Assembly (NCBI GenBank): GCA_031289615.1
Contig: JAITPD010000010.1
Location: 53,569-117,568, forward strand
Direction: 5' to 3'
DNA: 64,000 nt
Origin: Lactobacillaceae bacterium
GTDB taxonomy: Bacteria; Bacillota; Bacilli; Lactobacillales; Lactobacillaceae
Every line of letters starts with the position of its first letter. Position 1 is the stretch's first letter. The position numbers were made by a program, and so were the translations under genes. Under the pieces are notes generated by a model. The model was not told the origin of the DNA and made no database searches. It worked only from the letters and a program-made list of their open reading frames with translations. Below are positions 1-64,000 of this stretch, one piece after another.

Positions 1-593
1 TGACCAGTTGATTCAAAGGTCTCAACACCTTTGATTAGTCCAAAGTTCACATGACCCATCCGAATGGCATACTCAGTCGCAATATAACTTCCTTGTTGAT
101 CGCCAAAAGCATAATTATCAATATCATCACGCTCAATTGCACGATTCAAAACAACCAATGGCAAACCAGTCTTTTGCAGATAATTAATAAATTCATCATC
201 TGAGGTGGACTGGCTAATGACAATCACTCCATCGAAATTGTTGATGGCAATATTTTCGCCATCCATAGCGTTGTCAATGCTATTGATCGACAACGTATAA
301 TTTCTTGGAAAAAACGCTTGAGCCTGTTCGATTACATCATTTAGAAAACTGGCAGATGTCCCAGTCCGTAAATTTGTGAAGAACACACCAATCATATACG
401 ACTGCTTGGTCACCAAGCCTTTCGCATTCAAATTAGGAACATAGCCAATCTCGTTAGCAATTTCGTTAATCTTTGCACGAGTCGTTGGCTTAACTAAATT
501 ACTGCCATTTAGCGCACGCGAGACAGTCGTGTGTGAAACATTGGCCAACTTCGCAATCGTCAATATTGTCGCAGATTTTTTACTTTTTCCCAT
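1..593 (-). CDS. LacI-family transcriptional regulator (partial, C-terminus beyond window start)
   Basis: Reverse strand from ATG at 593 reads MGKSKKSATILTIAKLANVSHTTVSRALNGSNLVKPTTRAKINEIANEIGYVPN, a classic LacI HTH. Runs off the window edge. Confidence 0.9.
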   Translation of the reverse strand, partial: MGKSKKSATILTIAKLANVSHTTVSRALNGSNLVKPTTRAKINEIANEIGYVPNLNAKGLVTKQSYMIGVFFTNLRTGTSASFLNDVIEQAQAFFPRNYTLSINSIDNAMDGENIAINNFDGVIVISQSTSDDEFINYLQKTGLPLVVLNRAIERDDIDNYAFGDQQGSYIATEYAIRMGHVNFGLIKGVETFESTG

Positions 594-616
594 TTTGCCA
601 CCCCCTCTTAGAGTTC

Positions 617-2542
617 TTAAAAATTAATTGTCCGCACATTTTCACAAACTACCTTATCAGGAAAATCAGTTGCAAGTCGCGCCATTGCCAACAACAGTCC
701 ACCATTTCCCGGCAAATACTGTGGCAAATCTTGATTTTGGTAATTATGCCCATTTACTAGATAATTATTTTTTTCATCATCCGCTAACAAAATCTGAAGT
801 GCTTCATCATAATCACCAAGTCGCGATGCAACCATTGCTAACATTGGATAATCCCAGCCCCACAAACTTGGCAGATCCCAATTTTCCAGAACTTGCTTGA
901 GGGTTTTAGCAACTTTTTCTTGTTCCATCCGCGTTGGAATCAAACCATAAATCCCTACAAATGACGGATGATCATTTAATACATCAGCAAACTGACTTCC
1001 AGTAACTGCAACGTACGTGTCTTGCGTTTCATCCACTTGCGCCATCTTTTCAGCATAGTCATCCCAATCAGTTTCAATCTCCAAGCGCTCAGCCCACAGA
1101 CTCGCAATTTGCAAACCAGCGTGCCAATATTCAATCTCAAACGTTGGATCAAGAACATTATTTGGTCCAAAACGTTCCTGTGATGGAAGCAAAGGACTTT
1201 CAAGATGATATTTTCCATCCTGTTGTGCCAAAAAGCTTGTCATAAATTCAGCAGTCTCTTGGACCAGCTCCCAATGTGTTTCAAGAAATGGCTTTGCTGG
1301 ATTAGCTTGATACATTAATTCAAGCAACACCAACACATTAGGTTGCTGCCACACAATTAGCGGTGAAATCGGGCTAGGACTTTCGACCAAATCGGGGCCA
1401 ATCTGTTTTAACCAGCGTGCTCCTTGGTAGCCATTCTTTTGTGCATTTTTTCGAGCACTTGGCAAGGCGGAATGATACCAATCCATCAATGGTTCCAGCG
1501 CCTCAGTTTGATTATACAATGCTAACCATGCTTCATGCCATGGTACCATCTCTAAATGGAATTTTCCACTCCATGAATTAACTGTCAGACCCGTTTCTTG
1601 TGGCGGAAGATTACCGCTACACTGGGCCTTGAGCAAATATTGACTCAAGATAATCCGGCGTTGTAATTCGGACTCTGTCACTTGAAAGAACCCAACTTCT
1701 TTCCAAAAATTTTCCCACCGTTGCTGATTAGCCTTTTCGCTAGTTGCAAAATTTAATTGCTCAGTTTGATTAAATTGCACCAACAAATCACTATTATCCT
1801 GATTTGTGATGGCAAAAACCAAGCGATGTTCTGCCTGCTGAACTAACTCAAGATTGGTCGAGGCAACGTCAACTTGATAATCAAGCGTATCCAAATGCCG
1901 TTGAATGTGAATCTGGTCAGCCACTTGCACCTGCGTTTGATGCTTAGTTGGTTGATTCCAGTCACTCGCTCCCATTTTGGGGCTACTATATGGAAAACGT
2001 AACTCAATTTCAAGATTCGCGCTACCACTAACACTAATTCCAATCACGTCAGCATCCGAGACAAAAGTTTTAACCTTAATTGTCTCGCCGTCGATCGTAA
2101 ATTGTGAGAAAATTTCGCCCGTTGCTACATGCAAAGTTTGCGTAATATTTGTTAACCGGTCCGGCGTAATTGGTTCACCATCTTTCAAAAATCGAATCTG
2201 CACCAAGTTCAACCGATGTGGATTTTCACGCAAAGCCGCATAAAGATGTGCTTGGTTCTCGGGCACATCAGTTGGATATGCGACTTCTTTTTTTGTGATG
2301 CCCGTGGTGTAAATCGTTTCCTTCAAATCGCTCAACTGATTTTGCTCAGTAGCATTCCAGCCCCAATTACTCAGGGTACAAAGCGGCACACCATTGACAT
2401 CGTAATCTTCTGCCAATGTTTGAACTCCCGTCGGATCAACCGTGAAAGCAATTGACGAATTTCCAACAGTTAGAGGCGCCTTGTAGTCAATTTCATGCAA
2501 TTCAGGATTACATGACGTTAATATTTCTGCTCGATTGATCAC
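617..2542 (-). CDS. Putative six-hairpin glycoside hydrolase (clan GH-L-like), likely GTG start
   Basis: ORF 617..2572. AGGAGT RBS lies just before GTG (VINRAEIL). Motifs SWSGKFHLEMVPWHEAWLALYN and GYQGARWLKQIGPD. Sits in the galacturonide operon. Confidence 0.65.
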   Translation of the reverse strand: MINRAEILTSCNPELHEIDYKAPLTVGNSSIAFTVDPTGVQTLAEDYDVNGVPLCTLSNWGWNATEQNQLSDLKETIYTTGITKKEVAYPTDVPENQAHLYAALRENPHRLNLVQIRFLKDGEPITPDRLTNITQTLHVATGEIFSQFTIDGETIKVKTFVSDADVIGISVSGSANLEIELRFPYSSPKMGASDWNQPTKHQTQVQVADQIHIQRHLDTLDYQVDVASTNLELVQQAEHRLVFAITNQDNSDLLVQFNQTEQLNFATSEKANQQRWENFWKEVGFFQVTESELQRRIILSQYLLKAQCSGNLPPQETGLTVNSWSGKFHLEMVPWHEAWLALYNQTEALEPLMDWYHSALPSARKNAQKNGYQGARWLKQIGPDLVESPSPISPLIVWQQPNVLVLLELMYQANPAKPFLETHWELVQETAEFMTSFLAQQDGKYHLESPLLPSQERFGPNNVLDPTFEIEYWHAGLQIASLWAERLEIETDWDDYAEKMAQVDETQDTYVAVTGSQFADVLNDHPSFVGIYGLIPTRMEQEKVAKTLKQVLENWDLPSLWGWDYPMLAMVASRLGDYDEALQILLADDEKNNYLVNGHNYQNQDLPQYLPGNGGLLLAMARLATDFPDKVVCENVRTINF

Positions 2543-2575
2543 GTGTCTAACTCCTGTTCTAAAACATAGCATTGA

Positions 2576-4117
2576 TTAATTTTTAACGTTCCAAATTTGA
2601 TCCCATGAATAACCTGTCAAATCTTCGGCGACCTTCTTGGTTTCTGGATCAACATCTTCTTTAGCCCCACCAGTTGACAATCGATCAATTTCGGCCTTAA
2701 CAATCTTGTGAGTATTTTGATTCAAGTTGAAGCCCTTCACAAGATAACCAGCGTACCAGATACAAAGCAATGGAATTCCGATGAATAAAATCATAATCGC
2801 ATCTTTAGCAGTTCCACTTTGGTGAGTTGCCCCAGCCACGAATCCACTTGCTGACAAACCAACACCAATTAACGCATTTCCTAAAGCACCAGTCGTTTGA
2901 CGGGTAAATGTTTGAACCGCTGCAAATGAACCAGCTCGCAATTGCGTTGAAGCCAGCGTATCAACATCTGGAACCAACGGAATAACTTGCCAAGCTGTAT
3001 ATTCCAAGAACTGACGACCAACTTGCCAAACAACAGCCAAGACCATTAACGTAATCAAGGCAGATGCTCCAGTTAATTGCACCTTTGAAAGATACAAGAC
3101 ACCATATGCGAGCAAAACAAGCGTAACAAGAGTAAAACTAGTTCCCCAAGTTACCTTAGGATTCTTAGTCTTCATCAACATCCAAGCAGCAATTGGCACA
3201 ACGATCATTCCGATAAATGACAATGACGCTACTGACTGTCCCAAAGCTTGATCAAGTCCCAACACGAACACAATATAATACAAGAACGCCGTTGAATAAC
3301 AGTCCTTTGCAAAGTAACTCACAAAATAAATGACAACCATGCGTCGAGCTGACTTATTCTTCCACACTTTCCAATATTGGTTCACACCACGCTTCATCCG
3401 CTCTAACAAGCTCGAATCTTCGTCTTTAACCTTGTTAGGAGCTTCAAACTTTTCAACATATTCTGGGCTAAATTCCCAAGTTGAACGGTATGTGATCAAA
3501 GTTGCAATCGTAAAGACCACTCCAAAGACCACCCCTGAAATCGTGTAGGCAATTGCAGTTTCAGAACCAAGAATTGACAACAACAAGGCTGGCAATGCTG
3601 ATACCGCAAACGTTGCAAAGGCTGAGACAAATAGTCGGACAGACCCCATCTTAACTCGGTCATTGGCGTCTGGCGTCATTTCAGCTGGCAATGTTTCGTA
3701 TGCGATTCCAATGGTCATGTTGGCAGTATTAATCATCAAATACGCAACAAAGTACCAAATAATTGACCCTGGCACAACTACGAACAACATTGGGAAGAAA
3801 ATCAAGATAGTAACTGCACCGATTAACAAGTACAGATGCCGTCGCCCAAATTTACGACCAATTTTTGTATTAAATAGATTATCTGAAGTAGTTCCCAAAA
3901 GCATCGCAAACGCTGTATCAAAAAGCTTTGCAAATAAGAACATAAACCCGACCGAAGCAGGTGACAACTTAGCATAAGTGGTCAAGAAGAACATCAGGTA
4001 TGAACCAATTAACGTCCCCCAGGCTCCTCCATTCATGTCGTTCATTGCGTATCCTAAAGAACGCAACCAGGTGATTTTCTTTGGTGTATAGACCCATTTT
4101 TTGTGTGGATTTTCCAT
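2576..4117 (-). CDS. GPH/MFS-type glycoside (oligogalacturonide?) transporter
   Basis: 513 aa polytopic protein with GPH-like features; between a GH and GH28. Confidence 0.8.
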   Translation of the reverse strand: MENPHKKWVYTPKKITWLRSLGYAMNDMNGGAWGTLIGSYLMFFLTTYAKLSPASVGFMFLFAKLFDTAFAMLLGTTSDNLFNTKIGRKFGRRHLYLLIGAVTILIFFPMLFVVVPGSIIWYFVAYLMINTANMTIGIAYETLPAEMTPDANDRVKMGSVRLFVSAFATFAVSALPALLLSILGSETAIAYTISGVVFGVVFTIATLITYRSTWEFSPEYVEKFEAPNKVKDEDSSLLERMKRGVNQYWKVWKNKSARRMVVIYFVSYFAKDCYSTAFLYYIVFVLGLDQALGQSVASLSFIGMIVVPIAAWMLMKTKNPKVTWGTSFTLVTLVLLAYGVLYLSKVQLTGASALITLMVLAVVWQVGRQFLEYTAWQVIPLVPDVDTLASTQLRAGSFAAVQTFTRQTTGALGNALIGVGLSASGFVAGATHQSGTAKDAIMILFIGIPLLCIWYAGYLVKGFNLNQNTHKIVKAEIDRLSTGGAKEDVDPETKKVAEDLTGYSWDQIWNVKN

Positions 4118-4120
4118 GAT

Positions 4121-5449
4121 TTATTTCTCCGTGATTGATTTGATGTTTGCACCATTGATCTGCAAATGTTCGACATTAACTGTTTTAATTCCGCGGTCAT
4201 CATCGTGAAAACGACCACCAGTTTCTTCAGCACGCTCAGTTGGCAACAAGTTCTCTTCTGATGCCAGTGACCAGTCGAAGTTTTCGATTGTCACATTTTC
4301 GATTGGTGCTTCTGGCAAGCCAACAATAAAGGCCGCAGTTGCACGAACATTTGTCGCATTCACATTCGTAATCTTGACATCGCGAATGTGCGGTGTCGCT
4401 GGTGTAACTGGTTGCTCATCCATCGAAAGCACCGTTGCTTCTTCATCTGGCAAGACACCTGGCGCAAAGTACATTTCTAGCGTGATTGGGCACCAGCAAC
4501 TATCCATCTGCAAATTATCGAGCTGAATATTTTGAATGGTTCCGCCCCGTGTTCGACGAGACTTCAAACGAATTCCACGACGGGTTCCTTCAAACGCACA
4601 ATTTTTAACAAAGACGTCCTTGATTCCCGCTGCCGTCTCCGAACCAATCGCAATTCCACCATGACTCGCTAAAATTTTACAATTATCAACCGTCACATTT
4701 TCTGTTGGAATCCCAATTTTAAGCCCATCTTCACCAGAACCAGACTTCAGCGTTACACCATCATCACCCACATCTAACAAGCAATTTGTAACTTTGACAT
4801 TCTGTGATGAATCAATATCCATCGCGTCAGTGTTAATAGCATCAGCTGGGTTTCTAAACGTCATGTTATTAATTACAATGTCGCTTGAATACAATAAATG
4901 TAACGTCCAAAATGGCGAGTTTTCAATTGTGAAATCCTGTAAATTAATATTTTGACACTTCCAAAATTGCACAAGCGGCGGACGCAAGAATTGTGTTGAA
5001 GGTCGCCCACCACCACCTGTTCGCGTTTTGTAATCCGGGTTTAATTCCGCCAAACGCAATTCATAGTCTTCACGCGGCAATGTCCGATCTTCTGCTTCGA
5101 TTTGGCGAAACTTCTCCCACCAACCCTGCCCAGATCCGTCAATCCGTCCATTTCCACGAATCGTAATATTACTCTGGCCTGCCGCATAAAGAAGTGGGTG
5201 CATTGCGTAACATTCGATCCCTTCCCAGCGCGTCCAAATTGGTTGATACAAACTAGGATCATCGTCAAATTGCAAAACTCCATCGTCTTCAAACGTAATC
5301 GTCAAATTTGACCGTAAATCAATCGGCCCAGTTTTATGAACACCAGTTGTCACAATCACTTCGAGTTGCTCAGCGTGATTATTCATATCCAATGCTTGTT
5401 GAAAATTTTGATAATCATCAATGCTAACTGTCAATTGCATTTTATTCAC
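4121..5449 (-). CDS. GH28 polygalacturonase-like protein, no signal peptide
   Basis: Right-handed beta-helix motifs NTDAMDIDSSQNV, DDGVTLKSG, HGGIAIGSE, RGIRLKSRRTRGG (GH28 family). Confidence 0.9.
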   Translation of the reverse strand: MNKMQLTVSIDDYQNFQQALDMNNHAEQLEVIVTTGVHKTGPIDLRSNLTITFEDDGVLQFDDDPSLYQPIWTRWEGIECYAMHPLLYAAGQSNITIRGNGRIDGSGQGWWEKFRQIEAEDRTLPREDYELRLAELNPDYKTRTGGGGRPSTQFLRPPLVQFWKCQNINLQDFTIENSPFWTLHLLYSSDIVINNMTFRNPADAINTDAMDIDSSQNVKVTNCLLDVGDDGVTLKSGSGEDGLKIGIPTENVTVDNCKILASHGGIAIGSETAAGIKDVFVKNCAFEGTRRGIRLKSRRTRGGTIQNIQLDNLQMDSCWCPITLEMYFAPGVLPDEEATVLSMDEQPVTPATPHIRDVKITNVNATNVRATAAFIVGLPEAPIENVTIENFDWSLASEENLLPTERAEETGGRFHDDDRGIKTVNVEHLQINGANIKSITEK

Positions 5450-5468
5450 CTTTAATTTCTATAATATT

Positions 5469-6887
5469 TTAGTCAAAGAATCCGAGATTGTTCTTAGCAT
5501 TATGGTATGCAATATTTTGCACAATCCGTCCTAATTTTGCCAAATCGTTTGGAACCCGGCCCTGCTCTGCCAGATTACCGTAGAAGTTACACAACACCCG
5601 GCGGAAATATTCATGTCGTGGATATGACAAGAAGCTCCGTGAATCTGTTAACATGCCCACAAAATGCGGTAACAAACTCTGCTGGGCAAAGATTCGTAAC
5701 TGTTGATCCATCAATTCGGCCGTATCATTAAACCACCAACCAGCGCCAAGTTGCAGCTTTTGGACCACTTCACCTTGGAATGCACCCATCATCGTAGCCA
5801 GTTCAATCCAATCATTTTGATTTAATGAATAGAAGATTGTCTTAGGAACAGCATTTTGACTTTGCATGGCCGTGTACAACTCTGTGATATGGGCAACAAT
5901 GTCTCCTTGCGTACCAACGGCATCATATCCTGTGTCAGGTCCAATTAGATCAAACATTGGTCGATTTAAATCACGATTAGAATTGATGTGGAATTGCATG
6001 GTCCAACCAAACTCGGTATTGAGTTGCATCAGGTTTTCTAGCAACATTGTTAGATACTGATCAATTTCAGTTTGACTCAGTTGTTCATTGGCAATTCCCT
6101 TTTGAACAATTTGATCAAGTTCAGCAGGTGTCGCTGTTTTAAAATGATACGTTAGCAACGACTGATCCGATAAACGTCCACCAATTGCATGAAAAAATTC
6201 AAACCGTTGATGCAGCGCCTTTGTAATGTCTGCAAAATTTTGGATTTCAACGCCAGCAATCGTTCCAAGTTGGTGCAAATATTCACCATAGCCATCCCGA
6301 TCAACTTGAAACAACTTGTCTGGTCGCATCGTTGGTAGCGTCTTAAAGCCATTTTCTTGCTCAGTTTCTTGCAATAGTTTGTGATACTTCAAATCATCAG
6401 CTGGATCATCTGTTGTACAAACGACTTGCACATTTGAATTCTTAATCAGATTCCGTGGCTTAAATTCATCCGTTTGTAGCAACTCATTTGTTTTCGCCCA
6501 AATTTTTGGCGCAGATGCTTCTGTTAATTCTGCTTCAATCTGGAAAAAGCGCCGTAACTCAAGATGCGTCCATTCATAAACCGGGTTACCATAAGCATTC
6601 TCTAACGTCTTTGCCCATTCCACAAACTTCGTATAATCATCACCGTCACCAGTAATATTTTTTTCATCAACTCCATTGGCCCGCATCAAACGCCACTTGT
6701 AATGATCCCCATACGTTCCAGAATTCAACCAGAGCTTAGTAATATTTTCATAATTCTGATTTTCATAAATCTCTTGTGGGTTCAAATGACAATGGAAATC
6801 AATAATTGGCATTTCTTTTGCGTAATGATGAAATAATTCATCAGCTGTTTTATTAGTTAAGAGAAAATCGTCTTGCAGTAAAGTCAT
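5469..6887 (-). CDS. uxaC: Uronate (glucuronate/galacturonate) isomerase
   Basis: MPIIDFHCHLNPQEI... and SRSFLSYPRHEYFRRVLCN motifs. Confidence 0.93.
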   Translation of the reverse strand: MTLLQDDFLLTNKTADELFHHYAKEMPIIDFHCHLNPQEIYENQNYENITKLWLNSGTYGDHYKWRLMRANGVDEKNITGDGDDYTKFVEWAKTLENAYGNPVYEWTHLELRRFFQIEAELTEASAPKIWAKTNELLQTDEFKPRNLIKNSNVQVVCTTDDPADDLKYHKLLQETEQENGFKTLPTMRPDKLFQVDRDGYGEYLHQLGTIAGVEIQNFADITKALHQRFEFFHAIGGRLSDQSLLTYHFKTATPAELDQIVQKGIANEQLSQTEIDQYLTMLLENLMQLNTEFGWTMQFHINSNRDLNRPMFDLIGPDTGYDAVGTQGDIVAHITELYTAMQSQNAVPKTIFYSLNQNDWIELATMMGAFQGEVVQKLQLGAGWWFNDTAELMDQQLRIFAQQSLLPHFVGMLTDSRSFLSYPRHEYFRRVLCNFYGNLAEQGRVPNDLAKLGRIVQNIAYHNAKNNLGFFD

Positions 6888-6899
6888 TGTCCGGACCTC

Positions 6900-8477
6900 T
6901 TATCCTTGTGGCTCATACTTTGCGAGCGCTTCTGCTTTTGTCTTCACAAGCCCTTCAAGCAAGTCGAGATGTTCTGCAATATGAATGTTGAGATATTGAT
7001 CATACAAGTCCTGATTACTTAACAGAATCTCCCAGAACTTATCACGATACACATACTTGAAATTATTCTTCAAATTCAAAATCGAACCATACATAGTGTG
7101 CAAGATTTGACGCGCATCGTCATTATCGATCAACGTCAAAACGTTTTCTTGATTCATCTCTGCTGGCTTAGGTGCTGTTCCGTTGGTTTGCGCATTGAAA
7201 TGATAAAAGGCTTTCACATCATCCAAATTTTCATACGCAAATTGATAAAGTTCCAACATAAATTTTGGATCCTTGTGCGCAATCACACGTAATGCTTCCA
7301 ACCAGTTCGTTCCAGCGGTTTTAACATGCCAACCATGCTTACCTGACAAACGACCGATGATTTCGTATACTGAGAGCTTATCAGAGCCAGAATGGATGCT
7401 GAGCTTATAACCAAAATGTTGCGCAATTGCTTCGTGCACCACATATTCGCGTTCAAAACGTTCAACATCGCCAATATAATCAATCGCCTTTTGGAATTCT
7501 CCATAGAAACGGGGAGCCATCGTAACCGGCTTAACACCTTTTTTCACAACTTCATTAGCAAAGAAGAAATGATTTTCAGGAGTTGTTTGATAAGGCGTTT
7601 CATCCATTGAAATTTCAAAGTCCAAGTTATACGGCACGATAAAGCGTTCGTAAATATCGGTCGCAAACAAGATTGCATCGTAGAACGTCAATACTGATTC
7701 TTGCAACGCTTGTGTGTCAAAATGAACTTGCACTCCATCACCAACTTCAAATGTCTGATCCAAGTATTTCGTGTTAAAATATTCAATTTGATCAGCATCC
7801 AGAGCGTTAAAACGTTGTGCCAAAGCATCTGGATCAAGATTTACAACATCGCTATGAATCTCTTCCGTACAATCCAACGTAATCATTGAGCAACCACTTT
7901 TGATTGCATAATCAATTTCATACGGCGCCTTCACGTGATCTCCATCCGCACCCCAGCCAGCAGTGTAACCTTCTTCAAAGACTGACCATGAGGCTGCTTG
8001 GAAAACATCTGTCACCGTGCGACCTGTCAACGCATACTCACGAATTGATTGTTGCGCTAAGACTGGCATAATATTGTGTTGCTTGAACAACCGTAAATGA
8101 GCATTCGAAGCAACTCCCAAACGATCGCCCAACCCAAATGAGTTTTTATAATGGCGCCGAGACGTTGGACGAATCCACTTAAACCTTTTCGCCAAAACAT
8201 TATTATTATGTTCATTCAACTCAGCAACTAACAATGTCGAATCCACATCTGTTAACTGATCAAGTGCAATAAATTCGTCCGCAGTCAAACGATTCTCATA
8301 GACAACCAAATATTTTTCAATTTGGTTATCGTCATTTTGATGCTTGAGAATAAAATAGATATTACGGCGATCAACTTGGATTGATGGCGAGTAAATTTCA
8401 GAATTGGTCAATCCTTCGTACGCACCATTCGCGTCAAAAATTGCTTGCACGTCAGTTAATAAATCAGCTAAAATCAT
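6900..8477 (-). CDS. uxaE: Tagaturonate epimerase (UxaE family)
   Basis: About 525 aa, next to uxaC; SFGLGDRLGVAS...HSGSDKLSVYEIIGRLSGKHGWHVKTAGTNWLEALR. RBS TGGAGG before ATG at 8477. Confidence 0.8.
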   Translation of the reverse strand: MILADLLTDVQAIFDANGAYEGLTNSEIYSPSIQVDRRNIYFILKHQNDDNQIEKYLVVYENRLTADEFIALDQLTDVDSTLLVAELNEHNNNVLAKRFKWIRPTSRRHYKNSFGLGDRLGVASNAHLRLFKQHNIMPVLAQQSIREYALTGRTVTDVFQAASWSVFEEGYTAGWGADGDHVKAPYEIDYAIKSGCSMITLDCTEEIHSDVVNLDPDALAQRFNALDADQIEYFNTKYLDQTFEVGDGVQVHFDTQALQESVLTFYDAILFATDIYERFIVPYNLDFEISMDETPYQTTPENHFFFANEVVKKGVKPVTMAPRFYGEFQKAIDYIGDVERFEREYVVHEAIAQHFGYKLSIHSGSDKLSVYEIIGRLSGKHGWHVKTAGTNWLEALRVIAHKDPKFMLELYQFAYENLDDVKAFYHFNAQTNGTAPKPAEMNQENVLTLIDNDDARQILHTMYGSILNLKNNFKYVYRDKFWEILLSNQDLYDQYLNIHIAEHLDLLEGLVKTKAEALAKYEPQG

Positions 8478-8510
8478 AAATTCCTCCAAAAGTGGGTAAT
8501 TGTCTAATTA

Positions 8511-8526
8511 ATGTTCACGTGAACAT
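8511..8526. promoter_or_regulatory. LacI-type operator, perfect palindrome ATGTTCACGTGAACAT
   Basis: 16-bp perfect palindrome in the leader of the uxaE-uxaC-GH28 operon, which ends with a LacI gene. Confidence 0.7.
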
Positions 8527-8579
8527 TTTGTAAGTTTATAACACCATCAAGGCTTTACTAGGCATAACATCGCCATAAC

Positions 8580-8595
8580 TTGTAAGCGATTTCAG
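8580..8595. promoter_or_regulatory. cre-like (CcpA) site TTGTAAGCGATTTCAG
   Basis: 15/16 match to WTGNNARCGNWWWCAW upstream of a catabolic operon. Confidence 0.6.
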
Positions 8596-8698
8596 TATAT
8601 CATATTTGTTTTATGCACACGTACACATTTCCAACAAAAATCTTATTCTTCATAGAATCTCCTAAAAACCGGAGTATTTTGTGGCCGCAACAAAAAAA

Positions 8699-8726
8699 TG
8701 ATTAATCCCAATTAAGAAATTAATCA
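8699..8726 (-). terminator. Intrinsic terminator after deoxynucleoside kinase
   Basis: TGATTAAT...ATTAATCA stem followed by T7 on minus strand. Confidence 0.7.
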
Positions 8727-8742
8727 TCAGCTTTGAAATATT

Positions 8743-9387
8743 TTATTTTCCTTCGATCTCAAGCTCTTGCAGGCGTTCATCAATCAACGACAACACCCTT
8801 GCTCGATTATCAGCATCTTCAAGGTCATACTCTTGCAAATTAATGCGCATCTTAGGAGACGCATCGTATTCTTCATACCACTTGCGATATGCGTTCCACA
8901 TCTTCAAATAATAAGCGCGCAACTCAGCATTATCATCAAACTGTTCATAATCACGTCCACGCTTTTTGATCCGATACAAGATCGTTTCAAAATCAGCATC
9001 TGCAAATACCATCAAGTCAGGACGTCCCTTTTTCGTAACGGAAATTTCTTCCATCATGTTGTTTAGCAGGTTCATATAAACATCTAACTCTGCGTCAGAA
9101 ATATTTCCAGAGCTGTGATTTTCCTTGGTAAATAAGGCATCCTCATAAATTGAACGGTCCAAAACATTGTTGTCATCCGCCAAAGCCTTTTTAATCATGG
9201 CAAAACGCTTATTCAAAAAATAAATCTGTAGCAAAAATCCGTATTGCTTTGGATCAGCGTAATACAGTGGTAGCACAGGGTTCTCCCCGACTGGTTCAAA
9301 GAAAGCCTTTGTCCCTTTGTGCGTTGCAATTAAATCCGTTAAGGTTGTCTTACCAACCCCAATCATGCCTGCTGTGATTATCACCAT
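8743..9387 (-). CDS. Deoxynucleoside kinase
   Basis: MVIITAGMIGVGKTTLTDLIA P-loop; DRSIYEDALF; RGRDYEQ. Confidence 0.9.
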   Translation of the reverse strand: MVIITAGMIGVGKTTLTDLIATHKGTKAFFEPVGENPVLPLYYADPKQYGFLLQIYFLNKRFAMIKKALADDNNVLDRSIYEDALFTKENHSSGNISDAELDVYMNLLNNMMEEISVTKKGRPDLMVFADADFETILYRIKKRGRDYEQFDDNAELRAYYLKMWNAYRKWYEEYDASPKMRINLQEYDLEDADNRARVLSLIDERLQELEIEGK

Positions 9388-9519
9388 GATTGTCCTTCTT
9401 TCGTTAATTTTTATCTTCATCATCAGCTAACAAAACGTTAGGAATATGCTATATCCATATTAACGAAATCAGGCGAGAAAAACAACTACAAGGGGTGTAA
9501 TATTTGTCTTAATTTTGTT

Positions 9520-10254
9520 TTAATTTAAAAATCGGCCATATGAATCAAGCATTACGTCTGGCATATGGTTGCGGTATGGCGATAAAGTTTCCTGGCTATT
9601 GTGCAGAATAATAACATTTCCAGGCAACCGCACACCCAGAAAGTGAACAATATCCCCTGGTTGATCAAGGTACTCAATTTTTGCTTGGTTTGCATCAATT
9701 CTAGCACGATGTTTGACGATGAATTCAGCCGAAAATCCTGGCGTATTAACTGCCACAGCCTGTTCAATCCGTGGGCAAACAATCGCAGTGTAAACAGCAA
9801 ACTTACCGCCTCGTGAATGCCCACTCACCAGCAAGTCGCCGTATTCTTCAGGCAACTCATTAACAAAATCACGCACTTTTTCATACACTTCCGTTGAAAT
9901 AACCATGCTCTTTAAATTATCCCACCATTCCACCAAGTTAACGGTACCGCGGAAAATCAAGGTATAATTCGTCTGTGTTGGGCTCTCGAGCACAAATGCA
10001 GTAGCCAATTCGTCATGATAGACAGCGACAATGCGATGCGCACAGAGCCAATAGTTCGGTTGAATTGCATTTAGTAAGCTAGCCCACCCGCTTTGCCCGA
10101 TCATAATCGGCAGTTGGTTCGCCTTTAACTTTTTTTTGGCCATTTCTAAAATAGTTTGAATGGTTTGTTCTTTGATACTTAGAAATTCGGCGTCAGAGAT
10201 TGCGTAGATTAACGCGTCTAACAGAATTAAATTTTCGTTGCTTAGTTTACGCAT
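9520..10254 (-). CDS. Mbeg1-like/DUF2974 lipase-like alpha/beta hydrolase
   Basis: GHSRGGKFAVYTA nucleophile elbow; start likely MRKLSN at 10254 (RBS AGGCGGAG). Confidence 0.75.
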   Translation of the reverse strand: MRKLSNENLILLDALIYAISDAEFLSIKEQTIQTILEMAKKKLKANQLPIMIGQSGWASLLNAIQPNYWLCAHRIVAVYHDELATAFVLESPTQTNYTLIFRGTVNLVEWWDNLKSMVISTEVYEKVRDFVNELPEEYGDLLVSGHSRGGKFAVYTAIVCPRIEQAVAVNTPGFSAEFIVKHRARIDANQAKIEYLDQPGDIVHFLGVRLPGNVIILHNSQETLSPYRNHMPDVMLDSYGRFLN

Positions 10255-10319
10255 CTGAGCTCCGCCTTTCTGTTTTCCATTTGTAATGGCATTAATTGTG
10301 GATCGCATTGATTCTTACC

Positions 10320-10562
10320 AATATTATGCTGGAGTTGATCAGCTTCAGCATAATGTTGTAATGAAACATCTTGGCCATTTTATTTAATGCGTGGTGGTTT
10401 GAAATGATGATAGTAGGTGATAACGCGAGGTAGCGGCACCAATTCGACTCATTTTGCAAAAAATGTAAAGTCGAATGGGACCGTGTCGCCACTTACTATC
10501 ATTATTGAAAAGCCACCACGCAAGTGAAAAATGGCCAATGTATTTCATGCCTAACACTCCAC
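10320..10562 (-). repeat. Modular palindromic element copy F (H1-long, inverted orientation)
   Basis: Reverse complement matches copy D at ATTGGCCATTTTTCACTTGCGTGGTGG...GCGACACGGTCCCATTCGACT...CCACCACGC..AAATGGCCAAGATGTTTC. Confidence 0.9.
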
Positions 10563-10624
10563 TAACAATCTGCAAAACAAATCCCAACACTATCCAACAT
10601 TAACTTTAGCAGATTCACAAAAAA

Positions 10625-10669
10625 CTTCCAACCATGAGCTTAGTTCAACTAAGTGTCACTGATTGGAAG
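10625..10669 (-). terminator. glmS terminator
   Basis: CTTCCAAyC...GATTGGAAG hairpin followed by T-tract on minus strand. Confidence 0.75.
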
Positions 10670-10692
10670 CCATTTAAAATTTTAATTATTTA

Positions 10693-12519
10693 TTATTGAA
10701 CTGTCACTGACTTTGCCAAGTTACGCGGGCGATCAACGTCCAATCCACGGCCCAACGAAGTATAATAGGCCAACAGTTGAGTTGGTACTACTGAAATCAA
10801 AGGTGCCAACAACGGATTAACATCTGGCAAAACATAATCATCGCCAGCCTTAGCTAATGATTTAGCGACAATCGTGTATGGCAACGCTCCTCTGGCAGTC
10901 GTTTCTGACAAATTACCACGAACCAGTCCCGCCGTCTTTGGTTGTGTAATCAATGCCAATACTGGTGTGCCATCTTCAATCAACGCCAACGTTCCATGCT
11001 TTAATTCTCCGGCCGCAAATCCTTCAGCCTGCACATAAGAAATCTCTTTCAACTTCAATGCTGCTTCAAGTGCAACCGCAGAATCAACTCCACGTCCAAT
11101 ATAGAATGCGCTGTCCGTCGTTTCAGGAACTAACATTTTATCCGCCACAGCCTTGAAAGTTTCCTTGTCATCAACGACCGCTTGAATCCCCACAGCAATT
11201 TCTGACAATACTTCATGCAACTCGAAATCCAAGTTAGCTTTGTCAGCCAATGCATAGGCCAAAATTGCTTGCAATGTGACTTGGGCAACATAGGCCTTTG
11301 TTGATGCAACGGCAATCTCTGGACCGGCTAACAATGGCAAAGCATACGTTGCCTCACGCCACAGAGTTGATTTTTCAACGTTGGTCAGAGTCAAAGAATG
11401 GTATCCTTGGTCGTTAATGTTTTGCAAAACTTCACGTGAATCAGCTGTTTCTCCAGATTGTGTCAAGAAGATAAAGAATGGCTTCTTCGACAAAAGTGGT
11501 TGCTCATATGCGAATTCAGACGACAAGAAGACGCTCGTTGGCTTTCCTGACCAGCGTTCAAACATTCGTGCGCCAACTAGTCCAGCGTGATAAGAAGTAC
11601 CAGCAGCGACGATATAAAGCCGGTCTGCTGCTTTCATTTCATCCAAAATCGCTTGTCCAACTTGCACGGTCCCATCTTCGGCCAAATAACGTTCCATCAA
11701 ATGCCGAATCACAATTGGTTGCTCGTCAATTTCCTTTAACATGTAATAAGGATAAATTCCTTTATCAGTCTCAGAAGCATCAATGTCCAAATGGAATGGC
11801 TCGCGTTCAACGGCCTCACCTTGTTCATTAAAGAGTTGAATCTTCTTTGGATCAATGATTGCCACTTCACCATCATGCAATTCAATGAAGTCATGCGTTT
11901 CATCCAACATTGCCACTGCGTCAGAGGTCACGACATTAAAGTCAGCTCCAACCCCAATCAACAACGGTGACTTACGCTTTGCCACGTACATCCGATCAGG
12001 TTCTTCACGATCCATCAACAAGAAGCCATACGCTGAATCTCCAAACAATGTTAGCGCCTTTTTAAATGCATCAAATGTTGACAGATTTTCAGTATCCACA
12101 AACTTGCCAATCAACTGCACGGCCACTTCAGTATCAGTATCAGATTGGAATTCTACATCTGCCAGATATTCTTCCTTTAATTCCAAGAAATTTTCGATGA
12201 CTCCATTATGCACGAGATAGAAACGTCCGTCAGCAGAAACGTGCGGATGCGAATTTTTCACTGCCGGCACACCATGAGTAGCCCAACGAGTGTGCGCGAT
12301 TCCAGAAGTTCCAGTTAAACTTTTAGTTGCAACTAGCGCTTCAAGATCAGCCACACGTCCTTTTTCACGAACTAAAGTATCTGCGCCCAGTTCAGCACTT
12401 GGTACAAATACGCCCGCTGAATCATATCCACGGTATTCTAACTTTTCAAGCCCTTTTAACAAAATCGGGGTTGATTGCTTATTAGTTCCAGTAAATCCAA
12501 CAATTCCGCAATAAAACAT
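10693..12519 (-). CDS. glmS: Glutamine-fructose-6-phosphate aminotransferase (isomerizing)
   Basis: CGIVGFTG..., HTRWATHG, SDTDTEV, SQSGETADSR, DVDRPRNLAKSVTVQ. Starts MFYCGIVG rather than MCGIVG. Confidence 0.96.
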   Translation of the reverse strand: MFYCGIVGFTGTNKQSTPILLKGLEKLEYRGYDSAGVFVPSAELGADTLVREKGRVADLEALVATKSLTGTSGIAHTRWATHGVPAVKNSHPHVSADGRFYLVHNGVIENFLELKEEYLADVEFQSDTDTEVAVQLIGKFVDTENLSTFDAFKKALTLFGDSAYGFLLMDREEPDRMYVAKRKSPLLIGVGADFNVVTSDAVAMLDETHDFIELHDGEVAIIDPKKIQLFNEQGEAVEREPFHLDIDASETDKGIYPYYMLKEIDEQPIVIRHLMERYLAEDGTVQVGQAILDEMKAADRLYIVAAGTSYHAGLVGARMFERWSGKPTSVFLSSEFAYEQPLLSKKPFFIFLTQSGETADSREVLQNINDQGYHSLTLTNVEKSTLWREATYALPLLAGPEIAVASTKAYVAQVTLQAILAYALADKANLDFELHEVLSEIAVGIQAVVDDKETFKAVADKMLVPETTDSAFYIGRGVDSAVALEAALKLKEISYVQAEGFAAGELKHGTLALIEDGTPVLALITQPKTAGLVRGNLSETTARGALPYTIVAKSLAKAGDDYVLPDVNPLLAPLISVVPTQLLAYYTSLGRGLDVDRPRNLAKSVTVQ

Positions 12520-12616
12520 ATTTTACCTCTTTATTTTCAATCAACCAGCTATTTTTAATTAAACAGTGATTGGTATAGTTTATTTTTTTATTAATAAATT
12601 CAATTATAGGCGATTA

Positions 12617-12649
12617 AAAAGGCAAGTCAACCACATTGACTCACCTTTT
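12617..12649. terminator. Terminator between amt and glmS
   Basis: AAAAGGcaAGTCAA-ccaca-TTGACTcaCCTTTT hairpin. Confidence 0.7.
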
Positions 12650-12680
12650 AAAGTTTATTGGTATAGATTGGTATACCTAG

Positions 12681-13877
12681 TTAGAAAATCGTTTCACCAT
12701 GCTGGCTTAAATCCAATCCAACGTGTTCTTCTGCCTGAGCGACTCGCAATGGTACCACAAAAGAAATTAACTTTGCAATCACATACGTCGCTGCGCCAAC
12801 AAATGCCACGGTTAACATAATTGCCAAGAACTGAACTCCAACCAGATGCCAGTCACCTTCAATTAATCCGGCCGAACCAGAAAGTTGCTTTGTCGCAAAG
12901 ACTCCTGTTAACAGACCACCGACGATTCCACCAATTCCATGAATTCCAAACGCATCCAACGTGTCATCATAACCAAGACGTGTCTTCACAAACGTTGTTC
13001 CAAAGAATACCGCAACAGAGACAATGACACCCATCGCAGCTGCAGAACCAGGATTAACGTAGCCTGCTGCCGGAGTAATTGCTACCAAACCTGCTAATGC
13101 CCCAGACAACAAGCCTGATACCTTAACATTGTTTGATTGATACATTTCCAATCCTAGCCAAGCGACCATTGCTGTTGAAGCTGCAACAGAGGTGTTAATG
13201 AATGCTAGAATTGCTTGTCCATTGGCAGCCAACGCAGACCCCGCATTAAATCCAAACCAACCAAACCAGAGCAATCCGCCACCAATCACAATCGCAGGAA
13301 CGTTGTGTGCAGTTAATTCGCCCATCTCACGGCGCCGACCAAGCATCAACGCTAATACAAGAGCCGAAACACCAGAAGAGATGTGAACGACATCACCACC
13401 AGCAAAATCCAACGCTCCCATCTTGGCCAAGAGCCCATCGCCCCAAACCATGTGTGCAAGAGGTGCATACACGAGAACCAACCAGATAATCAAGAATAGC
13501 AAGAACGCTTTGAAATTCATTCGGCCAACTACACCACCAGCAATAATCGCCATTGTAATCATCGGAAACATTCCTTGGAACAATGCAAACGCCCCATCAG
13601 GAACAGTCAAACCACGCGTGCTTTCAACCATTGAGACATTATGCAAAAATGCATCTTTAAACCCACCAATCAAAGAACCAGTTCCGCTAAATGCTAGTGA
13701 ATAGCCAACGACGAACCAAACCACTCCACCAACTGCGATTGAAACTAGTACCATTGCCAACGTGTTAACCGTACTTTTAGGCTGCGTAAATCCGCCATAG
13801 AATAACGCCAAACCAGGAACCATTAACCAAACTAATGCTGATGCAACTAAAACCCAAGCGATATCTGCTGCGTGCAT
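12681..13877 (-). CDS. amt: Ammonium transporter
   Basis: ADIAWVLVASALVWLMVPGLALFYGG and DAFGIHGIGGIVGGLLTGVFA. Confidence 0.95.
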   Translation of the reverse strand: MHAADIAWVLVASALVWLMVPGLALFYGGFTQPKSTVNTLAMVLVSIAVGGVVWFVVGYSLAFSGTGSLIGGFKDAFLHNVSMVESTRGLTVPDGAFALFQGMFPMITMAIIAGGVVGRMNFKAFLLFLIIWLVLVYAPLAHMVWGDGLLAKMGALDFAGGDVVHISSGVSALVLALMLGRRREMGELTAHNVPAIVIGGGLLWFGWFGFNAGSALAANGQAILAFINTSVAASTAMVAWLGLEMYQSNNVKVSGLLSGALAGLVAITPAAGYVNPGSAAAMGVIVSVAVFFGTTFVKTRLGYDDTLDAFGIHGIGGIVGGLLTGVFATKQLSGSAGLIEGDWHLVGVQFLAIMLTVAFVGAATYVIAKLISFVVPLRVAQAEEHVGLDLSQHGETIF

Positions 13878-13989
13878 GTCTCTTCCTCCAAAATACGAAT
13901 TATTTTTAAATAACTAACTCTATAATTAGTATTTTAGCGATTTTATGAACCAGCATAGCAAATAATGTTAGCTTTAGTTACATAACAAA

Positions 13990-14017
13990 AAGAGCATTGG
14001 TCTAGGCCAACACTCTT
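13990..14017 (-). terminator. Terminator after POT transporter
   Basis: AAGAGTGTTGGCC-tagac-CAATGCTCTTTTTG on minus strand. Confidence 0.75.
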
Positions 14018-14038
14018 GAGATGTAAATTATTAATATT

Positions 14039-15511
14039 TTATCCTTCAACTAGTCTTGTCAATGGCTTACGAGCCAAGAATAGGACAACCGCAAAGACCA
14101 AAGGCACCGTCGCAAAGATGACGAAGTACAAACCAGGATTTGAAGTATACAATGGTGCCGTCACAGCGTTCATTGATTGACCAACGGAATTTGACAAGAG
14201 CCACAAAGCCATCATTTGTGAACCAAAAGCTTTTGGTGCCAAACGATTCGTAACTCCGTATGTCACTGGCGAAATCAATACTTCACCCAACGCAGTCAAC
14301 GCAACTGAACCAAAGACCCACATTGCTGAGAAACCATGTCCTTGTGCAGCTGCAGGCATCAACAAGAAATACGAACCAGCCACAATCAACAATCCAAATG
14401 CATAACGCACAAACAAGTTAGGCAAACGATCTGCGTACAACTTGTAGATAATTCCCATAATTGCAGTCACAATCATGACCACAAATGGATTAACAGATTG
14501 CAACCAGGCTGCTTGTAGGTTAATTCCACCAACATGCAAGTTCGCCTTCATCACGAAGTCAGCCCCGATTGAACCAGCCCCTTCTTGAACAGCCCACATT
14601 GACACTCCCGCAAACCAAATTGGGATAAAGGCCAACACCTTTGAACGTTCTTGCTTAGTAACAAGCTTTGAACTTGAAATTCTAACAAAATAAGAAATCG
14701 AAATTGCAACTGCTAAAAATGCGACAACATTTGACAATAAGGCAGCATTGATTTGATTTTTTGCATTAAATAGTGCGAAATAACCTTGATGAATGTTAGC
14801 TGTGATTGTAAAGAAAGCAATGACAACTACAAGAATTGCAGCAATCGTTCCACCTAATTTACCAACTTCTTGGCGCGTGATTGGGTTTGGAACCGGCGTG
14901 CTAACGTGCTTTAGTGAAGTTGCGCGCCCGATGATAAAGACGAACAACCCGATTCCCATGACAATCGCTGCCAAACCAAATCCGTAATGGAAGCCATAAT
15001 GTTTCCACAAATAATTGACGGCAAATGGCGAGATAAATGACGCAACGTTAATCGCAACATAGAAGAAGCTAAACACAAAGTCATAATCTTTATCATCATC
15101 AAGCGATTGTCCAACGAAGGTCGAAACGTTGGGCTTTAGCATTCCTGTTCCAATGATCAACAATGCCAACGAAGCGAACAAACCAGCAGCACCAATCGGA
15201 ATCGCCAACACAACGTGCCCAGCTAGAATAAATATTCCACCAACGATAATGATGCGCGAAGTTCCAAAAATCCGATCAGCTAACCATCCACCGATGACCG
15301 CAGACATATAAATCAAAGCTCCGTACATCGAAACAATTGCCACGGCTGAAGTGTTATTAAACCCTAGCCCGCCATCTTTCAGCGTTGCAATCATGTAGTA
15401 CAACAGAATTGCCTTCATCCCATAATATGAGAAACGTTCAGCGAATTCTGTTCCTAAAACTGTTGGAAATCCTTTAGGGAATCCAAAGATACCTTTTTTT
15501 GCCTGTTCCAT
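14039..15511 (-). CDS. Di-/tripeptide POT-family transporter
   Basis: FPTVLGTEFAERFSYYGMKAILLYYM (POT/PTR family). Confidence 0.93.
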   Translation of the reverse strand: MEQAKKGIFGFPKGFPTVLGTEFAERFSYYGMKAILLYYMIATLKDGGLGFNNTSAVAIVSMYGALIYMSAVIGGWLADRIFGTSRIIIVGGIFILAGHVVLAIPIGAAGLFASLALLIIGTGMLKPNVSTFVGQSLDDDKDYDFVFSFFYVAINVASFISPFAVNYLWKHYGFHYGFGLAAIVMGIGLFVFIIGRATSLKHVSTPVPNPITRQEVGKLGGTIAAILVVVIAFFTITANIHQGYFALFNAKNQINAALLSNVVAFLAVAISISYFVRISSSKLVTKQERSKVLAFIPIWFAGVSMWAVQEGAGSIGADFVMKANLHVGGINLQAAWLQSVNPFVVMIVTAIMGIIYKLYADRLPNLFVRYAFGLLIVAGSYFLLMPAAAQGHGFSAMWVFGSVALTALGEVLISPVTYGVTNRLAPKAFGSQMMALWLLSNSVGQSMNAVTAPLYTSNPGLYFVIFATVPLVFAVVLFLARKPLTRLVEG

Positions 15512-15680
15512 GACTGCCTCCTACGACATATGTATAAAAGTAATTTATCAACCTTCATATCGTATCAATTTATTTGTAATATTACAAGTTTTCATTCTTA
15601 ATCATTGCAATTTTCGTAACAAAAAGTGCATCCGGGGTTAACCGAACACACTAGAATTACTATTTAGCCTTAAATTACTA

Positions 15681-16106
15681 ATCGTGCAATTCATGAAACA
15701 TCTTGGCCATTTTCAGCTGGCATGCTGGTTTTTAAATAATGATAGTAGGTGGCGACACGGTCCCATTCTACTATTAATTTCGTTTCCACGAAATTTAGTA
15801 GAATTGGTGCCGCTACCTCGCTCATTCACCTACTATCATCATTTCAATCCACCATGCTTAAAATTAAATGACCAAGATGTTTCAATAAATATTGCATTTT
15901 ACTTGATCAGCGGAGCGATTCTGTCGTCGGATGACCAGCCCTTGCCGAATCAAGGCGAACATTTTTTCACGCGGGCTTTAGCGCCGTGAAAATGGCAAAT
16001 TATTTTGCCATTCGGCGTGACTCGTGCAGGGCCATCCGAACGTAAAGAATCTTTAGCGAAGCTGATCAAGTAAAAGCCAATATTATACAACTAGCACTAC
16101 GCATTA
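15681..16106 (+). repeat. Modular palindromic element copy A (H1-long + H2-alpha)
   Basis: Head GTGCAATTCATGAAACATCTTGGCCATTTT; H1 15695-15883; H2 about 15895-16078 (TTTTACTTGATCAGC...GCTGATCAAGTAAAA); tail ACAACTAGCACTACGCATTA overlapping the frr stop. Confidence 0.92.
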
Positions 16107-16649
16107 AATAGTCAACAATTCATTTTCTTTATCAGCAGCAATTTGCTCAACATTTTTAACACCCTCATCCGTGGCTGTTTGAATGTCTTTTTCAAGCTTA
16201 CGCAACTCATCCTCAGAAATTTCTTCCTTTTTAGCTGAGTCAAGCGCATCACGACGAATGTTACGAACCGCAACCTTCGCCTTTTCTGCTTCGGCTTTCA
16301 CTTCTTTTGCCAAATCTTTACGAGTTTCCTCAGTCAAAGCAGGAATCACCAAACGAATCACTGATCCATCATTAGCTGGTGTCAATCCCAAATCAGAAGC
16401 AAAGATTGATTGTTCGATTGCCTTTAAAGCAGTCTTGTCAAACGGCGTAATCAAAAGCACGCGCGCCTCTGGAACTGTCACTGAAGCCAGTTGGTTCAAT
16501 GGCGTATCCGCTCCATAATATTCTGCAGTGATGTTACGCAAAATAGTTGGATTTGCCACTCCCGCACGAATATTTCCAAGTTGATGTTGCAATGACTCTC
16601 CTGCCTTAACCATCCGTGCCTTTGTTGAATCTAAAATTTGATTTGCCAT
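16104..16649 (-). CDS. frr: Ribosome recycling factor
   Basis: [34 protein letters not shown]; order tsf-pyrH-frr. Confidence 0.96.
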
Positions 16650-16653
16650 ATGT

Positions 16654-17376
16654 CTAATGTCCTCCCACAGTGGTACCAATATTTTCGCCCAAAACTACGC
16701 GCTTAATGTTACCATGGGTATTCAAATTGAAGACCACCAAATCAATATCATTATCCATCGAGAGCGTTGAAGCAGTTGAATCCATGATGTTTAACCCTTG
16801 TGACAAAACGTCCATATGCGTCAAATGTTCATACTTAACTGCATCTGGATTTTTACGTGGATCATCATTATAAACGCCATCCACTCCATTTTTACCCATC
16901 AAAATTGCGTCTGCATTGACTTCTGCAGCTCGCAAAGCTGAAGTTGTATCCGTTGAGAAATATGGTGAACCAGTTCCGGCCCCAAAAATCACAATCCGTC
17001 CTTTTTCAAGGTGACGAACTGCTTTACGGCGCACGTATGGCTCAGCAACTTGACGCATTTCAATCGCTGTTTGCACGCGCGTTGGCACATCTAGTGTTTC
17101 CAATGCATCTTGCAAAGAGAGCGAATTCATCACCGTTCCGAGCATTCCAACGTAGTCCGCTTGAGCTCGTTCCATCCCAAGTTGTGCTCCAGCTTCACCA
17201 CGCCAAAGGTTTCCACCGCCAATGACAATCGCAATTTCAACACCTAGTTCATATACTTCTTTAATTTCTGCAGCAATATCGTTGACGGTCTGAGGATCAA
17301 TGCCATAACCAGTTTTACCGGCCATAGCTTCTCCTGATAACTTCAACAGTACGCGCTTATACTTTACGTCTGCCAT
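16654..17376 (-). CDS. pyrH: UMP kinase
   Basis: [15 protein letters not shown]..., [21 protein letters not shown]. Confidence 0.97.
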
Positions 17377-17397
17377 ATTGCGTGAACTCCAGTCCGG

Positions 17398-18276
17398 TTA
17401 TTGAATTTGTGCAGCAACTTCAGCCGCGAAATCAGTTTCTTTCTTTTCGATTCCTTCACCAACTTCATAGCGAATGAATGAAACAACTTTACCATTCTTA
17501 CCAGAAACAAAGGCTTCAACAGTTTCTCCGTCACCCTTTACGAATGGTTGATCCACCAATGAAATGTCAGCCAAAAACTTAGTCAAACGTCCTTCAACGA
17601 TCTTTTCCTTGATGTTTTCTGGCTTACCATTCAAATCTTCAGCAGCCAATTGGATTTCCTTTTCATGTGCCAAAACATCAGCAGGCACTTCGGCGCGTGA
17701 AACGTATTGTGGGTTGATTGCGGCAACGTGCATTGCAATGTCCTTTGCAACTTCAGCAGAAGCTCCGTCAAGCAAAACAAGTGATGAAATCCGTCCGCCC
17801 ATGTGTGAATAAGCGCCAAGCACTTGATCAGCACCGGCTTCTACTACTGTGAAACGACGCAAAGTAATCTTCTCACCAGTAATTTGTGTGGTGTGAATGA
17901 TTTCTTCGTTCAAAGTAGCTCCATCAGTTCCAACCTTCAATGCAAGAGCTGCTTCAACGTCAGCTGGCTTGTATTCAACGATAGCATTTGCAACTGCATG
18001 CAAAAGATCGTTAAATTCTTTGTTTCCAGCCACGAAGTCAGTTTGTGAATTCAATTCAATAATTGCAGCAGCGTTACCCTTAGTAGCAACGTAAGTCATT
18101 CCTTCAGCAGCAATTGCATCAGCCTTCTTAGCGGCCTTTGCCATTCCCTTTTCACGCAAGAAGTCGATGGCCTTGTCCAAATCTCCATCAGTAGCAACCA
18201 ATGCCTTCTTGGCGTCCATCATTCCAACGTTCGTCTTGTCGCGTAATTCCTTAACTTGTGCAGCAGTAATAGCCAT
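17398..18276 (-). CDS. tsf: Elongation factor Ts
   Basis: [36 protein letters not shown]. Confidence 0.97.
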
Positions 18277-18360
18277 TTTTAATGGTCTCCTTAAAATTCT
18301 TAAAGTTTTATCTAGTCAATTATACACAATTCAGCGCATTTTTAACACACTTACCCACTA

Positions 18361-18427
18361 AAAAACTCCTTATCTGCAATAATCAAAATAATCTGCATTA
18401 TTTTAACCATCATCTATAAAGAGTTTT
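18361..18427 (-). terminator. Branched terminator after malG
   Basis: AAAACTCTTTATAGATGATGG...GATAAGGAGTTTTTT with inner AAAATAATgcagATTATTTT hairpin (minus strand). Confidence 0.6.
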
Positions 18428-18447
18428 ACATGCTCAAGTAACCAATA

Positions 18448-19296
18448 TTAGCCCTTCACAGACCCACTGGTTACGCCTGAAACGTAGAAACGTTGGAGGA
18501 AAATGAACAGAATTGTAATTGGAATTGCAATGACGACTGAACCCGCTGCGAAACTCATAAACAATGAATTCGCCGTTTCTTTAGTCATCATATTCCACAG
18601 CCCAATCGCAACCGTGTAGTTCTTAACATCATCGCCCATAATCACGTAAGCAAAGATGAAATCCATCCAAGGTCCAATAAATGCTCCCAACGCCGTGAAA
18701 ACAATAATCGGTTTTGAAAGTGGTAACGTAATCTTTGTGAAAATTTGCCACTTTGTCGCTCCATCTAACATCGCACTTTCATCCAACGAATATGGAATTG
18801 TGTCAAAGAAGCCTTTTTGAATATAAAATCCTAGACCAGCTCCTGAAACATAGACCAAAATCAGTGCAAACAGGCTTTGTGTTAAATCAGCTGCCTTCAA
18901 GATGTAGTAAATTGCAAACATGGCCATGAATCCAGGGAACATGTTTAACACCAGAGCTACTTTCAAGAACGGCCCCTTCATCTTAAACTTCAACCGGCTC
19001 AACGAATAGGCCATCGAGAGAACTAACAACGTTGAGATAATCCCGCTGACAGTTGCCACAAATAATGTGTTCAAGAACCAACGACCAAATGGATAGTCAG
19101 TATTTGTAAACAATTGAACATAATTATTAAGCGTATACGTTTTTGGGAAAAAGTAATTAACGAAAGCTCCACCCTCTGCCCGGAAACTAGTTAAGATTAT
19201 CCAAATAATTGGAATCACCCAAACGAAGGCTAAAGCTAACAAAACGATGTAAAGGATAATATTGTTACGTTTTTGTACTCCCTTTAAACTTTTCAT
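18448..19296 (-). CDS. malG: Maltodextrin ABC permease MalG-like
   Basis: EAA-loop DESAMLDGATKWQIFTKITLPLSKP; ends VTSGSVKG. Confidence 0.88.
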   Translation of the reverse strand: MKSLKGVQKRNNIILYIVLLALAFVWVIPIIWIILTSFRAEGGAFVNYFFPKTYTLNNYVQLFTNTDYPFGRWFLNTLFVATVSGIISTLLVLSMAYSLSRLKFKMKGPFLKVALVLNMFPGFMAMFAIYYILKAADLTQSLFALILVYVSGAGLGFYIQKGFFDTIPYSLDESAMLDGATKWQIFTKITLPLSKPIIVFTALGAFIGPWMDFIFAYVIMGDDVKNYTVAIGLWNMMTKETANSLFMSFAAGSVVIAIPITILFIFLQRFYVSGVTSGSVKG

Positions 19297-20663
19297 TAGA
19301 GCGCCTCCATTCCAGAATTTGAAACTTTCTTATAGGCAACCAATGAGAAGACCGCTGATAAGATGAAGATCAAGATTCCAATTACTGATGCCAAATTATA
19401 ATCCGCCGTGTTCAGCGTCAAATTGTAGAGCCAAGTAATCAGCAAATCGGTTGATCCAGCTCCATAATAATTTGAATTAGCCGGTCCACCACCAGTTAAG
19501 AGGTAAATCACATTGAAATTATTCACATTTCCAATGAATTGTTGAATCAAACTGGGTGCCATCACGAAGAGAATTTGTGGGAACGTAATTGACTTGAAAA
19601 TTTGGAATTTATTCGCGCCATCAATTTCGGCAGCTTCGACCTGGTCTTGAGATTGATTTTGCAAAATCCCAGTTGTGACCAGCATCGTCGCCGGAATTCC
19701 AATCCACAAATTAACAACAATAATAGTAATCTTTGCAATCCATGGATCCGTAAAGAACGGCACTGCTTGTTTCACTATTCCAAGATTCATCAAAAACGTA
19801 TTAACAAGCCCACCATCATCAAACATGTTCTTCATAATCAACAAACTGATGATTGCTGGAATGGCCATTGTCAAGATGAAAATCGTTCTGAAAATCTTCT
19901 TGCCCCGGATTCCCTTCGCATTAATCATCATTGCTAAAATTACACCCAAGAAGAATGATGAAATGGTCGCTATCACCGCCCAGCACAACGTCCATGCGAG
20001 GACTGGGAAGAATGTGGATGCCATGTCTCCAGAAATCACATTACCAAAATTTGAGAATCCAACCCAGCTAAATAAATTTTTAGGAGGCAAATGGTTATGG
20101 TCATATGACGTAAATGCAATTGAAATCATGTAGATCAATGGCAAAACTGTAAACAGCAAAACTCCTGTTAACGGAATCGCCATTAATGTCACATACATTT
20201 TTTCATTGAGCAACGATGCCAAATCTTCCCGTAGTGTGGGTAATTTAGTCTTTAATTGCTTTAATTCCCAGATTCTGCGAGCCGAATGCAAGTTCACTCT
20301 GTACAACAAGATGAACAGCACTGTGATAATCAATGCCAACATCCCCCACAAGAGGAGGAGCATTGAATTGTCACCCGGCTTTAGTACTTCAATTCCTAAT
20401 TTCGGGTCCATCTTCAACCTTTGCGCATGGGTCCCTAATGTAATCATATTATGATAAGCTTTCAGTCCAAAAGTGAACAACCAAGTCACATAACTGATTT
20501 CCAGTAAAAGAAATAGAATCCCTTTTAAATACTGTTTATTCGCCAGATTAGCCGCACCCATCACTACATATGAAGCTTTGGTTGCGCCATCTGCTTTTCC
20601 AAATAGCTCTGTTAATTTGATGTGTTCCTCAAATGTGGAATGTTTTTTCTTTCTAAACATCAT
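19296..20663 (-). CDS. malF: Maltodextrin ABC permease MalF-like
   Basis: EAAEIDGANKFQIFKSITFPQILF, NNFNVIYLLTGGGP; overlaps malG. Confidence 0.88.
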   Translation of the reverse strand: MMFRKKKHSTFEEHIKLTELFGKADGATKASYVVMGAANLANKQYLKGILFLLLEISYVTWLFTFGLKAYHNMITLGTHAQRLKMDPKLGIEVLKPGDNSMLLLLWGMLALIITVLFILLYRVNLHSARRIWELKQLKTKLPTLREDLASLLNEKMYVTLMAIPLTGVLLFTVLPLIYMISIAFTSYDHNHLPPKNLFSWVGFSNFGNVISGDMASTFFPVLAWTLCWAVIATISSFFLGVILAMMINAKGIRGKKIFRTIFILTMAIPAIISLLIMKNMFDDGGLVNTFLMNLGIVKQAVPFFTDPWIAKITIIVVNLWIGIPATMLVTTGILQNQSQDQVEAAEIDGANKFQIFKSITFPQILFVMAPSLIQQFIGNVNNFNVIYLLTGGGPANSNYYGAGSTDLLITWLYNLTLNTADYNLASVIGILIFILSAVFSLVAYKKVSNSGMEAL

Positions 20664-20701
20664 CCAGCCGACCTTTCATCTTATTTTGCTACCAAACACT
20701 T

Positions 20702-21937
20702 TTACTTAACTGACTTTGAAGCTTGCTTAACCATCTTCGTCAACTTAGGCAACATTTGCTTATCACTAACCTTACCCTTGTACGTGTCATTGAAGAGTGC
20801 ATCAGAAGCTGACCAGAAGTTTGCCATCGCTGGTGACTTTGGCATTGGCTTTGAGTAACCAGTTTGTGACATTTGCACAACGGCCTTAGCCAATTCATCA
20901 TTTTGCACATCGTCTGAAGCTTGAACTACCTTTGAAGTTGGAATGTAGTGAGAATCTTGGAATCCGGCCACTTGAACTTCATCGCTAGTCAAATAGTTAG
21001 CTAGTTTCATTGAAGCCAACGCTGACTTTGTGGCTTGGTTAACCCCAAACAACTTAATTCCTGAGAATGCATACATTTGCTTTTCTCCACTACCCAAATC
21101 AACTGTTGGATATGGAGCAATTCCCAACTTGTCTCCCAAAGCCTTCTTGTAATCATTGTATGACCATGGCCCTGACAAAGTTGCTGAAATCTTTCCTGAT
21201 TGAAGTTGATTCAACACATCTGAACTAGTTTGAACGAAGCCAGCGTTAGTCTTTTGCGCCTTCATCCACTTCAAGACTGAAACTCCCTTGGCATTGTCAA
21301 TATTGGTTCCCTTAGCATTTTCTCCGCTCTTACCATAAAGAACGTCACCTGCTGTGTAGAACAATGGTGCAAATGTGTAGTTTGCTCCGGCTGACCCAAG
21401 GTTTGAGCCCATCTTACCCTTGGTCGTAATGTTCGTCCATGACGTAATATCGTCATCATTGAGTTGTTCCTTGTTATAATACAAAACCTGTGCTTCAACT
21501 CCGTATGGATAACCATAGGTCTTACCATCATATGAAGCACCTTCCATGGCTCCGGCAATTTGGGTCTTCTTCAAGGTCTTTGAATATTTAGTATTTTGAT
21601 ACAACAAACCTTGCGTTGCCAATGACCCAATTTGATCGTGAGGGAACATGAACACGTCAGCCGCAGCCGTTGCATCCTTTTGCAAATTCTTCAAGGCGTC
21701 CGTTGAATTTGACGCTTTAACAGTAACCTTAATCGTTGGGTTAGCCGCTTCAAACGTTGCAACAGCTTTCTTGTATGTTGGCAAAGTTGCGGTATCGACC
21801 CACAACTTAATCTTTTTAGTCTTGGCCGCTGCATTTACTGCTGGACCCTCAATTGTAGTTGCTACTAAACTGGTCGCAGCTGATGCCAACAAAATTGTCG
21901 TCATTGCTACTACGCTTACCTTCATTGCACTCTTCAT
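20702..21937 (-). CDS. malE: Maltodextrin ABC substrate-binding protein
   Basis: Signal peptide MKSAMKVSVVAMTTILLASAATSLVAT, SBP fold motifs, next to malFG; RBS TGGAGGAATTGG. Confidence 0.88.
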   Translation of the reverse strand: MKSAMKVSVVAMTTILLASAATSLVATTIEGPAVNAAAKTKKIKLWVDTATLPTYKKAVATFEAANPTIKVTVKASNSTDALKNLQKDATAAADVFMFPHDQIGSLATQGLLYQNTKYSKTLKKTQIAGAMEGASYDGKTYGYPYGVEAQVLYYNKEQLNDDDITSWTNITTKGKMGSNLGSAGANYTFAPLFYTAGDVLYGKSGENAKGTNIDNAKGVSVLKWMKAQKTNAGFVQTSSDVLNQLQSGKISATLSGPWSYNDYKKALGDKLGIAPYPTVDLGSGEKQMYAFSGIKLFGVNQATKSALASMKLANYLTSDEVQVAGFQDSHYIPTSKVVQASDDVQNDELAKAVVQMSQTGYSKPMPKSPAMANFWSASDALFNDTYKGKVSDKQMLPKLTKMVKQASKSVK

Positions 21938-22170
21938 ATCCAATTCCTCCATTGGTGTTTCTAGTGTGTGAAATTTAGTAATATTTCCCAAATCATAATT
22001 ACAATATAACCTAGTAATGTGACTGAGATAGTTTTCATTTATATTTTATCTGTTTTATTTTTGTGAATTTTTCACTTAAAACAACTCTTTTAACAAAATA
22101 GTCCTTAATTACGGAATTTACGCCGTTTCAAGCCATATTTAGCCACTCTAATAATTATTAAAACAGCTAG

Positions 22171-23004
22171 TTAGTTATAATATTCACAATTAAATGTGAC
22201 TTCAATTCCAAAGTGATCACTAATCATTGGTGTCGTTAGTCCATCAAATATGACCTCGTGCTTTTCAATCTTGGCCTGACCTTTGACAAAAACATAATCA
22301 ATTCGTTTGTCTTCAGCATTAGTTTCCCAGCCGTCGATTTTGCCAAGCACAGTTGCATTCCCATTAACCGTTTGAGCAGAAATATAACTGTCTATTAAGT
22401 TAGGAGTAGCGATAATCTGCTGATACCCTTCAGACGGTTGATCAGCTGCATTATTAAAGTCACCCATTAAAATTGTTAATTTATCACTAAATGTTTGCGT
22501 GGTTTTGTCCCATTCAAACGAAAACGCTAAGGTATTTGTATCATCTTTCCACCAAGAATAGTGACAACTATACACATCAAAGTTTGTAAAATGTCCAATC
22601 AAAATGCGGCGCGTATGATAATCTGCATAATCACTTGCACTCGAAGCCAAAAATCCTTCAGCTTGAAATGGCGTTTTTGCTAAGATTGCCACTCCTTCAT
22701 CATATTTATCATATCCAATATGACTTGGCAGGTAGCTCCAGTAGTATTTAAAACCCTTTTTCGCTAACGCTGTACAAATTAGATCAGCATAATTGCCTTC
22801 TTTAATTGCAACCGGATCAACTTCTCCCTGCACGGCACAATAATTTTCAGGTTGATTAATGACAGCATTCTTCATTGGCTGATTGACCTCTTGTAAAGCG
22901 ATAATGTCATACTGGCGTTCAGCAATCACTTCAACCAAAGTTTGTAAATTCGTTTCAAAATCAGCGTTACTATAGCTGTGCGTGTTTAACGTTAGAATTT
23001 TCAT
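22171..23004 (-). CDS. Endonuclease/exonuclease/phosphatase-family protein; maltose 6'-phosphate phosphatase (MapP) candidate
   Basis: EEP motifs IIALQEVNQPM, ILMGDFNNA, ISDHFGIEV; directly downstream of a MalT-like PTS, the layout described for Enterococcus mapP/malT. Confidence 0.7.
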   Translation of the reverse strand: MKILTLNTHSYSNADFETNLQTLVEVIAERQYDIIALQEVNQPMKNAVINQPENYCAVQGEVDPVAIKEGNYADLICTALAKKGFKYYWSYLPSHIGYDKYDEGVAILAKTPFQAEGFLASSASDYADYHTRRILIGHFTNFDVYSCHYSWWKDDTNTLAFSFEWDKTTQTFSDKLTILMGDFNNAADQPSEGYQQIIATPNLIDSYISAQTVNGNATVLGKIDGWETNAEDKRIDYVFVKGQAKIEKHEVIFDGLTTPMISDHFGIEVTFNCEYYN

Positions 23005-23010
23005 AGCTCT

Positions 23011-25191
23011 TTACATCAAACTTCCTACATTATCACCCGCTTCAACTTCGCCCTCATCCGCTAATGCAAATGACCGAGTTGAATCCATATTAGTGATTGC
23101 GACAATTATCGTCGTTGCTTTACCTTCGTCTTCAATTGCTTTTAAATCAACATTTGCAATTGGAGTGCCAGCCTCAACCGCATCTCCAATCTGCACCAAA
23201 ATATCAAAGGCATTCGCTTTTAACTCAACCGTGTCAATTCCCATGTGCACCAAAATTTCATTTCCATTGACCGTCGTAATACCCAAAGCGTGCTTCGTTG
23301 GAAAAATACTACTAATCTCTCCCTTAATTGGTGCCACAACTTTGCCATCAGTTGGTTCAATGGCAAATCCGTCGCCCATCATCTTGCTACTAAAGACTTC
23401 ATCTTTGACTGCAGTAATTGGAATTAAGTGCCCAGATGCTGGTGCTACCAAAGGCAATTGCTCATGCGAATTTTCGGCCTGTGGAATGACAGTACTTGCA
23501 ACGTTGCCAATAACTTCTGACTTAGGAATTTCAACGCCACTTTCAAGTAGATCTTGCAAATCCGACTTCAAAACATCCGCCTTCGTTCCATAGACTGCCT
23601 GCACGCCATTATCTTTACGAATCACACCCATGGCACCAGCGTTCTTCCATTGCGCATCATCACCGACAACGTTTGTATCCTTAACAGAAATCCGTAACCT
23701 TGTCATGCACGCATCAACATCGACAATGTTTTCTTTTCCACCCAACAAGTTAACAATATCAAACAATTGTTGTTCCACTGGAGCATCACTTGCTGAGGTA
23801 GTGCTCTCTTCTTCGTCAGTATCCGTATAATTTCCGTTTCTTCCAGGAGTAGCAAAGTTAAATTTCTTGATCATGAAGTTAGAAACAAAGTACATGATGA
23901 CGGCAAACAACAGTGTCACCCAGACGAAATTAATTAAATCAGCCCCGAGTCCTGCTTTGATTGACAGGGGTGTTCGCGTCAAAAGTTCAATATTACCAAA
24001 TGAATGCACGCGCAAATGCACAACGTCTGCCATCGCAAAGGCTGCTCCCTGAATCACTGCATACACTCCATAGAGTAATGGTGCTGCAAACATGAACATG
24101 AATTCGAGCGGTTCAGTCACCCCAGTCAAGAAGACCGCAAAGGCAGCTGAGAAATACATTGACTTATATTTACTACGTCGATCAGCATCAACATTTCGGT
24201 ACATCGCCAACGCCATTCCCATCAAGGATCCACTTGCCCCAATCATTTGACCAACTTTAAAACGTGCTGGTGTAATGCTTGTCAACAAATGATTATAAGC
24301 TGAAGAATCACCAGCATGGTTTAGACTCACCAAGTCTGTTGCCCAAGCTAGCCACATTGGATCCTGACCAAAGACTTTTGAACCAGCATTCGCGCCACTC
24401 AAGATGGTATAAGTTCCACCGAGTTGCGTATAGTTAATTGGAATAGTCAACATGTGGTGCAGTCCAAATGGCAATAGAAGCCGTTCCATCATTCCATACA
24501 AGAACGGTGCCAAAATTGGAGCTGACTTTTGGCTCGTCGCAATCCAGTAGCCAAAATTATTAATTCCAGCTTGAATATAGGGCCAAATAATTGCCAACAA
24601 AAGTGCAACGATTGCAGAATTCAAAATAACAACAAATGGCACAAAACGCTTACCGTTAAAGAAACTCAAGGCTTCCGGTAACTTACGATAGTTATAGTAT
24701 TTATTGTACGCTGCAGCACCGATAAATCCGGCAATGATTCCGATGAAAACTCCCATATTAAGGGCCGGTGCCTCTAAGACACTGGTAAAGAAACCATTGA
24801 CCATAATTTTCGTGCCAAATAAAGTATGCGTAAAGGCGGTCTCATCAGCCAACATTTCGCTGGTCACGCCAAACATTGCGCCGGTCATTCGATTGATCAA
24901 AATAAATGACAATCCAGCGGCAAATGCTCCACCAGCTTTTTCTTTTGCCCAACTTCCACCAATTGCAAGGGCAAACAAAATATGCAAATTGGTAATAACT
25001 GCCCAACCTAAACTAGCAATCACGCTACCAAATGTGATCAATGCCTGGTTATCCGGATTGATTAATGGAATTGAGTTTCCAATACTAATCATTAACCCAG
25101 CGGCTGGCATCACAGCAATCACGACCATTAAAGCTTTACCGAATTTCTGCCAAAATTCGAAATTGAAGATTCCTTTTAATCTCTGAAACAT
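23011..25191 (-). CDS. PTS EIICBA, maltose/glucose (MalT-like) type
   Basis: EIIC MMERLLLPFGLHHMLTIPI; EIIB VDACMTRLRISV; EIIA ILVHMGIDTVEL. Confidence 0.85.
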   Translation of the reverse strand: MFQRLKGIFNFEFWQKFGKALMVVIAVMPAAGLMISIGNSIPLINPDNQALITFGSVIASLGWAVITNLHILFALAIGGSWAKEKAGGAFAAGLSFILINRMTGAMFGVTSEMLADETAFTHTLFGTKIMVNGFFTSVLEAPALNMGVFIGIIAGFIGAAAYNKYYNYRKLPEALSFFNGKRFVPFVVILNSAIVALLLAIIWPYIQAGINNFGYWIATSQKSAPILAPFLYGMMERLLLPFGLHHMLTIPINYTQLGGTYTILSGANAGSKVFGQDPMWLAWATDLVSLNHAGDSSAYNHLLTSITPARFKVGQMIGASGSLMGMALAMYRNVDADRRSKYKSMYFSAAFAVFLTGVTEPLEFMFMFAAPLLYGVYAVIQGAAFAMADVVHLRVHSFGNIELLTRTPLSIKAGLGADLINFVWVTLLFAVIMYFVSNFMIKKFNFATPGRNGNYTDTDEEESTTSASDAPVEQQLFDIVNLLGGKENIVDVDACMTRLRISVKDTNVVGDDAQWKNAGAMGVIRKDNGVQAVYGTKADVLKSDLQDLLESGVEIPKSEVIGNVASTVIPQAENSHEQLPLVAPASGHLIPITAVKDEVFSSKMMGDGFAIEPTDGKVVAPIKGEISSIFPTKHALGITTVNGNEILVHMGIDTVELKANAFDILVQIGDAVEAGTPIANVDLKAIEDEGKATTIIVAITNMDSTRSFALADEGEVEAGDNVGSLM

Positions 25192-25302
25192 ATCCTTCTC
25201 CTATCCTGATGTTTCTGCGACATAAAATAGCGACGATAAACATGTTTTAAAAAATACAAAGTGCTCTCTAAACAGCCTAAGGATAACATGGATATACAAA
25301 TT

Positions 25303-25320
25303 AATGCAAGCGCTTGCATT
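25303..25320. promoter_or_regulatory. 18-bp perfect palindrome AATGCAAGCGCTTGCATT (cre/MalR-type operator)
   Basis: Perfect palindrome with GCAAGCGCTTGC core in the promoter region of the PTS gene. Confidence 0.7.
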
Positions 25321-25508
25321 TGGTATATGATAGTATCTAAAAAGATGTGATAAATAGTCATAATTATGTTTTTATTGTGTTTTATCCTTGAGTTTTTTGC
25401 CTCTTTTCCCTAGGATTTTTGCAAATGTTTTCACAAAAATTCGAAATGTCACTAAATTGCTTCTTATCTTGAGATTGATTTGATAAGTTGCCAAAATGCT
25501 ATATAATT

Positions 25509-26237
25509 ATGCGTATGATAGTCAAATATAAAATTATTTACGAGCAACTAAAGCAAGCAATTCTTGATGGAACGTATCCCGAAGGCCATTTAATCCCCGG
25601 CGAATATCAATTGATGCGCCAAATGGATGTTTCACGAGATACGATTCGAAAAGCAATGGCGCTATTGACGAGCAGTGGCTATATTCAAAAAATCCGTGGT
25701 AAGGGTTCAATGGTGATTGCCCATAATAACGAGGTTCCCTTGACCAATCTGATTTCATTTAAAGAATTAGGTCACCAGCAAGGGTTCAAGCCGAAAACTA
25801 AAATTGTTGAATTTAAGGATTTGATCATCACCGATAAACTGGCCAAAGAAACTGGTTTTGCGGTAGATACTGAAGTTTGGTCTATTAGTCGCCTGCGCTT
25901 CATTGATGGTGTTCCAAGTATTATTGATTTAGATCTGATCAGAAAAGATTTGGCGCCAGACATGACCAAACAAGCCATTCACGAGTCTTTGTATGAATAT
26001 TTGGAAGGTGAACTTGGCTTGACATTAGCATATTCTGAAAATGATTTAACTGCACCGTTGATTTCCACCAAGGAACGTGAAACTCTTGAACTGGATGCTA
26101 CCGAAAACCGAATCATTCAAATCGAGTCGAGGGTTTATTTAAATAAGTCTGAACAACTGCAATATTCGATTGCTAAACATCGCCCAGATAAATTTGCTTA
26201 TCACGAATTTATTCGACGCAATAATCACGGACTATAG
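25509..26237 (+). CDS. GntR/HutC-family regulator (TreR-like)
   Basis: YKIIYEQLKQAILDGTYPEGHLIPGEYQLMRQMDVSRDTIRKAMALL plus UTRA domain; divergent from the PTS gene. Confidence 0.85.
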   Translation: MRMIVKYKIIYEQLKQAILDGTYPEGHLIPGEYQLMRQMDVSRDTIRKAMALLTSSGYIQKIRGKGSMVIAHNNEVPLTNLISFKELGHQQGFKPKTKIVEFKDLIITDKLAKETGFAVDTEVWSISRLRFIDGVPSIIDLDLIRKDLAPDMTKQAIHESLYEYLEGELGLTLAYSENDLTAPLISTKERETLELDATENRIIQIESRVYLNKSEQLQYSIAKHRPDKFAYHEFIRRNNHGL

Positions 26238-26239
26238 CC

Positions 26240-26275
26240 AAAAGAGGACGAGCAAAATTTTGCCCATCCTCTTTT
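26240..26275. terminator. Bidirectional terminator between gntR and pgmB
   Basis: AAAAGAGGAcGaGCAAAATTTTGCcCaTCCTCTTTT. Confidence 0.8.
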
Positions 26276-26276
26276 A

Positions 26277-26951
26277 TTACGCATTCATTTTTTGTTGAAT
26301 CGCTGTTAATGTCACTTCTTTGGTGTCAACAAAGTTCAGTTCAGCTGCACTCAAAACGTCTACTGAGCCGATTCCTAATGATAATTCACCAGCAGCATTG
26401 ATTGCCTCAATCCCTGCACTTGAATCTTCTAAACCGATGACCTGCTCAGGCGTCAAATGCAATATTTCTGCTGCCCGAACAAAAATTTCAGGATTCGGTT
26501 TTCCAGCTTGCAAAGTAGACGGATCAACAATTCCCTCAAAATACTGGATTAGCCCTAAATGTTCCAAAATCATTGGCGCATTTTTTGAAGCTGAAGCAAC
26601 TGCCATCTGATAACCAGCAGCGTGTGCAGATTCAATGAATTCCAACATTCCAGGTAAAATATCGGCTGGCGTCAACGTAGCAATTAACTTTTGATAATTA
26701 ATATTTTTTTCATCAGCCAACTGCTCTTTTTCAACCAACGAATACTTTTGTGGATGCTGGCCATGCGCTAGAATCATTTCCAACGAATCCATCCGGCTAA
26801 TCCCCTTGAGCGCCTCTGCTAATTCATCCGTCCAGATTGTTCCGACCGTATCAGCAGTTTGATGCCAAGCCTCTTCGTGAAAACGGGCAGTATCCGCAAT
26901 TACTCCGTCCAAATCAAATGCAAACCCCTTAATTTCTTCAAACCTAATCAT
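26277..26951 (-). CDS. pgmB: Beta-phosphoglucomutase
   Basis: FAFDLDGVIADTARFHEEAW..., GLEDSSAGIEAINAAG; overlaps the GH65 gene. Confidence 0.93.
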   Translation of the reverse strand: MIRFEEIKGFAFDLDGVIADTARFHEEAWHQTADTVGTIWTDELAEALKGISRMDSLEMILAHGQHPQKYSLVEKEQLADEKNINYQKLIATLTPADILPGMLEFIESAHAAGYQMAVASASKNAPMILEHLGLIQYFEGIVDPSTLQAGKPNPEIFVRAAEILHLTPEQVIGLEDSSAGIEAINAAGELSLGIGSVDVLSAAELNFVDTKEVTLTAIQQKMNA

Positions 26952-29302
26952 TAGTCCATTCCTTTCAACACGGTCTTCGTAATTCCAGCAGTTAATTCAA
27001 CTTTCTGACCATAAATCTCAGCCATCACAGCTTGATCTGCCACAATTTCGACTTGATCGCGTGTGATAATCAATCGAAGCAAGATACCACGGAAGTTTTG
27101 CGTGAATTCCAATCGGCGCCATGTTTCTGGCAACTTGGGATTCACCACTATTTGTCCGTCACGCAATGTCACACCACCAAAGTCATTTTGTACAACCGCC
27201 AACGTCTCACCCATTACTCCGATATGAATTCCTTCAGCCGTCGTTCCACCTTGAATATCATAATAGTCAGAACCAATCGCCGTTTTTAAATCGGCAAGTG
27301 CGGTCTCGCTGTGCCCCAAAGTTACATCAATCCCCGCAAAGACTGGCCGTGACGTCGTTGAACCATGCACAGTTCGATCCAGATAAAACTTTTGGTTAAG
27401 TTCCAACCAATTAACTGGCAAATGATAGCCGAGCTGCTGAACCAATTCAGCCATCTTTTGCGCTCCAAGGTTATAAATCGTCATCAGCGTGTCTGCTTGC
27501 TTTGCCACTTGGAAATCATCTGGAGAGAGCCCTTCTGCCTTCAACAAACGATCGATCCGATGAATGTCTCCATATTTTTGCTGATACTGCTTAAAATCAA
27601 GCTTCTTCAAATCAAAATAGCCAGCATATTGTGCGATAATTCCGTCTTCATTGATCGTTAACGCCATCTTTTTTGTGACAGCTTGCGCACGTTCCATTAA
27701 CTCGTGGTCAAAGTGATGCTTGTCAGTGGCATCTTTAAAATCAACCTGCACATTTTGAGATAGGTCAAGTAGCCAATTCAACGCCCAAACAAGCATTAAA
27801 TTCGTATATGCATTGTCTTTAATCCCACCTTCTTTAGCCCCTGGATATGCTTCGTGAAATTCGTCGGGTCCCATCACACCAGCCAAATGATAACGTCCAT
27901 CTTCGCCTAGCTCTACCTTTTCCAGCCAAAATTTGCTAGTCTCAAGCAGAAGTTCGAGTCCCCCTTCATTGAGAAAAGAATAATCTCCTGTCACTTGCGT
28001 ATACACCCAAAGATTATATACAATCGCAAGCGAAACATGGCGTTGCTTACGTGAATTGTCAGGCTCCCATTCGCCATTCACTGGATTAAGATGAATAAAC
28101 TGTGATTGCTCATCCCCACGCACCCCCGATTGCCACGGAAACATTGCTCCCTTTTCGCCATCCAAGTGCGCATTTTCCTGTGCTGCTTCAATCCGGTTAA
28201 TCCGATACTGTAAAATATCACGCGCTGTCTGCGGATCATTGGCAGCATAATACGGAATTACAAAGAGTTCATCCCAGAAAATATGTCCGCGATAACCTTC
28301 ACCCGTCAAGGCTCGTGATCCAACCGACGCATCTAAATGTTGATTGGCTTGATGTTGCGCGGCCTGCCTAATTTGGAAAATATTCATGTGAATCATTAAT
28401 TGTAAATCCGGATCATCTGAATCCAACTTAATATCTGCCGTTTCCCAAACTTTCTGCCAATACGACCGGCTATGCGACCTGACCTGACTTAAACTCGTTT
28501 GCTCTAAATCTGCTAACACTTGTTTTTCTGGATCGTTCGTCTCAAGACTAGTCGCCACTGAAATGATTTTTGTAAGTGGAATAAACTGTCCTGCTTGCAA
28601 CTCAAAAGTATCTTGCGTCGTTTGGTGTCCCTCGCGTCCGCCGACTTTTTTAAATTCTCCACTTGACCCAAATGTTTTAGCCCCCATCACAATTTCTATC
28701 TCTGTTGTTTTAGTCATGGCATGCAATAGCTGCTCGTCAATCAGACCAAGCGTAAACTCTTTTGAATCAAAATCACGATAACGCTCCACATTTTGATTCA
28801 ATACTGTGCCATCAATCGAACTTTCAATTCGCAATTCTGCATCAAAATCACTACTAATATTTAGCCCCAGCGCCAAAACATGGTAGTCAATTGGATCAAC
28901 GGCTTTCACAGTATCTAGTGTCAGTAACCCTTGTTCTGTTTTAACCACAAGATGTTCTGTCAGTTCGCCACATTTAAAATTCAAAGTAGATTGGCGTTCA
29001 ACAATTGTCTCTGCATCAATCTGCACTTTTTGTCCATCCAAGTAAAACTCAAACAATTGTGGATTTGGCAGATTAACCAAATCTTCATTGATTACATCCC
29101 GACCAGCAATTGGCGTCGTCGTCCTGTTAAACACACCGGCAACATACAATCCTGGATAATGATCTGCACTAAATTTGCTAAAAATTGGTGCTCCCCGCCA
29201 TCCCATAAATCCATTACTTAACGTCAACAATGATTCTTGTCCATATGAACGCTTCCCCGTCGCTAATTCGTTGTACGTCAAAGCCCACTCTTTTTCAATC
29301 AT
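26951..29302 (-). CDS. GH65 disaccharide (maltose or trehalose-6-P) phosphorylase
   Basis: 783 aa; GYRGHIFWDELFVIPYY, GVMGPDEFHEAYPGAKEGGIKDNAYTNLM, HGSTTSRPVFA, GTTAEGIHIG. Confidence 0.9.
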   Translation of the reverse strand: MIEKEWALTYNELATGKRSYGQESLLTLSNGFMGWRGAPIFSKFSADHYPGLYVAGVFNRTTTPIAGRDVINEDLVNLPNPQLFEFYLDGQKVQIDAETIVERQSTLNFKCGELTEHLVVKTEQGLLTLDTVKAVDPIDYHVLALGLNISSDFDAELRIESSIDGTVLNQNVERYRDFDSKEFTLGLIDEQLLHAMTKTTEIEIVMGAKTFGSSGEFKKVGGREGHQTTQDTFELQAGQFIPLTKIISVATSLETNDPEKQVLADLEQTSLSQVRSHSRSYWQKVWETADIKLDSDDPDLQLMIHMNIFQIRQAAQHQANQHLDASVGSRALTGEGYRGHIFWDELFVIPYYAANDPQTARDILQYRINRIEAAQENAHLDGEKGAMFPWQSGVRGDEQSQFIHLNPVNGEWEPDNSRKQRHVSLAIVYNLWVYTQVTGDYSFLNEGGLELLLETSKFWLEKVELGEDGRYHLAGVMGPDEFHEAYPGAKEGGIKDNAYTNLMLVWALNWLLDLSQNVQVDFKDATDKHHFDHELMERAQAVTKKMALTINEDGIIAQYAGYFDLKKLDFKQYQQKYGDIHRIDRLLKAEGLSPDDFQVAKQADTLMTIYNLGAQKMAELVQQLGYHLPVNWLELNQKFYLDRTVHGSTTSRPVFAGIDVTLGHSETALADLKTAIGSDYYDIQGGTTAEGIHIGVMGETLAVVQNDFGGVTLRDGQIVVNPKLPETWRRLEFTQNFRGILLRLIITRDQVEIVADQAVMAEIYGQKVELTAGITKTVLKGMD

Positions 29303-29361
29303 AACTCCCCCAGTTTATCTATCCCTATTTCAATATTATTAATTTCATCGCCACAGTAGCC

Positions 29362-30897
29362 TTACTTGCCGACTGCATCCTTGAAAACATTTTTCTTTTG
29401 AACTCCATCAGTTTCCACATCTGTGTCCTTATACCCAAAGAAGTAAACCAATATGAACGAAACCAGCATCGTGACTCCCGTAGCAATCCAGAAAATCAAA
29501 AAATTATTTGGATTATCTTTTGGTGAAGCAAAGTTTGGGAATCCAATCAATGATCCCGAGAAACCATACATGTGCAAATGCATGAAGCCAGCCACTCCTG
29601 CCCCAACAGCAGCCCCAATTGATGACATCATAAAGATTCGCCCATATTTCAAATTAACCCCATACATTGCTGGTTCTGTGACTCCCGCAAAAGCAGAGAG
29701 TGCTCCTGATCCAGATAATGCTTTTAGTTCTTCTTTCTTAGTCTTAAAGAAGACTGCCAATGCACCTGTTCCTTGCGCCAACATTGTAAATGAAACAATC
29801 ATGTTGATATTCGATTGACCTGTTTCAGCAATTTGTTGGGTCAACACTGGTATAACCATCCAATGTAGACCGAAGATTACCAAAACTTGATATAGTCCGC
29901 CGATAATAATACTTGCAATACCTAGATTCAAATTCAGTAATGCCGTAATTAATGCTGTAATTCCTGATGAAAGCACCGAAACAACTGGACCTACTAAGAT
30001 CAAGACTGCTGAACCAACCACAAACAAGGTGATCATTGGCTGCAAAATTGGTCGTAGCGCCAGCGGCAAATGATCCTTCAGCCAATTTCCAACCGGCCGT
30101 GCCAACCATGCTGCAAAGATAATTGGGAAAATTGTATACGCATAGTTTGGTATATTGATTGGAATTCCCAAATATGTCGCATTTAAAGGCACCCCGAACA
30201 AGTTGCCTAATAGCGGTGGAGTCACAATCTTTCCGTTTACAATATGCGCGCTTGTCAAGTTAATCACTGACGGATGAATCATCAATCCCCCAATCGCTGC
30301 AACAACATATGGATCAGATTTCAATTGTTTGGCAGCTGAGAATCCGACTAACACTGGCAAGAAATAAAACGGCGCCATTGCCATTGACGACAAAATAACG
30401 TATGTGTCCGAAGACGAATTAATCCAATTCAGCAAAGTTGGCTCAGACATCAAAGTTAGAAGTCCATTAATCATTCCACCAGCTGCTAAGAGGCCAATAA
30501 TTGGGATCATTGCTCCGGTAATTGTTCCCACTAGTGCTTGGAAAGCAACAAGTACTGGGTTTTTCTTAGACTGTCCAGTCGGCTCTTGTACTACCTTGTC
30601 CCCTTTCACTTCATCAGCCTCATCATCAATAACCGCATCGCCAAGTTGGTCAACCACCTGTTCGTAGACATCCTCGACTGCTTGCCCAATGACTACTTGA
30701 TATTGTCCTAGGCTCTCGTTATAAACTGCTCCAGCCACCCCGTTCAAATGTTTGATTTGTTCAGTATTTGCCTTGTCTTTATCCTTTAGATAAAACCGTA
30801 ACCGCGTCACACAGTGAATCACGTGATCAACGTTTTCTTCTCCGCCCACTCCATCAATAATTCCAGAAGCTAAAGTCGCATAATCTCTTTTTGCCAT
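29362..30897 (-). CDS. treB: PTS EIIBC, trehalose-type
   Basis: EIIB HVIHCVTRLRFYLKD; EIIC GVTEPAMYGVNLKYGR; start MAKRDYATL after GGGAGAAAG. Confidence 0.85.
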   Translation of the reverse strand: MAKRDYATLASGIIDGVGGEENVDHVIHCVTRLRFYLKDKDKANTEQIKHLNGVAGAVYNESLGQYQVVIGQAVEDVYEQVVDQLGDAVIDDEADEVKGDKVVQEPTGQSKKNPVLVAFQALVGTITGAMIPIIGLLAAGGMINGLLTLMSEPTLLNWINSSSDTYVILSSMAMAPFYFLPVLVGFSAAKQLKSDPYVVAAIGGLMIHPSVINLTSAHIVNGKIVTPPLLGNLFGVPLNATYLGIPINIPNYAYTIFPIIFAAWLARPVGNWLKDHLPLALRPILQPMITLFVVGSAVLILVGPVVSVLSSGITALITALLNLNLGIASIIIGGLYQVLVIFGLHWMVIPVLTQQIAETGQSNINMIVSFTMLAQGTGALAVFFKTKKEELKALSGSGALSAFAGVTEPAMYGVNLKYGRIFMMSSIGAAVGAGVAGFMHLHMYGFSGSLIGFPNFASPKDNPNNFLIFWIATGVTMLVSFILVYFFGYKDTDVETDGVQKKNVFKDAVGK

Positions 30898-30938
30898 TTT
30901 CTTTCTCCCCATTAAATATGTTGTTTCAACCCGCAAAG

Positions 30939-31424
30939 CTAGCCCTTAGCCTTGGCGCTCCCAATTAATTCCCCTGCCTCAATCGCTCCAGACTTAATCT
31001 CCAAACTGTCCAACGCATCTGAATTCGTAACAATGACTAATGTTGTCTTTTGTAAACCAGCAGCTTCAACTTGTCGCCAATCTGCTGTCCCGATTTGTTC
31101 GCCTCCTTGTAGCTCTTGCCCAATCAGCACATCCAAATTGAACGGCGCACCAGCCAATGAAACCGTATCAATCCCCAGATGTAATAGGATTTCTAAACCA
31201 TCTTCGCGTTTAATCCCAATCGCATGGCCCTGAATCATTGTAACTTTACCGCTGACAGGCGCTACGATTTGACCGACAGTGGGTTCAATCGCAAAGCCTT
31301 CCCCCATCATCTTCCCAGCAAAAACTGGATCTGCCACATTCTCTAACGCCACAATTTCGCCCGTCACAGGCGCATAGAAACTCTCATCACTCACAAGTAC
31401 CTTTTTCTTCCCCAAGCCAAACAT
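30939..31424 (-). CDS. PTS EIIA glucose-type (Crr-like)
   Basis: VFAGKMMGEGFAIEPTVGQIVAPVSGKV, EILLHLGIDTVSL. Confidence 0.92.
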   Translation of the reverse strand: MFGLGKKKVLVSDESFYAPVTGEIVALENVADPVFAGKMMGEGFAIEPTVGQIVAPVSGKVTMIQGHAIGIKREDGLEILLHLGIDTVSLAGAPFNLDVLIGQELQGGEQIGTADWRQVEAAGLQKTTLVIVTNSDALDSLEIKSGAIEAGELIGSAKAKG

Positions 31425-31438
31425 AATTCTTATTCCCC

Positions 31439-32152
31439 CTACTTTCTTCTCCTAGAAAATTCAACGCTGGTAAACCGATCAGCCCGGTGACGCGATTCTG
31501 TAAATGATAACACCGCATTATTTGCCAAATGCGTCTCACTTCGAACCACGACAATCGGTATATTACTAGGAATCATTAATAATTTCTGATCCTCACCCGT
31601 CGCCTTTTCCACCGTCATATGTTTAATTGCATAATCAATCTTTAATCCTAAATCGTTTTCAAAATAATTAAACAAAGAATCCTGAGCCGCACATTTTGGA
31701 ATGGAATCAACAACTGCTGGATTAATATAATCATAATCGAGCACCATTGGCTTTCCCTCCACATTTCGCCGTCTTAAGACTAAAATGCTATCATCGAGTG
31801 GATCATTTTCAAATAATAATACATGTGGAACTGGAACATCAGATTTAATTCTAAGAACGTCATTGCTTGACTCAAGATTGATCTCTGCGACTAATTCTCG
31901 ATAACTTTCCAACGTTGAAATCGGAAATGCAAAATGCTCATAATTTAAAACCAGCGTTCCTTTACCTTGAAAACGTTGCGCATATCCTTCGTCAACTAAC
32001 ATCATCATGGCCTTACGAATCGTTTCTCGCGATGCTTGATATTGTTCCACCAACTTAGTATCGCTTGGCAAATACATTCCCGGCTTGTATTTGCCCGCTT
32101 TAATCTTGGCGACAATGTCTTGATGAATCATTCTGAACTTATCAACTTCCAT
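31439..32152 (-). CDS. treR: Trehalose operon-type GntR repressor
   Basis: GntR HTH LVEQYQASRETIRKAMMMLVDEGY and UTRA; heads the PTS/GH65/pgmB operon. Confidence 0.85.
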   Translation of the reverse strand: MEVDKFRMIHQDIVAKIKAGKYKPGMYLPSDTKLVEQYQASRETIRKAMMMLVDEGYAQRFQGKGTLVLNYEHFAFPISTLESYRELVAEINLESSNDVLRIKSDVPVPHVLLFENDPLDDSILVLRRRNVEGKPMVLDYDYINPAVVDSIPKCAAQDSLFNYFENDLGLKIDYAIKHMTVEKATGEDQKLLMIPSNIPIVVVRSETHLANNAVLSFTESRHRADRFTSVEFSRRRK

Positions 32153-32191
32153 CTTCAGTTCCCCCTCGTGCACTGATGAATATACCATGAA

Positions 32192-32209
32192 ATTGTAAGC
32201 GTTTACAAT
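32192..32209. promoter_or_regulatory. cre site ATTGTAAGCGTTTACAAT
   Basis: Near-perfect CcpA cre palindrome upstream of treR. Confidence 0.8.
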
Positions 32210-32343
32210 TAGTAATTTTAGTTTTTATTTTCACATGACTAGGCATGTTATCCCTGAGCCTTATTCTCTCGGTAATCTGCTAGCAGACAACTTTTTTGTT
32301 AAATTAATCATCCAAACAGCTCTCATAATATCAAAGCGCAAAA

Positions 32344-32380
32344 AACACGCTCAACGAAATTGTTTTCGTCAAACGTGCTT
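32344..32380 (-). terminator. Terminator after the PNPOx-like gene
   Basis: AAGCACGTTTGACGAAAACAATTTCGTTGAGCGTGTTTTTTG on minus strand. Confidence 0.75.
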
Positions 32381-32411
32381 TACATTTATTTTGAAACTTG
32401 TCCTAGGCTGA

Positions 32412-32855
32412 TTAATTTTCGTCTTCAGTCAAAACCAGTTCAAAGATTCCTTGATCGCCAAAGATCTTAGCAGTATCAAATGACACTTCAATTACGACAA
32501 AGTCATCAACAGCTTCACCAACCGTTGCTTCCCAATCTGGAATTTGCTTTGCGATCAATGGGCAGACATCTAAAATTCCAAGGTCTGAAAGCTTGGCAGT
32601 TGCTGAATTTGAAGTCACGACTCCATTGTCAGCATCCGTTGGTACCGTGACAAACGAAACATTTGGATTAGCTTTAATTTCAATCACCTTACGTGACTCA
32701 TTTGGAGTTGTAATGTAAAGCATGTTACTAAACTCTTCAGGCAAGAAATAGAATACGTCCCGGTTACTTGGGATATTATCAATCGCTGTTGCCAAATTCA
32801 AGGCATGTGATTCACTGAGATACTTAATCAACAATTCGCGTTCGCTTTGGTTCAT
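32412..32855 (-). CDS. Pyridoxamine 5'-phosphate oxidase-like family protein
   Basis: 147 aa; ALNLATAIDNIPSNRDVFYFLPEEFSNMLYITTPNESRK... split-barrel flavin-binding-like. Confidence 0.6.
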   Translation of the reverse strand: MNQSERELLIKYLSESHALNLATAIDNIPSNRDVFYFLPEEFSNMLYITTPNESRKVIEIKANPNVSFVTVPTDADNGVVTSNSATAKLSDLGILDVCPLIAKQIPDWEATVGEAVDDFVVIEVSFDTAKIFGDQGIFELVLTEDEN

Positions 32856-32985
32856 GTCTTTTTCCCCACAATTTTTATAAATTTATTTTCATATTAAACT
32901 ATATTACATAAATGTAAATAATGTGTGAATTTTAACTCGAATTTATAAAATAGATTTATTTCATTACTTTTGAATTGGATAAAAA

Positions 32986-33019
32986 AAGAATTACAACAAA
33001 TAAATGTCGTAATTCTTTT
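32986..33019 (-). terminator. rpsB terminator
   Basis: AAAAGAATTACGAC...GTTGTAATTCTTTTTTT on minus strand. Confidence 0.8.
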
Positions 33020-33034
33020 AACTAAATCAATTGA

Positions 33035-33820
33035 TTAGTTGTTGTCGCCTTCAACGATTTCAGTCAATTCTTCAATTGATGATGCCTTATCAGCACCTTC
33101 TTCAGTTGAAAAATCAGCTTCATCAGCAACAGCATCTTCCCCTTGGTTACCTTCAATAATAGCATCAGCCATCTTTGCAGTAATCAAACGAACGGCACGG
33201 ATAGCGTCGTCGTTAGAAGGAATCTTAACGTCAATTTGATCTGGATCAGCGTTAGTGTCAACCATCGCAACGATTGGAATGTTCAACTTTTGTGCTTCTT
33301 GAACTGCCAATTGTTCCTTATGTGGATCAACAATGAACAACAAGTCTGGGATACGAGGCATGTCTGCGATTCCACCCAAGAACTTTTCCAACTTTTCACG
33401 TTGCTTAGTCAACAATGCAACTTCCTTCTTTGGCAAACGGTCAAAAGTACCGTCTTCAGAGTAAGAACGTAATTCCTTCAAGCGTGCAATACGCTTTTGG
33501 ATTGTTGACCAGTTCGTCATTGTTCCACCAAGCCAACGGTGGTTAACGAAGTACATGTTTGCACGTGTAGCTTCTTCAGAAACGGCATCTTGTGCTTGCT
33601 TCTTAGTTCCAACGAACAAAACAATTGCTCCGTTAGCTGCTGCATCACGAACGTAATTATAAGCTTGGTCAACTAACTTAACCGTCTTTTGCAAGTCGAT
33701 AATGTAGATACCGTTACGTTCTGTAAAGATGAATTCGCTCATCTTTGGGTTCCAGCGACGAGTTTGGTGACCGAAGTGGACACCTGCTTCAAGCAATTGC
33801 TTCATTGAGATTACTGCCAT
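33035..33820 (-). CDS. rpsB: 30S ribosomal protein S2
   Basis: [46 protein letters not shown]; start at 33820. Confidence 0.97.
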
Positions 33821-33847
33821 GAGTAAACTTCCTCCAAAATGTTTTTC

Positions 33848-33910
33848 CACCTAATGCCGCATGTAGCTCGACAACCCCGCGGGGCACCTGTTCAACTATT
33901 GGCATTAGTG
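33848..33910 (-). promoter_or_regulatory. Candidate structured rpsB 5' leader
   Basis: Minus: CACTAATGCC-AATAGTTGAACAGGTGCCCCGCGGGGTTGTCGAGCTACATGC-GGCATTAGGTG, closed stem just upstream of the RBS. Confidence 0.55.
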
Positions 33911-34003
33911 AGTATTTTTGTGGCTATTACACCAAGACATAATAATACGTGATTTACCTATGATTGTCAACCATTAATTCCTAATAAATCAGTATATCTG
34001 TCC

Positions 34004-34288
34004 CTATTTTGCTGGATTAAAATCTTTAACGCCATGCATTTTTAAGAAGTCAATTTTTTGGGCGCGTTCGAGTTTTTTAAACCGTGCCTCTGCTTTGAGT
34101 GCCTCACTCTTTGTATCGAATGCTTCCGAATACATTAAGCGCAACGGATGACGTCGTGCTGGACGCGTATACTTAGCTCCCTTGCCTGCTTCATGCGTAG
34201 CCAACCGTCGCTGCACATCATCAGTAAAGCCACCATAAAACGTATTGTCAGCCGTCAAGAGCACATACATATAATATTGCTTGTTCAT
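34004..34288 (-). CDS. GIY-YIG domain protein (UPF0213-like)
   Basis: YYMYVLLTADNTFYGGFTDDVQRRLATHEAGKGAKYTR. Confidence 0.92.
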   Translation of the reverse strand: MNKQYYMYVLLTADNTFYGGFTDDVQRRLATHEAGKGAKYTRPARRHPLRLMYSEAFDTKSEALKAEARFKKLERAQKIDFLKMHGVKDFNPAK

Positions 34289-35046
34289 CAGCTCCGGCCC
34301 TCATAAATTGCCCAAACTTCATCTCGATACGTGTCATCGTCGTTGTGCGTAATGATTGGCGGTAAAATCTGAGCACCAGTCAGTCGGCCATTTTTTATCG
34401 ACTCAATCAAGACCACGTTTGCCTCTTTACCCACCTTGGGGTACACGAACTGAATGCGCTTAGGAATCAAATTATTGGCCCGCAACGCATCCAAAATTTC
34501 AAACAAACGATCTGGCCGGTGCACCATAAAGAAATGCCCGCCTGATTTCAAAAGCTTTTTAGCAGTATGTGTCACCAAATCTAAGTCGGCCATAATTTCA
34601 TGACGAGCAATGGCATAATGTTGGTTCGGATTCTTATGTGATTTTTCAGTGGCTTCAAAATATGGCGGATTTGACACAACCGTTTCCACAGAGCCCGGCT
34701 TCAAATAATCAAAAACATCGCGCATATCTGTATTGATAACTTGAATTTTTTCATCAAGTTGATTTAACGCAACTGAACGGCGCGCCATATCAGCCAGACG
34801 CGGTTGAATCTCAATGCCAATCAATTGGCCCGAAACCTTATGGGCCATAAACAAAGGAATAGCTCCGTTGCCAGTACCAAGGTCAACAATCGTCCCGCGC
34901 CCACCATTGCGTGGATTAGCAAAATGGGCCAGCAAAACTGCGTCAAGTGAAAATGAAAACACTTCACGACTTTGAATAATTCGCACTTCATCTCGATACA
35001 GCATATCAATGCGTTCATCACCATGTAATTCTGGATTCATTTGCAT
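34288..35046 (-). CDS. tRNA1(Val) (adenine37-N6)-methyltransferase-like
   Basis: FSLDAVLLAHFA...VDLGTGNGAIPLFMAHK, VSNPPYF; overlaps the GIY-YIG gene. Confidence 0.9.
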   Translation of the reverse strand: MQMNPELHGDERIDMLYRDEVRIIQSREVFSFSLDAVLLAHFANPRNGGRGTIVDLGTGNGAIPLFMAHKVSGQLIGIEIQPRLADMARRSVALNQLDEKIQVINTDMRDVFDYLKPGSVETVVSNPPYFEATEKSHKNPNQHYAIARHEIMADLDLVTHTAKKLLKSGGHFFMVHRPDRLFEILDALRANNLIPKRIQFVYPKVGKEANVVLIESIKNGRLTGAQILPPIITHNDDDTYRDEVWAIYEGRS

Positions 35047-35166
35047 CCTCCTCGTTTATTTCATACACCATATTGTCCATTTGAAACCGTCCATTGTCAA
35101 CCTACGAACTTTTGTGGGATAATAGATTACACATTTATTTAAAGTTTTACTTTCAAGGAGCACAAG

Positions 35167-35814
35167 ATGTTTTATACAATTGCAGCCAACATCGTTCGAT
35201 TCATCCTCTGGGTCATCAACGGGCGCATGACGATTTTAAATCAAGAAAAATTACCTGATGATAATTACGTTTTGGTCGGACCGCATCGTACATGGTGGGA
35301 CCCTATTTTCTTCGCTCTCGCTGGTTATCCCAAGCATTATATGTTCATGGCCAAAAAGGAGCTCTTCAAGAACCCGATTCTTAGTTGGATTATCACTCAT
35401 GCAAATGGTTTCTCTGTTGATCGCGAAAATCCTGGTCCTTCTGTCATCAAGATTCCGGTCAATGGTCTCAAGAAATCAAATTTGAGTCTGATCATGTTTC
35501 CAACTGGATCGCGGCATTCACAAGATATGAAAGATGGTGCACTAGTAATTGCCAGGCTTGCTAAAAAGCCAATTGTGCCAATGGTGTATCAAGGTCCGCT
35601 CAAGTTTTCGGAATTGTTTAAGCGCCATAATGTCACAATGGCTTATGGTGATCCGATCTATCCAGATCAATTCCCAAAGAAAAAAGAAGAAGCTTCAGAA
35701 ATGTTTAGTGAAGCATTAAATGACGCCTTTGATGCTTTGGACAATCAAATTGACCCAACATGGCAATATGTTGATACACATCCAGAACGAACAGAAGATT
35801 ATCTTAATAAATAA
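35167..35814 (+). CDS. plsC: 1-acyl-sn-glycerol-3-phosphate acyltransferase
   Basis: GPHRTWWDPIFFA (HX4D) and MFPTGSRHSQD. Confidence 0.88.
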   Translation: MFYTIAANIVRFILWVINGRMTILNQEKLPDDNYVLVGPHRTWWDPIFFALAGYPKHYMFMAKKELFKNPILSWIITHANGFSVDRENPGPSVIKIPVNGLKKSNLSLIMFPTGSRHSQDMKDGALVIARLAKKPIVPMVYQGPLKFSELFKRHNVTMAYGDPIYPDQFPKKKEEASEMFSEALNDAFDALDNQIDPTWQYVDTHPERTEDYLNK

Positions 35815-35917
35815 CGTAACGCGTAGTACTAATTGTGCAATTATTATCTTTTGATTGATCATCTTCGCAAGTTAAAAATGGACTATATGTTTCATAACTA
35901 ATACCACGCGTTAACGG
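35812..35917 (-). repeat. Modular palindromic element remnant I (both TIRs, degenerate interior)
   Basis: CGTAACGCGTAGTACTAATTGTG ... CATAACTAATACCACGCGTTAACG, about 21/24 complementary ends, abutting the plsC stop. Confidence 0.8.
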
Positions 35918-35930
35918 TGCCTTTTCAAAA

Positions 35931-35966
35931 AAATAGCTGAGCCAAATTTTCTGGCCCAGCTATTTT
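35931..35966 (-). terminator. Terminator after YneF-like gene
   Basis: AAATAGCTGgGCC...GGCTCAGCTATTTTTTT on minus strand. Confidence 0.8.
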
Positions 35967-35967
35967 T

Positions 35968-36186
35968 TTAGTTGTTTTGATTCTTCATTTGCGACATCAT
36001 CTGGTTCAGCTTCTTTTGTGAAGGCTTTTGACCCATTGACGTCATCATTGACTTCATCATTTCCTCAGAGATAGGAGGATTCTTCTTCAAGTAGCTTTCC
36101 ATTGACCGGCGAGCCAAGAAGAACCCGATTACGGCTCCTGCTACTAATGCAACAACAATTAACACAATCCAAATTGACGTATTCAT
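35968..36186 (-). CDS. YneF family protein (UPF0154)
   Basis: 72 aa with N-terminal [49 protein letters not shown]. Confidence 0.9.
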
Positions 36187-36273
36187 AATTTTTATATTCC
36201 TTTATTTATAAATTAACTGTTCTATTGTACCGAAAAAATTCTGATATTACTAGACCTATCCGCTAAATTAAGC

Positions 36274-36543
36274 TTAATCTTCACGAATTCCGTTCTCACG
36301 CTGAAATTTTTTAACTTTTTCAGGCGTAACTTCCTTGCCGTCCTTGTCAAAAACTTGGAGCATTTCAACTTGTGAACGAAACGCTGCTCGAAAATTTTCC
36401 AAGAACTCAGCGCGTAAATCAATCCGCTCTGCTTCCTCTTCAGCCGTTAACCCAGCTGGGGTCTTCGCTTTTGCAGCTAGTTCGTTGATTCGCGCCCGAA
36501 CAGCTAGCATATGTGTATCTTCTGCCAAACTAATGTCCTCCAA
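36274..36543 (-). CDS. DUF896/YnzC family protein
   Basis: INELAAKAKTPAGLTAEEEAERIDLRAEFLENFRAAFRSQVEMLQVFDKDGKEVTPEKVKKFQREN. Confidence 0.9.
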   Translation of the reverse strand: MEDISLAEDTHMLAVRARINELAAKAKTPAGLTAEEEAERIDLRAEFLENFRAAFRSQVEMLQVFDKDGKEVTPEKVKKFQRENGIRED

Positions 36544-36622
36544 TTCTATTCAGTAATAGTATAACATTTTCTTACGTTCTGAATTTGAAATAAGACGACA
36601 TTTTTTAAAATTGTTATAATGG

Positions 36623-36634
36623 GAACATACGTAC
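36623..36634 (+). promoter_or_regulatory. LexA (Cheo-type) box GAACATACGTAC with upstream TATAAT
   Basis: Close to GAACNNNNGTTC, just downstream of TATAAT (36615-36620) in the lexA promoter. Confidence 0.65.
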
Positions 36635-36653
36635 ATCAACTAAGGAGAATGCC

Positions 36654-37265
36654 ATGGTGCGCAGTGAAGAAAAGCAATTGAATGTGCTCCGTTTCATATA
36701 CGAAGCAAAACTTAAAAATGGATTCCCGCCGACCGTCCGTGAAATTGGCGAAGGAATGGGCATGACCTCTCCTTCGACAGTGCATGGTTACATGGATCGC
36801 TTGCGTTCTAAGGGTTATTTGAATCGCGATCCAACAAAGCCCCGTGCACTTGAGATTACAGCTGCTGGAATGACTGCCATGGGAATTCACGAAAATCCGA
36901 CCGTACCTTATTTCGAAGGTGACTGGCCGCAATTTGATCCACAAACTGCTTCAAGAATTGTCTTACCAGACAGTTTGGCCCGTTTTGCCGGTGAACTTTT
37001 TTTCATGCGCATGTCTGGTTCCAATATGCAAAAAGTGGGCATTTTTGACGGAGATGACCTCTTTATTCGTCAACAAAATGATGCTGAAAACGGTGAAATC
37101 GTGGCTTACATCAGCACTGATCAAAGTGTCAAGATCGCCCGCTTTTTCCGTGAACGAGCTCAATACCGGCTTCAACCTGAAAACGATAACGTCGCACCAG
37201 AAATATTGTTTGAATTAACCGTGATTGGTCGTGTCATCTCGCTATTTAGAAATTCAATTTATTAA
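36654..37265 (+). CDS. lexA: LexA-type repressor with degenerate autocleavage residues
   Basis: GFPPTVREIGEGMGMTSPSTVHGYMDRLRSKGYL wHTH and LexA C-terminal fold FDGDDLFIRQQNDAENGEIV...RLQPEN. Confidence 0.92.
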   Translation: MVRSEEKQLNVLRFIYEAKLKNGFPPTVREIGEGMGMTSPSTVHGYMDRLRSKGYLNRDPTKPRALEITAAGMTAMGIHENPTVPYFEGDWPQFDPQTASRIVLPDSLARFAGELFFMRMSGSNMQKVGIFDGDDLFIRQQNDAENGEIVAYISTDQSVKIARFFRERAQYRLQPENDNVAPEILFELTVIGRVISLFRNSIY

Positions 37266-37281
37266 CATACAAAAACTATAA

Positions 37282-37321
37282 AAACCACTTTTATTCGACC
37301 AATATCAAATAAAAGTGGTTT
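37282..37321. terminator. Bidirectional terminator lexA / secreted protein gene
   Basis: AAACCACTTTTATTcgaccaatatcaAATAAAAGTGGTTT. Confidence 0.8.
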
Positions 37322-37338
37322 CTAAAATATTTTGTTTA

Positions 37339-38448
37339 TTATTTCCATTCCAATGGGATTTTAAGTGTAATATCGTTCAATAAAACACCATATTTAGCTT
37401 GGAAAGTAAATGTTAGATAGCGGGTTCCAACTGGTACTGAAATGTTGTTTAGTTTAATCCTCAGTAACCCAGCATTGTCACCAAACCTACCAATCATTGT
37501 CTCAACGTCAGATGAATTTGTATATTCCTCATTAACATTCATAAAACTAATCATTGGATTTCCATTCACCGACGTTCCGTTCGTCGCCGCATATTGTAAT
37601 GTATCATTCCATCTACGGGTAATAATTGGCCTTGCAGCCTCGCTATCTCCACCAGTCAACAAATCTTTAGTTGCATTCTCATTATTTAAAAGAATTGTTA
37701 ATTCGGTATTCTCAAGCAGCAACCCCTTACTTTGATCCTTAGTAGTTTTCACATAATTACGATGTGGTTCACCAGGTACCATCCAATCAGGTAAGCCAAT
37801 CCAATAAGGCATTAAGGTCTTATTTACAACTGCTGGCTTAGAGTTCCCTTGATAAATTCGATAACTAAGTCCTTCTGTTGATTCACCTTTATTTAATCCG
37901 AAAACATAAAGGTAGAAACCTTTTAAGACTGCATTTTGTCTAGTAGTGCAAGGTGCAGTAACCGTTCTAGTAGAATGTGCTCCGACTTGCCATGCATCTA
38001 ACCCTACAGTTCCTGAATTTGTAAACCACGTTGGATTTCCACCTTTTGATCCAATTCCACTTGGTACATATACATCATCTGCAGCTCCTAAAAAATCTGC
38101 TGCAGGTAAAAAATCAACAGCTTTATCTGTATCATTTTTAACTTCAAAACTGTAATTTGCAGATCTATTTAAAGATTTAGTGTAATGACCAGATTCTAAG
38201 CCTGATTCAACTGCTAATCCAGTTGATCCATACCATTCAAATGTATCATAATATGTATTATCATCACTAACAATATTACCCGGATTAGTTACATTTCCTG
38301 TTGCGGGATTTGGTGTAGTAACTTCCGCAGCTAAAATTGTTGTTGGAATCACAACTGACCCTAATAAAAGTCCCATTATTCCAATGTTGACAACTTTACG
38401 GACATTGTTTTTCAACGTGTGCGTATTTTCTTTGCTATGTAACTTCAT
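37339..38448 (-). CDS. Secreted protein of unknown function
   Basis: 369 aa with N-terminal signal sequence (KVVNIGIMGLLLGSVVIPTTILAAE); no LPXTG seen, no family recognised. Confidence 0.8.
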   Translation of the reverse strand: MKLHSKENTHTLKNNVRKVVNIGIMGLLLGSVVIPTTILAAEVTTPNPATGNVTNPGNIVSDDNTYYDTFEWYGSTGLAVESGLESGHYTKSLNRSANYSFEVKNDTDKAVDFLPAADFLGAADDVYVPSGIGSKGGNPTWFTNSGTVGLDAWQVGAHSTRTVTAPCTTRQNAVLKGFYLYVFGLNKGESTEGLSYRIYQGNSKPAVVNKTLMPYWIGLPDWMVPGEPHRNYVKTTKDQSKGLLLENTELTILLNNENATKDLLTGGDSEAARPIITRRWNDTLQYAATNGTSVNGNPMISFMNVNEEYTNSSDVETMIGRFGDNAGLLRIKLNNISVPVGTRYLTFTFQAKYGVLLNDITLKIPLEWK

Positions 38449-38664
38449 TTAAATTTTCTCATCTTTCTACAAAAATATTAGCGACAGACAACTTTAATCA
38501 ATTGGATCAGATATGAATCCAACCTTGATTAATAATAAGATACCACGTACTAATCAGTCATTACCATCACCAACTCTTAATGTCACAAAGATGTAAGTTT
38601 AGACATCTATCTGTATTTAAAAAGTCCTGAATTTCGAATTATTAATATAATTTAATCATTTAAA

Positions 38665-38706
38665 AACACCCTCAACTCGTGCAAAAAAAACGAGAATGAG
38701 AGTGTT
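38665..38706 (-). terminator. apt terminator
   Basis: AACACTCTCATTCTCGTTTTTTTTGCACGAGTTGAGGGTGTTTTT on minus strand. Confidence 0.75.
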
Positions 38707-38719
38707 ATTTTTTAAATTG

Positions 38720-39247
38720 TTATTCGCCTTCGTATTCCATCAAAGCATGAATATCATATCCTTGCAAAACATCGCGTCCTTTTAACTCGGTCAACTCGAT
38801 CAAAAATCCAAGTCCAACCACTTGACCACCGAGGCGTTCCACCAATTTATTAGTTGCAGCAATTGTACCACCCGTTGCCAACAAATCATCGACAATCACA
38901 ACTTTATCACCCGGCTTAATTGCGTCTTCGTTAATCTCCAAAGTTGCTGTTCCGTATTCCAAAGTATAGCTTTCCGAAATCGTTTTTCGTGGCAACTTAC
39001 CCGGCTTACGAGCAGGTACAAAGCCAATCCCTAATTCAATGGCAATCGGTGTCCCTAACAAAAAGCCACGCGATTCAGGTGCTACAACTACAGTCGCACC
39101 TTGTTTTTTCGCGTATTCTGCAAGAACATGGGTTGCAGTACTTAGCGCTTTTGCATCTTCAAGCAAGGGCGTGATGTCGCGAAATGTAATTCCTGCTTCC
39201 GGAAAATCAGGAATTGAGGCAATATAATCATGTAAATCAATAGTCAT
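38720..39247 (-). CDS. apt: Adenine phosphoribosyltransferase
   Basis: IPDFPEAGITFRDITPLLED, VVIVDDLLATGGTIAA. Confidence 0.96.
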   Translation of the reverse strand: MTIDLHDYIASIPDFPEAGITFRDITPLLEDAKALSTATHVLAEYAKKQGATVVVAPESRGFLLGTPIAIELGIGFVPARKPGKLPRKTISESYTLEYGTATLEINEDAIKPGDKVVIVDDLLATGGTIAATNKLVERLGGQVVGLGFLIELTELKGRDVLQGYDIHALMEYEGE

Positions 39248-39268
39248 TTTCAGTGCTCCTATGGACAA

Positions 39269-41581
39269 TCAGGCTTGATCGTCTTTTGCTAATTCATTTA
39301 GCAACGTTTCTAATTCTGCAGTCGTACTATAAATCAATTTTTGTTCGATCTCACGCTTTTTCAAAAAATTCAAGAAACTTGGCATTTTTTCCAATTCAAC
39401 TGCCTCTGGTTTTTCTACTGTATTTAAAAAGCCATTCTCAATTGTAACAAATTTAGCGTCCAAAAACACCTTTAGAACCAATGACAGCATTAGTGGATCC
39501 AGCTTTAAATACGCTGCAACTTGCTTGAATTGGGCTTTAATCGCTACATCTTTGTGACTCTTAGTGAACTTATAAAACACTGCAAATTCTGAACGCGTTG
39601 GTACTTTTTGCAGATAAGCCGGGTGCGCTGTATAGAAAATTGGTGCCCAACCTGTCGCTGGGACAAACGCCAAGACTTGGTGCAATTCTTCCAAATCTTT
39701 TGGCAAATCAACCAAGGCCATCAATCCTAATCCGGTCGTATTAAACGCATCCTCCCACCACATTGCCTGGTTGGGTGCTTTGATTAATCTGTCGGATTGC
39801 TCATACATGTTTTTGTTAAAGAAAATATACGTTGCAGCTTCGGCAAATGTTTGCGGTGTTAATTTTGTCGTTCGTAAATCCACCAGCGCTGAACCAACCG
39901 CCTTCAGATCCTTCGTCATCATTTGATACGTTGTTGTACCACGATATTCGTTTGCGCTCATCGTTCCCACAAACGTTAATTCCTTGAAATGACCTGCTAG
40001 TTGACCAGCAATTGGGCCACGATTCCAAGCAATGATTGGCAACTTCTGATCCTGCGTCAAACCAGTCAAACGCAAATGTTTGCCGTCTGACATTGTTTTA
40101 ACATTCTCGGTTCCTTGCAAATACACAGCAAAAAGTGGCTCTGGATTTCCATTCCCAAACGGTGCTAACATCTTGATTTGACTAAAAATTTGCTCATTAA
40201 ATGCACTTCCAGAGACTTGTGCAGCAATCGTCAGTTGTGGTTTAACATCAGCTTGTAAGTTCTGCTTAGTCGCCTCTGCGCGTAACATATCACGAACTAC
40301 TTGCAGGTTTTCAAATGGAATAGTCATCCCCGCTGCCAAAGCATGTCCACCAAAATTCGTATATAACTCACGGTGGCCGTCCATAGCTGCAAAAAGATCA
40401 AATGCCGCAAAAGATCGGGCAGAACCCTTTAACACGGCATCTTCTTGATTCAAAATGATTGTTGGCTTACCAGTTTCTTCAACAATCTTAGACGCGACAA
40501 TGCCCAACACACCTTCGTGCCAATTTTCACCAGCAATTACTAAAACAGGATCATTTTGTAAGTCACCCGTGGCTTGAGCAAGTGCTGCATCCGTTATATC
40601 ATCGACCAACGCTTTTCTTTTCGTATTGAGCTCATCAATTTCTTTTGCCAGCTCGCCAACTTCTACAGAATCATCACTCAACAAAAAACGAACCCCTGAT
40701 GTGGCATCCTTCATCCGGCCTAATGAATTTAAACGCGGCCCAATTTGGAAGCCCACAGTTCCTGCATCAACCTTAGATGGATCGACACCTGCTAAATCTA
40801 GTAGTGCTTGTAAGCCCATTCGTGGTTCCTGACGCAAATTTTCAAGTCCAAGGGTTACTAGTGTGCGATTTTCATCCACAAGCTCCATCACGTCAGCAAT
40901 CGTCCCTAACGCGGCCAAATCTAACATTTCATCGGCCGGAGCTTCCAACAATGCTGATGCAACCTTAAACGCCACCCCTGCACCTGACAAGCCACCAAAT
41001 GGATAATTACCTTCTGGATGCCGAGGATGTACAACCGCATAGGCTTCTGGCAAAGTTGAAGGCATTTCATGATGATCCGTAATAATCACATCAATCCCGG
41101 CCTTCATTAGCCATTCCACTTCAGCATTACCACTCACACCATTGTCAACCGTAACTAACAGCTGCATGCCATCTTCTGCCAAACGTTGATACTCAGCCAA
41201 ATTTGGCCCGTAGCCATCCTTAAAACGATTTGGTACGAAATACGTCACATCTGCACCCATAATTTCAAGTGCCAAAGTCATAATCGCCGTTGAGGTAATC
41301 CCATCGACATCATAATCGCCATAGACGACAATCCGTTCTTGCTCATCAATCGCCTGCATAATACGTTCAACTGCTTTGTCCATATCGTGCATCAAAAATG
41401 GATCATGTAAGTCCTCTAGTTCCGGATGTAAAAACTTTTGAACCTGTTCAACGGAAGTCTGCCCCCGTTCAACTAAAATCTGAGCGACTAATTCGGACGC
41501 ACCAAATGCATTCTGGATTTCCTTGACTGCACCAGTATCTGTGATTTTTGAAAATTGCCAGTCATACCGTGGTGCAATCAT
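39269..41581 (-). CDS. recJ: Single-stranded-DNA-specific exonuclease RecJ
   Basis: VYGDYDVDGITSTAI, ITDHHEMP, HPRHPEGNYPFGGLSGAGVAFK, GGHALAAGMT. Confidence 0.96.
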   Translation of the reverse strand: MIAPRYDWQFSKITDTGAVKEIQNAFGASELVAQILVERGQTSVEQVQKFLHPELEDLHDPFLMHDMDKAVERIMQAIDEQERIVVYGDYDVDGITSTAIMTLALEIMGADVTYFVPNRFKDGYGPNLAEYQRLAEDGMQLLVTVDNGVSGNAEVEWLMKAGIDVIITDHHEMPSTLPEAYAVVHPRHPEGNYPFGGLSGAGVAFKVASALLEAPADEMLDLAALGTIADVMELVDENRTLVTLGLENLRQEPRMGLQALLDLAGVDPSKVDAGTVGFQIGPRLNSLGRMKDATSGVRFLLSDDSVEVGELAKEIDELNTKRKALVDDITDAALAQATGDLQNDPVLVIAGENWHEGVLGIVASKIVEETGKPTIILNQEDAVLKGSARSFAAFDLFAAMDGHRELYTNFGGHALAAGMTIPFENLQVVRDMLRAEATKQNLQADVKPQLTIAAQVSGSAFNEQIFSQIKMLAPFGNGNPEPLFAVYLQGTENVKTMSDGKHLRLTGLTQDQKLPIIAWNRGPIAGQLAGHFKELTFVGTMSANEYRGTTTYQMMTKDLKAVGSALVDLRTTKLTPQTFAEAATYIFFNKNMYEQSDRLIKAPNQAMWWEDAFNTTGLGLMALVDLPKDLEELHQVLAFVPATGWAPIFYTAHPAYLQKVPTRSEFAVFYKFTKSHKDVAIKAQFKQVAAYLKLDPLMLSLVLKVFLDAKFVTIENGFLNTVEKPEAVELEKMPSFLNFLKKREIEQKLIYSTTAELETLLNELAKDDQA

Positions 41582-42574
41582 TTAGTTTCCCTCTTCTTCC
41601 TCTGCTACATCAATCGTAATTTTAATTGGTGGCGTATTTTGCTGTGCTCCCATTGGAATCTCATACACATCAAAGTCATTGACAACTCTAGTATTTTTGA
41701 AAATAGGCTGTGCTGTATACGCTAATTCATTTGCTTGTCGTCCAGGATAACGAGCTGAAATGTGCGTCAAAAAGAGGCGCCCAACTTCACCCTCTGCTGC
41801 TGATTCTGCAGCCTGAACATTGGTCGAATGATGGTATGAACGTGCCAGCTTGCCTTCGCCCTTGCCATAAGTTGATTCATGAACGACCACCGTTGCTCCT
41901 TGAACTAATGGCGCAATGTTAGCAGTCTTGCGGGTATCTCCCAGAATTGTAACCACTCGGCCCTTTTGTGGTGCTCCAACAACGTCCTTAGACAAAATTG
42001 TCCTTCCATCATCTAACGTAATATCTTCGCCACGCTTTAACTTGCCATAGAGCGGACCAGATGGGACATTAAGTGTGCGCAGTTTTTCAACTAATAGCTC
42101 ACCATCATGATCTGCTTCCGTCACCCGATAGCCAAACGACAAAATGCGATGTTCAAGTGGCAGAGCTGTCACCTTAAACTTTTGATTTTCAAATACGAGT
42201 CCACCTTCATCAGGTAATTCATGATAGCGAATTTGATATGTGAGATGCGTCTGTGAGACACGTAGGCTCGTTTCAATATAATTGCGAATCCCGCGTGGCC
42301 CATAGAGATCTAAAGTCTCTTCCCCACCTTGAAATGAGCGAGAAGACAACAATCCAGGCAGCCCAAAAATGTGATCGCCATGTAAATGCGTCACAAAAAT
42401 CTTACTAATTTTACGTGGCCGAATAGTTGAACGTAACATCTGTTGTTGCGTTCCCTCTCCAGCGTCAAATAACCAAACTTCATTTAATTCTTCTAACAAG
42501 CGAAGTGCGATACTCGTGACATTTCGATAACGAGCCGGAACTCCTGCTCCAGTCCCTAAAAATTCCAGTTGCAT
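41582..42574 (-). CDS. rnz: Ribonuclease Z
   Basis: [41 protein letters not shown]. Confidence 0.96.
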
Positions 42575-42608
42575 GTCTTTGTGCCGTCCTTCATTTCATC
42601 ATTTTATT

Positions 42609-43154
42609 TTAAATTACTTGTGCCCCGAGTGTATTGGCAAAATGGCGTAATGCCCACTCATGACCAGCTTGATCAAAAGAAGCCACTCCTGCCGTTGGAA
42701 TCACAATTTCATAGCCTAAATTATATGCATCAACCGCCGTGTGCAACACGCAAATGTCTGTCACTACACCAATCAATGTCAACTTCGTAATCCGGCGTTC
42801 GCGTAACCACAAGTCTAAATCAGTTCCAGCAAAGGCCGAATAATGGCGTTTATCAATGTAATAGACATTGCTCAAATCAGCTGTTGCATCATAATACGCT
42901 TGTAGGTCGCCATACAACGTGCGTCCATCCGTTCCAGCAACATTATGCGGTGGAAACAGTTTGTTTTCTGGATGATACTGATCAGTCGGATCATGGCGAT
43001 CGATTGCATAAACAACAAAATCGCCTTTCTCAGTTGCATCTTTTGTGATTTGCAAAATATCATCATGCAATGCTTGTGCCGGCTTTCCAGCAGTTAGCGC
43101 TCCATCATCAGCAACAAAATCATTTGTGTAATCAATTGAAATCAAAGCTTCCAT
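42609..43154 (-). CDS. pncA: Nicotinamidase
   Basis: MEALISIDYTNDFVADDGAL; KRHYSAFAGTDLD; VVTDICVLHTA (Asp/Lys/Cys triad). Confidence 0.92.
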   Translation of the reverse strand: MEALISIDYTNDFVADDGALTAGKPAQALHDDILQITKDATEKGDFVVYAIDRHDPTDQYHPENKLFPPHNVAGTDGRTLYGDLQAYYDATADLSNVYYIDKRHYSAFAGTDLDLWLRERRITKLTLIGVVTDICVLHTAVDAYNLGYEIVIPTAGVASFDQAGHEWALRHFANTLGAQVI

Positions 43155-43200
43155 GTTTAAATTCTCCTTTGAACATGCGTGGTAATTCAATTATTGTTGC

Positions 43201-43845
43201 CTAATCTTTTTTCTTTATCCAATATGGAATTCCAAAACTAATTGTGCTTTCGGTTCCTTGAGCAATTCGTTTCAAATTAGTGCGGTGAAGATAGAATACA
43301 AACACCGTTAAAACCGTACAAACTGTGGCTAAAACAGAATCACCAATCAGCCAAAATATAATGGTGCTTAAGACAAAACCTGTCAATGAAGCGACCGAAA
43401 CCATGCTTGATAACAGTAGTCCTAAGAAGAAAAAGCCAAACGCAACTAGGAATAAAGTTGGTGAATAAGCGAGCAACAATCCAACCGAAGTCGCAACTCC
43501 CTTGCCACCTTTAAACTTTAACCAGAAAGAAAAGGTGTGACCAATAACCGCGACTACTCCAATGATTAAGACCCAAAAATGTTGGCTCGCAGGTAATGGT
43601 CCCCAAGCATATGCCATTGAAGCTGCAGCAGTTCCCTTTAAAATATCAGCGATGAAGACCAAAATTCCCGCTGTTTTCCCTAATACACGAAACGTGTTGG
43701 TGGTTCCAATGTTTCCTGAACCTAATTCCAGTAAATTTTTATGATAAATAAATTTTCCAATCCAATAACCTGATGGAATTGAACCTAATAAATATGCCAC
43801 TAGCATGCTAATAGCAACTTGTAAGACCGTCATAAGAAACTCCAA
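43201..43845 (-). CDS. plsY: Glycerol-3-phosphate acyltransferase PlsY
   Basis: LGSIPSGYWIGK..., GSGNIGTTNTFRVLG, FKGGKGVATSVG. Confidence 0.96.
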   Translation of the reverse strand: MEFLMTVLQVAISMLVAYLLGSIPSGYWIGKFIYHKNLLELGSGNIGTTNTFRVLGKTAGILVFIADILKGTAAASMAYAWGPLPASQHFWVLIIGVVAVIGHTFSFWLKFKGGKGVATSVGLLLAYSPTLFLVAFGFFFLGLLLSSMVSVASLTGFVLSTIIFWLIGDSVLATVCTVLTVFVFYLHRTNLKRIAQGTESTISFGIPYWIKKKD

Positions 43846-43886
43846 TTTTATTTTAAATCATTATCTAGGTGCAGATAATCAAATCC

Positions 43887-44083
43887 GTAGCTGGTTGTAC
43901 ATGTTATGAAACACCTTGGTCATTTTTCACTTGCGTGGTGGCTTTTAAATAAAATGACCAAGGTATTGCATTAAAATGTTGTCCTTTGATTGATCAGTGT
44001 AGCGATTCTGTCGTCGGATGTAATTTCCTGGCGAAGACGATCAAGCAAAGGACAATATTACATAGCTTACACAACGACGCATT
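43887..44083 (+). repeat. Modular palindromic element copy B (H1-short + minimal H2)
   Basis: GAAACACCTTGGTCATTTTTCACTTGCGTGGTGG...AAAATGACCAAGG; TTGTCCTTTGATTGATC..GATCAAGCAAAGGACAA; GCGATTCTGTCGTCGGATG. Confidence 0.9.
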
Positions 44084-44195
44084 ACTTATCTATTTTAGCA
44101 CGAAACGACACGGAAAATGCCGACAAAAAACGAACTCATGTTTTCCAGGCTACCTGCACCAGAAAGAGCACGAATTCGTTTTAACTTATGCGATT

Positions 44196-45173
44196 TTACC
44201 AATCATTTTTAAAGCGTTCAAACGCATCAATTTGTTCTTCACCTAAAGTAATCGCATACTTATAATATGCACCTTGGCGAATAAACTCACCCAACGTATT
44301 AGCATTTTCAGCCATCTTGGCATATTGTTCAGGCGTAATATTTGCCATCACTTCGTCAATCTCGTCAACTGAATCAATTTTAATTCCAGCACCAAAAGTA
44401 GTGATAATAGTTGAAGCAGCAGCTGATGACTTGATTAAGATTGGCATTCCAGCGGCTAGATACATTGATAGCTTATGCGACAAGTTAATCTCTTGGTAAG
44501 CATCAAATTCACCTGCTTGCGAATCCATATCAAATGCTAATCCAAACCCAAAATGATCTTGCTCATTAATCTCGTTTGGATTGATATAACCTAGATAATT
44601 CACATTACCCTTCAACTCGTAACCTTGCATATCGCTTTCTCGTGCATAAATGTGCAAAGGCGTTTGATTGGGCCAATTTTGAATATATGACGCTTTATAT
44701 GGTGATCCGGCAACCACGACTTCACGCTTAAATTCAGCTGGCTTTTGTGGCTTTGGCACCAAATAATCATGCAGTCCCACAATTAGAGCATCAGTCACGA
44801 CTCCATCAGCATGTAACGCGTTCATCATTGGAATAGTCAACGTCAACATCACATCAGCAGTATTCAACGACTTGATGATGATTTCGCGGTTTGCCTCATG
44901 ATAACGCAGGTAATCAACATTCAAAGTGATGACACTGATTTTAACGCCCTGCTTCTTAAGGTGCAAAATGCGTTCGTAATCAATTTCTTCAGTTCCACGG
45001 TCAGATGGAAATGGATATAAAACAATATCTCCTGAGTAAAATTCGTTGTTTAAAACGTCCGTGACTTCCATTTTTTGGTAACCAATTTCGTGTGCAATCG
45101 TTACGATGTCTTCGCGAACCTTGCCAGAAGTGATAATTTGGTGTGATGGAGCGTGTAATACATATTTAGTCAT
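44196..45173 (-). CDS. Glycosyltransferase, Gtf3/galactofuranosyltransferase-like
   Basis: GT-B-like C-terminal FGLAFD...LSHKLSMYLAAGMPILIKSSAAAS. Confidence 0.7.
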   Translation of the reverse strand: MTKYVLHAPSHQIITSGKVREDIVTIAHEIGYQKMEVTDVLNNEFYSGDIVLYPFPSDRGTEEIDYERILHLKKQGVKISVITLNVDYLRYHEANREIIIKSLNTADVMLTLTIPMMNALHADGVVTDALIVGLHDYLVPKPQKPAEFKREVVVAGSPYKASYIQNWPNQTPLHIYARESDMQGYELKGNVNYLGYINPNEINEQDHFGFGLAFDMDSQAGEFDAYQEINLSHKLSMYLAAGMPILIKSSAAASTIITTFGAGIKIDSVDEIDEVMANITPEQYAKMAENANTLGEFIRQGAYYKYAITLGEEQIDAFERFKNDW

Positions 45174-45264
45174 AGTGAGTTATCCCTCTCTTAAAAAATT
45201 CTTAATTTAAAAGCTTATGTTAATTAATGCGCTTTGAATGGTTATTTAACAATCCATAAAAAAA

Positions 45265-45290
45265 GATACTTAAGCCTATACTCAAGTATC
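45265..45290 (-). terminator. Terminator after ADP-ribosylglycohydrolase-like gene
   Basis: GATACTTGAGTATAGGCTTAAGTATCTTTTTTT on minus strand. Confidence 0.8.
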
Positions 45291-45326
45291 AGTAAAATTA
45301 TTTATTAAATTGGTGTTATTTTGTGA

Positions 45327-46232
45327 CTAAATTGTGAACTTACCACTTAAATCTGCATTATTTAACAAAATCGCTAATTTTTCCTGCATTTTAAAGGTGA
45401 CAATGTCCTCTGGATAATCGTGTTTTTGATAAACAACTGCAGCAACTGTTCCAATTAGTGGCAAAATTGCATGCGATTTTCCTGGAATTTCTAACGTCAA
45501 CTTCATTGCTGCATCATACGAATCCGTATTAAGCAAAACCCAACTAATTGCTTCAAGCGTGTTGACAATATAGCCCGTTGCAATAATTTCATCCATCGGC
45601 TTGTTCACAAAGTCTGGCGTGTTCAAGTTTTCATATTCAGGAAGAGCCTTCGCAAAAATTTCGTGCTCAGCATAATACTCATACGCTAGACCAACTGCGC
45701 GATCAAGAGCACTTTCCAATTCAAAACCGTCTAAAATTTGACCTATAAAAATGGCGTATAACCCGATTCCAACTAAGCCCCGCGGATTATTATGGGTCAA
45801 TCCAGCAATCTGGTGCAATGTCAGCATCGCAGTCTCATTATTTAAAAACTCCGAACCATACTGAGAATATAAATAAAGAACAACCGGCATCATGCGTGCA
45901 AGTGCTCCACTACCATTATCATCTTCTTCTACACCGCCAGAAGAAAAAGGGTCGTGCGTTTCAGCAAACTTTAAAACTGCAGCATTGGTCGTCTTTCCGA
46001 CTGTTTGAACTACGCCATCTGCCGTGTACTTCCCATCCGTATGCCACTTTTCAAATTCGCTCATTATTTCAATTAAATTATATCCATTTGACAAAGCCTT
46101 GATTGTTGCCAGCGCCAATGAACTATCACTTCCCCACACTTTTGTACCTTCAGTGTGATCCTGCTGTGACTTCAAATCGCCGTCCAGCAAACCAAGGGTG
46201 CTATTAACTAATGGATTATTTGGTAAGTCCAT
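45327..46232 (-). CDS. ADP-ribosylglycohydrolase-fold protein with degraded metal-binding motifs
   Basis: LGLLDGD, VWGSDSSLALATIKAL, NGSGALARMMPVVLYL, AGLTHNNPRG match the family scaffold. Start MDLPNN after GGAAGGGG. Confidence 0.7.
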   Translation of the reverse strand: MDLPNNPLVNSTLGLLDGDLKSQQDHTEGTKVWGSDSSLALATIKALSNGYNLIEIMSEFEKWHTDGKYTADGVVQTVGKTTNAAVLKFAETHDPFSSGGVEEDDNGSGALARMMPVVLYLYSQYGSEFLNNETAMLTLHQIAGLTHNNPRGLVGIGLYAIFIGQILDGFELESALDRAVGLAYEYYAEHEIFAKALPEYENLNTPDFVNKPMDEIIATGYIVNTLEAISWVLLNTDSYDAAMKLTLEIPGKSHAILPLIGTVAAVVYQKHDYPEDIVTFKMQEKLAILLNNADLSGKFTI

Positions 46233-46324
46233 ATTTAATTCCCCTTCCTTTCCATTCAAAAATTGTAACATTTTTGCAACCTGTTTGGCAAATTAAGTTC
46301 ATTTCGTTATAATTAAATTATTGA

Positions 46325-46628
46325 GCGCGCTGTGCTAGTTGTGAAACACCTTTAGTCATTTTATTTAAAGCGTGATGATTTAAAAAAATGACTAAAGGTG
46401 TTTAATTGAAATATTGTGTTAGCTGCTCAGCGAAGCGATTCTGTCGTCGGATGATAGTGCCTGCCGAATCTGGATGAACCATAACACTAACACCATGACC
46501 CAACAGTTAGTGGGATTGGCGAATTATTTCGCCTTTCATTCAGATTCGTGTAGGCCCGTCCGAACGTAAAGAATCTTTAGCGAAGCTGATCTACCTAACA
46601 CAATATTACACAACTAACACACCACGTT
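46325..46628 (+). repeat. Modular palindromic element copy C (H1-short + H2-beta)
   Basis: GCTAGTTGTGAAACACC...; CCTTTAGTCATTTT/AAAATGACTAAAGG; AATATTGTGTTAG..CTAACACAATATT; tail ACACAACTAACACACCACG. Confidence 0.92.
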
Positions 46629-46652
46629 AGTTAAGATTACGAGGAGAAAGAA

Positions 46653-47066
46653 ATGGCTGAAGAAATCGGAAACGTTTTCCCTTTGACATTGCTAAGGGAT
46701 CGTTTACTGCCACATTTGTTTAAAGAAGACTTGTCAGAAATTACGTATTGGGCTGGAAAAGATCTGGCTCGTGAAATTGAACTCCACGGAATTAATGCGA
46801 TCATTGAATTTTTCGCTGATGCTGGTTTTGGTACATTGTCGATTCAAACTCAAAAGGCAACCATGCAAAAATGGACTTTAAGCGGAAAAATAATTACGAC
46901 ACGACTAACTGAAAGCGATAACCCCGATTTCAGCCTTGAAGCTGGGTTCATTGCTCAACAAACGCAACAACAGATTGGCTTTGGAGCAGAAGCGCAAATT
47001 GAAATTGGCAAAAATAATGTGAATTTCATTATCTTGACAGAAGCAGCTGGAATTCTGGCGGATTAA
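46653..47066 (+). CDS. YslB/DUF2507 family protein
   Basis: LTLLRDRLLPHLFKEDLSEITYWAGKDLARE, GFIAQQTQQQIGFGAEAQIEI. Confidence 0.85.
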   Translation: MAEEIGNVFPLTLLRDRLLPHLFKEDLSEITYWAGKDLAREIELHGINAIIEFFADAGFGTLSIQTQKATMQKWTLSGKIITTRLTESDNPDFSLEAGFIAQQTQQQIGFGAEAQIEIGKNNVNFIILTEAAGILAD

Positions 47067-47078
47067 TTTCACAAAATA

Positions 47079-47128
47079 AATAAGACCTCGGATTTACTCG
47101 CATGCAGTTGCGGTATCCCTGGCCTTAT
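47079..47128. terminator. Bidirectional terminator yslB / map
   Basis: AATAAGaCC..GGat..CGCATGCAGTTGCGgtATCC..GGcCTTATTTTTTT. Confidence 0.75.
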
Positions 47129-47137
47129 TTTTTTAGC

Positions 47138-47923
47138 TTATAGTAAATATTTTGCGTCAAACTCAGGATCTTGGGATGTCAAAATCTTAGGACCATCATT
47201 TGTAATTGCAATCGTGTGCTCATATTGTGCAGACCAAGAACCATCACGCGTCGTAACCGTCCAACCATCTTCTTCAGATGTATCTACTTCCCATCCACCG
47301 ACGTTTACCATTGGTTCAATCGTAATCGTCATTCCTGGCTTCAGACGCAATCCACGTCCAGCAACACCATAATGTGGTACAGCCGGCTCCTCGTGCATCG
47401 TAGGACCAATTCCATGTCCAATATAATCACGGACATTACCAAAGCCATTTTCATCTTCGACAAACGCATTAATAGTCGCACCAATGTCACCTAAACGATT
47501 GCCTACTTGGGCCTGATCAATTCCTAGATACAGCGCCTTGTGAGTCACATCCATCAGACGTTGAATCTCTGGTGACACATTGCCAACTGCGTAACTCCAT
47601 GCAGAATCCGAATAAGCTCCATCAAGTTCAACAACTGTGTCAACCTTGACCAGATCGCCATCCTTCAAAAACAATGCCTTGCGTGGAAATGCATGTGCAA
47701 CCTCATCATTCACTGAAACTGTTGTCGCATATTCAAAGCCTTCAAAGCCAATCTGCGCTGCTCGTCCACCATGCGATTCAATATATTGACGGCTAAATGT
47801 TTCGATTTCCCAAGTTGAAATGCCTGGTTTAATAATATCGCGTAGCCCTTTGTGCATTCCAGCAATAATCGCTCCGGACTTTGCCATCGCTTCAATTTCA
47901 CGTTCTGATTTAAGCGTAATCAT
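47138..47923 (-). CDS. map: Methionine aminopeptidase type I
   Basis: MITLKSEREIEAMAKSGAIIAGMHKGL, GHGIGPTMHEEPAVPHYG; RBS GGAGG before 47923. Confidence 0.95.
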   Translation of the reverse strand: MITLKSEREIEAMAKSGAIIAGMHKGLRDIIKPGISTWEIETFSRQYIESHGGRAAQIGFEGFEYATTVSVNDEVAHAFPRKALFLKDGDLVKVDTVVELDGAYSDSAWSYAVGNVSPEIQRLMDVTHKALYLGIDQAQVGNRLGDIGATINAFVEDENGFGNVRDYIGHGIGPTMHEEPAVPHYGVAGRGLRLKPGMTITIEPMVNVGGWEVDTSEEDGWTVTTRDGSWSAQYEHTIAITNDGPKILTSQDPEFDAKYLL

Positions 47924-48020
47924 TTCTTGCCTCCATTTGTGTTTCTCAACTATTATACCGCTATTTTGCTTTGATTTCGCTTTAATTGTGCTGATATTTA
48001 TCTTCCAACCACATAAATGA

Positions 48021-48079
48021 AAAAGCACCTTGCCAAATTAAAACTGACCAAGGTGTTTCAGAACCAGTACTACGATTTA
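48021..48079 (-). repeat. Modular palindromic element remnant J (TIR + H1-short), also terminator-like
   Basis: Minus: GTAGTACTGGTTCTGAAACACCTTGGTCAGTTTTAATTTGGCAAGGTGCTTTTT, same head as other copies. Confidence 0.75.
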
Positions 48080-48091
48080 ATCGCTCTAGAA

Positions 48092-48814
48092 TTAGTTCGC
48101 GCCACCCTCATTGTCGGCTTCACCATTCGCCCAAACCTTTGTTGCATAGATGCTATTGAACAACAACGCCGCCTGCAGTGCAACCTGTGACAAATACACG
48201 CCAAGGTTTCCAATATGCGTATGCCCCGTCAAAATCTGAATCACCAAAATCAGCCAATAGACGATATTTGCCAGATTCACGATGATCCACAATGACCAAT
48301 TTTCGCGGTATTTCAAAATGTACAAAGCCTGCGCAATCAAGCTCACCACAAAGTTAATTGAGTCGAAATATGGCAACTGACCATGCAACATCGACAAGAC
48401 AATCCAGCCAATAATCCAAGCGACAAACGCACCGCCAAAAATCAAGCGCCGTTTCTGCTGGCTAAACGAATGCGTGGCCTCATCATTGCCCCACATAAAC
48501 CAGCCGATTGGTTGAGAAATCACATAGATAATGTCCATCGCAAACGAGCCATAAGCATGACTAATCCATGCAATATAGGTCATTGCTAAACATTGCACAA
48601 TTCCAAAAATAAACGAAATCTTGCGGCCCTTCATTCCATAAACCAAGCACAAGACACCAGTTAATCCACTAATCATTCCAATGAAAGAATCCGGCGCAAT
48701 CGCATATACTGCCACCTGCAAAATCAATAAAACCGAAACGTAGAAAATTTCAAATTTTTTCCAGTTAGTGAATAATTGTGACACTAACCAAGAATGCGCG
48801 TTTCCATGAGTCAT
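48092..48814 (-). CDS. pnuC: Nicotinamide riboside/mononucleotide transporter
   Basis: GMISGLTGVLCLVYGMKGRKISFIFGIVQCLAMTYIAW; YILKYRENWSLWIIVNLANIVYW. Confidence 0.88.
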   Translation of the reverse strand: MTHGNAHSWLVSQLFTNWKKFEIFYVSVLLILQVAVYAIAPDSFIGMISGLTGVLCLVYGMKGRKISFIFGIVQCLAMTYIAWISHAYGSFAMDIIYVISQPIGWFMWGNDEATHSFSQQKRRLIFGGAFVAWIIGWIVLSMLHGQLPYFDSINFVVSLIAQALYILKYRENWSLWIIVNLANIVYWLILVIQILTGHTHIGNLGVYLSQVALQAALLFNSIYATKVWANGEADNEGGAN

Positions 48815-49012
48815 AATAATCTCCTTTAATTAAGCAAAATCGTGTGATACAACGTTAATTACGTCCTGACAATTTTGATTGCTCAATTAATATACCAAAA
48901 GATTAACTCATTTTGTGCTGTCGTGAAATAAATCTCAATCAAACCTTAATTTATTAAAAAAGCAGGCATAAAAATAAATTTATGTCCACTTTGAATTGCC
49001 ACTTCTAACGCT

Positions 49013-49321
49013 TTATTTCAACGCATCAATGGCCTGTTGCATGACCTTATCAGCAGACATCATTCCATACGACATCATCTCAATATCGACGACCGGAATT
49101 TTGTCGCCGTAAGCTTCTTCATACTTCTCGTGCATATATTTAACTTGTGGTGCAATCATAATCACAACAGGCTGCTTTTTAGTAATATTTTCACCAGCCT
49201 GCGCGTCCGCTAATCCAACCACGGTATATCCCAAATTATTTTCCTTGCTATATTGATCCATCTTATTTGATAACATGGTAATTGACATACCAGCCGCATC
49301 TACTAATAATATTTCTGCCAT
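49013..49321 (-). CDS. PTS lactose/cellobiose EIIB-like protein with Cys to Asp substitution
   Basis: MAEILLVDAAGMSITMLSNKMDQYS versus family (I)LLVCAAGMSTS. Confidence 0.88.
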   Translation of the reverse strand: MAEILLVDAAGMSITMLSNKMDQYSKENNLGYTVVGLADAQAGENITKKQPVVIMIAPQVKYMHEKYEEAYGDKIPVVDIEMMSYGMMSADKVMQQAIDALK

Positions 49322-49417
49322 TTTAATTTTCTCCGTTCATGATAAGCGAAACTCTTTCAAAAGCATTATAGCGCACCTATTTAATTAACTGATAAATTTT
49401 GGTCAATCAGTCAAAAA

Positions 49418-49460
49418 AGCCGGAGCAATATTTGAATTAATATCAAATATTGTCCCAGCT
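49418..49460 (-). terminator. Strong terminator downstream of LytR-family gene
   Basis: AGCTGGGACAATATTTGATATTAATTCAAATATTGCTCCGGCTTTTTT on minus strand. Confidence 0.85.
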
Positions 49461-49475
49461 ACCCATGTTGCACAC

Positions 49476-49638
49476 AAAACCAGTACCTCATGCTCTTATT
49501 TAAACGCCTTGCGCACTTTTGAATCTCTCGACTCTAAGCTAAAAAAATTTGCCACGCTTTGCGTAACAAACTTTTTCAGCTTAGCTCTCTGATTCAATTT
49601 TTCACTGCGTTCAAAACCAGTGCTTCATGCTCTTATTT
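49476..49638. repeat. About 105-bp hairpin bracketed by 26-bp near-identical direct repeats
   Basis: Direct repeats AAAACCAGTACCTCATGCTCTTATTT (49476-49501) and AAAACCAGTGCTTCATGCTCTTATTT (49613-49638) flank a palindrome with TAAGCTaaAAAAATTTG...CAAACTTTTTcAGCTTA. Confidence 0.8.
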
Positions 49639-50595
49639 TAATTGATTTGAAATTTCTGTATGAACCCGCTTGATTTCAGTCTTTGAAATAATTTGATATG
49701 ACTGCCCATCAATCATTTGTCCGGTTCCTTCAACGTGATCGCTCACAATTGTATGCGCTGCCGAACGGTATCCAATCGCAAATTTTTGCATATCGCCAAA
49801 GGTAATGTCAGTTTGCACATTCTTAGCCAAGGCTGTCATCAACTTAGTGTTCGTCACATTGGCTGGCGTTGCTAATTTCTTCAACAAAGCTGCAATGACC
49901 AACCGTTGCCGATCCTGCCGACCATAGTCACCACGAGGATCATCATAACGCATCCGTGAAAATGCCAAAGCTTCCTTACCATCCATGTTGTACGCTTGCC
50001 CAGCTGTAAATGAATAGCCCTCATAATCAAACGTCAATGGTGAACTCACAGTTACGCTACCAACTTCATCAATCAACTTTTCCAAACCACCCATGTTAAT
50101 CAAAGCATAGTAATCAATTGGAATATCTAACAAGTTCTGCACAGTTTTAATCGAAGTTCCGGCAGATCCATAAGCATACGCCGCATTAATCTTGGCAGGA
50201 CTGTATTGTGGATAACCAGGAATATTTTGGATATACGTATCACGTGGAATACTTACCAACGTTGTCTTGTTATTCTTGGGATTGATCGTCGCAACAATCA
50301 TCGAATCAGTTCGTCCCTTATAAGTGCGATCAAGCTCACCAGTGTCGGTTCCAAGCAAAAGAATTGAAATCGGCTTCTTAGCACTTAGCAACGCATTAGT
50401 ATCACGCATTTTTTTAATGTTAGCTGACTTATAAGAATTTTTCAAAATTGAGTCAGTCTTAATGTATGCATATGCACCCAAACCGGCTACCAAAATAATT
50501 AGAGCGCCAAAAATTGACAGCACAACCTTCAGCCACGTTTTCATCTTTTTCTTAGGCTTTCCTACTTTACGGTCACTACGACTTTGCAATACCAT
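49633..50595 (-). CDS. LytR-CpsA-Psr family protein
   Basis: ILLLGTDTGELDRTYKGRTDSMIVATINP, LVSIPRDTYIQI-like, MRYDDPRGDYGRQDRQR. Confidence 0.94.
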   Translation of the reverse strand: MVLQSRSDRKVGKPKKKMKTWLKVVLSIFGALIILVAGLGAYAYIKTDSILKNSYKSANIKKMRDTNALLSAKKPISILLLGTDTGELDRTYKGRTDSMIVATINPKNNKTTLVSIPRDTYIQNIPGYPQYSPAKINAAYAYGSAGTSIKTVQNLLDIPIDYYALINMGGLEKLIDEVGSVTVSSPLTFDYEGYSFTAGQAYNMDGKEALAFSRMRYDDPRGDYGRQDRQRLVIAALLKKLATPANVTNTKLMTALAKNVQTDITFGDMQKFAIGYRSAAHTIVSDHVEGTGQMIDGQSYQIISKTEIKRVHTEISNQLK

Positions 50596-50812
50596 GTTGA
50601 TCTGATCTCCTTGATTCTTTAATTTACCCTATCATACCTGATTTTGATATGATAAGCGAAAATTACCGAGAGGTTTTAACAAATTTAAATAGTTTAATGA
50701 GTGATCTTTTTTTCATTTACGAAAAAAACATCACATTTACGTAATGCTCTTTTAACTAAATTTTAAATTACCAAAATACACATAATGTTGCTATAAAGTA
50801 CTAAAATTCATA

Positions 50813-51772
50813 TCACTTATACTTGTCCGCAACCACTAACTTCAAAGGTGATTTAATATTAGGCACGACCTTCTGACCCTTAAAATGCTTAAACGCCGCT
50901 TGGACTGCCAAACGTCCCATTTCTTTTGGATCTTGCGCCACAGTTGCTGCCATTTCACCCTTTTTAACGGCTGCAATTCCATCGTCATTTCCATCAAAGC
51001 CAACAATCAGCACGTCTTGATTACCTTTCAAAGCTTGAACTGCACCAAGCGCCATCTCATCATTTTGTGAGAAGATTCCCTTAATATCAGGATGACCTTG
51101 AATAATATTTTCAGTCGTATTTAATCCTTGTGTGCGGTCAAAGTTGGCCGTTTGCTTGCTAACAATGTTCAAATGTCCCTTAACTGCATTGTCAAAGCCA
51201 GCTCCTCGCTCGCGAGTTGCCGAAGCGCCTGGTGTTCCTTGTAATTCTGCAATATTAGCACCTTCGCCTAATTTTTCAATCATAAACTTAGCCGCCATCT
51301 TACCTCCTTCGCGCGAATTTGAAGCGACTAATGTTAGAACTTTACCACCATCAGAAGAACGATCAACCGTGATGACTGGAATACTAGCTTCATTGGCAGC
51401 CTTGACCTCAGGCGTAATGGCTGAAGAGTCAACAGGATTGATTATGAGAACATCAACTTTCTTTTGAATCATATCTTCAACGTCGTTACTCTGTTTATTA
51501 GTACTATTTTGCCCGTCGAAAATTTGAATCTTTGCCCCTGCCTGATTCGCTACCTCACTCACTCCCTCCTTAACTGAAATAAAGAACGGATTATTTAAAG
51601 TAGAAAGTGAGACACCGATTTTTAATTGTGACGGTTTCTTATGAACTATCGTGTTTGAACCTTGATAAGGATTTGTGAGTGAAAATACAGCCTTACCAGA
51701 AACAATGAAGAAAATTCCGTAAACCAATACCAAGGCACCAACAACTATTCCAATTACTTTTTTAGTATTCAT
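50813..51772 (-). CDS. rbsB: Ribose ABC substrate-binding protein
   Basis: KIGVSLSTLNNPFFISVKEGVSEVANQ..., FSQNDEMALGAVQAL. Confidence 0.92.
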   Translation of the reverse strand: MNTKKVIGIVVGALVLVYGIFFIVSGKAVFSLTNPYQGSNTIVHKKPSQLKIGVSLSTLNNPFFISVKEGVSEVANQAGAKIQIFDGQNSTNKQSNDVEDMIQKKVDVLIINPVDSSAITPEVKAANEASIPVITVDRSSDGGKVLTLVASNSREGGKMAAKFMIEKLGEGANIAELQGTPGASATRERGAGFDNAVKGHLNIVSKQTANFDRTQGLNTTENIIQGHPDIKGIFSQNDEMALGAVQALKGNQDVLIVGFDGNDDGIAAVKKGEMAATVAQDPKEMGRLAVQAAFKHFKGQKVVPNIKSPLKLVVADKYK

Positions 51773-51784
51773 TTCTAAGCCCCT

Positions 51785-52754
51785 TTATTTTGATTGACGA
51801 CGATCCAAAAGCACCGCAATTACAATCACAATTCCTTTGACAATTTGTTGGTAAAAACTTGAAATTCCTAACAAGTTCATTCCGTTGTTTAAACTCCCAA
51901 TGATTAATGCACCAATTAAAGTTCCAAACAAACGTCCACGCCCACCAGCTAATGACGTTCCACCAAGCACAACTGCGGCAATGGCGTCCATTTCAAACCC
52001 GGTTCCTGCGTCTGGTTGGGCCGAACTAAGTCTAGAAATTAAAATCATTCCGGCCGCAGCGCTCATAATTCCTGAAATAACGTAAATCCAAGTTTTCGTC
52101 AAATTAACCTTAATACCTGAAACAAAGGCAGCACGCTCATTCCCTCCTAATGCATAGGTTTTTCGCCCAAACGCCATTTTATGCAACAAGAAGTAAAGCA
52201 CCGCAAATGCAATTACCATGATGATAATTGGCGTTGGAATCCCAAAGAAATATCCGCGACCAATAAATTGAAAAATAAAATTATCATTCATAACTTTTCC
52301 AGTAATAGGGTTACCGTTTGTAAAGACGTAGGTCGCTCCACGGAAAATCGTCATAGTTGCTAATGATGCAATAAAGGGTGCTGCGCCACCTTTAGTAATA
52401 ATCAAACCATTCACTGCGCCAAGAATACCACCAATTAAAATTCCTAAAAACATTGCAATCAATGTTGGTACACCCGACGTAATCATCGAAGCTGCAAAGG
52501 CAGAAGTTAGTGCCAAAATTGCTCCGACTGAAAGGTCAATTCCACCAGTTAAAATTAACAAACGTCATTCCAAAGGCAATTAACCCATTAATTGAAACTT
52601 GCCTAAAGAGATTCAATATATTATTTGGTTCTAAAAAGCTTGGGTTCATAACTGCAACGATGATCACCAATACTATCAATGCAAGAACCGGTCCAAGTCC
52701 GGCAATTTTACCAGTAACATTTGCCTTGAATCCTCGTGCTACACCATTATCCAT
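51785..52754 (-). pseudogene. rbsC: Ribose ABC permease, apparent +1 frameshift near 52551-52562
   Basis: ORF 52536..52754 ends GLIAFGMTFVNFNWWN*; ORF 51785..52561 begins in another frame MLILTGGIDLSVGAILAL. Removing one base restores GMTFVILTGGIDLSVG. Confidence 0.85.
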
Positions 52755-54240
52755 TTATCTGTCCTCCAGTTGCTATCGTCATAATCTCTTTTTGCGTGAC
52801 GGTATCGTTATTATCAACAATCTGCATTAACTCACCCTCATACATCACCGCAATGCGATTACTCATTGCCAGTACCTCTGGCAAGTCACTTGAAACCATA
52901 ATGATTGCGACTCCCCGATCGGTTAACTCATTCATCAAATCATAAATTTCCCGTTTAGCTCCAACATCAACTCCTCGGGTTGGTTCGTCCAATATCAGAA
53001 CCTTACTTCCAGCACCAATCCATTTTGCCAAAACCACCTTCTGCTGGTTTCCTCCAGAAAGACTTGATGCTGCAATATCCTGATTCTGTGCTTTAACTGT
53101 AAGACGCTTCATTAGTAAATCCACAAAATCATGTTTGGCTTTATCATCGATTTGATGATAATGAACTAATTCATTTAAACTTGGTAAGATAATGTTCTCT
53201 GAAACGGAAAATGGTAAGATCAATCCTTCATCTTTTCGATTCTCAGTTACAAAGCCGATACCTTCTTTAATTGCATCAGATGGTGCATGAATCTCAATTT
53301 TCTTACCGTCCATGTAAACATTTCCACTATCCTTTTTATCTACTCCGAATAGTGCTCGCATAATCTCAGTTCTTCCAGAACCCATTAAACCAGAAAAGCC
53401 AAGAATTTCACCTTGTCGAACATCAAAATTAATATCTTTAAATTGTCCCGAATGATTGAAATGTTCAACCTTTAGTATTTCAGGCCCAACGCTAACTGAA
53501 CGTCTTGGATAGAAATCACCAATATCACGTCCAACCATTTTCGTCACAATCTCTTCCACACTTGTCTGTGCGATTACAGATTCATCAACAGTCACTCCAT
53601 CACGCATAATCGTGATGCGGTCTGCTATTTCCATATTTTCTTCAATCCGATGACTGATATAAATAAATCCAACACCTTGCTCTTTTAAATGTTTAACCGT
53701 TTTAAAAAGTTCTTCAATTTCAGAATTAGTTAGTGCGGCAGTTGGTTCGTCCATAATGATTACTTTAGCGTTTGTCATCATTGCCTTTGAAATTTCAATC
53801 ATTTGTTGCGCACCAATACTAAACTCACCAATTGATTGATCAAGATTGTAGTCAATTTTTAACGTTGCAAAGATTTTTTTGGCCGCCTTTCGCATTGCTG
53901 GCTCATCTAGTACGCCCAACTTATTTTTAATCTCTTTATTGAGAAACATATTCTCTAAAACAGTCATTTCAGCAAAGTTACTCATTTCTTGATGAATAAA
54001 ACTAATTCCATGGCTTTCCGCATCCATAGGACCTTGAAAAGTGGTTTCTACACCATCTACTTTCAGCACGCCACTATCTGCCTTCAACAAACCGGTCATA
54101 ATATTCATTAAAGTTGACTTACCTGCACCATTCTCACCCATCAATGCATGAATTTCTGCATCGGCAAGATGGAAATCAACTCCTTTTAAGACCTGATTAG
54201 TTCCAAAACTTTTTGAAATCCCAACCATATCAATTTTCAT
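52747..54240 (-). CDS. rbsA: Ribose ABC ATPase (tandem ATP-binding domains)
   Basis: GENGAGKSTLMNIMTG, SIGAQQMIEISKAM, GLMGSGRTEIMRALFG, LSGGNQQKVVLAKWIG. Confidence 0.95.
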   Translation of the reverse strand: MKIDMVGISKSFGTNQVLKGVDFHLADAEIHALMGENGAGKSTLMNIMTGLLKADSGVLKVDGVETTFQGPMDAESHGISFIHQEMSNFAEMTVLENMFLNKEIKNKLGVLDEPAMRKAAKKIFATLKIDYNLDQSIGEFSIGAQQMIEISKAMMTNAKVIIMDEPTAALTNSEIEELFKTVKHLKEQGVGFIYISHRIEENMEIADRITIMRDGVTVDESVIAQTSVEEIVTKMVGRDIGDFYPRRSVSVGPEILKVEHFNHSGQFKDINFDVRQGEILGFSGLMGSGRTEIMRALFGVDKKDSGNVYMDGKKIEIHAPSDAIKEGIGFVTENRKDEGLILPFSVSENIILPSLNELVHYHQIDDKAKHDFVDLLMKRLTVKAQNQDIAASSLSGGNQQKVVLAKWIGAGSKVLILDEPTRGVDVGAKREIYDLMNELTDRGVAIIMVSSDLPEVLAMSNRIAVMYEGELMQIVDNNDTVTQKEIMTIATGGQING

Positions 54241-54257
54241 GTTGTTCTCCCCTTGTG

Positions 54258-54656
54258 CTAAAATACAACGCCACTCTCCAAAATTATGTTTGCATATGGT
54301 GTCATTTCACCAGTTCTAATAAATGCTTTATTTTTTTGCAAATTCTCTTTCATTTCTGTATGTGGAATATACTCAATTTCAACTGTGCCATCAAAAATTT
54401 TTTGAATCTGTTCTAGCATGCTTGGATTTTGTGTCTTAATTTCTTCAGCCAAATAAATTTTTTGAACGGCCAGTTCTGTTAAAACATTTTCCAAAACCGA
54501 AATAAATCCAGGCAAACCACGATCAATCGCTAAATCTATTTTTGGCGTTTCAGTTGGCACTGGCATCCCAGCATCCCCAATTGAAATCCAATCCATATGG
54601 CCCATGTCAGCAACAACTCTAGCAATTTGTGAATTATAAATACCACTCTTTTTCAT
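54258..54656 (-). CDS. rbsD: D-ribose pyranase
   Basis: [34 protein letters not shown]. Confidence 0.95.
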
Positions 54657-54686
54657 TTTTCCACCACTTTCTTGATAATAAAATTG

Positions 54687-54700
54687 GTAAAACGTTTTAC
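54687..54700. promoter_or_regulatory. RbsR-type operator GTAAAACGTTTTAC
   Basis: Perfect 14-bp palindrome just upstream of rbsD. Confidence 0.65.
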
Positions 54701-54731
54701 TAAAAGTTAAAAATAAATACGCTCATTTTTT

Positions 54732-54745
54732 TGTAAGCGTTTACA
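54732..54745. promoter_or_regulatory. cre site TGTAAGCGTTTACA
   Basis: CcpA cre core upstream of the rbs operon. Confidence 0.75.
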
Positions 54746-54793
54746 CTATTTATATTACTATTCTTTTTTAAAATTACAAGCTTTATCTTAAAA

Positions 54794-54834
54794 AAGCCTA
54801 ATTACTGACACATAAATCGGCCGTAATTAAGCAT
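54794..54834 (-). terminator. Terminator after Dyp-type peroxidase
   Basis: ATGCTTAATTACGGCCGATT...AGTAATTAGGCTTTTTT on minus strand. Confidence 0.65.
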
Positions 54835-54849
54835 TTCTAAATAATAAAT

Positions 54850-55812
54850 TTAATTTAGCTCGCCATCTGCAATTTTAGCAAGCAGCTCACGTGATGGGAT
54901 AAAGAAAAGCTGACCTGTTAAGAGCGTTGAGAATGTCAAAAGATAATCTGACTTAGCTACCATTCCTTGTAACATCGCTTTAGTTACAGCCCAACGCCGT
55001 GAATAACCAATGAAATACGTTCCAGTTTTACCAGTGGCTGCATCTGAAAACGGCACATTCATTCGAACAATTTTTTGCTCAACCCCATCAATCTCAATCT
55101 TTGAAGCAACGTTGTGCGCGTTTTTAAACTTGTCGTCGTCTTCCAATTCCAAGTCGCTATACTTATGACGTCCAACCGCTTTTTCTTGTTCTTCGTGCTT
55201 TAAATTACCCCAGAAATCCATGTCGTGAATCCATTTTTGGGCAAAGGCGTATGAACCATTTGCAAATTCAGGATCCTCGTCGCCAATAATTGCATAATCA
55301 GCAGCATCTTCTGGCGCAGGAGCTTCGGTTCCATCAATGAACCCAATAATCGCACGTCCTTCAAAATAACGGAAGCCCTTAGTTTCATCCAAAACTTCAG
55401 TGACTGGCTTCAAAAATTGCATGAATTGTGTGACAACTTCGTACACAACCGCTTCGTTAGCAGCTCGAACGTGGAAGAAAATGTCACCTTCCGTTGCTGG
55501 CATTGAATACTTAGGCCCCTTTAATTCAGTGTAAGTAACCAATTCCTTTGGCTTATCTGCAGTTGGAAAGAGGAAGTCCCATGCTGAACTGCTCAAACCA
55601 ATTGCCACCTTCAAATCATCCTGGTCTGCTCTAATTCGCATTGAACGAATAATGGCTTGTGAACGATCTGCAAATTCCTGAATCGCCTCTTGTGCTGCCT
55701 CTTGATCATCGCGCTTTAACTTTAAAACAACGAATTCAACACTCCGACCAACATCTTTCCAAACATCTTGTGCTTCGTTTGGGTTCATAATCTCTGACAT
55801 AATCTGCTCCAA
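54850..55812 (-). CDS. Dyp-type heme peroxidase
   Basis: IIGFIDGTEAP (GxxDG), VGRHKYSD, YFIGYSRRW. Confidence 0.92.
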   Translation of the reverse strand: MEQIMSEIMNPNEAQDVWKDVGRSVEFVVLKLKRDDQEAAQEAIQEFADRSQAIIRSMRIRADQDDLKVAIGLSSSAWDFLFPTADKPKELVTYTELKGPKYSMPATEGDIFFHVRAANEAVVYEVVTQFMQFLKPVTEVLDETKGFRYFEGRAIIGFIDGTEAPAPEDAADYAIIGDEDPEFANGSYAFAQKWIHDMDFWGNLKHEEQEKAVGRHKYSDLELEDDDKFKNAHNVASKIEIDGVEQKIVRMNVPFSDAATGKTGTYFIGYSRRWAVTKAMLQGMVAKSDYLLTFSTLLTGQLFFIPSRELLAKIADGELN

Positions 55813-55867
55813 TCTTATTTCTTAAATTATTGCTTTCATTAATTCTAAACTGATTATTTTATTATTC

Positions 55868-56452
55868 TTAATCTAATGGAATGGGTTCAAACTCGCCATC
55901 TGGCTTAACTTCAAAGAGTGGTAATCCTTCCAACACAGTAATGTCTTTACGATTAACCGCTTCACCTTCAGCCAAAATTGCCAACTTGCCAACCACGCGC
56001 GCCCCAGCTTTTTTCATCAAATTTTCGGCAGCTTCCATCGAATTACCAGATGAAATCACATCATCCACCAATGCTACTTTTTTACCCTTCAAACGATCAG
56101 CATCAATTCCATCCAAATACAAAGTGTTTTCTTGTCCGTTTTCAAATGATTGATACTTTTCACTCAACTCATTTTTCATGTAAACCTTCACAGACTTACG
56201 CAAAATAATGTACTCTGGATGCAATGTGGCGACTGAAATCTCGTGTGCCAACGGAATTCCCATACTCTCTGGCGTCACAATGTAATCAAAACTGCTTGGC
56301 ATCTTCTCCGTCAAAAGTCGCGCCGCTTCGTGTGTCATGCGCGCATCTCCCAGCAAAACAAAAGCTGCCATTGCATAGTGCTCGTCAATTGGCACAATAT
56401 CCAATGTTCGAGTGTAATCACCAATTGTCAATAAATATTTTTTAACCATCAT
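55868..56452 (-). CDS. Phosphoribosyltransferase (APRT/XPRT-like)
   Basis: VTPESMGIPLAHEIS, VALVDDVISSGNSMEAAENLMKKAGARVVG. Confidence 0.85.
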   Translation of the reverse strand: MMVKKYLLTIGDYTRTLDIVPIDEHYAMAAFVLLGDARMTHEAARLLTEKMPSSFDYIVTPESMGIPLAHEISVATLHPEYIILRKSVKVYMKNELSEKYQSFENGQENTLYLDGIDADRLKGKKVALVDDVISSGNSMEAAENLMKKAGARVVGKLAILAEGEAVNRKDITVLEGLPLFEVKPDGEFEPIPLD

Positions 56453-56569
56453 AAAACCTCCCTAAGATTCTATTATTTTATGTGTAGTATCGCAAAACTT
56501 TATACTCTATTTCTATTGTGCCACAATCAAGGATTAAATTGCCAAAATATCTATGAAATCAAACAATTT

Positions 56570-56985
56570 GTAGTGCTAGTTGTGAAACATATTGGCCATT
56601 TTTCACTTGCGTGGTGGATTTTCAATGATGATAGTAAGTGGCGACACGGTCCCATTCGACTACACATTTTTTCAAAATGAGTCGAATTGGTGCCGCTACC
56701 TCGCTTGATCACCTACTATCATCATCTCAATCCACCACGCCTTTAAATTAAATGACCATGATGTTCATTAAATATTGAACTTTGATTGATCAGCGAAGCG
56801 ATTCTGTCGTCGGATGATCAGCCCTTGCCGAATCTAGCCGAACCTTTTCACGCGTGCTTTAGCGCCGTGAAATTGGCGAATTATTTCGCCATTCGGCATG
56901 AATCGTGCAGGGCCATCCGAACGTAAAGAATCTTTAGCGGAGCTGATCAACCAAGATCCAATACTGTACAACTAGCACAACGCAT
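56570..56985 (+). repeat. Modular palindromic element copy D (H1-long + H2-alpha, most complete)
   Basis: GTAGTGCTAGTTGTGAAACA ... ACAACTAGCACAACGCAT ends; H1 TGATGATAGTAAGTGGCGACACGG...CACCTACTATCATCA; H2 TTGATCAGCGAAGCGATTCTGTCGTCGGATG...CATCCGAACGTAAAGAATCTTTAGCGGAGCTGATCAA. Confidence 0.94.
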
Positions 56986-56988
56986 CAA

Positions 56989-57441
56989 CTACTTTTTTAG
57001 TCCCAACTTAACTTGGCATTCTGGGCAAATTCCGCGCACTTCAACTTGATATGAACCAATCAAATAGCCAGTAGCCTGTGCAGCTAAACTTGGTAATTCG
57101 TGCAAAGAAAAATTATTCGCGTCCACGATTTTTCCACAATTGGTACAAATAACATGATAATGAGGTGTACCAAACCAGTCATAGTGCATCTTCCCGTCCG
57201 TTTTATTATCAATCGCCAACACTAGCTTTGTATTCACTAATGTTTCCAGCGTGTTATAAACGGTGGCCAAGCTAATTTGATCCGGCGTATCTTTCAAATC
57301 TTCATAAATGGCCTCTGCAGTCGGATGTGTGGGAAACATTCTATTTTCAACTAAATACTTAATAATGACGGACCGCTGCTTCGTCAAACGAAAACCGGCC
57401 GCTTGCAGTGCGTTTAAGGCATGTTCCACTTTATTTTCCAT
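56989..57441 (-). CDS. Fur/PerR-family metalloregulator
   Basis: GFRLTKQRSVIIKYLVENRMFPTHPTAEAIYEDL, HYHVICTNCGKI, GICPECQ. Confidence 0.93.
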   Translation of the reverse strand: MENKVEHALNALQAAGFRLTKQRSVIIKYLVENRMFPTHPTAEAIYEDLKDTPDQISLATVYNTLETLVNTKLVLAIDNKTDGKMHYDWFGTPHYHVICTNCGKIVDANNFSLHELPSLAAQATGYLIGSYQVEVRGICPECQVKLGLKK

Positions 57442-58155
57442 TTAGAATAACCTACCAATCCCGTAGTGAATCATAATTGTTAACATAGCAATTATAACAT
57501 TTCGGACGACCGCCTTTTTTGGGAAACCATGCCCCATTTTTGCACTTGCGAACCCAATCAAGGCCGAGGCAATTGCTGTTGCTAAAATGGTCAATAGAAC
57601 TCCAGCTGAACCAGGAATCAAAATCATCGCTAACAATGGCAACGCACCCGCTAATGAAGCGCAGATCATTGAGGAAAATGCAGCAGCCCATGGACTAACA
57701 TAGTGCCCAAGTTGCACATCATATTTTGTGGCCAAAATTGCTTCTAACGGTTCTTTTTCCATCAAGGCCTCCGCAATCTTTTGCGAAGTTTCTGCCGTGA
57801 CACCACGCGATAGATAAAAGTCGCGTAAATCTGCTTCTACACTACTCCGATTAACTACCAAACGTTGTGTCTCTAGATCTACAACCACTTTTTCTGCATC
57901 CGCCTGCGAACTAACGGAAGCGTATTCACCTGACGCCATCGAAAGCGCACAGGCAAACAAATCTGCGACCCCGGCAATTAAAATGGTAAACGGATTACTA
58001 GTCACTGCCCCAACTGAAAACAAAACTCCGACAACCGTTAAAACACCATCATTAGACCCCAAAACGCCAGCCCGAATCACATTCAGACTTTCTTCCATAG
58101 TTTTAGTCTTTTTTATCTTAACTTGTGCTTCTGCTTGCATTTTAAATTCCCCCAA
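57442..58155 (-). CDS. VIT1/CCC1-family iron/manganese transporter (1)
   Basis: NVIRAGVLGSNDGVLTVVGVLFSVGA; MASGEYASVSSQADAEK. Confidence 0.92.
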   Translation of the reverse strand: MGEFKMQAEAQVKIKKTKTMEESLNVIRAGVLGSNDGVLTVVGVLFSVGAVTSNPFTILIAGVADLFACALSMASGEYASVSSQADAEKVVVDLETQRLVVNRSSVEADLRDFYLSRGVTAETSQKIAEALMEKEPLEAILATKYDVQLGHYVSPWAAAFSSMICASLAGALPLLAMILIPGSAGVLLTILATAIASALIGFASAKMGHGFPKKAVVRNVIIAMLTIMIHYGIGRLF

Positions 58156-58834
58156 TCAGCGTTCCGATACCATATGTGATAATCATGGTAAAAATTCCAG
58201 CAATCACATTGCGCAATGTCGCCTTATACAAATTAGCTCCGGACAATTTCGCAGCTAGATACCCTGTAATAGCCAATGCAATCGCGACTGAAACTGCTGT
58301 CGCCCACACGTTCATATGATTTTGCGCAGTGACAAGCGAGATTGCTAGCATTGGCAAAATAGAACCAAGTGGAAATGAAATCATAGAGGCAATTCCAGCT
58401 GAAATGGCGCTCATTTCCTGGTGCAAAGTAAACCCATATCGTTCACGTATCGTCGTCCCAAGTGGATCAGCTTCCATCATTTCTTGCGTCGCCTGAATTG
58501 CAAGAGTTGCCGGAACCCCTTCTGCAATATATTTATCCTTCACGAAATCAAATTCATCTGCATAATTTTGCTGCAACCGCTTTTCTTGCGTTGCTTCGGC
58601 CTTCTTTTGCGCGTCGTTTTGCGAATGAACGGAAACATATTCGCCCATCGCCATTGAAACAGTCCCCGCTAAAGCTCCTGCAAAACCAGCAATCAAGATT
58701 GAAAATGGATTCGTTGTTGCGCCTGCCACCCCAATAACAATCCCCGAGACAGATAGGATGCCGTCATTAGCTCCCATCACGGATGCTCGAATAATGTTAT
58801 TGCGCTGCGCCAAGCTTTGGTTGTTCTTAGCCAT
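58142..58834 (-). CDS. VIT1/CCC1-family iron/manganese transporter (2)
   Basis: NIIRASVMGANDGILSVSGIVIGVAGA; MAMGEYVSVHSQNDAQKK. Confidence 0.92.
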   Translation of the reverse strand: MAKNNQSLAQRNNIIRASVMGANDGILSVSGIVIGVAGATTNPFSILIAGFAGALAGTVSMAMGEYVSVHSQNDAQKKAEATQEKRLQQNYADEFDFVKDKYIAEGVPATLAIQATQEMMEADPLGTTIRERYGFTLHQEMSAISAGIASMISFPLGSILPMLAISLVTAQNHMNVWATAVSVAIALAITGYLAAKLSGANLYKATLRNVIAGIFTMIITYGIGTLIGGI

Positions 58835-58876
58835 TGTGTTGGCTCCTTTTCATAGAATTAGTTTTCCGTCATTAAC

Positions 58877-58891
58877 TTAGAATGATTCTAA
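58877..58891. promoter_or_regulatory. Fur/PerR-box-like operator TTAGAATGATTCTAA
   Basis: 7-1-7 palindrome upstream of the VIT-VIT-fur operon. Confidence 0.7.
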
Positions 58892-58972
58892 ACTATAAAT
58901 CTATAATATCACACCATGAAAAATAATTCATCTAATTTCTATTAAAAATTGCATACATTCTGAAATTATCAT

Positions 58973-59197
58973 GTGGTGATGTGAATCAGCTTCGCTAAAG
59001 ATTCTTTACGTTCGGATGGACCTACACGAATCTGTCTGAAAGGCGAAATAATTCGCCAATTCCACTAACCGTTGGATCCTGGTGTTAGTGTTATGGTTCG
59101 TCCAGATTCGGCAGGCACTATCATCCGACGACAGAATCGCTATGCTGATTCACACAACTAAAATAACTAAGGTGTTTCATAACTAGCACAACGCTTA
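58973..59197 (-). repeat. Modular palindromic element copy E (H1-short + H2-beta, minus orientation)
   Basis: Reverse complement GCGTTGTGCTAGTTATGAAACACCTTAG...GTGAATCAGCATAGCGATTCTGTCGTCGGATG...GCTGATTCAC. Confidence 0.92.
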
Positions 59198-59224
59198 TCA
59201 TTTAAAAAATCAATCAATTTTAAA

Positions 59225-59269
59225 GGGCTCCAATTTAGTTAGAATTTGTGTCTAACTGTATTGAAGTCC
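59225..59269 (-). terminator. Terminator after fetB-like gene
   Basis: GGACTTCAATaCAGTTAGAcacaaatTCTAACTaaATTGGAGCCC on minus strand. Confidence 0.7.
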
Positions 59270-59294
59270 TTCAGTTGATTCAAAAATCTTTATT

Positions 59295-60068
59295 TTATTT
59301 TTCAGGCAACTTCAACACCCAGCGGCTAGTAAAGAAGCGCTGATATGCCATGAAGCTCGCAAAGACTGATGCGATTCCAGTAGCAGAAAGAAGCATGAAC
59401 ACCACCATGATTTGATACTTAATCGCCCGCACCGGATCCACGCCAGCCATGATCAATCCAGACATCATTCCGGGCAACGAAACTAAACCATATGTCCGCA
59501 CAGAATCAATTGTTGGCTGCATCCCAGTCCGAATGGCTTCTCGGACAATTTCACTCGCTGCCAATTTCGGCGAGGCACCCAAAGCCAAGCGTTCGAAAAC
59601 CTGACCACTTTGATCCTTGAACTGCTGATTAAGGCTTCGATAAACCAATCCCACTGCAGTCATTGAGTTTCCAGCAACCATTCCCGTCACCGGAATCATT
59701 TGGAATGGCGCATATTTAACAGCACCTGTCAGAACCAAAATGCCCATCGTAATCACGGTTGAAATCAAAAGTCCCCACCACGAAATCGCAAATGCACCGG
59801 GAATTCCATGGCTGCGCTTCTTTCCATTCCGCGCTGCATTGTACACGATGAATAATTGCATCACCAATGTCAGAAAAATATTGTTAACACCAAAGACGAA
59901 CTTCAGCAAGAACCCGACAATGATTAATTGCACAATTGCACGAACTACAGAAATGATGGTCTCTTTTTCAAGTTTTAACTTCTGCCGATAACTAATACCA
60001 AGCGAAATCAGGACCAAGACAAACGCCAAGGCGAGCGAACCATTACTAACATTAATTTGTGAATTCAT
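59295..60068 (-). CDS. fetB: FetB-like ABC permease (iron export family)
   Basis: VVRAIVQLIIVGFLLKFVF, MIPVTGMVAGNSMTAVGL, LVSLPGMMSGLIMAGVDPVRAIKYQI. Confidence 0.88.
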   Translation of the reverse strand: MNSQINVSNGSLALAFVLVLISLGISYRQKLKLEKETIISVVRAIVQLIIVGFLLKFVFGVNNIFLTLVMQLFIVYNAARNGKKRSHGIPGAFAISWWGLLISTVITMGILVLTGAVKYAPFQMIPVTGMVAGNSMTAVGLVYRSLNQQFKDQSGQVFERLALGASPKLAASEIVREAIRTGMQPTIDSVRTYGLVSLPGMMSGLIMAGVDPVRAIKYQIMVVFMLLSATGIASVFASFMAYQRFFTSRWVLKLPEK

Positions 60069-60726
60069 TCTTCAAAGTCCCCTTTCCATCAGCAATCGTC
60101 AAAGTTTCAGTCGCGTGTGCAATTTCGCCTTCATCGTGCGTAACCGACATTACTACGCCTTGATTAGTTTTATGAATATTGTGAATTGCTTGCCAAATAA
60201 TTGCCTTTGTTTCTGCATCCAAGCCCGTTGAAATTTCATCTAGTAACAATACTTTTGGCGGAAACAACAAATTCCTTAAAACGCCAACTCGTTGCCGCTC
60301 ACCGCCAGACAGTTCACTGACCGCTTTATCCAGATATTCAGCAGGCAAATCCATTTGCATAAGCCCTGCCACTTGCTCTTCTTCATCAGGCTTGAGTCCC
60401 CGAACTTGATATGGCAAATCCAAATTTTCCCGCACCGTTTTACCAAATAGTTGCGCAGATTGTGTTGCATACGAAACTTGTTGCCGATATGCTCCAATTT
60501 CATAATTAAACGCATTTTGATCATCCAACAAAATTTCTCCACCAGACAATTCTTCTAAGCCCGCAATCAACTTCAAGAGCGTGCTTTTACCCGTTCCAGA
60601 ATGACCGACGACCGTAATCCAAGCACCATCTGTAAATGAAAATGAGATGTCTTGTAAAATCGTTCGTCCTCCAGCCTGATACTTAATTTGTTTTCCCTCT
60701 AACTTAACCATGTACTTTCTCCTCAA
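60052..60726 (-). CDS. fetA: FetA-like ABC ATPase
   Basis: GHSGTGKSTLLKLIAGL, ELSGGERQRVGVLRNL; overlaps fetB. Confidence 0.88.
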   Translation of the reverse strand: MRRKYMVKLEGKQIKYQAGGRTILQDISFSFTDGAWITVVGHSGTGKSTLLKLIAGLEELSGGEILLDDQNAFNYEIGAYRQQVSYATQSAQLFGKTVRENLDLPYQVRGLKPDEEEQVAGLMQMDLPAEYLDKAVSELSGGERQRVGVLRNLLFPPKVLLLDEISTGLDAETKAIIWQAIHNIHKTNQGVVMSVTHDEGEIAHATETLTIADGKGTLKNEFTN

Positions 60727-60769
60727 TTATTCCAACGTGCTTATTAAGCATGGTGTTTTAAAATGTAAC

Positions 60770-60784
60770 TTAGATTCATTCTAA
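60770..60784. promoter_or_regulatory. Fur/PerR-box-like operator TTAGATTCATTCTAA
   Basis: Reverse complement TTAGAATGAATCTAA, one base different from the site at 58877; upstream of fetA. Confidence 0.7.
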
Positions 60785-60864
60785 ATATACCAAACTTTAC
60801 CTGCCTTTGTAAAATGAAATCTATTGTTTTTTTAATCACAAACTTGCATAATGTTTTAGCAAAA

Positions 60865-60913
60865 AAATACCATGTCAATACTCGCATCAAATGCTCATAT
60901 CATCATGGTATTT
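60865..60913 (-). terminator. Terminator after MBL-fold gene
   Basis: AAATACCATG...CATGGTATTTTTTT on minus strand with inner GCATttgATGC hairpin. Confidence 0.65.
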
Positions 60914-60919
60914 CTATCT

Positions 60920-60960
60920 AACGTATAGTGCTACTAGTTCACAACTAGCACAACGCGTTA
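60920..60960 (-). repeat. Modular palindromic element remnant H (TIR-TIR fusion only)
   Basis: Minus: AACGCGTTGTGCTAGTTGTGAACTAGTAGCACTATACGTT, two TIRs with no interior. Confidence 0.8.
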
Positions 60961-60961
60961 T

Positions 60962-62167
60962 CTAATCAAATGTTAAAATCTCATTTTTAGTTGGCAAATA
61001 GGTTTGCAATTTAGCAGCTCGTAACGCACTTGCCTCTCCCTCTGGTTTAAACGAATGCCACGGCACTGTCACCTGTGCATTAACTGCTTTCGCCAACCGA
61101 ATTAAATCATCTGGCGCCGCATGTCCGCTCGCACCCATAAATTGCAACTCAACATGCCGGCTTTCCAAATATGCCAACAACTCTGCAAAACGTGGATCAT
61201 ACTCTCCCAAAGGTTCACCATTCATATGCAAATACGTAAATCCATCCGCAACTTGGTCCAGTGAATGTAACTGCTCAAAATGATTCTGAACTACATACTT
61301 GTCTGGTTCCGCTAAAATTTTCTGCCAAGTAACATCGCGCTCGAGTTCATTTACCTGCATTGCACCAAGAGCTTGCAACACTCGGCTAAATCTTTGATCC
61401 CAAACAAGCGTTCGTCCAGCTGATTTTGCAGTATTTTGCAGTTCTACCAAACGTTCAACATTGCGCTCATACGGATTAATAATCACCAGTCCAGTCACCG
61501 TTTGGAGTGTCTTTTGGAAATCATGCTGCAGACTTGCTTCAGTATGTCGCGCTCGTTGTGGATCAGGTTCAAAACTAAACTCTGTCCCCTCCAACAAAAA
61601 CAAATCGATTTTTTGAGCATGCAAAACCTGTGTCCAATGTTCAACACGCTCCGGATGAGGTCCATCCAAACGAACATCCCCGCTATGCACAAACGTATGC
61701 TGCCCATCAGAAACACGCAACATCAAAGCGCCTGGTGCATCATGGTCACTCAAGAAAGCTGTTATTGTAAATGGTCCAACTGTCACTGGCTCTTCTGGCA
61801 AAATGACATGCAACTTAACATTTGCAGCCGGTTCAACTTTTAAATCTACCAACGTTTGATACAAGTCAATGCTTTCTTGACTCATGTAAACATCGGTCGG
61901 TTTCGTCAAATATTTAAAGGCGCCCATGTGATCAAGGTGCAAATGTGAAACGAACACAACCTGTTGCTCAAATTGACCTTGTTCATCCGTAAATAGTGCA
62001 GGGACATTTGGCAACACGCCACTCGCCATTAAGTCATCATTTTTGTTTTCCGCAGGGGCAAAATTCACACCCAGATCCATGATGATTTGCGTCGCTCCAT
62101 TTGTGAAGCTGACCACATTTCCGCCAATCGTATCTAACCCATTTAAAAATTGAACCGCAGTTGTCAT
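60962..62167 (-). CDS. MBL-fold metallo-hydrolase (RNase J-like)
   Basis: FVSHLHLDHMGAFKYL, FLSDHDAPGA, FVHSGDVRLDG, MGASGHAAPDDL. Confidence 0.85.
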   Translation of the reverse strand: MTTAVQFLNGLDTIGGNVVSFTNGATQIIMDLGVNFAPAENKNDDLMASGVLPNVPALFTDEQGQFEQQVVFVSHLHLDHMGAFKYLTKPTDVYMSQESIDLYQTLVDLKVEPAANVKLHVILPEEPVTVGPFTITAFLSDHDAPGALMLRVSDGQHTFVHSGDVRLDGPHPERVEHWTQVLHAQKIDLFLLEGTEFSFEPDPQRARHTEASLQHDFQKTLQTVTGLVIINPYERNVERLVELQNTAKSAGRTLVWDQRFSRVLQALGAMQVNELERDVTWQKILAEPDKYVVQNHFEQLHSLDQVADGFTYLHMNGEPLGEYDPRFAELLAYLESRHVELQFMGASGHAAPDDLIRLAKAVNAQVTVPWHSFKPEGEASALRAAKLQTYLPTKNEILTFD

Positions 62168-62168
62168 C

Positions 62169-63451
62169 TTACTTATTTTCCTTAATCGTCTTCTTCGTTT
62201 CTGTTGCCAATGTCTTTAAAGCATCTTTTGCAGGCGTCTTTTTTGTAATCATTGAATCAACAGCTGTCACAAGGTTAGTCCGATATTCTTGGTAACCTGG
62301 GAATGCAGCATCTGAGAATGCTCCTGGCAATGAATCTGACGCAGCCTTAGCCAATGGATTCTTGGCCAAATATGCCTTGTATGACTTTGAATTAGCTGCC
62401 TTCTTTGTGATTGGCAAATAGCCCGTTGCTTCAGCCCACTTTTCTGTTTGCTTGTCGGAAGCCAAGAACTTCATGAATGCGAATGCTCCAGCCGCTTGCT
62501 TCTTACTTGCTTGTGAAGTCAAGACCAAGTTGTTTCCGGCCAATTGTGTGGCATTCTTGCCCTTATACGAAGGAATCACAGCAGTTCCCCAGTCAAAGCC
62601 TTCAGGAGCAGCTGCTTGGGTGGCAGAGATTCCAGCTGATGATGAAAATGTCATAGCAGTTTGTCCATTAACAAAACTAGTGGTTCCATAAATGTCTGAA
62701 CCAGCCGTCTTAGCATAACCCTTTTCGATCATATTGTTAAGCATATTTGCTGCAGTTATGGCAGTCTTTGAATCAACGTTGACCTTGCCGTTCGCCGTTA
62801 CTAGTTGCGTTCCAGCAGCACGAACTAACCCATTCCATTCCATATCATAAGACTTGTCAAAGCCAACTGCGGCAATCCCGTCTTTAGCCAAAGTTGGTGC
62901 CATCTTTTCAATGTCATCCCAAGTCTTTGGAACTTGCAGATTATACTTATCTAAAATAGTTTTATTATAAAACATCACGCGGACAGAGGCTGAAAATGGC
63001 ATCGCATAATAGTGCCCGTCATATTTAGTTTGCGCCAAGTATCCTGGATAGATATTCTTCAGATCCTTCTTGCTCCAACCAGCCTTGCTTGCTACTTCAC
63101 TATCCAAATTTTTAACAATGCCATCTTTAGCATAATCAGGCACTTGTGTATAAGTCGCTTGTGACATCGTTGGCAGTGTCTTTGACTTTGCTGCGGCCAT
63201 GATTTTTTGATTCAAAGTTGTGTAATCCCCTTGTGCGGTTGCGACAACTTTGTATTTACTTTGTGATTGATTAAACTCATCAATTTGCTTGGTTAAAGCA
63301 TCATTGTAACCAGCGGTCATTGCATGCCAAAACGTGATGGTTGTTGGCTTGCTAGCAGCAGAAGCAACCAGTGGAGTTGTTGAAACCAGTGTTGATGCTG
63401 CAAGTGTAGCCACCGCTGTTGCTGCGACTACTTTTGTAAACGTCTTATTCA
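62169..63451 (-). CDS. Sugar ABC transporter substrate-binding protein (orphan)
   Basis: Signal peptide MNKTFTKVVAATAVATLAASTLVS; TTITFWHAMTAGYNDAL; FNQSQSKYKVVATAQGDY. The upstream part of the listed ORF overlaps promoter repeats. Confidence 0.88.
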
Positions 63452-63480
63452 TAATCAAAAATATCCTTTCGCTTTTACAC

Positions 63481-63563
63481 AGAAGTTGGCAAAATAAATT
63501 GTCAAAAAGAAGTTGGCAAAACAAATTGTCAAGCTGAACCATGTTGGCCAATGAACTGGTCAA
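63481..63563. promoter_or_regulatory. Triplicate inverted-repeat operator array TTGGC-N10-GTCAA
   Basis: 63486-63505, 63513-63532 (27-bp tandem copies) and 63544-63563 (ttggccaatgaactggtcaa). Confidence 0.65.
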
Positions 63564-63744
63564 CCACTTATTAAATCAATCTACCTGCTACCAAAGAGAA
63601 TTTCCAAGTTCGGGCCCTGAGCCTGGAAATGGGCTTATTAGCAGTCATCACGTGATGAATTTTTTCATCGCGTCGTGACCACTCACAAGCATGTGAGAAG
63701 GTCAGTTTCTTTTACCATGCACTCTACAATTATAATTTTTTACT

Positions 63745-64000
63745 TGTTGGTCATTTTTCACTTGCGTGGTGTTGTTTGCTGATCAGCATAGCGATTCTAT
63801 CGTCGGATGACCAGCCCTTGCCGAATCTAGTCGGAACTTTTCATGCGTGCTTTAGCGCCGTGAAATTGGCGAATTATTTCACCATTCGAACCACCTCCGT
63901 TACTAAGTCGCCCAGCTGTATGACACAGCTGCCCAACTAAGTACTGCGGATCGTGTTTTGGTAAGCGATAAATCGCTAACAAAACGCATAATGAATCGTG
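63745..64000 (+). repeat. Modular palindromic element copy G (truncated head + H2-alpha, split by a nested palindromic insert)
   Basis: TTGGTCATTTTTCACTTGCGTGGTG; GATCAGCATAGCGATTCTATCGTCGGATGACCAGCCCTTGCCGAATC; GGCGAATTATTTCaCC; interrupted after CATTCG at about 63889. Confidence 0.88.

Follow-up and report, generated by a model that had tools for sequence, protein, structure and literature searches.

The lexA gene of the DNA stretch analysed here (64,000 nucleotides, hereafter the window) raises the question of how a bacterium controls its SOS genes when its LexA appears to lack the means of self-cleavage. The 203 aa ORF at 36654-37265 was found on the forward strand as the first-pass annotation had described it, and it is a lexA ortholog. 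Its product scored above the equivalog cut-off of TIGR00498 (NCBIfam lexA; 127.2 bits against 110.95) and matched both LexA_DNA_bind (PF01726) and Peptidase_S24 (PF00717). The AlphaFold model (pLDDT 89) had the LexA fold, and its best PDB matches were all LexA. In Bacilli, lexA commonly has a DUF896/YnzC gene next to it. A small divergent ORF upstream, which we take to be DUF896/YnzC-like and for which a homologous reading frame was seen in the aligned upstream regions of the genus, therefore supports the orthology. The features of the locus are given below.

36274..36543, reverse strand: small ORF divergent from lexA, presumably DUF896/YnzC-like (ORF list)
36623..36634, forward strand: GAACATACGTAC, the putative LexA box of the first-pass annotation; chance-level match, not conserved (consensus match and PWM)
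36654..37265, forward strand: lexA ortholog with an apparently inactivated S24 peptidase domain, 203 aa (ORF, family matches, AlphaFold model)
36669..36848, forward strand: winged HTH of the LexA DNA-binding domain (residues 6-65) with its recognition helix, TSPSTVHGY, retained (PF01726, 65.1 bits)
36897..36944, forward strand: expected Ala-Gly cleavage region, residues 82-97, PTVPYFEGDWPQFDPQ, without Ala-Gly (alignment to intact LexA)
37023..37025, forward strand: catalytic Ser column, occupied by Asn124 (AAT; alignment)
37137..37139, forward strand: catalytic Lys column, occupied by Ala162 (GCC; alignment)

We aligned the protein with solved LexA structures and with about 14 LexA proteins of Bacilli (Leuconostoc, Convivina, lactobacilli, Enterococcus, Listeria, Staphylococcus, Bacillus). 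The first-pass annotation had described a LexA with an intact HTH in which the catalytic Ser was replaced by Asn, the catalytic Lys by Ala, and the Ala-Gly site was missing, and the alignment bore out this description. GMSM of E. coli aligned unambiguously to GSNM, which places Asn124 in the Ser column, and TVKRF aligned to KIARF, which places Ala162 in the Lys column. The Ala-Gly columns held a gap or -E, and the HTH retained its recognition-helix residues. Neither the Ser-Lys dyad nor the cleavage site was restored by comparison with these proteins and structures, and the prediction that the window LexA is unable to self-cleave is strongly supported. A shifted dyad of Ser123 and Lys160 might keep weak self-cleavage at another bond, given that Ser123 lies directly before Asn124 and Lys160 two residues before Ala162, and that Lys160 is present in the window LexA and its three closest relatives. 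We give this very little weight, because neither Ser123 nor Lys160 is found throughout the genus, and because the Ala-Gly bond is absent; the canonical positions, moreover, vary freely in the genus.

Loss of the self-cleavage residues extends through the genus and is no peculiarity of a single strain. The genus of lactic acid bacteria concerned, probably Weissella, was sampled with 28 genomes, the window's own and 27 others; the closest umuC match was to a W. cibaria plasmid (69.7% identity). The lexA gene was present in 25 of the 28 and was not found in three high-quality genomes (G002, G015 and G024). No protein among the 24 aligned LexA sequences had both catalytic residues, the canonical Ser being kept in 4 and the canonical Lys in 6, and Ala-Gly was found in none of the 24. 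The Ser column held N, A, T, S, H or D, and the Lys column A, G, Y, K, L, D or S. An in-frame TGA interrupted lexA at locus L026, and the proteins of L027 and L028 were truncated. Out-group LexA was intact in about 110 loci: some 105 of 110 matched the intact motifs automatically, visual inspection covered the motifs of L029, L031, L080, L098 and L129, and at L092 and L097 Lys and Ala-Gly alone were visible. When 300 family genomes were searched, the LexA profile scored above 212 bits among the matches listed, as against 127 for the window LexA. Weak or no LexA matches were obtained from four Lactobacillaceae outside the genus (G184, G044, G060 and G054), possibly independent losses.

In five closely related species of the genus, whose LexA kept Lys and had Ser replaced by Ala, lexA dN/dS was 0.006-0.02 (about 0.01) in the HTH and the C-terminal domain alike, with dS near saturation in several pairs and in a subclade other than the window protein's own, in which the sequences have diverged too far for this measure. 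Strong purifying selection therefore maintains LexA in this subclade at the least, and for that reason the retained LexA probably has a non-SOS role. In other subclades of the genus lexA was truncated or lost.

The LexA-like box that the first-pass annotation had placed ahead of the gene did not hold up. GAACATACGTAC matched 7 of 10 consensus positions, and exactly 7 was the best match in 28% of shuffled promoters. A PWM derived from the lexA operators of relatives, which themselves have a median score of 19.7 bits, gave it -4.7 bits, a chance-level value, and it was not found in the lexA promoters of the closest relatives. When a box was called at 8 or more of 10 consensus positions, with shuffled promoters as control, 108 of 110 out-group lexA promoters carried a canonical box, against 3 of 25 in the genus and 15 of 500 shuffles. 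No conserved operator was recognised in alignments of the genus lexA promoters from three subclades, and canonical GAAC-N4-GTTC was not above chance in the genus recA and umuC promoters.

A surviving canonical LexA regulon in the genus was considered and rejected. The window's own genome had 4 GAAC-N4-GTTC sites, none of them ahead of repair genes, and the complete genome G009, scanned with the out-group LexA PWM, yielded 12 sites at the 5% training level, almost all of them within genes. The sole strong intergenic LexA-like palindrome in G009, AGCGAACGTACGTTCGCT (G009:C1:1477574), precedes a 370-aa secreted protein and is possibly a leftover LexA target or a hairpin. The 4 sites of the window's own genome compare with 43 for the reversed control, and similarly few were seen in G022 and G012. 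Most related genomes had 10-30 such sites, and the scarcity in the own genome, G022 and G012 may reflect restriction avoidance. A second LexA or HdiR was likewise ruled out there. The own genome was searched for another lexA, as the first-pass annotation had proposed, and its only other S24 matches were two signal peptidases; no second HTH- or UmuD-like S24 protein was found in it.

The promoters of recA and umuC have a different inverted repeat in common across the genus, TTAAGTTWAACTTAA, and the three genomes without lexA have it as well. The palindrome also occurs in part of the genomes at the uvrB and uvrA promoters and ahead of the gene of an XRE repressor. An operator search of the own genome and G009 returned recA, umuC, uvrB, uvrA, dnaE and the XRE gene, where the names uvrA and dnaE were assigned by eye and dnaE carried the operator in the own genome only. 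Because the exact pattern TTARGTTNNACYTAA was barely above its reversed control across the genus, we used a PWM test, in which a palindromic matrix trained on the XRE promoters alone was applied to other genes with the 95% shuffle level as threshold. Scores above this level were obtained for recA in 27/27 promoters, umuC in 26/27 and uvrB in 10/28; for lexA the count was 1/25 and for dinB 1/27. Among the 1643 promoters of G009, umuC ranked 2, XRE 4, recA 7, uvrB 8, uvrA 18 and lexA 1349. Matches of at least 13 bits in G009 were intergenic in 12 of 15 cases (13% expected, p = 9e-9), and all 8 matches of at least 15 bits were intergenic, where random genomes gave 0-2 such matches. Random Markov genomes gave 9-14 matches of at least 13 bits against the 15 in G009; what sets G009 apart is the position of its matches and the top scores.

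These promoters bear on whether LexA might still repress the SOS genes through an altered box, being derepressed by other means such as a separate protease, a ligand or degradation. The strongly conserved HTH, with T42, V43 and G45 invariant across the genus, and the purifying selection in one subclade would fit such a role. However, the recA/umuC box also stands in the genomes without lexA and is nearly absent from the lexA promoters themselves, and the recognition-helix residues are as in canonical LexA, a reader of GAAC and not of TTAAG. We therefore consider continued repression by LexA quite unlikely. The first-pass annotation had predicted either loss of RecA-triggered SOS or another way of derepressing LexA. 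Its premise of a disabled LexA stands, and in place of either outcome we favour a third, that the SOS genes have left LexA.

Two further observations were made among the boxed promoters. The top-ranked box of G009 (G009:C1:1385058, L234) stands before the gene of a 126-aa protein that has no Pfam match and by eye resembles YolD-like umuC partners. Besides dinB, genomes G017 and G018 each have about four genes for umuC-like polymerases, and several of these have box-like promoters.

The XRE repressor gene lies outside the window, elsewhere in the same genome (G000:C51), and overlaps the gene for an IrrE/ImmA-like protein; because of this overlap, the partner gene shares the boxed promoter. A TTAAGTTWAACTTAA-type box of its own precedes the XRE gene, which suggests autoregulation. 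The XRE protein matched HTH_3 with 43 bits, and its PDB sequence matches included DdrO_C (E 8e-4). The partner, of 152 aa, consists of the protease-like domain alone and has no Pfam match itself. It matched PHROG 87, 'metallo-protease', Peptidase_M78 matches were obtained for 9 of 18 of its orthologs (best E 0.001), and hhalign gave 97% to an M78 protein. The top Foldseek PDB matches of its AlphaFold model were Deinococcus PprI/IrrE (probability 0.98-1.00, E about 0.01). The model thus points to an M78/IrrE fold and to a remote homology with IrrE. TLVEExxH was invariant in the partner (28/28) and HExxH was absent, so that the first zinc ligand His is replaced by Glu, and proteolysis by the partner is uncertain because its zinc motif is EExxH and not HExxH. 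EExxH also occurs in a related protein of the out-group that was scored as Peptidase_M78.

All 28 genus genomes have the pair, including the three without lexA, and the partner profile gave only 9 weak matches in about 375 other Lactobacillaceae. The one out-group match inspected was a repressor/Peptidase_M78 pair of a kind that occurs on mobile elements. Since the pair is present throughout the genus and nearly absent elsewhere in the family, the genus with a disabled LexA is also the pair-bearing genus. The ImmA-like protein was not matched in phage and plasmid records, and three IMG/VR matches to it stood at contig ends, probably as host flanks. In about 17 genomes (e.g. L261 and L267), a gene with its own box, for a small protein that has a single hydrophobic segment, lies downstream of the ImmA-like gene. 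The protein is a candidate damage-induced division inhibitor, and it is absent from this place in the window's own genome.

The pair could be an unrelated phage-derived module and LexA a decaying relic of an SOS response that is simply being lost, which is how the missing, truncated and TGA-interrupted lexA genes might be read. Such decay agrees poorly with the low dN/dS of both LexA domains in the five species, with the presence of the pair throughout the genus and with its operator upstream of recA and umuC in nearly every genome, and we regard it as unlikely. We consider it likely, on the evidence of promoters and gene distribution, that a DdrO/IrrE-like system of an XRE repressor and an ImmA-like partner has replaced LexA as the DNA-damage switch of the genus. 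In the proposed mechanism, the XRE repressor would bind TTAAGTTWAACTTAA ahead of its own gene, recA and umuC; its regulon would, depending on the species, also include uvrB, uvrA and a few further genes. DNA damage, the presumed signal, would activate the ImmA-like partner, the repressor would be cleaved or otherwise removed, and the genes would be expressed. Alternatively to cleavage, the partner may disarm the repressor by binding, as reported for Rir/Crh (PMC7907104). LexA, released from its SOS job, would then have lost the Ser-Lys dyad and the cleavage site, and three species would have lost lexA altogether; where retained, LexA may be a constitutive DNA-binding dimer with another role. 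Stated in full, and as a reading that we find reasonably probable, a Bacillota genus would have swapped its SOS master switch: a domesticated phage-type XRE/ImmA-like module, its phage origin being presumed, acquired control of recA, umuC and uvr genes by way of a new operator, and the displaced LexA, without self-cleavage, was kept under strong selection as a stable non-SOS regulator.

The IrrE(PprI)/DdrO system of Deinococcus controls a radiation-desiccation response, and recA is not LexA-controlled there (PMC5552922, PMC7907104). Like it, the system of the genus combines an XRE-family repressor with a COG2856/M78-type partner (PMC5552922, PMC7907104) and has a palindromic operator before recA, uvrA, uvrB and the repressor gene itself. 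In contrast to Deinococcus, the operator sequence is different, the partner gene overlaps the repressor gene, and the genus belongs to Bacillota, not Deinococcota. The partner has EExxH in place of HExxH and, at 152 aa, no room for the C-terminal GAF-like domain of IrrE. An XRE repressor next to an ImmA-type protein of the same small size class also occurs in ImmR/ImmA of ICEBs1 and in phage XRE/ImmA modules (Rir/Crh, MpaR), which respond to stress and control mobile elements (PMC10233336, PMC7907104), whereas the pair of the genus is core-genome and its operator stands before host recA, umuC and uvr genes. LexA of Synechocystis PCC 6803 has its catalytic Ser replaced and no Ala-Gly, and is thought to have left SOS (PMC3091678). 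LexA of the genus similarly lacks Ala-Gly, and the window protein its catalytic Ser, but here a whole genus and not a single cyanobacterium is concerned, with a candidate replacement regulator. Francisella FddR (phage-like; PMC13148647) and Acinetobacter UmuDAb (PMC11332147) run the DNA-damage response instead of LexA, and FddR sets a precedent for a phage-like takeover by a regulator of another protein class. Those regulators are of S24 type, while the candidate in the genus is of XRE/ImmA type and no further HTH-S24 protein was found in the own genome.

For Deinococcus it is documented that an XRE/IrrE-type pair controls recA and uvr genes; for Bacillota we found no such report. No description of such a system, and no paper linking Weissella with XRE/IrrE-type control, was found in the open-access literature searched. 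With members that have one catalytic LexA residue, neither, or no gene, the genus is a natural experiment in the replacement of a master regulator, and it allows one to test whether ImmA-type proteins act as DNA-damage sensors in a circuit that spans the host, and what function a LexA that cannot be cleaved serves. DNA-damaging antibiotics and prophage-inducing treatments should act through a different switch in these food bacteria. In two loci of G009 the operator, at 1501-1515 in each, lies in the promoter of an integrase-like gene on the reverse strand (428-1354 in L241, 399-1496 in L243), as if mobile elements listen to the damage signal of the host.
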